Origin: a virus
Reading direction: 5' to 3' (one strand)
DNA length: 31,449 nt
IMG/VR virus record: IMGVR_UViG_3300006736_000050
Coordinates: 1-31,449 of that record
The translations under genes were made by a program, and so were the position numbers. How positions within the stretch are numbered: the first letter of the stretch is position 1; each line of letters begins with the position of its first letter. Below are positions 1-31,449 of this stretch, piece after piece. The notes beneath the pieces are model-generated. The model saw nothing but the letters and a program-made list of their open reading frames with translations, was not told the DNA's origin and made no database searches.

Positions 1-303
1 ACAAAGTCGTTTTTGCCACCGGTTAGGGTCCACGCTTTGGTCGAGTTCCAGGGGCAAGAAACCACAACAGAGCCGTACGGCTTGGATAAGATGACAAAAC
101 TCACAGTTCACTTTCACAAGCGAAGATTGACAGAAGACCAAGATTTATTTGTTCGAGAAGGGGACTTTGTTTTGTATGGCGAGGCTTTTTATGAGATTGT
201 GCAGTTAAAAGAAGCAAAAGAGCTGTTTGGGCAAGTTGATCGTAGAATCGAGATATCCGCACAATGCATTAGAGCGAGAGAGGGGTTGTTTGATGGCACG
301 TAA
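1..303 (+). CDS. Neck/head-completion-like protein, 5' end cut by window
   Basis: The frame is open from the first base of the window, so the visible 100 or so codons are the C-terminal part of a longer protein. A TTG at 13 could be a start but has no Shine-Dalgarno site before it. The visible part looks like a compact beta-rich domain containing a VREGDFVLYGEAFYEI stretch. Such 'entry-point' beta domains occur in T4 gp14-type neck proteins, and the gene lies directly before a gp15-like sheath terminator, where T4 has its neck genes. The gene overlaps the next one by 11 bases, suggesting translational coupling. That it is a real coding region is well supported. The gp14/neck assignment rests mainly on position and is tentative; another connector or tail-completion protein is possible. 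Confidence 0.55.
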   Translation, partial: TKSFLPPVRVHALVEFQGQETTTEPYGLDKMTKLTVHFHKRRLTEDQDLFVREGDFVLYGEAFYEIVQLKEAKELFGQVDRRIEISAQCIRAREGLFDGT

Positions 304-1138
304 AAAAGATTCAGATGTTCAAGAGCTTGAAAGAGAGGTGCCCCGTTATAAATCCGATCTTGAAGATATTGACATGGCCGTTTTTAACTTTCTTGACAGA
401 AAGCTTGACATTCAAACGTCCACAAACAAGGGTTTTCGTAAGATTCCAGTGATTTGGGCCGGCGCCGAGCGGTCACAAAATGTAAAAAGAGAAGATATTC
501 TTCGTGATAAAAAAGGCAATGTTATATACCCTATTATTGTTGTTGAACGAGGTAATATTAATAAGGATTTGCAGAAAAAAGCGTTTCCATTTGCTGCTGT
601 TGATCCGTCCGGAGATCTCCGCGGTGGGTTTATGGAGATTAATAGAGTTATCAAACAAGACAAGACTTCAAACTTTAAAAACGCTGATGCATTTCGAAGA
701 ATGAGTGATGAAAATCATCCTATATATAGAGGCAAGAAAAACACCAAAATTGTTTATGAGACCCTCACTATACCCATACCTGTTTATGTTGAGATTGACT
801 ACAAAATAACACTCAGATCAGAGTACCAGCAGCAAATGAATGACATGCTAACGCCCATTATTCGCGTGACTCATGGCCACAAAAGAGTTATGATTACACA
901 TAATAGAAATATGTATGAAGCATTTATAGAGGACAATTACAATACAGCTAACAATATATCTGCATATCAAACTGATGAAAAAAAGTATGAATCAAATATA
1001 AATATAAAAGTTTTGGGCTATTTGATTGGAGACGGCAAAAATCAAAAGCAGCCAATGATTGCGAGAAGGGAGAATCCCGCGCAAATAAGGTTTTTGCGAG
1101 AGAGAGTTTTTGTTGGTGACATCGATGATGTATTTTAG
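293..1138 (+). CDS. Tail sheath stabiliser/terminator, T4 gp15-like
   Basis: This 281-aa protein is close in length to T4 gp15 (272 aa), which caps the sheath and tube and joins the tail to the neck. The start at 293 is chosen because AGAGAGGGG lies just upstream; the longer in-frame start at 227 would sit deep in the preceding gene. Visible gp15-like features are an early aromatic stretch (MAVFNFLDRKL), then a RKIPVIWAG segment matching the conserved 'IRVPITY' strand. In the middle, the KIVYETLTIPIPVYVEIDY region is followed by a helix and PIIRVTHGH, resembling gp15's 'YELSIFTRYEDDM...ILPYFQPH'. Position between a neck-like gene and the sheath gene agrees. The C-terminus (residues about 230-281) is basic. 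Confidence is moderate to good, because gp15 homologues are divergent. Confidence 0.7.
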   Translation: MARKKDSDVQELEREVPRYKSDLEDIDMAVFNFLDRKLDIQTSTNKGFRKIPVIWAGAERSQNVKREDILRDKKGNVIYPIIVVERGNINKDLQKKAFPFAAVDPSGDLRGGFMEINRVIKQDKTSNFKNADAFRRMSDENHPIYRGKKNTKIVYETLTIPIPVYVEIDYKITLRSEYQQQMNDMLTPIIRVTHGHKRVMITHNRNMYEAFIEDNYNTANNISAYQTDEKKYESNINIKVLGYLIGDGKNQKQPMIARRENPAQIRFLRERVFVGDIDDVF

Positions 1139-1184
1139 AATTTAAAGGATTTTGAATTCAGGCTGTACTATTTATTTAAGAAAA

Positions 1185-1198
1185 AGTTCTTAAGAACT
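1185..1198. promoter_or_regulatory. 14-bp perfect palindrome in sheath gene leader
   Basis: AGTTCTTAAGAACT is its own reverse complement and lies 31 bases before the sheath start codon, in the only sizeable gap between the sheath-terminator gene and the sheath gene. The same sequence can alternatively pair with an upstream copy: TTAAGAA at 1176-1182 with TTCTTAA at 1187-1193, leaving a 4-base loop. Two mutually exclusive hairpins are therefore possible in the leader of what should be a very highly expressed mRNA. A DNA-binding operator or an mRNA 5' structure are both possible. No clear promoter was found next to it. Confidence 0.3.
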
Positions 1199-1229
1199 AG
1201 CCTATTTAACGGTTAAGGGAGTTAACAAA

Positions 1230-4200
1230 ATGTCAGTTGATAAATTTAAATTTATTTCACCAGGAGTATTTATTCACGAGATTGATGAATCGACTATTCC
1301 ACAGGCGGCGCCCCGCTCAGGTCCGATTTTGCTTGGACGATTTAAGAAGGGGCCATCGAACAGGCCCATAGTGGTTAATTCATACAATGATATGGTTTCT
1401 TACTTCGGGACACCAGCGCCCGGGAATGCTACTGGCGATATTTGGCGCTTAGGGGCTATGACTGCTCCGACCTATGCGGCATATGCTGCGCAAGCCTGGC
1501 TGAGAAATAACACTCCCTGTACAATTGTTAGGATGCTTGGTGTAGAAAATACTAATGCAGTGGGCTATGCTGCTGAACCTACCTCTCTTGCAGGCTGGCG
1601 TACGACCAATGCGGTAGCTGAAGCGGCGGACAACGTTGGCGGGGCCTATGGCTTGTTTGTCATGCCCGACCCTGACTCTACCACCCACGGCGCACAAGCT
1701 TCGTCTGTTTCGATTCTAATCGACCCAGATGGTAATATGAATGCCGCCGCTGCCGCACTTGCCGGGCATATTTTGCTGGGCGCCCCTGACCACGTAACGG
1801 GCGGTATTGCCAACGGCGGTGTTAACGCAGACCCCGCCGAGGCGAATTGTTTGTCATTCGTTTTCAAAGAACTCGCCGACGTCGCCGGCGCGGGCGCCAA
1901 TACCGTAAATGTATCAGTCGGCGCCGCAGCAGATGCGGATCCGAATACCGGCATGACTAACTTCGTGGCGCTTATCAACGGCACGCTTGGAGATACATTG
2001 TTTAATGATGGAGGTACTGACGCAACTCATGCCTCGTTGGCGGCCATCCAGGCGGCATACTCAGCTTCGTGGACTGTTACTAACGCGACGTCGGGCGTTT
2101 TAACCCTTACCACAACAGCCGGAGGCGCATCCGCGAACAACCATATCGCTTTTTTCGACGCGGCGATATTGCCAGCCGCGGCCGACACAATTACGTTTGG
2201 TACCACTACGAGTCCAGTCGATGATTCTGATGCTTGGATTTCTGGAATTACAGCATCTTTTCCAGCTGCAGTGACAGGTACTCTCGGGGCGGTGTGGTAT
2301 ATTGAGGACGGCTGGGCTGAATTGTCGGGAAATCTTCGTCTAACAAAGGCTGGGGTTCAAACGAGCACCAGCACGTCAGCGGCTTTGATTAGGGGCACAG
2401 ATCGAACTTTTACGGTTCGAATCGTATCTGGTACAACCCACGCCGCCGCCGCCTCCACTGAGCTATCTTCAGCTAAATTTAACTTTACTCCAACGTCAGA
2501 TAAGTTCATTCGTAAGGTATATAATACGGATCCCACTGCAACCAATTCGGATCTGATCGACACTAGTGCCGGCGGCGTTTTGGAAAAATATTGGCTTGGC
2601 GAGACGTTTGAATATAGTATCGCTAATGAGATGAAAACAACGCCTTCAACCGCTTCGGTTGGAGATGGACAGCAAGTTAGCGCTTCTGCCACGGGAGAAT
2701 TCTTGGGCATGATGCTTGCCCTTCAAGAAGGCAGCGGCCTGGGGGTTAGTTGGAGTGACCACAACGTTGCTTCGGCGCCCGCAAGTACTGGTTGGTTTTT
2801 CTCAAACGATATTCGCGGGACGACCACTGGTTCTTTCGATCCGACGAACGAGGCGCATGTTTCGAAATTGTTCAAATTTGTTGCCTTAGATAATGGCGAG
2901 AATGTCAACAGGGAAGTTAAGGTTTCGATTGTTGACATTAAAGCGCCATCAAATCAATTTATTGAATATGGAACATTTAGTGTTCTTTTTCGTGATGCGA
3001 AAGATACCGATGCCAATCCTATAATTCTTGAGCGCTATTCCAACCTTTCCTTAGATACGACTGCCGCGAATTATATTTCTCGGGTGATTGGCGATAAACA
3101 ATATCTCTGGGATGATGTAGCTAAGACTGTTAGGCAGTTTGGTACATATAATAATGCCTCCAAGTGGCTCCGCGTTAGCGTTAGTCCATTGGTTGAGGCT
3201 GGTAACGCCGATGGCTTACTGCCGTATGGTGTATATGGCCCGGTCACGATGAAAGGCTTTCAGATCCAGGGAGGCGCCGGCACCCTTACAGGCATTGCCA
3301 CCTCTGCTATCAAAGACGACGCAGGCGAAGACCTAGTTAGCGGTTCTTGGGTTCTTGGCGCTGAGGGAATTGCCACCGGCTCTATTGATGGTACCGACAT
3401 TTCCGCCACCAATCCCATCGCCCTGGTTGGCGATGGCACTGACGAGATTGCATGGGATGCAGGCGCCGCAGCAATTACTGCTTCAATTGTTTATCCTAAG
3501 TCTAGAATTCGGGATAAGGGCACTGATGGTGGGTTAACCCTACAGACACAGGCATATTTTGGATATCAGTCTAACCGTAAGGGCACTAGAATATATAATG
3601 CGGAGAATTATGATCACTTCCGTGGACAGCCAAAGAGCATGGTCGTGGATTCTGTAACCACTGGAGAAACCGACTATTCATGGATCTTTACTTTGGATGA
3701 TCTGGTTATTGACAGTAGCGGAAGTGCAGTGCATGTCACTGGCTCGCGCGCGGCAGCCGCGAACCACCCATCCTGGGCGCTCTCTGACACCAGCGCATCT
3801 TTAACCGCGCTGAGTGGATCTGAGGAGATCCTCACTCAGGGTTATAACCGACTTACCAGCCCTGTTTTCGGTGGGCAAGACGGCTTAGATATCAAGGAAA
3901 AGGATCCATTCCGGAATAGATATCTCAGTAAAGGCGGATCCGCTACAACCAACTACGCGTGGAACACCATCGAGCGCAATATTGATATGATTGCCGATGC
4001 GGAATTTGTTGAGTTTGATGTAGCGTCCGTGCCTGGACTTACCACCGAAACCTTGACAGACAAGCTTATTACAACATGTGAGGCTCGAGCCGACGCTTTG
4101 GCTGTTATCGACTTGAATGGAAGTTATGAGCCCCCACATGAGGGTGTTATCGTCCAGGGAGGAGTTAGCACACGAACTGGCTCTGTTGATGATATTGTTG

Positions 4201-4874
4201 CGAACCTTAAGAACCGTGGCCTTAATTCTAGTTATGGTTGTGCATTCTTCCCGTTTGTACAAATTCGAGATACCGTAAGTGATTCAATCTTGTTTGTACC
4301 ACCTTCGGTTGTTGCAATTGGTACATTTTCTAGTTCGCAACGTAAGTCTGCTGTGTGGTTCGCCCCTGCTGGCTTTACGCGCGGCGGGTTGTCTGAGGGC
4401 TCTGCTGGCCTTCCCGTAATTGGTGTGCGCACCCGAGTTACTGCCGCACAGCGTGACAAGCTGTATGATGCGAATGTTAATCCAATCGCGTCATTTCCAG
4501 CCGAGGGTGTTGTGATTTTTGGACAGAAAACGTTGCAGGTCACCCCTTCAGCGCTGGATCGAATCAATGTCCGCCGGTTGCTTATTTACCTCAAAAAGGA
4601 AATTTCCAGAATCGCTTCAATGACCTTGTTTGAACAAAACGTTCAGGCAACATGGGATAAGTTCTTGGGACAGGTTAATCCTTTCCTCGAGGGCGTAAAA
4701 GCTGGCCTAGGTCTGACTGACTTCAAAGTTGTGCTGGATAAAACGACAACTACGGACGATTTGATTGATAGAAACATTATGTACGCGAAGATCTTCTTGA
4801 AACCTGCACGTGCAATTGAATTTATTGCTCTTGACTTTATTATCACAAGAAGCGGAGCATCTTTTGATGATTAA
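1230..4874 (+). CDS. Tail sheath protein with very large insertion (gp18-like)
   Basis: This 1214-aa contractile-tail sheath protein is nearly twice the length of T4 gp18 (659 aa). The N-terminus (KFISPGVFIHEIDES, then a GPILLGRFKKGP strand) is the classical sheath start used for head-to-tail subunit contacts. The C-terminal third (about residue 880 on) has GGQDGLDIKEKDPF, a SSYGCAFFPFVQI strand, VWFAPAGFTRGG, INVRRLLIYLKKEISR and a final IALDFIITR strand, all typical of the sheath core. Between them, roughly residues 105-400 and parts of 690-880 are rich in Ala, Gly, Thr and Asp and do not look like gp18. The stretch at about 1640-2200 is visibly more GC-rich than its flanks. GGGAG before the ATG gives a good ribosome site. 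Sheath identity is secure; the insertion's role (outer surface domains) is inferred. Confidence 0.93.
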   Translation: MSVDKFKFISPGVFIHEIDESTIPQAAPRSGPILLGRFKKGPSNRPIVVNSYNDMVSYFGTPAPGNATGDIWRLGAMTAPTYAAYAAQAWLRNNTPCTIVRMLGVENTNAVGYAAEPTSLAGWRTTNAVAEAADNVGGAYGLFVMPDPDSTTHGAQASSVSILIDPDGNMNAAAAALAGHILLGAPDHVTGGIANGGVNADPAEANCLSFVFKELADVAGAGANTVNVSVGAAADADPNTGMTNFVALINGTLGDTLFNDGGTDATHASLAAIQAAYSASWTVTNATSGVLTLTTTAGGASANNHIAFFDAAILPAAADTITFGTTTSPVDDSDAWISGITASFPAAVTGTLGAVWYIEDGWAELSGNLRLTKAGVQTSTSTSAALIRGTDRTFTVRIVSGTTHAAAASTELSSAKFNFTPTSDKFIRKVYNTDPTATNSDLIDTSAGGVLEKYWLGETFEYSIANEMKTTPSTASVGDGQQVSASATGEFLGMMLALQEGSGLGVSWSDHNVASAPASTGWFFSNDIRGTTTGSFDPTNEAHVSKLFKFVALDNGENVNREVKVSIVDIKAPSNQFIEYGTFSVLFRDAKDTDANPIILERYSNLSLDTTAANYISRVIGDKQYLWDDVAKTVRQFGTYNNASKWLRVSVSPLVEAGNADGLLPYGVYGPVTMKGFQIQGGAGTLTGIATSAIKDDAGEDLVSGSWVLGAEGIATGSIDGTDISATNPIALVGDGTDEIAWDAGAAAITASIVYPKSRIRDKGTDGGLTLQTQAYFGYQSNRKGTRIYNAENYDHFRGQPKSMVVDSVTTGETDYSWIFTLDDLVIDSSGSAVHVTGSRAAAANHPSWALSDTSASLTALSGSEEILTQGYNRLTSPVFGGQDGLDIKEKDPFRNRYLSKGGSATTNYAWNTIERNIDMIADAEFVEFDVASVPGLTTETLTDKLITTCEARADALAVIDLNGSYEPPHEGVIVQGGVSTRTGSVDDIVANLKNRGLNSSYGCAFFPFVQIRDTVSDSILFVPPSVVAIGTFSSSQRKSAVWFAPAGFTRGGLSEGSAGLPVIGVRTRVTAAQRDKLYDANVNPIASFPAEGVVIFGQKTLQVTPSALDRINVRRLLIYLKKEISRIASMTLFEQNVQATWDKFLGQVNPFLEGVKAGLGLTDFKVVLDKTTTTDDLIDRNIMYAKIFLKPARAIEFIALDFIITRSGASFDD

Positions 4875-4903
4875 ACTAATTAATACTGAGGAGAACAAAA
4901 CAA

Positions 4904-5512
4904 ATGACATTTTTTACAGACACATCTAAGCTTGGTGGCAACCCTTTTGAACCAAAGCGGAAATTTAGGTGGGTAATTAGTTTTAGCTCCATTGGGACGG
5001 ACGCCAATTTTATGGCCAAGACAGTTAAAAAACCAGGAATTACGACAACGCCAGAAGAGCACGTGTTCATGAATCACGTTTTTAAGTATCCGACCAAGGT
5101 TAAGTGGGAAGATATTGAAGTTACTTTCATTGATTCTTTTCAGGCTAATATGGGCTCTCGTTTTTATAATATTCTCCGCGGCTCAGGCTATCAGCAGCCA
5201 GAAACGTTCGGTCAGGCTTTATCGGGTTTTACAAAAGCTCAAATGGTCCAAGCTGTTGGCGAGGTTACCCTTCGTCAGCTAGATGGTGGAAGTGTTGAGT
5301 CTAGCTTGCCCGATACCATGAGCGCAGACGTTGATCCGTCCTTTTTGGCTGCCAACATCCGTGAAGAGTGGAAGCTTAAAAATGCACAGATCACCAACAT
5401 TAAGTTTGGTGAAGGCATGAGTTATTCTGAAAATGGCTTGGTTGAAGTTACTGTTGGCTTAGCGTACGATTATGCAACCTACACTGAACTAAACGTTCCA
5501 TATGGTGCATAA
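4904..5512 (+). CDS. Tail tube protein, T4 gp19-like
   Basis: This 202-aa protein should form the inner tube through which DNA passes; T4 gp19 is 163 aa. It follows the sheath gene after 29 bases, the usual sheath-tube order in contractile-tail phages, with GAGGAG before the ATG. Typical tube features are FEPKRKFRWVISFSSI near the N-terminus, KKPGITTTPEEHVFMNHVFKYPTK split over two strands, VKWEDIEVTFIDSF, and a C-terminal strand pair ending in LVEVTVGLAYDYATY. A segment around residues 100-150 (SGYQQPETFGQALSGFTKAQ and after) is longer than in T4 and may be an extra loop. Confidence is high from both motifs and position. Confidence 0.9.
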   Translation: MTFFTDTSKLGGNPFEPKRKFRWVISFSSIGTDANFMAKTVKKPGITTTPEEHVFMNHVFKYPTKVKWEDIEVTFIDSFQANMGSRFYNILRGSGYQQPETFGQALSGFTKAQMVQAVGEVTLRQLDGGSVESSLPDTMSADVDPSFLAANIREEWKLKNAQITNIKFGEGMSYSENGLVEVTVGLAYDYATYTELNVPYGA

Positions 5513-5566
5513 TAGTTAATATTAATATATTACACTATATAATAATATAAACAATACGAGGTTAAC
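5513..5566 (+). promoter_or_regulatory. AT-rich gap with possible promoter before gp26-like gene
   Basis: The 54-base gap is almost pure A/T. It contains TATAAT at 5538-5543 and, 16 bases upstream, a weak -35-like TTAATA at 5516-5521. CGAGG at 5556-5560 is the ribosome site for the next gene. A sigma70-like promoter is possible, but AT-richness alone makes a chance match likely. Confidence 0.25.
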
Positions 5567-6442
5567 ATGAGAAATAATGAGAAGCGTCTTGGCGTAAACC
5601 AAGGTCAATCTCTACCAGAGGACGCTGCAGCAGCGACCCAAACAGCCCAACAGCCCGCGGCCCCCGGCCTTTCCTTTGTTGTGCCAACAGAGTTTGTGGA
5701 GTTGCCTTCTAGTGGGCGATTTTATCCCGAGGATCACCCTCTTCACAATAAAGAGGTTGTCGAGATTAAATATATGACAGCCAAAGAAGAGGATATCCTA
5801 ACATCTACATCATTGATCAAGCGAGGGCTAGCAATTGAAAGATTGCTTGCCAACATCTTGGTCGATAAGAAAATCGACACTCAGTCTTTATTGGCCGGAG
5901 ATCGAAATGCTATTTTGGTGGCAGCGCGCGCAAGCGGATATGGCAAGGTATATGAAACCAGCATTGGATGCCCGTCCTGTGGAGACGTCTCAAATCATGT
6001 TTTTGATTTAGGCAAGTCAAGCTTGATGCAGCGTTGTTTTGATGAAGAGTTTTTAAAAGAAAAAGAAATTGAATTAAGTGATAATATTTTCTATGTCACA
6101 TTCCCCAAAACTCAGGTCCGTGTTGGGGTGAAGCTTCTTACTGGCAAAGATGAGGTTTATTTAATGAATGTCAAAAAGAAAAGAAAGTCCAGTGATTCTG
6201 AAACGGCAGTGACTGATCAGCTTAGCAGCATGATTGTTTCTTTAAATAATGAAACTGATTCGTGGAATATACGACGCTTTATTGAGGCTTTGCCTATCTC
6301 CGATTCACAGTATGTGAGAAATACATATAAACAAATTGTCCCCAATTTAGACCTCACACAGACGTTTAGCTGTATGAGGTGTGGCCATGTGCAGGACATG
6401 GAGGTTCCGTTTAATACGGAGTTTTTTTGGCCTAACCAGTGA
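5567..6442 (+). CDS. Baseplate hub-associated protein, T4 gp26-like, with split zinc site
   Basis: This 291-aa protein resembles the T4 gp26 / 'T4 baseplate protein' family (PF12322). After a low-complexity Ala/Gln/Pro-rich start (residues 1-35) come VELPSSGRFYPEDHPL and EIKYMTAKEEDILTSTSLI, a hallmark of the family. The protein ends with FNTEFFWP, also typical. Two CxxC pairs (C135/C138 and C269/C272) should together bind one zinc ion. The gene sits between the tube and the tape measure, where many phages encode tail assembly chaperones. Together with the small gene that follows, it may act on tape-measure folding or hub assembly; this role is inferred. A run of seven T lies 11 bases before the stop codon. 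Confidence 0.75.
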   Translation: MRNNEKRLGVNQGQSLPEDAAAATQTAQQPAAPGLSFVVPTEFVELPSSGRFYPEDHPLHNKEVVEIKYMTAKEEDILTSTSLIKRGLAIERLLANILVDKKIDTQSLLAGDRNAILVAARASGYGKVYETSIGCPSCGDVSNHVFDLGKSSLMQRCFDEEFLKEKEIELSDNIFYVTFPKTQVRVGVKLLTGKDEVYLMNVKKKRKSSDSETAVTDQLSSMIVSLNNETDSWNIRRFIEALPISDSQYVRNTYKQIVPNLDLTQTFSCMRCGHVQDMEVPFNTEFFWPNQ

Positions 6443-6446
6443 GTAT

Positions 6447-6617
6447 ATGGAAAATGTCTATAATGAGTTTTTCTTATTAAAATATCATGGTGGGTGGAGC
6501 TTTATTGAGGCTTATAATTTACCAGTTTCTCTGCGGATATGGTTTTTAAAAAGGCTGCAGCGACAGTTTGATGACGAGGCCGAAGCCCACGAAAAAGCTA
6601 GGAATAAGAATTCTTAA
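6447..6617 (+). CDS. Small tail-assembly protein after gp26-like gene
   Basis: This 56-aa protein starts four bases after the gp26-like stop. The ATG at 6447 is preferred although its ribosome site (GTGAG) is weak; the same frame is also open upstream, back to 6381 inside the previous gene. The GGWSFIEAYNLPVSLRIWFLKR core resembles small proteins found after gp26 in T4-like phages, which are often placed near T4 gp51 (hub assembly). The end is charged and probably helical (FDDEAEAHEKARNKN). Position directly before the tape measure suggests a tail assembly chaperone function. It could be made as a separate protein or, by a +1 or -2 slip on the T7 run at 6422-6428, as an extension of the gp26-like protein, as in lambda gpG/gpGT. 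Function is inferred from context. Confidence 0.6.
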   Translation: MENVYNEFFLLKYHGGWSFIEAYNLPVSLRIWFLKRLQRQFDDEAEAHEKARNKNS

Positions 6618-6686
6618 TTAAAAGAAGGCCAGCCACCGTTTTTCTTTTTGATTTTCTAACTAATTACAGCTAGGGGATATTAGTGT

Positions 6687-9308
6687 ATGGCTGACAATAC
6701 CACAGAATTTGACCGCCAATTAGAGATTTTAAATCAAATTGCGGATAAGAAAAGAGAGATTAGAGATCTTGACAACGACGAAAGCCGACGTGTTGGCGAG
6801 CTGGCAGCCTTGGTGGAGCAGAAGAAGGATCGGCTGCAAGAGCTTTTGGGAGCAAAACGAATTGAGTATGACCTCATGGAGCGCGAGGGTCAACTAGAGA
6901 CAGCTTCAGCAAAAAACATTGACAAACAAATACAACAGATTGAGTATGTACTGAATAACCAAGAAAAAATTTCTGACACTCTTCGGAAAAGGGTGGATCA
7001 CATGCAGTCTCAGAACCAATCTTGGGAAAGACAGGGTCAGATAATAGAAAATAACACCGAGAAAGTGCAGCGATTCATGCACACAACAGGGGCTTCCAGC
7101 AAAGTTTATGAAGATGCGGCTCAACAAATTTTAGGTAGTTCAGATCAAGCTGTGCAAAGCATGATAAAGGGCTTCGAGGAAGGGTCGTCAAAAATGGAAG
7201 GAATGAACCCACATGCGGCCGCATTATTGGGCGATATGGGTGACATGGTCAAAAATGCTGTTAAGAGCATGGGTAGTTCGTTGTCATCAGTCGTTGCCCA
7301 GGCCGGCGTCGATATAAAAAATCAGATCACCAGCATTGATACTGATTATAGGGCGATTGTAAAGAAGACTGGCTTTCATTCTGAAGATATGATGCAAATA
7401 TTTATCAATAATATGACCGGCCGCGCCGACGCCGTGGGGGAAATGGTTGATAATATGGGCAACAAGATAGAGATGCTAGGGGATATCGCGATTGACTCTA
7501 AGGATTCTCAAGCCGCCATCGAAGGCATGCGCTCCGGGGCAAACGTTTTTCATGAGACTCTGCGAGATGGTCAAACCGGATTCGCTAACTATATGACAAA
7601 TTTTGTTGCTGGATTTAAGAAGTTTGGAGTTACGGTGCAAAACTCTACGAAAGCAGTTAATATGGCAAACAAAGCGCTTGGAATGAGCCCCGTTCAGTCA
7701 ATTGAGTTTATGAAAAGAATCAAGGCTGTTGGATCGTCCATAGGCCAGGACATTAATCAAACGTTTTCAGATATGACTACCATGGCGCCTCAGTTGACGA
7801 TGTTCGGCGACAAGGTTGTTGATGTGTTTGGTAAGATTGCCGCCCAGGCTCGAGCCGCAGGCATGGAAACCACCACGCTGTTGAAAACTGCAATGAAATT
7901 TGATACTTTTGAGGGCGCTGCCAAAGCAGCAGGTCAATTAAATGCTGTATTGGGTCGTACGGCTGTTGATGTCATGGAGTTGGTGCATGCCGATCCGGAT
8001 AAAAAGATTGATATAATCCGAGAGGCTGTCATAGGCACAGTAGGTAGTTTTGAAGATCTAGATCGTCGCACCAAGCAGGTTATTGCGGGGATTGTGACTG
8101 GCGGCGATGTCATGCAGGCGGCACAAATTTTTGGAAATCAAGATCAGTTTGATGCATATGCAGAAGGGCTGGATGCGACTGCTGAGTCTACCAAGTCGCT
8201 CGCAGCGCAAGCGCAAGAAGCTGCCAACATTGGTGAAATCACAAAAGCCGTTGCTTCAAATATGAGTGGAGCGCTTAAAATCCTTACTGCTGGAAAACGC
8301 AAGTTTACACAGGGAATGTATATTGCAAGTGCCGGCGTCACGGGCCTAGCTCACCGGATCGGCGACGGCATCGCCTATGCTGGCCAAAAACTTGGTGAGT
8401 TTCAAGAGAACCTCTCCAGCGGCATAGCCGGCGCCGCAGGCCGACCGGCCCCTCCAAAGATTGAGGGCGCCGAAGCTGCAGCACTCGGCCTTGATCAATT
8501 CCAGGGGGCGGCACTGTCCAGACACCAGAAGCAATATCTGCAAAGCCTCGAGGGCGCCTCCGCCTCTGCAGAGAATTTTGGTAAAAATATGGCTGGCGCC
8601 TTTGCAGAACCATCAGATGCAATGAAAGGCTTTAATATTGAAGCTGCAGCGCTCGAAGGCGCATTTGAAGGCATGAGCACCCTAGGAGAAGGAACGGTAG
8701 AGGAAAGACTTAAGGCCCTTCCTGCCGCCGTCGAGGAGTTTTCCAAGTCTTTGGCCGGCAAGGATGAAGGCTTATTGAGGTTTAGCTCAGGCTTGCTTCA
8801 AACGGCAACTTCGGCCGCGGCACTTAAAACTAGCTTGGAATCTGTAGGCGGTACTAATATTTTTGGCGCTTATAATGAAGAATTAAATACGTTTTCTTCT
8901 GCGTTGGATATAATGAAACCAAAAGGAGAGTTGGCTTCTTTTCTTGGCGATCTTGATTTGAAAAAGGCTGAGTTTCGCCGGACCCAAATGGCCCACGAAG
9001 ACGCGACGTCCCCGATTAAATCGGACGCGCCGAACTTTGCTTTCACGCGCACACCAATGGGCGAGATGCAAAAGCTTGAAAATACACTTGCAAGGGCGGT
9101 GGATAGTTTCGCCAAGCCTGCAGGTCCGGACACGTCAGAACTATTGTCAAAGCTGATTGTTTTGATGTCTGACTTGAATGGCACCATGAAGAGTGTTGCT
9201 GATGCTAAGTTCGCATCCACCGAGGTACCTGAATTCAAACTGACTCTTGATGGCGACGCCTTTGGAAAGGCGGTAGCCGAAGAAATTAAGTACGGAAATA
9301 AGATATAA
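6687..9308 (+). CDS. Tail tape measure protein
   Basis: This 873-aa protein lies after the tube and chaperone-like genes and before the baseplate genes, the standard place for the tape measure (T4 gp29 is 590 aa). The first 120 residues are a strongly charged helical coiled-coil region (DKKREIRDLDNDES and following). The middle is Ala/Gly/Met-rich helix, and the C-terminal third has many GCC/GGC codons and Ala-rich repeats. No lysozyme or peptidase motif was recognised. It probably fills the tail tube and sets tail length. At about 0.15 nm per residue, a rule of thumb for such proteins, the tail would be roughly 130 nm. AGGGG at about 6671-6675 serves as ribosome site for the ATG at 6687. Confidence 0.85.
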   Translation: MADNTTEFDRQLEILNQIADKKREIRDLDNDESRRVGELAALVEQKKDRLQELLGAKRIEYDLMEREGQLETASAKNIDKQIQQIEYVLNNQEKISDTLRKRVDHMQSQNQSWERQGQIIENNTEKVQRFMHTTGASSKVYEDAAQQILGSSDQAVQSMIKGFEEGSSKMEGMNPHAAALLGDMGDMVKNAVKSMGSSLSSVVAQAGVDIKNQITSIDTDYRAIVKKTGFHSEDMMQIFINNMTGRADAVGEMVDNMGNKIEMLGDIAIDSKDSQAAIEGMRSGANVFHETLRDGQTGFANYMTNFVAGFKKFGVTVQNSTKAVNMANKALGMSPVQSIEFMKRIKAVGSSIGQDINQTFSDMTTMAPQLTMFGDKVVDVFGKIAAQARAAGMETTTLLKTAMKFDTFEGAAKAAGQLNAVLGRTAVDVMELVHADPDKKIDIIREAVIGTVGSFEDLDRRTKQVIAGIVTGGDVMQAAQIFGNQDQFDAYAEGLDATAESTKSLAAQAQEAANIGEITKAVASNMSGALKILTAGKRKFTQGMYIASAGVTGLAHRIGDGIAYAGQKLGEFQENLSSGIAGAAGRPAPPKIEGAEAAALGLDQFQGAALSRHQKQYLQSLEGASASAENFGKNMAGAFAEPSDAMKGFNIEAAALEGAFEGMSTLGEGTVEERLKALPAAVEEFSKSLAGKDEGLLRFSSGLLQTATSAAALKTSLESVGGTNIFGAYNEELNTFSSALDIMKPKGELASFLGDLDLKKAEFRRTQMAHEDATSPIKSDAPNFAFTRTPMGEMQKLENTLARAVDSFAKPAGPDTSELLSKLIVLMSDLNGTMKSVADAKFASTEVPEFKLTLDGDAFGKAVAEEIKYGNKI

Positions 9309-9312
9309 TATT

Positions 9313-10179
9313 ATGCCATTTAAAATTCCAGAAGAAATTGGTCTCTTAGGAGAAAGTAAGCTAGGGAATGTCAAGTTTAAAGGAGCTAACGAGCCCCTTG
9401 ACTCTTCAAGGGAGGCAGAACAAGGGTCTGTTATAGAGTTTATTCCTATACATTATAAAAATACTCCTGTTATTTCTTTTATTGCTTTTTTGGGTGATAT
9501 AAAAGATGATATTAAACAAACGTTTCAGCCGGAGCAGCCATTTGGACGAACAGATCCAATTCAAATTTGGAAAGCTTCTTCTCGCGTGATTACATTAAAT
9601 TTTAAGATCCCCTCTTCTGATGAAGAAATGGCGTTGCGCAATATAAATAATTTATCATGGCTAATGGCTTCAAGCTACCCTACATACGAGAAATCACAAT
9701 GTGCTACTTCAATTGTCGCTACGCCGCTATATCGTGTCAAGTTTGCAAACATAATTGCAAATACCAACAACAGAAATGGCATTTTGTGTGCTATCCCGGG
9801 ATTTAGTGTTTCACACGAGTTAAAAAACGGTGCCATTCATGTTCACTCGGCGGCGATGAAAAGCCTTGCTGAGGAGGCGGGATTCCCAACACAAGCAAAA
9901 GAGATAATTGTTGCAAGGACAATTAGTGTAAGTTGTACGCTGAACGTTTTACACGAGCACTCGCTTGGCTGGGATGTTACTACTGGCGAATGGCGCGGCG
10001 GCGGAAAGTCAGGATATCCATATGGTTTTGGCTTGGTTAAAGATGCCGGCGACCCCCAGTCGAAAGGTTCAGGAGGGACAGCCCATTCATCTGATACTGG
10101 CGCAGCCACTGCCGGTAATAGTACCAGCACCGATTCGCGCGAAAGTGCAGCTGCAGCTGAAAAAAACCTAGGGGGCTAG
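9313..10179 (+). CDS. Baseplate tube initiator/cap-like protein (gp48/gp54-like)
   Basis: This 288-aa protein begins four bases after the tape measure stop, with only a distant GGAA as ribosome site, so it may be translated by coupling. In T4 the tape measure gene is followed by genes 48 and 54, the tube cap and tube initiator on the baseplate. The beta-rich core here (VIEFIPIHYKNTPVISFIAFL, FGRTDPIQIWKASSRVITLN) fits a tube-like fold. Residues about 240-288 are a low-complexity Gly/Ser/Thr/Ala tail. The assignment rests on order and a general tube-like look rather than diagnostic residues; another baseplate or tail-completion protein is possible. Confidence 0.55.
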   Translation: MPFKIPEEIGLLGESKLGNVKFKGANEPLDSSREAEQGSVIEFIPIHYKNTPVISFIAFLGDIKDDIKQTFQPEQPFGRTDPIQIWKASSRVITLNFKIPSSDEEMALRNINNLSWLMASSYPTYEKSQCATSIVATPLYRVKFANIIANTNNRNGILCAIPGFSVSHELKNGAIHVHSAAMKSLAEEAGFPTQAKEIIVARTISVSCTLNVLHEHSLGWDVTTGEWRGGGKSGYPYGFGLVKDAGDPQSKGSGGTAHSSDTGAATAGNSTSTDSRESAAAAEKNLGG

Positions 10180-10200
10180 GCTTAACAAGGAAATAAAGTT

Positions 10201-10533
10201 ATGCGTTATGTGAAAAATAAAATATTTGAAAATACTGAAGAATCTTATCGCCGTTACTTAAAAAAGCGGGGTATTAAGAAGATTATTCAACACGCCACAA
10301 CAAAGTTTAGGCACCCTGAATTAAAAGATCTAGAGAATTTTGATAGAATCAATTATATATGGAAAACTGGTGATAGGTATTATAAGCTAGCTGATCAGTA
10401 TTACGGCGATTCAACAAAATGGTGGGTTATTGCACTCTATAATCAAAAACCCACCGATTGTCACGTTTTAGCAGGAGACATAGTGTACGTACCTCATCCG
10501 CTCGAAAGTGTTTTATATTATTTGGGATATTAA
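10201..10533 (+). CDS. Baseplate wedge protein with LysM-like fold, T4 gp53-like
   Basis: This 110-aa protein contains the signature GDRYYKLADQYYGDSTKWWVIALYN, here split as GDRYYKLADQYYGD and TKWWVIALYN, which is shared by gp53-type baseplate proteins and LysM-like modules. It ends with a GDIVYVPHPL strand typical of LysM (where 'G..L.IP' closes the fold). T4 gp53 links wedge subunits around the hub. The gene is preceded by AAGGA and lies among baseplate genes, supporting the structural role over a cell-wall enzyme. Confidence is good. Confidence 0.78.
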   Translation: MRYVKNKIFENTEESYRRYLKKRGIKKIIQHATTKFRHPELKDLENFDRINYIWKTGDRYYKLADQYYGDSTKWWVIALYNQKPTDCHVLAGDIVYVPHPLESVLYYLGY

Positions 10534-10550
10534 GCCTGAGGAGAATGTGA

Positions 10551-13364
10551 ATGCCTAACGATCAAAATGATAATACTGGCGCCGCCGAGACGTCAGACGA
10601 GGCGCCTCGCTTAGACGTTGAGGGTGGCCGCGGCGAAGGATCTAAGGTGGCGCGCCAACAGGCCGCCGCGGCCACAACCAAGCGCAACACTGAAAGAAAC
10701 TTTCAAAACCTCCAACAGTGTCTTCTCTGTGAGAACTTAGAGATGGCTAAAAATTATCACAGACAAAACGATAATCTTTTTAAATATCAAACATTTAGAC
10801 AAATTGATGGAGAAAGCCATAATATCGTTAGTTCTCTCCGTGGTTTAACGCAAGTGGGGGGTAACCGCTCTCCGCTGGAAGAATTTTTAAACATAAGAAC
10901 AGCTGTTTTATCGATGTTGCAGCCAAAAATAAGAATATATAAAGTTGAATATCTATCAGTCCATGGAGGGGGCGCGCCCTCTCGGGGTATACCTACCGCA
11001 CTGCGCATCCCAATTTATAAAGAAATACAGTTTTCTGATAATTTTGGTGAAGAAGTAGCTCCTTCTGCTGTAGAATATATGAAGTATGAAACGCAGCGGC
11101 CAAATTGGCGAAATGTTGGACTAAAACACTTTACTTTTAATCAGATCGGTCGTTCGTTTGGTGCTATCGAGCACAATATTCGATGCCAAATACAGATACA
11201 CGCTAAAGGCATAAAGGATCTTTTTGCCGCAGCAAAACCGGGAGGAAATCCGAAGGTTGATCCGCGTTATGTAGATTTATTATTATTTCCTGGGAAAGCA
11301 AACCTAGAAAGTGGAGGTACAACCGTATCTAATCCCAAGCACTATGAAATCAAAGCTTTTATTGGCTATAGCAAGCCATCTTCGTCGATGATTAAAAATA
11401 TTGCACTTTCAGGATCTGAAATGAAGTTTTTAAAAGAAATTGAAAGATTTAACTTTATGGTTACCTTGTCCTTGCATAATTATGATTTTAATATTGCTGA
11501 CACTGGTGAGACAGTCATGACCGTTGATTATTGGGGAAGAATAGGTACGGCAACAGATGTTGGAACAAATGTGTTTGATAGTTCGATAGTTGTAAAGGAG
11601 GGTAGTGGCACTAAAATTGTTGCAAAACACCAACCCAGTTTATCATACGCTAGCGTATCGAGCTTGAAAATGTTGCTTGGTAAAATTATAAAGACAAAGA
11701 AAAACCCATCTCTAGCTAAAATGCCAATGGAAGACCTTGGGCGGCTCTTACTAGAGGACAAACTATTTCGAGATTTATATAAAAAAGGTTTCGGTAAAAC
11801 TATAAAAGTTCCTTTTGGAGATAGCGATGTTGCTAATGTTCTTGATATAATACTGGCAAAAGACGGCTCGAAGACTCTTAATGCCCTTCTTAAACGAGCT
11901 GGAGCGGGACTTAAAAATGAAGTTTATAAGTCTTTTATGCTGCAGTTGCTGGATGGCAGCAATACTGAGGAGGAGGATGATACGCGCTTATTTGCTATTA
12001 GTGTAAATAAGGAAAATCTTGATGGGGCTTTGGGAATAATGAATTCTGGCGTTGCGGTGGAAAAAGATAGCTCCAAAGCGGCCAAGAAGGCAAGGCATGA
12101 AGAAATAAAAAGAGAGACCTCCAACGCAATTGGCCTAGCATCACAAACCGTTCGTATTGGTCGACCCAGAGATATATCAGGCATCAAACAGTCTGTCGAC
12201 GCTATTGAGGGCCAAGCGCAGGAAAATGTTAGTAATTCCGGCTCAGAGTCAGACGCACAGCAAGGCATACAGGCCCTAGGTCCCGCGGCGAAAGCGTCCT
12301 TGATTACTGGTAAAACTAAAGGTGATCGGTATGAGTTTTATTTTTTGTATGTTGGTGATATTATTGAGTTAGCTGCTAAAAATTGTGGCGTGTATGCCGT
12401 TTTGTCTGATAAAGATTCTGTTTATAGCTCGCAGGGTTATAACCGCAGGGAACATGGTATTAACTATGGATTGACAAAATACAGGCTTTTGTTGGGCCCA
12501 CTAGAATATGTTGGTGTCGACGGGAGAATACGAAGTATTAATATCGCAGAATTTCCTATTTCATTTGATTTATTTCGAGCATGGTTTCTGGAAAAGATTG
12601 TCCGGGAAGACAGGACGAAGATGACTTTTAAGCTATTTTTGGGGTCTTTAATAAATAATTTGGTTATGCCTGCGCTGGGGGCTCAATGTACGACGCCCAT
12701 AAAGCTTGAAAAAGTTGAATTTCAAAATTTATTTTTGACCCTGCAAGGAAAAACTATTGACAGTGGGACGTCCGACACCCCTCCGTTGACAGTTGAGTCA
12801 CTTCCGTTAAAAAGTACAATTGATATTAAAAGTTCAGATTTTCTAGCATATGCTAGAAATATACAGATGCCTTCACCATTTGGCTCGTTGATTAAAAATA
12901 GTTATGACTATCAGTTAGTACAAACTTCGGGATTTAAAAGCCTCGCCATGCGAAAGGGAAGGTGTCGTGAGGACATAAAAGATGGAATATATCATTTTAA
13001 TATTGGATCAGATCGAGGGCTATTGAAAAGTTTGAAATTTACCAAAGTCAACATACCAGATCTTCAGGAAAAAATGTCACAAGACGCACTAGCCGCCGGC
13101 GGAGATCAGGTTAGGCAAATGGGCGCGTTTACGTTTAATTGTGATTTAGAGTTGGTTGGAAATACATTATTTCTACCAGGGATGATGTTTTACGTAAATC
13201 CAACTTTTGCCGGCCTACCTCAAGCGTCAGAGGTCCGCGAGGTTCTTAGGCTCGGGGGCTATTATTTAGTCATGGAAACAAAATTAAAAATCACGCCCGG
13301 GCGTTTTACAACAACTGTTGCTGGTGTTTGGGTTGGCATGGGGGGGGATAAAAAGAGTGCCTGA
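10551..13364 (+). CDS. Large baseplate hub-like structural protein
   Basis: This 937-aa protein is preceded by GAGGAG. The N-terminal 45 residues are low-complexity and acidic. Residues about 90-300 form a beta-rich domain, and about 400-560 are helical and charged. The C-terminal 100 residues look like the last barrel of gpD/gp27-type hub proteins: an HFNIGSDRGLLKSLKFTKVN segment, CDLELVGNTLFLPGMMFYV, then YYLVMETKLKITPGRFTTTV. In that family the closing 'G.Y.V...H.ITPGRFTTTL' strand pair is characteristic. No lysozyme motif was seen. Position after gp53 and before an unknown structural gene supports a baseplate hub. The central region is unassigned. A run of eight G at 13340-13347 lies near the stop and probably acts as ribosome site for the next gene. 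Confidence 0.6.
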   Translation: MPNDQNDNTGAAETSDEAPRLDVEGGRGEGSKVARQQAAAATTKRNTERNFQNLQQCLLCENLEMAKNYHRQNDNLFKYQTFRQIDGESHNIVSSLRGLTQVGGNRSPLEEFLNIRTAVLSMLQPKIRIYKVEYLSVHGGGAPSRGIPTALRIPIYKEIQFSDNFGEEVAPSAVEYMKYETQRPNWRNVGLKHFTFNQIGRSFGAIEHNIRCQIQIHAKGIKDLFAAAKPGGNPKVDPRYVDLLLFPGKANLESGGTTVSNPKHYEIKAFIGYSKPSSSMIKNIALSGSEMKFLKEIERFNFMVTLSLHNYDFNIADTGETVMTVDYWGRIGTATDVGTNVFDSSIVVKEGSGTKIVAKHQPSLSYASVSSLKMLLGKIIKTKKNPSLAKMPMEDLGRLLLEDKLFRDLYKKGFGKTIKVPFGDSDVANVLDIILAKDGSKTLNALLKRAGAGLKNEVYKSFMLQLLDGSNTEEEDDTRLFAISVNKENLDGALGIMNSGVAVEKDSSKAAKKARHEEIKRETSNAIGLASQTVRIGRPRDISGIKQSVDAIEGQAQENVSNSGSESDAQQGIQALGPAAKASLITGKTKGDRYEFYFLYVGDIIELAAKNCGVYAVLSDKDSVYSSQGYNRREHGINYGLTKYRLLLGPLEYVGVDGRIRSINIAEFPISFDLFRAWFLEKIVREDRTKMTFKLFLGSLINNLVMPALGAQCTTPIKLEKVEFQNLFLTLQGKTIDSGTSDTPPLTVESLPLKSTIDIKSSDFLAYARNIQMPSPFGSLIKNSYDYQLVQTSGFKSLAMRKGRCREDIKDGIYHFNIGSDRGLLKSLKFTKVNIPDLQEKMSQDALAAGGDQVRQMGAFTFNCDLELVGNTLFLPGMMFYVNPTFAGLPQASEVREVLRLGGYYLVMETKLKITPGRFTTTVAGVWVGMGGDKKSA

Positions 13365-14814
13365 CTTTATAAAATCAATTTATCATGCCAGGGTAAATTT
13401 AAACGACTCATATCCAAAATATAGGGATATAAAAGAGTTTGACTTGCATCGGAAGCAGCTACTATATGGTAGGATTGATCGTGATGGAGATGCAATTTAT
13501 CTTCATGACGCAAACTTGGATCAAATTTGGACCGGCGAGAAAGGAACAGAATTTGCAGCAGACTTTGTATGCGATGCTTTTGAGTGGTTAAAAAATCATA
13601 TTCAAAAAGTCGCCCGCGGAGCCGGCTTAGATGTTAACAGCCTATACACGCCGGCGATGTTCCGCGCGCACAAAGCCTGGCGCGCCGGAGACCTAGAACA
13701 CAGTTATTATAGATATTTAAATAATTTATATACTGATTTTGTGCAAAATTATTTAGAAGTTAATCGTCGCTATGAAGAGGTTACTGATTTTAATAGTTTT
13801 TTAATGAGCTTTTCCAAATACATGGCCAACATTGCTTATTACTTTCCTTTAACAAAAACAGGATATATTTTGTCTTACCACTGCTCTCCGTACGTGAGTG
13901 GTTTGATGGTAGAGATTGCTAAGCAAAAGCATGGAATGAAAAATAGTAAAAAAATCATACAATACACCACTGATTCAAATTTTCTTTTTATCAAAAAAGC
14001 TGCTAAAAAATTTGGATTTATGATGGACAAAAATGCTCCATGGCGCCTAGTGTTTAATGTGGCCTCCGGTGGCTCCCGAGACAAATATGAGTTGGGATTA
14101 GCTAAGGGTGGCTTACCAACCTTAAAAAACCCGTCTGGTGTAAAGGTACCAACGGGCGAGCAGGAAAAGAGCGGAGCAGCATATTTTATGAATAAATATG
14201 GTGTTGGCTTTGAAAAGGGTGGTGGACATGTTTTTGATGCATATTATGTAAAAGCGCATTTGGCCGAGATAGAGAACCTAAGAGATTACCTATTTTTGTT
14301 TTATGGTGCGTTTTATGAACAATTTGGCTCATACACAAAACTTAAGCTTGATACCTCATCCAAGCAATCGATGTGCGAAAATGCAAAGTTGAGGATTGAG
14401 TACCTTAAAAGAAAGGCGCTTCCCGGAATGGCCACACAAGCCGGCGCCTTGACAACGGGTACTCCTGCCTACATACCCAAGGCCTTCAATGATATATACT
14501 CAGATAGATTTTGGCTTAATTATATTTTGAAGTTTAGATTATTGGAAACTGCGTCTCCACACGATAATATGAGATACAAGTTTTTTCAAAAAGAAATGCT
14601 GGATATTTATAAAACGTACGAGAATGGCGCGCGCGCCGCCCTTAATTATATTAATGACTTGACTAAGGGCTTCCTCGCGACTAAGTTTATTCAAGAGGGG
14701 CAATACTGGTATGGTCAGCCTCAAACAATAAATGAAGCGAGGAAGAAGTTGGCACTAGAGAACGTTGGAAGCGACAAGTATGAGCTTACCGGTGTTTTGA
14801 ATGATCCAAAATAG
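13357..14814 (+). CDS. Unrecognised 485-aa protein, probably virion structural
   Basis: The start is placed at GTG 13357, which has a G-rich ribosome site upstream and overlaps the hub gene's end by 8 bases; the frame is open further up to 13318. The protein is rich in Tyr, Phe, Lys and Leu and appears mostly helical. It has no signal peptide, no clear membrane segment and no catalytic motif that I recognise. Notable stretches are FDLHRKQLLYGRIDRDGDAI, SFSKYMANIAYYFPLTKTGY and a C-terminal TKFIQEGQYWYGQP. It is the last gene of the baseplate block and is tightly coupled to the hub gene, so a baseplate or tail role is most likely. It could also be an ejected or assembly protein. Function is unknown. 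Confidence 0.6.
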   Translation: MPDFIKSIYHARVNLNDSYPKYRDIKEFDLHRKQLLYGRIDRDGDAIYLHDANLDQIWTGEKGTEFAADFVCDAFEWLKNHIQKVARGAGLDVNSLYTPAMFRAHKAWRAGDLEHSYYRYLNNLYTDFVQNYLEVNRRYEEVTDFNSFLMSFSKYMANIAYYFPLTKTGYILSYHCSPYVSGLMVEIAKQKHGMKNSKKIIQYTTDSNFLFIKKAAKKFGFMMDKNAPWRLVFNVASGGSRDKYELGLAKGGLPTLKNPSGVKVPTGEQEKSGAAYFMNKYGVGFEKGGGHVFDAYYVKAHLAEIENLRDYLFLFYGAFYEQFGSYTKLKLDTSSKQSMCENAKLRIEYLKRKALPGMATQAGALTTGTPAYIPKAFNDIYSDRFWLNYILKFRLLETASPHDNMRYKFFQKEMLDIYKTYENGARAALNYINDLTKGFLATKFIQEGQYWYGQPQTINEARKKLALENVGSDKYELTGVLNDPK

Positions 14815-14816
14815 TC

Positions 14817-15989
14817 ATGTATTTTCAAATTCTTGACAACAAAAAAGAATGTTATGCAATTTACTGCGATAGCGAGCTTTATTACTATCCAAACAGTTTA
14901 GAGTTGACAAAAACGTGGGGCTGGGCTAGCCACGTGCCTGACGTCGCCGACTGTGCAGAAATGTGGTCAAATGGCGCTACATTGAAGCAGGCATGCCCAG
15001 AACACCTCAAAGAGGATCTCGAGCACATACAAGAAAAAGGCATGGCATTTCTGAAGGCTTTTTCGAGCGCAAAGATTTGTTTAGAAGATGTATGCTTTTA
15101 TGATTTGGTGCCTAAAAAGTATTTGTTAGACTACTGTGATATTAAAAATAAAATATCAGAATACGTCTTCGAACATTACAAAAAACCTGCGAATTATGAG
15201 TTTCAGATTGCTTTGGCCAAGCTTCTTAATAAAATTTCTTCGAGAAATATTAGTATTTCTGATAAACCCATTAAGGGACTTACAATTCCAGAAAGAAAAA
15301 AGAGGCAACAGGCAAAATATCTTAACAGAATAGTCTATAATCAATGGGGCAGTAAAACAGGCAGATTAACAACCAAGCCAAATAGTTTTCCTATCTTAAC
15401 GTTGCCAAAATCTCTCCGAAGCATGGTTGTTCCGAATAATGATTTATTTGTAGAACTTGATTATAACTCCGCAGAGGCTAGAGTGGTTTTGGCCCTCTCT
15501 GGCCAGCCACAGCCAAAAACGGATATACACGAGCATGTTCGGAGTGAAGTATACAACAACAAATACACGCGCGATGAAACGAAACAAAAGGTTTTTGCAT
15601 GGCTTTATAATTCGAAAGCTCAAAATAAGAAACTCTCATCATATATTGATAAAGAAAATCTCTTAAAAAAATACTATTCAGATGGTATTGTAAGCTCACC
15701 ATTTAACAGACAAATGAAGGTGGAAAACGAAAAGGCTTTAAATTATTTAATACAAAGCACTGCTAGCGATATGTTCTTGCGACAAGCAATCAAGATTGAT
15801 AAGCTACTGGAAGGAACAAAATCTGAGATTGCGTTTTGCGTACATGATAGTTTGGTTTTGGACATGTCTAAAGAAGACAAGAGTCTTTTGGAGGAAATAA
15901 TAAAGATTTTTAAAGAAACTGATTTAGGCGAGTTTAGAGTTAATGCTTCTATTGGTAAAAGCTTTGGCAGCATGAGGGAAATATTATGA
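14817..15989 (+). CDS. Minimal family A DNA polymerase (Pol I palm/fingers)
   Basis: This 390-aa protein keeps the polymerase motifs of DNA polymerase I but is far shorter than T7 gp5 (704 aa) or Pol I (928 aa). Motif A reads VELDYNSAEARV (catalytic D215, R222). The O-helix motif B is R252-x3-K256-x3-F260-x3-Y264, with the usual glycines replaced. LNYLIQSTASDMF precedes motif C, CVHDSLVLD, where the normal Glu after the catalytic D344 is Ser345. A TGRLTTKP segment (from 181) matches the template-binding 'TGRLSS.PN' region. No 3'-5' or 5' exonuclease motifs are present in the first 150 residues, which are short for a thumb. The stop overlaps the next start by ATGA. Ribosome site is weak. It may act in lagging-strand, repair or specialised synthesis, since a DnaE polymerase is also encoded. 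Confidence 0.85.
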   Translation: MYFQILDNKKECYAIYCDSELYYYPNSLELTKTWGWASHVPDVADCAEMWSNGATLKQACPEHLKEDLEHIQEKGMAFLKAFSSAKICLEDVCFYDLVPKKYLLDYCDIKNKISEYVFEHYKKPANYEFQIALAKLLNKISSRNISISDKPIKGLTIPERKKRQQAKYLNRIVYNQWGSKTGRLTTKPNSFPILTLPKSLRSMVVPNNDLFVELDYNSAEARVVLALSGQPQPKTDIHEHVRSEVYNNKYTRDETKQKVFAWLYNSKAQNKKLSSYIDKENLLKKYYSDGIVSSPFNRQMKVENEKALNYLIQSTASDMFLRQAIKIDKLLEGTKSEIAFCVHDSLVLDMSKEDKSLLEEIIKIFKETDLGEFRVNASIGKSFGSMREIL

Positions 15990-16825
15990 ATATAGTTGGC
16001 ATAGGACAAGCTGGTTGCAGGATATCAAATTATTTGTCTAGATATGATGTTTATAGAACTTATCAAGTTGATGTAGAGAATGATGGCTATAAAAATTTTA
16101 TACCAGTTAAACCGCAAGCATGTCATGAAGATTATGAAAACAACTATGTTAATCTTAAACTAGGCAAGATCGAGGGTGACACGACGGTTATTCTTAGCGG
16201 AGCGGGATGTACTTCTGGAGTTGTTTTGCGGTTATTGAAGCAAATCAGCAACAAGGCTGAAATTAGTGTCTTGTATATCAAGCCCCGTACCGGCGACATG
16301 TCGACACTGCAAAGCACACATCATAAGATATGTAATCAGGTTTTGCAACAGTATGCAAGATCAAAGATGATTAGTTCTATAATCTTGATTGACAATGAGA
16401 TGGTGGAGACTATCGTAGCTGGCGTTGAAATTGATAACTATTGGGATCCAATTAATCAACTGATTGGAGATACATTTCATATGATTAACGTACTTCGTAA
16501 CACAGAGCCTTTGTTAAAAAGCAGCAATCAAGTGCCGGCACCGGCAAGAATTAAAACACTATCTGTTATTAATCTTGAAGACAAGAAAGAAGAGATGTTT
16601 TATAACTTAGAATACCCTCGTGCAAAGAATTTTTATCTTGCACTAAGCGAGTCGTTTGTAAAAGACAATAAGAGTCTTTTGAGCGAAGTTCGCGCGTTTG
16701 TCGAAGAACAAGAAGAGGAACAGTGCGACTGTGCCTATGCTATCTACAAAACAGACTATGATCAGAACTATGTGTATGGAATACACCACGCATCTTTGGT
16801 TCAGGAACAAAATTTAGATTTATAG
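15986..16825 (+). CDS. Divergent tubulin/FtsZ/TubZ-like GTPase
   Basis: This 279-aa protein shows the layout of the tubulin/FtsZ superfamily. MNIVGIGQAGCRISNYL matches the first strand and T1 loop (compare TubZ 'GLGMGGCAI'). A VDVEND stretch follows strand 2. TVILSGAGCTSGVVLRLLKQ (residues 67-86) matches the tubulin signature loop (GGGTGSG), here degenerate as GAGCTSG. It is followed by EISVLYIKPRTGD, like FtsZ 'TVGVVTKPF'. SSIILIDNEMVETI resembles 'DTLIVIPNDRLL'. A possible T7 region, VINLEDKKE (about 194-202), lacks the canonical NxDxxD spacing. The protein is shorter than PhuZ (315 aa), with an acidic C-terminal segment (EEQEEEQCD). The 4-base overlap with the polymerase implies coupled translation. 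It may polymerise to position DNA or replication centres. The fold call is fairly convincing, but activity is unproven. Confidence 0.62.
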   Translation: MNIVGIGQAGCRISNYLSRYDVYRTYQVDVENDGYKNFIPVKPQACHEDYENNYVNLKLGKIEGDTTVILSGAGCTSGVVLRLLKQISNKAEISVLYIKPRTGDMSTLQSTHHKICNQVLQQYARSKMISSIILIDNEMVETIVAGVEIDNYWDPINQLIGDTFHMINVLRNTEPLLKSSNQVPAPARIKTLSVINLEDKKEEMFYNLEYPRAKNFYLALSESFVKDNKSLLSEVRAFVEEQEEEQCDCAYAIYKTDYDQNYVYGIHHASLVQEQNLDL

Positions 16826-16834
16826 TTTACTTTG

Positions 16835-16842
16835 TATAAAAT
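16835..16842 (+). promoter_or_regulatory. Possible promoter -10 for ssDNA-binding gene
   Basis: TATAAAAT resembles a sigma70 -10 box and also the T4 late box TATAAATA. A weak -35 candidate, TTTAGA at 16813-16818, lies 16 bases upstream. The site is in the 80-base gap before the ssDNA-binding protein gene, which begins a change to a more expressed-looking codon use. Evidence is only sequence resemblance. Confidence 0.3.
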
Positions 16843-16861
16843 GTGCTTATTCTTAAAACAG

Positions 16862-16884
16862 ATGTTCGAGACATTGGTCGACAT
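16862..16884 (+). promoter_or_regulatory. Hairpin in the gp32-like gene leader
   Basis: ATGTTCGA (16862-16869) can pair with TCGACAT (16878-16884) as a 7-bp stem with one bulged T and an 8-base loop, 21 bases before the start codon and next to the AGGAG ribosome site. T4 gene 32 represses its own translation through a structured leader (a pseudoknot). A similar autogenous operator is plausible here but inferred only from position and structure. Confidence 0.35.
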
Positions 16885-16905
16885 ACTCTAAAACAAGGAG
16901 AAAAA

Positions 16906-17646
16906 ATGAGTATTAATTTTGATAAAATGAAGGAAAAACGCGATTCCTTAGAAAATCGCGACAATTACAAAAGTGTCTTTTGGCGCCCAAACGATGGAGA
17001 ACAAGTTATTCGAATTCTCCCGTCGCCAGACGGAGACCCTTTTAAGGAATTTTGGTTCCACTACAACCTGGGCAAGAACCCGGGTTTCTTGAGCCCCAAA
17101 AAGAACTTTGGCGAGGACGATCCGCTTAACGATTTCGTACGCCAGTTGTTCAAAGATGGGTCGGATGAGAGTGTTCGCATGGCGAAGAATCTCTCTGCTC
17201 GCCAACGCTTCTTTAGTCCGGTACTGGTCCGCGGCGAAGAAGCTCAGGGCGTACGCCTGTGGGGGTTCGGGAAAACAGCTTATAAGGAGTTGTTGAATCT
17301 CGTACTCAACCCTGAATACGGTGATATTACTGATCCAGCCGAAGGCACAGACCTTGTTATTCACTATGGCAAGCCTGCCGGGGCACAGTTCCCTCAAACT
17401 AATATCACCCCGCGCCGTCGTCCCTCCGCGCTAGCAGGGTCTGAAGAGGAGATTCACAAACTGCTTGATTCCGTACCTGACACTTCCCAGGTCTTTGAGC
17501 GAAAAACATCCGAGGACGTCCAAGCGATGCTCGACGAGTTTTTGCTCACCGAGAGCGATGCAGAGGAGATGTCTAGCGAATCAACGCGTGGCAAATCCGC
17601 TACTAACTCAGTGGATCAAGCTTTCGAAGAGCTTTTGGGCTCTTAG
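16906..17646 (+). CDS. ssDNA-binding protein, T4 gp32-like
   Basis: This 246-aa protein should coat single-stranded DNA at the fork and organise UvsX, helicase and polymerase. The start at 16906 is chosen for its strong AAGGAG site; an upstream GTG at 16843 lacks one. The basic N-terminus (FDKMKEKRDSLENRDNY) matches the gp32 cooperativity segment. VFWRPNDGEQVIRILPSP and EFWFHYNLG follow as the first strands of the OB-fold, typical of the marine T4-like gp32 group. No Cys/His zinc site as in T4 gp32 is visible. The C-terminal 70 residues are acidic with a terminal DQAFEELLGS tip, the usual partner-docking tail. Codon use is richer in C/G-ending codons than neighbours, consistent with high expression. 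Confidence 0.85.
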   Translation: MSINFDKMKEKRDSLENRDNYKSVFWRPNDGEQVIRILPSPDGDPFKEFWFHYNLGKNPGFLSPKKNFGEDDPLNDFVRQLFKDGSDESVRMAKNLSARQRFFSPVLVRGEEAQGVRLWGFGKTAYKELLNLVLNPEYGDITDPAEGTDLVIHYGKPAGAQFPQTNITPRRRPSALAGSEEEIHKLLDSVPDTSQVFERKTSEDVQAMLDEFLLTESDAEEMSSESTRGKSATNSVDQAFEELLGS

Positions 17647-17654
17647 TGGTGAAC

Positions 17655-17692
17655 CGCAGGGAGGCCCGGGTTTATAGGGGCCTCATTTTTAT
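17655..17692 (+). terminator. Hairpin element copy A with U-run (intrinsic terminator-like)
   Basis: GAGGCCC (17661-17667) pairs perfectly with GGGCCTC (17678-17684) around a 10-base loop, followed by ATTTTTATT. This has the form of a Rho-independent terminator directly after the ssDNA-binding gene and before the 67-aa gene. It shares the upstream CCGCAGG, loop length and most loop bases with a second copy at 17930-17961. It may therefore be a partial terminator or a processing/stability hairpin that sets the high level of the upstream mRNA. Confidence 0.6.
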
Positions 17693-17715
17693 TCACACAC
17701 ACAGGAGAAAATAAA

Positions 17716-17919
17716 ATGAGTGATTCAAAAAAAAGCGGATATGAACTCCGCACCGATTTGCTAGGAATGGCAATCGGAATCGTTTCTGACAAAATCAATC
17801 GTCAATTCGACAATGAGCATCTGAAGCCAGAAGGCCAGCGCTCATCCGTTGATCCCTACACGACTGAAGACATCATTGCCGAGGCTGAAAAGCTGTACGC
17901 ATTTGTTCAGAAGAAATAA
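17716..17919 (+). CDS. Conserved 67-aa protein of T4-like replication clusters
   Basis: This small acidic protein starts behind a strong AGGAG site. The sequence GYELRTDLLGMAIGI followed by a helix, HLKPEGQR and YTTEDIIAEAEKLYAFVQ resembles small uncharacterised proteins of marine T4-like phages. It looks like two helices joined by a loop, with no catalytic or metal-binding residues. It is placed between the ssDNA-binding protein and UvsX and is flanked on both sides by copies of the same RNA hairpin, which suggests co-regulated and high expression. A role as a replication/recombination accessory or host-takeover factor is possible. Function is unknown. Confidence 0.75.
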   Translation: MSDSKKSGYELRTDLLGMAIGIVSDKINRQFDNEHLKPEGQRSSVDPYTTEDIIAEAEKLYAFVQKK

Positions 17920-17929
17920 GTGAAATATC

Positions 17930-17961
17930 CGCAGGGAGGCACGGGGTTACAGGTGTCTCAT
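17930..17961 (+). ncRNA. Hairpin element copy B (structured RNA before UvsX gene)
   Basis: GAGGCAC (17936-17942) pairs with GTGTCTC (17953-17959) around a 10-base loop. Compared with copy A, the stem has a C-G pair changed to A-T and one G-C changed to a G-U wobble. The loop shares 8 of 10 bases, and CCGCAGG precedes both. Here no T-run follows, and the UvsX ribosome site GGAGG begins 10 bases after the stem. It is therefore not a simple terminator. It could modulate UvsX translation or mRNA processing. Confidence 0.55.
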
Positions 17962-17978
17962 ATCATATGGAGGAACAA

Positions 17979-19091
17979 ATGACTAAAGCAAAAAAGCTTG
18001 GTAAGCTTAATTTGTCAGAGATGCAGAATCTCATTAACAAAAAAGCTGGACAAAACGTAGCCCACGACCTGACTAAAAGCAACCCAACAGAGGTGGAAGG
18101 CTGGATCCCGACAGGGTCGCGCTGGCTTGACAGCATTGTTTGTCGAGGCCAATTAGGCGGAATTCCTCTAGGAAAAATTTCAGAAATTGCAGGCTTGGAA
18201 TCGACAGGAAAATCGTATATGGCCGCACAAGTTGCGGCAAACGCCCTAAAGATGGGCATTGATGTTATTTATTTCGATTCGGAGTCAGCTATCGATCCCT
18301 CGTTTTTGGAACGAGCAGGATGTGACTTAAGCAAGCTTCTGTACGTACAGGCGCAGAGTGTTGAATTTGTGCTTGAAACAGTTGAAGAGCTTATTGGGAG
18401 CAACGACAACCGTATGCTTTTTATATGGGATAGCCTGGCGCTCACCCCTGCGATTAGCGATATTGATGGTGATTTTAACCCACAATCTTCAATGGCGGTA
18501 AAAGCAAGAATTTTAGCTAAGGGAATGTCTAAATTGACAGTGCCCATTGCCAACTCTAAGTGCGCGTTCCTGGTGTTAAACCAGCTTAAAACTAATATTA
18601 CCAGCAACATTGCCGAAGCTATGACGACACCGTATGTCACTCCTGGCGGCAAGGCGATGCACTATGCGTATTCGCTACGTATTTGGCTGACCAAGCGGAA
18701 GGCAAAAGCGTCATTTCTTTTAGATGATAGTGGTTTCCGCATCGGTAACGAGGTTAAGGCGACTCTTAAAAAGAGTCGTTTTGGCACAGAAGGCCGACAA
18801 TGTACATTTAAAATTTTGTGGGGCGGTGATATTGGAATACAAGATGAAGAAAGTTGGCTTGAAGCGATCAAGGGCTCAGAGAACTTAAAACAGGGTGGCG
18901 CTTGGTATAATTTGGTATACGAAGATGGAACTTCGGAGAAATTTCAGGGCGCAAAATGGAAAGAAAAATTGCAAAATGAAAAATTTCGAAAGCGCGTCCT
19001 CCAGATAATGGATGAAGAAGTTATTTTGAGATTTGAAAAGAAATGTGGAGTCGCAACAGACTTTTATGATATTGATTCGGATAGTGAATGA
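17979..19091 (+). CDS. uvsX: RecA-like recombinase UvsX
   Basis: This 370-aa strand-exchange ATPase drives recombination-dependent replication and repair. The start at 17979 has GGAGG at ideal spacing; the in-frame ATG at 17967 overlaps that site. Walker A is GLESTGKS (K78), Walker B is MLFIWDSLA (D151), and the RecA-type VLNQLKTNI and TPGGKAMHYAYSLRIWL segments follow, corresponding to the L2/ATP-sensing region. The N-terminal helix and the acidic C-terminus (DFYDIDSDSE) resemble UvsX more than bacterial RecA. It sits next to its expected partner gp32-like protein and ahead of the FEN nuclease and helicase. No UvsY was recognised in the window. Confidence is high. Confidence 0.92.
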   Translation: MTKAKKLGKLNLSEMQNLINKKAGQNVAHDLTKSNPTEVEGWIPTGSRWLDSIVCRGQLGGIPLGKISEIAGLESTGKSYMAAQVAANALKMGIDVIYFDSESAIDPSFLERAGCDLSKLLYVQAQSVEFVLETVEELIGSNDNRMLFIWDSLALTPAISDIDGDFNPQSSMAVKARILAKGMSKLTVPIANSKCAFLVLNQLKTNITSNIAEAMTTPYVTPGGKAMHYAYSLRIWLTKRKAKASFLLDDSGFRIGNEVKATLKKSRFGTEGRQCTFKILWGGDIGIQDEESWLEAIKGSENLKQGGAWYNLVYEDGTSEKFQGAKWKEKLQNEKFRKRVLQIMDEEVILRFEKKCGVATDFYDIDSDSE

Positions 19092-19138
19092 TTTGTTCGG
19101 AACTTAACACTAATTATGTATATCCGGAGATATCACAT

Positions 19139-19486
19139 ATGAAAGAATTCAAATCGCTTGTTAAAGAATATCTGCGAGAAACTCTGTATGAAGCAGATAT
19201 TATCATGCGCTCAGATCGATCCAAGAGGTTGACGATTATTACTGATAACCTGCGTGGAGTTTGTGGGATTACTGTTGTAACGATCAAGGAGGCTTCAAAG
19301 CCAGTGTCATCAACAGTTGAGCGTACGCCTCTAAGGGTAAAATTCTTTCTGTTTGGTGCGTCCTTACAAGAACATGTATCCAAGATGCAGACAGAAGCTA
19401 GAAAAATAGATGGAATATATTCTTTTATCGCTACTAGAGTTGACAGAGTAGAAGATAGAATTTATCACAGGTCGAGGACAGAGTGA
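19139..19486 (+). CDS. Unrecognised 115-aa protein in replication cluster
   Basis: The start at 19139 is supported by CCGGAG nine bases upstream. An alternative ATG at 19088 overlaps the UvsX stop and would add 17 residues. The N-terminus FKSLVKEYLRETLYEADIIM is an amphipathic helix. It is followed by beta strands (RLTIITDNLRGVCGITVV, then LRVKFFLFG) and a helix (LQEHVSKMQTEARKI), giving an alpha/beta fold without evident catalytic residues. Its stop overlaps the FEN gene's GTG start (GTGA), so the two are translationally coupled. Location between UvsX and the nuclease suggests a mediator or loader role. UvsY is roughly this size, but no sequence resemblance is claimed. Confidence 0.65.
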   Translation: MKEFKSLVKEYLRETLYEADIIMRSDRSKRLTIITDNLRGVCGITVVTIKEASKPVSSTVERTPLRVKFFLFGASLQEHVSKMQTEARKIDGIYSFIATRVDRVEDRIYHRSRTE

Positions 19487-20457
19487 AACAGCCAGGACGT
19501 ATACTGATTATAGATCAGTTAAATTTATTTTTTAGAAACTATATTGTAAACCCTAGCTTGTCTTTGCATGGATTTCCGATTGGGGCCCTTCGAGGGTGTA
19601 TACAGAGCTTACAAAAAATTGTGAGAGAAACTAAGCCAGACTTAATTGTTATTTGTTGGGACGGAGAGGGGGGTTCAAAGAAGCGAAAACTTCTTAAGAA
19701 GGATTATAAGGACGGAAGAAAACCAATTCGGCTCAACCGCAGTATTCGAAACTTAACAGAACAAGAAGAAATAGAAAATAAAGTTTGGCAGCAAATGCGG
19801 CTTGTTAAATATTATAATGAAATGCCTCTCCTTCAATTTATGTTTAAAAATACAGAGGCCGACGATATCATTGCGTATGTTTCGCAAATGCCGCAGTTTA
19901 AAAATTGGCAAAAAGTAATTGTCTCCAGCGACAAAGACTTCTTTCAGTTGTTAGATGACAAGACTGTTTTGATGCGCCCTGTACAAAAAGAGGTTTTAAG
20001 TAAGACAAGTATTTTAGAACGGTTTGACATCCACCCAGCTAACTTTGCTATGGCTCGAGCCATGGTGGGTGATAAATCTGATAATATTGAAGGATTGGGC
20101 GGCATTGGGCTTAAAACAGCAGCCAAGCGATTTCCGATGCTAGCAGACTCGAAATTTGTTACTTTCGATATCATCAAGGATCACTGTCGAAGCCAGTTGC
20201 AGGAAAAACCTGTGCGCGCATATCAGAATGTATTGCAAAATGAAGATGTATTGAGAAGAAATTATCACATGATGCAGCTTTATACGCCGATACTGTCTAT
20301 TGGCGCAAAAAATTTAATCCAAGAAACTTTTAAAAATCCAGACCTTGCGTTTAGCAAAACAAGCATGTTGGCCATGATGATGCAAGACGGATTTGGCGAA
20401 GTAAATTTTTCTGAATTATGTTCACATTATAACAAAATTTGCCTAGACAATAAGTAA
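19483..20457 (+). CDS. 5'-3' exonuclease / RNase H, FEN family (T4 Rnh-like)
   Basis: This 324-aa nuclease should remove RNA primers and flaps. It starts at GTG overlapping the previous stop. The acidic active-site ladder is visible: ILIIDQLN (D11), VICWDGEG (D60), NTEADDII (E125, D127, D128), VIVSSDKDF (D150, D152) and VGDKSDNIEG. The helix-hairpin-helix GLGGIGLKTAAK then binds DNA behind the cleavage site. KKRKLLKKDYKDGRKP matches the 'RRxxxxxYKxxR' arch region. The length is close to T4 RNase H (305 aa). The minimal family A polymerase upstream lacks a 5' nuclease domain, so this separate protein supplies it. Confidence 0.9.
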   Translation: MKQPGRILIIDQLNLFFRNYIVNPSLSLHGFPIGALRGCIQSLQKIVRETKPDLIVICWDGEGGSKKRKLLKKDYKDGRKPIRLNRSIRNLTEQEEIENKVWQQMRLVKYYNEMPLLQFMFKNTEADDIIAYVSQMPQFKNWQKVIVSSDKDFFQLLDDKTVLMRPVQKEVLSKTSILERFDIHPANFAMARAMVGDKSDNIEGLGGIGLKTAAKRFPMLADSKFVTFDIIKDHCRSQLQEKPVRAYQNVLQNEDVLRRNYHMMQLYTPILSIGAKNLIQETFKNPDLAFSKTSMLAMMMQDGFGEVNFSELCSHYNKICLDNK

Positions 20458-20489
20458 ATTGTGTTTAAAATTAATGTAGGGGAAAAAAC

Positions 20490-21869
20490 ATGTCAGAAAG
20501 TATTAGTTTTTCAAAATATGGAAAGCAGTTTCAAGAATCGCTAGCCCAATTAATTTTACAGGATCGGCCTTTTTCTGATCAGATAGAAGAAGTGTTGGAC
20601 GTTAATTTTTTTGAACTAAGATATTTAAGGGTGTTTGCGTCGATGATATATGATTATCGTCATAAGTATGGCGTGCACCCTACTGAAAAAATCATCGCTT
20701 CGATGCTTAGAACAGAACTAGACAAAGTTCCGGAATCAGTACAAAAGCAAACCAGAGATTATTTTGCGAGAGTTTTGATTAAGACTCTCCAAGATGTGCA
20801 ATATATTAAAGATACTAGTTTAGATTTCTGTAAAAAGCAAAAACTTAAAGAAGCTTTGATGAAGTCGGTCGACTTAATTCAAAATTCGTCTTATGATGAA
20901 GTAAGAGATGTGATAGACGACGCGCTTAAGCTTGGCACAGATAACAATTTTGGCCACGATTTTAAAAAAGACTTTGAGTTGCGTTATGAAATCAAGGCTC
21001 GAAGTCCAATTTCTACGGGATGGGAGAGAATTGATAAGCTAACAAAAGGTGGTATGGGTATGGGTGAGCTTGGTGTGGTCATCGCCCCCACCGGCGCCGG
21101 AAAATCCATGGCGCTTGCGCACCTGGGTGCCCATGCAGTTAAGTCTGGAAAAAATGTAGTACATTATACATTAGAATTGAGCGAATCAGCTACCGGGCAG
21201 CGATATGATAGCTGCCTCTCCGCCGTGCCACTGTCTGGCTTATTTCACCAGAAAGATGAGGTTCTAGAGGTTATTGCGGGCCTTGAGGGGTCACTAATCA
21301 TCAAAGAATATCCTACAAAAACTGCGTCGACGAACACATTAAGATCCCATATAGAAAAATTAAAAAAACGAAATCATAAAATCGATATGATTATAGTGGA
21401 TTACGCAGATCTGCTTCGATCTACAACTCACTTCAAAGAGAAAAGGAACGAACTGGAGTCTATATACGAGAGTCTAAGGGCGATTGCACAAGAATATAAG
21501 TGCCCGGTATGGACGGCTTCACAAACCAATAGATCGGGTTTAAACGCGGAGGTTGTAACAATGGAGTCAATTTCAGAAGCGTTCAATAAGTGTTTTGTCG
21601 CAGATTTCATATTCTCAATTTCCAGAACTATTAAGGATAAAAACTCTAATACAGCTAGAATGTTTATTGCTAAAAACAGGAACGGTCCCGATGGGTTGGT
21701 GTTTCCGATGTTCATAGACACCAGTTGTGTACAGCTTAATGTTCTGACACCCACAGATAGTCCTTATGCTGAAGCCGCGACCTCCCCGTCGGAACTAGCA
21801 AAAAATTTAAAAGAAAAATATAAACTATTTCGAAAATCAAGAAAGGAAAACATGAATGGACCTACCTAA
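20490..21869 (+). CDS. Replicative DNA helicase, DnaB/T4 gp41-like
   Basis: This 459-aa superfamily 4 hexameric helicase unwinds DNA at the fork. The N-terminal 150 residues are the helical domain that contacts primase in DnaB. ISTGWERIDKLTKGGMGMGE leads to Walker A APTGAGKS (K205). VVHYTLELSE holds the conserved Glu, and Walker B is MIIVDYADLL (D304). VWTASQTNRSG follows, and the end has IAKNRNGPDG, the arginine-finger region. GGGG lies 9 bases before the ATG. Its 3' end overlaps the reductase start by 14 bases. No primase gene was seen in the window. Confidence 0.92.
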   Translation: MSESISFSKYGKQFQESLAQLILQDRPFSDQIEEVLDVNFFELRYLRVFASMIYDYRHKYGVHPTEKIIASMLRTELDKVPESVQKQTRDYFARVLIKTLQDVQYIKDTSLDFCKKQKLKEALMKSVDLIQNSSYDEVRDVIDDALKLGTDNNFGHDFKKDFELRYEIKARSPISTGWERIDKLTKGGMGMGELGVVIAPTGAGKSMALAHLGAHAVKSGKNVVHYTLELSESATGQRYDSCLSAVPLSGLFHQKDEVLEVIAGLEGSLIIKEYPTKTASTNTLRSHIEKLKKRNHKIDMIIVDYADLLRSTTHFKEKRNELESIYESLRAIAQEYKCPVWTASQTNRSGLNAEVVTMESISEAFNKCFVADFIFSISRTIKDKNSNTARMFIAKNRNGPDGLVFPMFIDTSCVQLNVLTPTDSPYAEAATSPSELAKNLKEKYKLFRKSRKENMNGPT

Positions 21870-22668
21870 TAGAATTTTATCAGATATTACGGTGCACATG
21901 AAGTATGCCAGGTATTTACCTAAAAAGAATAGGCGTGAAACTTGGGAAGAGCTTGTCGTGAGAAACAAAAACATGCACGTTAAAAAATACCCTCAACTGA
22001 GGGAAGAAATAGAGGAGGCGTATAAGTATGTTTATGACAAAAAAATATTACCATCAATGCGATCCATGCAATTCGGGGGCAAACCCATTGAGGTTGCTCC
22101 TAACAGGATTTATAATTGTGCCTATATTCCTATTGATCATCCTTTGGCTTTTAGTGAGTGCATGTTTCTCTTGCTTGGAGGAACAGGCGTCGGATTTTCT
22201 GTGCAAAGTCACCACGTGGAAAAACTCCCGGAAGTCCAAACCCCAAGTACAAAAAGAACCCGACGCTTCCTGATCGCAGATTCTATTGAAGGTTGGGCAG
22301 ATGCTGTTAAAGTGTTGATGAATTCATACTTTAGAGGAGGGTCTAAAATACGTTTTGATTTTAGTGACATCCGTCCGAAGGGCGCCCGACTACTTACTAC
22401 TGGAGGGAAAGCGCCAGGACCGCAACCCCTTAAAGAATGTTTGTTGAAAATTAGGGGAGTGTTGGATGAAAAAGAGCCTGGAGATCAGCTGGAGACAATT
22501 GAAGTTCACGACATTATTTGTCACGTTGCTGATGCTGTTCTTGCCGGGGGCATTCGCCGGGCTGCTCTTATTTCACTTTTTCAGCTGACGACGAAGAGAT
22601 GCTTGCCTCAAAGTCTGGAAACTGGTGGGAAAAGAACCCACAACGAGGTCGCGCAAATAATTCAGTAG
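21856..22668 (+). CDS. nrdJ: Class II ribonucleotide reductase, N-terminal part (before frameshift)
   Basis: The B12-dependent reductase converts ribonucleotides to deoxyribonucleotides for phage DNA synthesis. This reading frame carries the N-terminal half: ILPSMRSMQFGG, NRIYNCAYIPIDHP (first redox cysteine), LLLGGTGVGFSVQ, DSIEGWADAVKVL, RPKGARLLTTGGKAPG and AVLAGGIRRAALISLF. After ISLF (codon ending 22581) the frame runs out into unrelated sequence to 22668. The family continuation, S-A-D-D-E-E-M, is in the frame one base back. The start at 21856 has GAAAGGA eight bases upstream. Together with the next entry the protein would be about 620 aa. Either an indel or programmed slippage must be assumed for a full enzyme. 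Confidence 0.88.
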   Translation: MDLPNRILSDITVHMKYARYLPKKNRRETWEELVVRNKNMHVKKYPQLREEIEEAYKYVYDKKILPSMRSMQFGGKPIEVAPNRIYNCAYIPIDHPLAFSECMFLLLGGTGVGFSVQSHHVEKLPEVQTPSTKRTRRFLIADSIEGWADAVKVLMNSYFRGGSKIRFDFSDIRPKGARLLTTGGKAPGPQPLKECLLKIRGVLDEKEPGDQLETIEVHDIICHVADAVLAGGIRRAALISLFQLTTKRCLPQSLETGGKRTHNEVAQIIQ

Positions 22669-23711
22669 TGTTGTTGCGTCATCGAATCACAAAGGAATAT
22701 TTTCTTAATATTTGGCATCGCGTCCGAGCCAGTGGCAGCGGAGAGCCTGGATTTTATTTTTCCAATGATAAGGATTGGGGTACAAACCCTTGTTGTGAGA
22801 TCGCGTTGCGACCATATCAATTTTGTAACCTGGTAGAGATCGACGCGTCGGATTTGTCAGATCAGGAAGAATACGAAGATCGTTGCCGAGCAGCGTCTTT
22901 TATTGCGACACTTCAGGCAGGATATACAGATTTTCATTACTTGCGAGATGCCTGGCAAAGGACCACGGAGAAAGACGCTCTCATTGGCGTGTCAATGACA
23001 GGCATTGCCTCTGGCCGCGTTACAAACCTAGATATGAAAGCCGGTGCGCAGACGATAAAAAAAGAAAATCGAAGAGTTGCAGAACAAATTGGCATTAATC
23101 CCTCTGCGAGATCAACATGCGTGAAGCCGGCTGGAACCACCTCTTTAACACTTGGAACCTCAAGCGGCATCCACGCGTGGCACAACAATTATTACATTAG
23201 AAGAATGCGCGTTGGTAAAAACGAGGCAATATATACCTATTTGTTAACCAATCACCCTGAGTTGATAGAGGACGAGTTTTTCAGGCCTCACGATACAGCT
23301 ATTATTTCAGTACCACAAAAAGCACCCCGGGGCTCAATTACAAGAAAAGAGTCAGCTTTAGATTTATTAGAAAGAATTCAAAATATATTTTCTAACTGGG
23401 TCAAGCCTGGGCACCAAAGAGGACAAAACACGCACAATGTATCAGCTACAATCTCCATTAAAGAAAAAGAATGGGATACGGTATCAGAGTGGATGTGGGA
23501 ACATAGAGATGTTTACAATGGTTTGTCTGTCCTGCCCCACTCGAACCACACCTACACTCAGGCGCCTTTTGAGGATTGTACAAAGGACGAATATGAGAGG
23601 CTAATGGAGGCGCTCACCGAGGTCGACGTTAGCGGCATCGTTGAATTTGATGATGATACTAATCTAACTGGAGAGTTGGCTTGCGCCGGTGGAGCGTGTG
23701 AAATTAAATAA
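22581..23711 (+). CDS. nrdJ: Class II ribonucleotide reductase, C-terminal part (after frameshift)
   Basis: This is the continuation in the -1 frame, beginning SADDEEMLASKSGNWWEK. An ATG at 22599 exists but has no ribosome site, so it is probably not an independent start. It contains the catalytic NPCCEI motif (thiyl-radical cysteine flanked by N and E), the partner cysteine in YQFCNLVEID, GVSMTGIASG, the phosphate-binding KPAGTTSLTLGTSSGIH, and a C-terminal CAGGAC pair that would re-reduce the active site. Absence of a small-subunit gene in the window agrees with class II. Every expected catalytic element is present, so the gene looks recently or only apparently broken. Confidence 0.88.
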   Translation, partial: SADDEEMLASKSGNWWEKNPQRGRANNSVVLLRHRITKEYFLNIWHRVRASGSGEPGFYFSNDKDWGTNPCCEIALRPYQFCNLVEIDASDLSDQEEYEDRCRAASFIATLQAGYTDFHYLRDAWQRTTEKDALIGVSMTGIASGRVTNLDMKAGAQTIKKENRRVAEQIGINPSARSTCVKPAGTTSLTLGTSSGIHAWHNNYYIRRMRVGKNEAIYTYLLTNHPELIEDEFFRPHDTAIISVPQKAPRGSITRKESALDLLERIQNIFSNWVKPGHQRGQNTHNVSATISIKEKEWDTVSEWMWEHRDVYNGLSVLPHSNHTYTQAPFEDCTKDEYERLMEALTEVDVSGIVEFDDDTNLTGELACAGGACEIK

Positions 23712-23736
23712 TAAGAATACAATTTAGGAGTTAAGG

Positions 23737-24015
23737 ATGCTATATCCATTGAATCGTTACATAACAGTTAAACCTATCGAGGAAAACCAAGAGGAAGAAC
23801 CCTCCGCGGTTTTGCTACCGCAGACGTACTATGAAGGGGCCCCTTCGCCATATATGATGGTGGAGGTTGTGGAACCTCATGAGGATTCAAAATTGCGCCC
23901 GGGCATGCGCTTGGTTGCGCCGCGATCATCGGTTGAAACTGTAGAATTTAATGATAATACATATCACCTATTGCTTGAAAATCATGCAATGGGCTTTTTT
24001 AGTGAAAATGAATAA
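23737..24015 (+). CDS. GroES-like co-chaperonin (T4 gp31 analogue)
   Basis: This 92-aa protein has the outline of a Cpn10 subunit: PLNRYITVKPIEEN at the start (like GroES 'LHDRVIVKR'), an acidic mobile-loop-like stretch with a hydrophobic tripeptide (EEEPSAVLLPQ, like 'KSAGGIVL'), MMVEVVEPHEDSKLRPGMRL (like the 'G.V..VG......VKVGD.V' strand), and the C-terminal YHLLLENHAMGFF (like 'YLIL.E.DILAIV'). GroES is 97 aa and T4 gp31 111 aa. The phage protein would let host GroEL fold phage proteins such as the capsid. It starts behind TTAGGAG. The resemblance is pattern-level, so a different small beta-barrel protein remains possible. Confidence 0.6.
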   Translation: MLYPLNRYITVKPIEENQEEEPSAVLLPQTYYEGAPSPYMMVEVVEPHEDSKLRPGMRLVAPRSSVETVEFNDNTYHLLLENHAMGFFSENE

Positions 24016-24038
24016 TATCAAAAAAGAAAGGGTTACAA

Positions 24039-24758
24039 TTGGTGTCGGTCGCTGACTTTGTTTGGCCTGATGTAACAATTGGGAATACAATCGACGCAGT
24101 ACAGTTTGCCATCAAGAACAAGACTTGCCTACTCCTTAATGGCTTTCCTGTTGTTGGCTCCTATGATCTACTTTCAGGCTTAAAAATCCCCATAGAAGAG
24201 GCATGGGCCGAAGCTGTTTACCGGGCTTATAATATGTCGTTGATACCTTTTTCTGACAAGATTAAGTCAATTCGTATATCTGATGACAACATCCAGGTCT
24301 TTACAAAAACGGAAAAGAAATATACAATATATTATGAAAATATTAATTTATTTTCTTTGAATAACGTTTCTGGGCTTGAGTCAGATTTCGATAAGGTGTT
24401 TTGTTATAATAAAGTTATTGACTGGTTTGATGTGCGCTCTGGAGGAGAAGAAAGTTTTGATTTTGACATTCCTTCAAACAGCGTCATACAAAATATTGAA
24501 TGTTATCCAAGCAACCGATTGGATGGCCAGAGATATTATGACGTATACAGCGTGTCTCATCTTTCTGATGCTCAACTAGCAAGCTATGAGTATTCCGACG
24601 CTTACATAAGGTTTATGGTTCAAAAATATGCAAAACCAACTAACAAGGAGATAAAATTAGAATTGTGGAAAAGAGATATTGGCAGAGTATATGAGATTGT
24701 TTCGAAACAAACAAATGAAAACATTAAATGGCTTGGAGATGCTCGTGAGGCGCATTGA
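24039..24758 (+). CDS. Unrecognised 239-aa protein coupled to nucleotidyltransferase-like gene
   Basis: No ATG fits; the frame opens at TTG 24039 or GTG 24042, six to nine bases after GAAAGGG. The protein has no signal peptide or membrane helix. Visible stretches are CLLLNGFPVVGSYDLLSGL, EEAWAEAVYRAYNMSL, SIRISDDNIQVFTKTEKKYT, then DIPSNSVIQNIECYPSNR and a helical, basic C-terminus. I recognise no catalytic motif. It ends overlapping the next gene's presumed TTG start (TTGA), so both are probably made together and may act in one pathway. A role in modifying a nucleotide, sugar or surface structure would be consistent with the partner but is not shown. Confidence 0.6.
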   Translation: MVSVADFVWPDVTIGNTIDAVQFAIKNKTCLLLNGFPVVGSYDLLSGLKIPIEEAWAEAVYRAYNMSLIPFSDKIKSIRISDDNIQVFTKTEKKYTIYYENINLFSLNNVSGLESDFDKVFCYNKVIDWFDVRSGGEESFDFDIPSNSVIQNIECYPSNRLDGQRYYDVYSVSHLSDAQLASYEYSDAYIRFMVQKYAKPTNKEIKLELWKRDIGRVYEIVSKQTNENIKWLGDAREAH

Positions 24759-25501
24759 ACACTATGAGGAATTTAGCAGGCATAGTACCAGTGGCTGGCT
24801 ACGCCACAGATATTAATTTACCCTGGCATCACGTGATGATGCCGTTTGATAAAAATAAAGTTTTAATTGAAAACTCAGTTTATACGTGTGCTATGGCCGG
24901 GTGCAAATCAATATGGATTATATGCAATGACGACATCCAGCCCTTAATTAAAAGCATTGTTGGTGATCAGGTGCAGGATCCTGTTTACAGATTTAGATCA
25001 TTTGCAAAGTTTGCGAGTGACCACAAGAAAACAATTCCTATTTTTTATGTACCCATGCCAATTAGAGACATACAGAGAAGAAATAACATTGCGTGGACGG
25101 CTATATATGGCTGTCTGTTGTCTAATAAGATTTTTGGTCAGCTGAGCACATACACGGCGCCAGACCAATTTTTTATATCATGGCCATATGCAGTATTAGA
25201 TTCCACGCCGTTTCGTAAATGCCGGACAGACATACAGAAGAAGTCGATGTTGTTTGATTGTGGCGGTAAAAATATATTTACTGGTGATTTTTTGCCAGTT
25301 GTTTGTAACATTGAAGAAGTAAAAAAAATAAAAGAATATTGTTATGAGTTACAAAATCCATATGGCTCAAACCAAACGCTGAGCGAGCTTGATCCACATG
25401 AATTACTTGAGCCCATGAGAAAAACAGAAATAGTTGGGGTGGATTGTAATTATGTCAAAGTAGCTAGCTGGACAGATTATTGTTCTCTTTTAAAGATATA
25501 A
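24755..25501 (+). CDS. Degenerate sugar-nucleotidyltransferase-like (GT-A fold) protein
   Basis: This protein is 248 aa from the TTG at 24755, or 245 aa from the ATG at 24764; a GAGG four bases before the TTG favours the first. AGIVPVAGYATDINLPWHHV followed by MMPFDKNKVLIENSVYTCAM and KSIWIICNDDI matches the order of nucleotide-sugar pyrophosphorylases ('IIPAAGLGTRL...P.LPI...PLIE...GC..I.IV.ND'). The nucleotide-binding GxGTR loop, however, is replaced by GYATD. Similar proteins of unknown role occur in marine T4-like phages. The later GQLSTYTAPDQFFISWPYAV region would hold the sugar-side residues. Without the glycine-rich loop it may be inactive, bind another ligand, or use a different chemistry. 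The fold is probable and the activity uncertain. Confidence 0.5.
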   Translation: MNTMRNLAGIVPVAGYATDINLPWHHVMMPFDKNKVLIENSVYTCAMAGCKSIWIICNDDIQPLIKSIVGDQVQDPVYRFRSFAKFASDHKKTIPIFYVPMPIRDIQRRNNIAWTAIYGCLLSNKIFGQLSTYTAPDQFFISWPYAVLDSTPFRKCRTDIQKKSMLFDCGGKNIFTGDFLPVVCNIEEVKKIKEYCYELQNPYGSNQTLSELDPHELLEPMRKTEIVGVDCNYVKVASWTDYCSLLKI

Positions 25502-25537
25502 CTAAAAATTAACTACTAATTATATTGGAGATTTAAT

Positions 25538-27379
25538 ATGGCCTTCGCCTTTACGAACAAACAAATAGCCGCAATAAAGCAAGTTTCCGCAGCGACTGAC
25601 GTACCAGAAGATGTTTTGGCCGGGATAATGGTGAGGGAATCAAGCCGCAACTCGCGGACCTATGCCGTTAATCCTAAGTGGATATATCGAGAGCATGATG
25701 GCGCCCCAGCTTCTGTGCGAAAAGCCCTCAAGGGAACGTTAACTGAAAAGCGCGGCCTCGCCCGCGCGCCCGGTCTAGGTGGAGGCGGCCCAGGTTCTGA
25801 TGCATATAAAATTTTTCATGAAGTTTATGCCGTTTCACCTTACTGGGCTGTTAAGATTGGTTGCTGGGGTTGGTGGGCGGCGTGTGGAAAGTGGGCAATG
25901 AGGCCTCATGGTGGAAATAATCTTTCTGCAGCAGAGGCTTTTTATAGTGCATTCAAATCAGATCCTCAAACAACCAGCATAAAAGCGGCAATTGCTTATT
26001 GGAACTCTAAGGAGAATTCCTGGAAAAAGAAATATGCACAAAAAAGAGACTGGAGAAAGCTAACGATATATTATCTTGGTGGCCACAAAAAAGATTATGA
26101 AAGTACAATAAAGAAATATTCTGGGGCTTATCTCAAACAGGGAGGACACACAGCGCCACGTGGCGATAGCGCTGATGCGACCTTTAAAGATCCTAGAATT
26201 GTACTTATCGGAGATTCAAATGCTTTTCATCTTAATAGTGAGTATAAAAAGCACTACTCCACCCAAGACGTCCGTGTCTTGCCGCTCAGCTGGTCTGGCT
26301 CTGGATGCAGGCAGTGGTTGGAGATATTGACAAAGGTTGTAGAAGCTTCAGGTGGGAAGCCAATTACCGGTTCAAACAAGATTGCGGACATGGCTCGGAA
26401 GATTTATAAATTTAATCCTACCAGTATCGATGTTACGTCTTTGGGTGGCAATAATATAAATCAAAGTTATACAGAATCAAAAATACAATCGCACATTGGT
26501 GGTTGTGTCAAGCCCCTTATGAAATTGATTAAAAGGTTCGACGGTACCTTCGCCGGCCCCGTCCCGGTTGGAGAAGAACTGATAGGGAAAACTGGCGAAC
26601 GTTCAAATTTGTTAAGAACCAGGATAAATGCTGCATATGAAAAGGCAGCAAGAGAAGTGGGTATACCATATTGGAACCCTACAGCAAATATCGCATATGA
26701 CACCGCGGAGATGAGCAAAAGAAAAGCTACTGGAGCGGGGGATGGCAAACACCTTACTTCTAAAATGGCGCATCAAGAGTTCAAATCCAGAAAAGCTTTT
26801 CTTGCCGGCAATGCGGCGCAAGCCGGAGGTACATCCCCACGTGGTGATGCCGAAGCAAAAATACAGAAATCAGACAAAGAGCTTCTGGATTGGTTTTACA
26901 GGCGCATCAGTGATACCCAAGGAAAACGTTTTAAATCGGGATGGAAAATGAATGATATGTTAGCCATGGCACGCCGCGAGCTTGAAAAGATTCATGGCAT
27001 GCCTTCGGGCGCCCTAGATAAGCCTGGTGGAATATCCACTGTTGATCTTCCGCCACCCCAGGTACAAGAGCCTTCACGCCCGAGCCCGGAAGAACCGCCA
27101 ACTAGTGCCTGCCCGGGTGGCGAATATACAAGCAAATATAAAAACTTCAAAGCCCAGGTACCTGATTTCGATTTTAGTACATTTTACAGTGAGTTGGATA
27201 AATATTTTGGTTCTGCAGAAGAAGTGCTCAAGCCGCAAGGAAAAGATTGTGTTTTTGCTGATGAACACTACACTGCGTGGGTAAAACTGCAGAAGCGCAA
27301 ACAGCAGGAAGCACCCTACGTAGCGGAGTCCTTTTCATTATTACACAGCTTGATAAGAGAAATGAAAAAGAGGTATTGA
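25538..27379 (+). CDS. Muramidase-SGNH hydrolase fusion, candidate endolysin
   Basis: This 613-aa protein has several modules. Residues 1-200 resemble N-acetylmuramidase (PF11860-type): VPEDVLAGIMVRESS with catalytic-candidate E34, WAVKIGCWGWWAACGK, AAEAFYSAFKSDP, and DWRKLTIYYLGG near the end. Residues 220-410 look like an SGNH/GDSL esterase: VLIGDSN (Ser227), SLGGNN (Asn305) and DGKH (Asp402/His405). Near-identical linkers GGHTAPRGD (202-210) and GGTSPRGD (430-437) bracket the esterase domain. A helical segment, a Pro-rich linker (about 500-530) and a charged C-terminal domain ending LLHSLIREMKKRY follow. There is no signal peptide, so a holin would be needed for export. It probably cuts glycan strands and removes acyl groups that block cutting. 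A virion-borne role is an alternative. Confidence 0.68.
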   Translation: MAFAFTNKQIAAIKQVSAATDVPEDVLAGIMVRESSRNSRTYAVNPKWIYREHDGAPASVRKALKGTLTEKRGLARAPGLGGGGPGSDAYKIFHEVYAVSPYWAVKIGCWGWWAACGKWAMRPHGGNNLSAAEAFYSAFKSDPQTTSIKAAIAYWNSKENSWKKKYAQKRDWRKLTIYYLGGHKKDYESTIKKYSGAYLKQGGHTAPRGDSADATFKDPRIVLIGDSNAFHLNSEYKKHYSTQDVRVLPLSWSGSGCRQWLEILTKVVEASGGKPITGSNKIADMARKIYKFNPTSIDVTSLGGNNINQSYTESKIQSHIGGCVKPLMKLIKRFDGTFAGPVPVGEELIGKTGERSNLLRTRINAAYEKAAREVGIPYWNPTANIAYDTAEMSKRKATGAGDGKHLTSKMAHQEFKSRKAFLAGNAAQAGGTSPRGDAEAKIQKSDKELLDWFYRRISDTQGKRFKSGWKMNDMLAMARRELEKIHGMPSGALDKPGGISTVDLPPPQVQEPSRPSPEEPPTSACPGGEYTSKYKNFKAQVPDFDFSTFYSELDKYFGSAEEVLKPQGKDCVFADEHYTAWVKLQKRKQQEAPYVAESFSLLHSLIREMKKRY

Positions 27380-27380
27380 T

Positions 27381-27593
27381 GTGAAAAACATCTTTACCGC
27401 GCATGCAACTAAAAATGGTAAAACATGGTTTGGGCATACAATGTTTGCACTGTCTATTTCTTTTCAGTTGCTTTTCTCCGCCGCGCACTTTTTAATACAT
27501 GGTTTATTTCCTTTCATTCCTATTCCGAGTTCTTATAATTTTGAGCGCACGATAGAGTTTTTAAAAAACAAGAATGATAACGTTTCTAAATGA
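27381..27593 (+). CDS. Small membrane protein (DUF6356-like), candidate holin
   Basis: This 70-aa protein starts at GTG, one base after the lysin stop and behind AAGAGG. It has the pattern of DUF6356 proteins of Proteobacteria: an N-terminal FTAHATKNGKTWFGH, one long hydrophobic segment (about residues 21-47, ALSISFQLLFSAAHFLIHGL and on), the FPF turn, and a C-terminal helix starting FERTIEFL. One membrane helix, small size, charged C-terminus and position directly after a lysin gene suggest a holin or other lysis protein. Proteins of this family are not experimentally established as holins, so the lysis role is inferred. Confidence 0.6.
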   Translation: MKNIFTAHATKNGKTWFGHTMFALSISFQLLFSAAHFLIHGLFPFIPIPSSYNFERTIEFLKNKNDNVSK

Positions 27594-27626
27594 AAATATG
27601 ATCCTATATTTGTTTTAAGGAGAATT

Positions 27627-30600
27627 ATGAGGAAAGAATCTAGTCTACCATTCGTGGGCTTACATGCACATAGTGTTGCCGGGTCAGTATTTGATGGTTT
27701 TGGCTTCCCGCAAGAGCACATGGATTTTGCCTATCAAAATGGCATGAACGCCCTGGCACTAACAGACCATGGAAATATGAATGGCTTGCCATACCAGGTG
27801 ATACATACTAAGAATATGAAAGAAAAGGGCAGGGACTTTAAGCCAATTTTTGGCGTTGAGGCTTATTTTATTCCATCTGTTGAGATCTGGAAGGAAGAAT
27901 ATGAAAAAATTAAAGCTGATAAAAAAGAGGCGAGAAAACTTTTATCCACTTCAGACAAAGTTTCTGTTGAAGATGAGGGTGAGTCAAAAAGAAAAGCAAA
28001 AAGCAAAGTTAATGCCCGGCGTCATATTGTGCTTTTAGCGCAAAATCAGACTGGCCTTAATAATATTTATAAAATGATTTCTTTATCACATCAGGGTGAC
28101 AACTTCTACCGCTATCCTCGCATTGATTATGATATGCTTGAGGAATATGGCGAAGGGGTAATGGCATCTTCTGCGTGTCTTGGTGGTGTATATGCTGGAG
28201 ATTATTGGGACAACAGAGAAGAGGGTCTCGAAGCTGCAGCAGATGCAATGCGCGAGACGACGCGCCGGATGACGAAGGCAATTGGTAAGCGCTGGTTGGG
28301 GGAGCTGCAGTGGAACAATATACCAGAACAGCATACCTTGAACAAACTAGTCCTTCAAATGCATGAAGAGTTTGATATTAATATTATTTCTACAGCAGAT
28401 AGTCACTACCCAGATAAAGAATCATGGAAGGACCGCGAGTTGTATAAAAGACTGGGGTGGATTGGTGGTACCAAAACGCGCCCGACATATATGTCGTCCG
28501 AGATCCCCATCGATGTAGATGAAATTGGCTATGAGCTTTACCCTAAAAATGGTGACGAGATGTGGGAGGCCTACAAGAAGTATTCGGCTGAATGTGGTGT
28601 ACAATATGATGATAATTTGGTAGAGAAGTCGATTACAAACACACACCACATCGCATACAACGTTATCGAATCATTTATGCCAGACGACACAGTTCGATTG
28701 CCATCTTTTGTTGTGCCTGATGGCGAGTCGGCGACACAAGCACTAACCAAAAGCTGTATCGCTGGCATGAGAAAATTGAATATTCATGAGAACGAGGAGT
28801 ATGTTGAGCGGCTTAAGTTTGAATTAGAGGTTATTGACGACAGAGGCTTTAGCAAGTACTTTTTAACAATGAAAGCAATTGCAGACAAAGCCAATGAGCA
28901 CATGTTGTCCGGCCCGGGCCGAGGTTCTGCGGCGGGATCCCTGGTGGCATATGCCCTGGGGATCACCCAAGTTGATCCCATTAAGCATGGTTTGTTGTTC
29001 AGTCGTTTCTTGCGATCTGACGCCACGGACTATCCCGATATTGATTATGATATTAGTGATGCCTTTGGCCTCAAGGAGATTCTTGCTAAGGAATGGGGCG
29101 AGACAACTGTTGTTCCTATCTCTAACTTCAACACGCTCCAATTAAGATCTTTGATTAAGGACATTGGCAAGTTTTATGAGGTACCATTTACTGAAGTAAA
29201 CGCCGTTACCAGTCGCATGGTTAAAGAGGCGACACCGAAAGCTAAGAAGAAGCACGGCATCACTGCTGGTGTTTATGCCCCGACGTTTGAAGAGGTCATG
29301 GAATATTCTGAGTCGCTACAGGCTTTTCTTAATAAATATCCACACATTAAAACTCATGTTGAGTCACTGATTGGACAGGTTAGATCGACCAGTCGCCACG
29401 CCGGAGGCGTTGTTATTGGAGAGAACCTGGATAAACACATGCCACTAATTTGTTCTGGCGGTGTCATTCAGACACCATGGTCAGAAGGGCAGAACGTACG
29501 CCACCTTGAGCCACTTGGATTTATTAAGTTTGATTTGTTAGGCTTGTCGACCCTAGAGATGATTCAATCTGCAGTTGGGCATCTCTTGAAAAGACATTGT
29601 GGGGTTGTAGATCCGACATATGAAGACATTAGAAAGTGGTATGATGAGAACCTACACCCAGATAAAATTGACCTCAACGACAAACAGGTGTATAATAACA
29701 TCTTTCATAAAGGAAAGTTTGTGGGAGTGTTTCAGTTTACGAACGAGGGCGCCCAAAAGTTTTGTCAGCGTGCTAAACCAAAGAACATTATCGACATTTC
29801 TGCCATTACGTCCATCTACCGTCCCGGCCCCCTGAGCGCCAAGGTTGACCGTTTATATGTTGAGGCAAAAAATACACCAAGCAGCATCAAGTATATCAAC
29901 CCTATTGTCAGGGGTGTTACTGAAGAAACTGCTGGATTTTTAATCTTTCAAGAACAAATTGCGTTGTTGGCTCATGAGCTTGGAAAAGACATATCCCTAG
30001 ACGAAGCAAACAAGCTTCGGAAACTGTTGACCAAGAAGGGTACCGGTAAAGGAGATAAAGAGAAGAAGGTTATTTATAATAAATTCATCCAAGGCTGCAA
30101 AGAAAAGGGCATGCCGCCCTTACAGGCGGAAGGATTGTGGCAGACGTTTGAATATTTCTCTGGGTACGGATTTAACAAATCACATGCTGTGTCCTATTCG
30201 ATACTGTCTTATCAGTGCGCGTGGCTGTTGAACTACTTTCCAGAGTGCTGGATGGCTGCGTTCCTTGATAAAGAGCCAGAGTCTCGGAAAGAAGCAGCCA
30301 TTAGCTTGGCTCAAAAATACGGGTTCCACATTGAAAATATCAACATCAACACTTCCACTCAGCAGTGGGAGATAGCGCCGGGCGGAAAGACGCTTATTCA
30401 ACCCTTCAGTTCAATTAAGGGGTTGGGTGAGAAAGCTGTTGAACAAATCATTAACAACAGGCCATTTCAAACTGTGGAAAAGTTGTTGTTTAACGAGGAC
30501 ATTGTTTATTCTAAGTTGAATAAAAAATCGCTTGATGTCCTGTGTCGGTCGGGAGCGTTAGATCCGCTGGTTGATGAGAGGTTTACTGGTTGTAAACATT

Positions 30601-31058
30601 TTTGGATGGCGTGTATACAAGACAGACCAAAAAATACCAAAAAACTTAATGAGAATATTGACTTGTATGCCCCAGAAGAAGACTTTACAAGAGAAGAAAA
30701 GATTGATTTTATATCGTCTTTGACTGGCATCTTTCCATTTGATTTAGTCATGACCAAGAATATTCGGGATTCAATTGAAAGATATTGTGTCCCTCCAATT
30801 GGTAAGTGGGACCAAGATCTAGGCGTTGCGTGGTTCATACCCCGAGAGGTCATCCCCAAAAGAACAAAGAATGGTAGACTATATTGGCTTATACGCGTTG
30901 TAGATAACGCATCTAGTTCGACAACCATTAAGTGTTGGGGCGTGAAAGAGAACGATCAAATACACATTAATCGTCCTTACGCTGCGAAGTTGCAGCACGA
31001 TGAACAGTGGGGTTTTAGTACAAGATCAATTAGACACACATTTAAACTTTTAGGATAA
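27627..31058 (+). CDS. DNA polymerase III alpha subunit-like (DnaE) with PHP domain
   Basis: This 1143-aa family C polymerase is about the length of E. coli DnaE (1160 aa). The PHP domain at the N-terminus keeps its metal ligands (GLHAHSV at 11-17, LALTDHGN at 43-50, TADSHY). Many active PHP domains proofread, whereas that of E. coli is degenerate. The polymerase core has SGPGRGSAAGSLVAYALGI, then YPDIDYD with catalytic D471 and D473, and IKFDLLGLSTLE with the third aspartate D636. AGFLIFQEQ, GYGFNKSHAVSYS and a helix-hairpin-helix-like IKGLGEKAVEQIINN follow. The C-terminus after about residue 1080 looks like a short OB-fold without the long tau-binding tail. AAGGAG precedes the ATG. It is probably the main phage replicase; no clamp or clamp-loader gene is in the window. 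Confidence 0.93.
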   Translation: MRKESSLPFVGLHAHSVAGSVFDGFGFPQEHMDFAYQNGMNALALTDHGNMNGLPYQVIHTKNMKEKGRDFKPIFGVEAYFIPSVEIWKEEYEKIKADKKEARKLLSTSDKVSVEDEGESKRKAKSKVNARRHIVLLAQNQTGLNNIYKMISLSHQGDNFYRYPRIDYDMLEEYGEGVMASSACLGGVYAGDYWDNREEGLEAAADAMRETTRRMTKAIGKRWLGELQWNNIPEQHTLNKLVLQMHEEFDINIISTADSHYPDKESWKDRELYKRLGWIGGTKTRPTYMSSEIPIDVDEIGYELYPKNGDEMWEAYKKYSAECGVQYDDNLVEKSITNTHHIAYNVIESFMPDDTVRLPSFVVPDGESATQALTKSCIAGMRKLNIHENEEYVERLKFELEVIDDRGFSKYFLTMKAIADKANEHMLSGPGRGSAAGSLVAYALGITQVDPIKHGLLFSRFLRSDATDYPDIDYDISDAFGLKEILAKEWGETTVVPISNFNTLQLRSLIKDIGKFYEVPFTEVNAVTSRMVKEATPKAKKKHGITAGVYAPTFEEVMEYSESLQAFLNKYPHIKTHVESLIGQVRSTSRHAGGVVIGENLDKHMPLICSGGVIQTPWSEGQNVRHLEPLGFIKFDLLGLSTLEMIQSAVGHLLKRHCGVVDPTYEDIRKWYDENLHPDKIDLNDKQVYNNIFHKGKFVGVFQFTNEGAQKFCQRAKPKNIIDISAITSIYRPGPLSAKVDRLYVEAKNTPSSIKYINPIVRGVTEETAGFLIFQEQIALLAHELGKDISLDEANKLRKLLTKKGTGKGDKEKKVIYNKFIQGCKEKGMPPLQAEGLWQTFEYFSGYGFNKSHAVSYSILSYQCAWLLNYFPECWMAAFLDKEPESRKEAAISLAQKYGFHIENININTSTQQWEIAPGGKTLIQPFSSIKGLGEKAVEQIINNRPFQTVEKLLFNEDIVYSKLNKKSLDVLCRSGALDPLVDERFTGCKHFWMACIQDRPKNTKKLNENIDLYAPEEDFTREEKIDFISSLTGIFPFDLVMTKNIRDSIERYCVPPIGKWDQDLGVAWFIPREVIPKRTKNGRLYWLIRVVDNASSSTTIKCWGVKENDQIHINRPYAAKLQHDEQWGFSTRSIRHTFKLLG

Positions 31059-31060
31059 CC

Positions 31061-31324
31061 ATGGGCGGATATATAAGAAAATTAAAACGGAAACAAAAGA
31101 AGGAAGCAGAAAAAGATATCAAGAGGCACCTGGCACTGTTTGATAAGATGGGTGGTGAGTGTAGTGCCTGCGAGAAATCTTTTGATAAAAAGTCTAAAGA
31201 GCATGCTATGACGTGGAGTGTTGTTGTAAGAGAAGAAGAATCTATAGTTCGTCTTTATTGCCCAGAATGTTGGAATATGGCGAAAAAGGTAATTAAACAA
31301 GTGGAGGAAACAAATGATAATTGA
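31061..31324 (+). CDS. Small zinc-ribbon protein of T4-like phages
   Basis: This 87-aa protein begins two bases after the polymerase stop, with AGGA overlapping the end of the polymerase gene as ribosome site. A highly basic N-terminus (RKLKRKQKKEAEKDIKRHL) is followed by two CxxC knuckles, CSAC (34, 37) and CPEC (67, 70), about 30 residues apart, forming one predicted zinc ribbon. KKSKEHAMTWSVVVREEE lies between them. Similar small zinc proteins occur in marine T4-like phages without known function. The basic arm suggests nucleic acid binding, for example RNA polymerase, mRNA or replisome contacts. The next gene overlaps its end by 11 bases. Confidence 0.7.
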   Translation: MGGYIRKLKRKQKKEAEKDIKRHLALFDKMGGECSACEKSFDKKSKEHAMTWSVVVREEESIVRLYCPECWNMAKKVIKQVEETNDN

Positions 31325-31449
31325 GTATTACCGAATACGCCCCGGTTCAAAGGAACCGGAGCGCGCAAACCCAAGCGATGCTGGCTTGGATGTTTTTTAC
31401 TGTCCGAGGCCAGGTGCTGCTGCTGTATGGATCAAGCCAGGACGGAATA
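31314..31449 (+). CDS. dut: dUTPase, 3' end cut by window
   Basis: Only the first 45 residues are present. The start has GGAGG at 31302-31306 and overlaps the zinc protein gene. PSDAGLDVFYCP is the conserved first motif of trimeric dUTPases (usually 'A...AGYDL'), located as expected near residue 25 after a short strand pair (IIEYYRIRPGSKEPER). The enzyme hydrolyses dUTP to dUMP and pyrophosphate, keeping uracil out of DNA and supplying dTMP synthesis. It fits with the reductase gene upstream. The remaining four motifs lie outside the window. The related dCTP deaminase is a less likely alternative. Confidence 0.72.
   Translation, partial: MIIEYYRIRPGSKEPERANPSDAGLDVFYCPRPGAAAVWIKPGRN

Follow-up and report, generated by a model that had tools for sequence, protein, structure and literature searches.

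An RNA element that occurs twice between the gp32-like gene and uvsX of an uncultured virus, and again behind stop codons in the corresponding gene cluster of its relatives, is, as judged from covariation, an H-type pseudoknot in both copies and more than a plain hairpin. The element probably determines where messages from the gp32/UvsX region end or how much of each is present. We regard it as a new RNA family among regulators of a known kind (i.e., intercistronic structured RNAs); neither Rfam nor the literature searched contains it. The window, i.e., the whole stretch of DNA analysed, comprised 31,449 bases (positions 1-31,449, one strand, of IMG/VR virus record IMGVR_UViG_3300006736_000050) and included genes for tail, gp32, uvsX, helicase and ribonucleotide reductase. 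Features around the two copies, referred to as A and B, are listed in Table 1.

Table 1. Coordinates of the pseudoknot copies and neighboring genes in the window.
Feature	Position	Strand	Details
gp32-like single-stranded-DNA-binding protein gene, 246 aa, cistron 5' of copy A	16906..17646	+	Pfam PF08804 E 3e-13; phrog_1192 E 2e-23
TAG stop of gp32	17644-17646		
Copy A, whole pseudoknot element, start 7 nt past gp32 stop	17653..17685	+	covariance model 62.7 bits
Copy A helix S1, 5' strand (A C C), partner 17669-17671 (G G T)	17653..17655	+	covariation of N(-1):N4 and C1:G3 in relatives
Copy A connecting strand L1 (GCAGG), near-invariant among relatives	17656..17660	+	alignment
Copy A hairpin	17661..17684	+	S2 GAGGCCC 17661-17667, loop GGGTTTATAG 17668-17677, S2' GGGCCTC 17678-17684
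Copy A single-stranded tail ATTTTTATT, G-free like relatives	17685..17693	+	
67-aa conserved protein gene, cistron between copies A and B	17716..17919	+	80 relatives in viral contigs
TAA stop of 67-aa gene	17917-17919		
Copy B, whole pseudoknot element, 9 nt past 67-aa stop	17928..17960	+	covariance model 59.7 bits
Copy B helix S1, 5' strand (T C C), partner 17944-17946 (G G G)	17928..17930	+	covariation in relatives
Copy B hairpin	17936..17959	+	S2 GAGGCAC 17936-17942, loop GGGGTTACAG 17943-17952, S2' GTGTCTC 17953-17959
uvsX recombinase gene, 370 aa, 3' of copy B	17979..19091	+	phrog_97 E 6e-60; Pfam RecA E 1e-36

Relatives of UvsX in named phages were distant (approximately 32% identity at best), and no DNA match to the locus or to the element consensus was noted among named phages by blastn. 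The comparison was based on 233 viral-contig loci, retrieved with gp32, UvsX and the 67-aa protein as queries, and the element, of the form N-CCGCAGG / 7-bp stem / GGGN..AYAG, was found again in most of them. The 67-aa protein had no match in either Pfam or PHROG, though it was conserved in at least 80 viral loci; its gene is preceded by a leader (CACACACACAGGAG, 17694-17708), and similar CA-repeat leaders were noted before homologues in several relatives. Elsewhere in the window, the C-terminal third of a 1214-aa ORF (1230-4874) matched tail sheath families, and two overlapping ORFs in different frames (21856-22668 and 22599-23711) matched the N-terminal and C-terminal parts of phrog_367, a ribonucleotide reductase family, which may reflect a split gene, a frameshift or a sequencing error.

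The facts that the first-pass annotation gave for the two copies were all borne out. The same element lies behind the gp32 and 67-aa stops, at distances of 7 nt (copy A) and 9 nt (copy B); the stems differ with pairing kept (GAGGCCC/GGGCCTC as opposed to GAGGCAC/GTGTCTC), one pair having exchanged both of its bases (C-G to A-U) and another having become G-U; the loops are equal at 8 of 10 positions; and copy B lies just before uvsX, 19 nt from the ATG at 17979. A T-run was present 3' of copy A only, a run of at least 5 U directly following the stem in copy A and not in copy B. The copies form 33-nt direct repeats (17654-17686 and 17929-17961) that are 85% identical, and their hairpins folded better than shuffled sequences, with z scores of -3.1 (copy A) and -3.7 (copy B). 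A covariance model from the relatives, scanned over the window, recovered copy A with E ~1e-15 and copy B with E ~1e-14, scores that are partly by construction because both copies are rows of the model alignment, while the third-ranked site scored just 11.5 bits. In contrast, the GTGAA prefix that had been taken as part of the element was not conserved, as indicated by flank frequencies in the relatives, and the plain hairpin of the first description had missed the pseudoknot.

The pseudoknot consists of a helix S1 of 3 bp, the connecting strand L1 (GCAGG), a helix S2 of 7 bp, one base, the second strand S1' and a strand L3 that ends in AYAG. S1 is formed by the GG of the loop and the next base, which pair with the upstream CC and the base preceding it. 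A hint of this pairing came from a divergent subtype, (C/T)CC-ACAGG-stem-AGG(G/A)TTATCAG-stem. In four loci (L176, L200, L281 and L374), L3 was longer by approximately 10-25 nt, with S1, S2 and the AYAG end retained. In an alignment of 93 distinct copies, the CC, CAGG, mid-stem and GGG letters were invariant or nearly so; outside the middle of S2 the letters varied, yet 99.2% of cells were paired and 4 of the 7 pairs had changed on both sides. S2 had a covariation of 0.493; shuffles gave 0.256, and slid versions never exceeded 0.225. The variable knot pair, N(-1):N4, followed standard pairing in 73 of the 83 sequences of the type-1 alignment, with 5 pair types and 36 two-sided changes. It was paired in 242 of 262 distinct contexts (10,000 shuffles: mean 120, maximum 155) as A-U, C-G, U-A, G-C or U-G, being A-U in copy A and U-G in copy B. 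These counts overstate independent events owing to kinship among the sequences, a bias that is countered only in part by the variety of pair types and by the slide controls. Inside the knot, C1:G3 was C-G in 259 of these contexts and G-C in 3, with 0 mismatches. In S2 and in the knot alike, pairing was conserved in relatives, and the selection on RNA structure proposed at the outset was strongly supported.

G-T and A-C combinations in S2 were strongly asymmetric, G-T being noted 112 times and A-C once, which indicates that the sense RNA is the selected strand. Where loci were oriented by their gp32, UvsX and 67-aa genes, 135 of 135 distinct copies were on the coding strand. A plain DNA site was ruled out by the G-T/A-C asymmetry together with the pair-preserving changes. 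Preservation of shape by evolution while letters changed is strongly supported. The invariant letters of L1, mid-stem and loop could serve tight packing of the knot or recognition by a dedicated protein. Copies within a genome were slightly more alike than expected at random (25.8 of 31 letters, compared with 24.3; 0 of 2000 permutations), which could reflect a shared trans-acting recogniser or local duplication.

Copies were concentrated between the two genes. Among 205 distinct gp32-uvsX loci, 216 copies lay between both genes (144 kb) as opposed to 6 elsewhere (1.28 Mb), and 3 copies were noted upstream of a gp32 stop. A DNA-pattern scan of IMG/VR and three genome contigs gave at least 119 loci, at least 110 of which had gp32 and/or uvsX within reach; long records having the element had 1-4 real copies each, a few of them outside the cluster, and the far copies in one record (G012) were discarded as false positives. 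In the common layouts, gp32 is followed by the element and uvsX, by the element, a small gene, a second element and uvsX, or by the element, a small gene and uvsX; extra genes between gp32 and uvsX were often each trailed by one copy. In L334 (minus strand near 14266) and in L370 (minus strand near 5611 and 5650), a single intergenic gap contained two elements directly in tandem, at a spacing of approximately 39 nt.

The element tracked the end of the gene before it: 268 of 307 copies began 4-17 nt past the stop codon of an ORF of at least 40 codons (control 4%), the stop-to-copy distance having a median of 9 nt and quartiles of 7-11. A start codon lay within 60 nt downstream of 253 copies (control 18%), usually at 19-34 nt (median 26), and the remaining downstream features were 4 tRNAs, 1 terminator and 49 others. 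Two copies behind a MoxR-like ATPase gene had no clear gene after them. Since the element tracks the upstream stop and not the downstream start, the earlier suggestion that it serves the downstream gene was weakened. This distribution agrees with the more general proposal of an element that may act in processing, stabilisation or protein binding in the gp32-uvsX region. Stop-codon read-through of the kind seen with a retroviral stop followed by a pseudoknot was rejected, the spacing from stop to knot falling in all three frames (88/118/73); the window also counts against it, as the gp32 frame holds a TGA two codons past its TAG.

The 10 nt 3' of the element were 83% A+T, 44% T and 3% G, and no G was present in 77% of 273 tails compared with 15% of controls. 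Canonical terminators occupied exactly the same slot in gp32-uvsX gaps of sister phages that lacked the element (e.g., GGGGGGCTTCGGCCCCCCTTTTTTTT in L051; also L042, L062 and others). The element shares with these intrinsic terminators its slot, GC-rich stem and AU-rich tail and differs from them in its conserved 10-nt loop, its pseudoknot and the frequent lack of a U-run. In the slot after gp32, examined in 205 loci, type 1 or 2 pseudoknots were noted in 142, a type-1-like form in 4 and a third type in 8 (154 pseudoknots), and rule-based terminators in 20; labelling by eye added a further 9 terminators and 14 loci in which the next gene directly abuts gp32. No extra terminator was found within 60 nt of any of the 142 post-gp32 copies. 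On a gp32 tree (FastTree, uncorrected), parsimony required at least 13 switches between pseudoknot and terminator. The statement of the first-pass annotation that termination cannot explain both copies was accordingly sustained in part: a T-run of at least 4 followed only 46% of copies, but an end-of-message role is nearer the evidence than that annotation allowed because terminators of sister phages fill the exact slot. Termination alone is unlikely since many copies have no strong U-tract (longest T-run at most 2 in 92 of 273).

The third pseudoknot type (consensus NCCG[AC]T-GGCAGAC-CGG...A-GTCTGCC) was seen at similar positions, with up to four copies per locus, in L158, L171, L176, L181, L186, L187, L192, L199, L210, L215, L227 and L305; its stem and S1 had pair-preserving variants, GGCACCC/GGGTGCC and GGCACAC/GTGTGCC among them. 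In L120, a terminator and then an apparent tRNA gene stood in place of the pseudoknot in the gp32-uvsX slot.

A role at 3' ends is favoured because of the tight linkage to the upstream stop, the interchange with terminators and the indifference to the downstream feature. The gp32 protein is generally needed in higher amount than UvsX. We lean, tentatively and at close to an even chance, towards an intercistronic 3'-end element that may insulate the gp32 message or protect it, and so keep gp32 at a higher level than the genes downstream. A compact H-type pseudoknot would form in the mRNA at the 3' end of the cistron, nascent or processed transcripts would be ended at, or trimmed back to, the knot, and the knot would shield the message of gp32, and those of the small genes that follow, against 3'-5' decay; read-through to later genes would be lowered, which would leave gp32 above the downstream products, as with the stem-loops of malEFG or puf. 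The fold, its sense strand, the selection on it, its placement and its replacement in sister phages are shown by the comparisons; that it forms or protects ends, reduces expression further downstream or has a protein partner is inferred. Protective 3' structures at operon boundaries provide a precedent, and the malEFG and puf stem-loops likewise place an RNA structure right after the more-needed cistron of the operon (PMC5927463); unlike these, the present element is pseudoknotted, has near-invariant unpaired letters and forms one homologous family over many phages. Against the 3'-end reading, a general stabiliser need not be confined to one cluster or require near-invariant loop and L1 letters, and some gp32 genes abut the next gene with no element between.

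The strongest rival of the 3'-end reading, possible although unlikely, is a protein-bound operator like that of T4 gene 32, in which gp32 or another phage protein would bind the knot, spread along the tail to the ribosome site and repress the next gene, or act on the message from the 3' side. In the gene 32 leader of T2, the knot also has an S2 of 7 bp, with S1' directly after S2. In the T4/RB69 gp32 operator, a pseudoknot of approximately 28 nt precedes an unstructured, AU-rich stretch in which the ribosome site lies (PMC535899, PMC3014915). The element resembles the T4, T2 and RB69 leaders as an H-type pseudoknot near a gp32 gene with an AU-rich tail after it, a tail that is nearly G-free; in operators of the T4 type, the segment that covers the ribosome site has UUAAA repeats. 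The usual distance to a start, the near-confinement to the gp32-uvsX cluster, the near-invariant L1 and loop letters, suggestive of recognition, and the likeness of copies of one genome also speak for an operator. However, the element sits past the gp32 stop and past further genes and not before the gp32 start, differs in sequence from the T4, T2 and RB69 knots and occurs in 1-4 copies per genome; with the covariance model, no match was found upstream of gp32 in the window, so that the gp32 leader there has no copy. Copies track stop codons and not starts, some precede a tRNA or no gene, the 60 nt before uvsX contain a copy in just 54 of 205 cases, and sister phages have terminator hairpins in its stead.

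In a variant that we consider doubtful, the element family would serve autoregulation: the phage ssDNA-binding protein, or a dedicated phage protein, would find its target at the 3' end of its own cistron and again after every further gene as far as uvsX. If true, this would be a second, independently built SSB/pseudoknot circuit, with the entire SSB-recombinase operon tuned together. Short pseudoknots repeated near Ssb genes have been described as the STAXI motif (PMC2864571), which the element resembles in this respect; it differs in having no UUCG loops and in copies that are spaced by genes and not in tandem, and identity with STAXI was unsupported by a covariance-model match.

Also improbable is a conditional terminator, or attenuator, in which the stem and U-rich tail would halt RNA polymerase and a ligand or protein would gate or tune the halt via the pseudoknot. 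The GC-rich stem, the T-rich and G-poor tail, the terminators in the same slot of sister phages and the lack of an additional terminator beside post-gp32 copies agree with it, whereas the longest T-run reached 5 in only 67 of 273 copies, the loops of approximately 10 nt have conserved letters, the copy in L348 has its own terminator immediately 3', and there is no obvious switch since the knot helix is compatible, and not competing, with the stem. The adjacent genes (replication, recombination and small accessory genes) gave no metabolite hint for a riboswitch. A RegB-type GGAG site was rejected, many copies reading AAGGC or GGGGGC.

PeSL elements are mobile regulatory cassettes of T4-type phages in which stem-loops bound small accessory genes. 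The element is likewise found at boundaries of small accessory genes, and its repetition behind extra genes and the likeness of same-genome copies could suggest short repeats that aid shuffling of small genes between gp32 and uvsX, with the RNA fold secondary; this is very improbable, as pair-preserving changes and the G-T/A-C asymmetry denote selection on sense RNA, pair-preserving changes lower DNA identity, and, unlike in PeSL, an early promoter would not fit between the element and the next start, no sigma-70-like site being found in the window between copy A or B and the following start codon.

Searches of Rfam at a permissive threshold gave no relevant match for the window, for 336 nt around the copies or for two loci of the third type, and no family, STAXI included, was matched at E<=10 on 17640-17975. 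No description of the element was found in searches of the open PMC literature. These findings describe a compact, strongly covarying RNA family in more than 200 distinct contexts of uncultured viruses that marks gene ends in the SSB-recombinase cluster. The family offers a directly testable case of how the gp32-to-UvsX ratio is set in phages, and it bears on whether control by SSB and a pseudoknot, as described in T-even phages and RB69, may be more widespread than thought.
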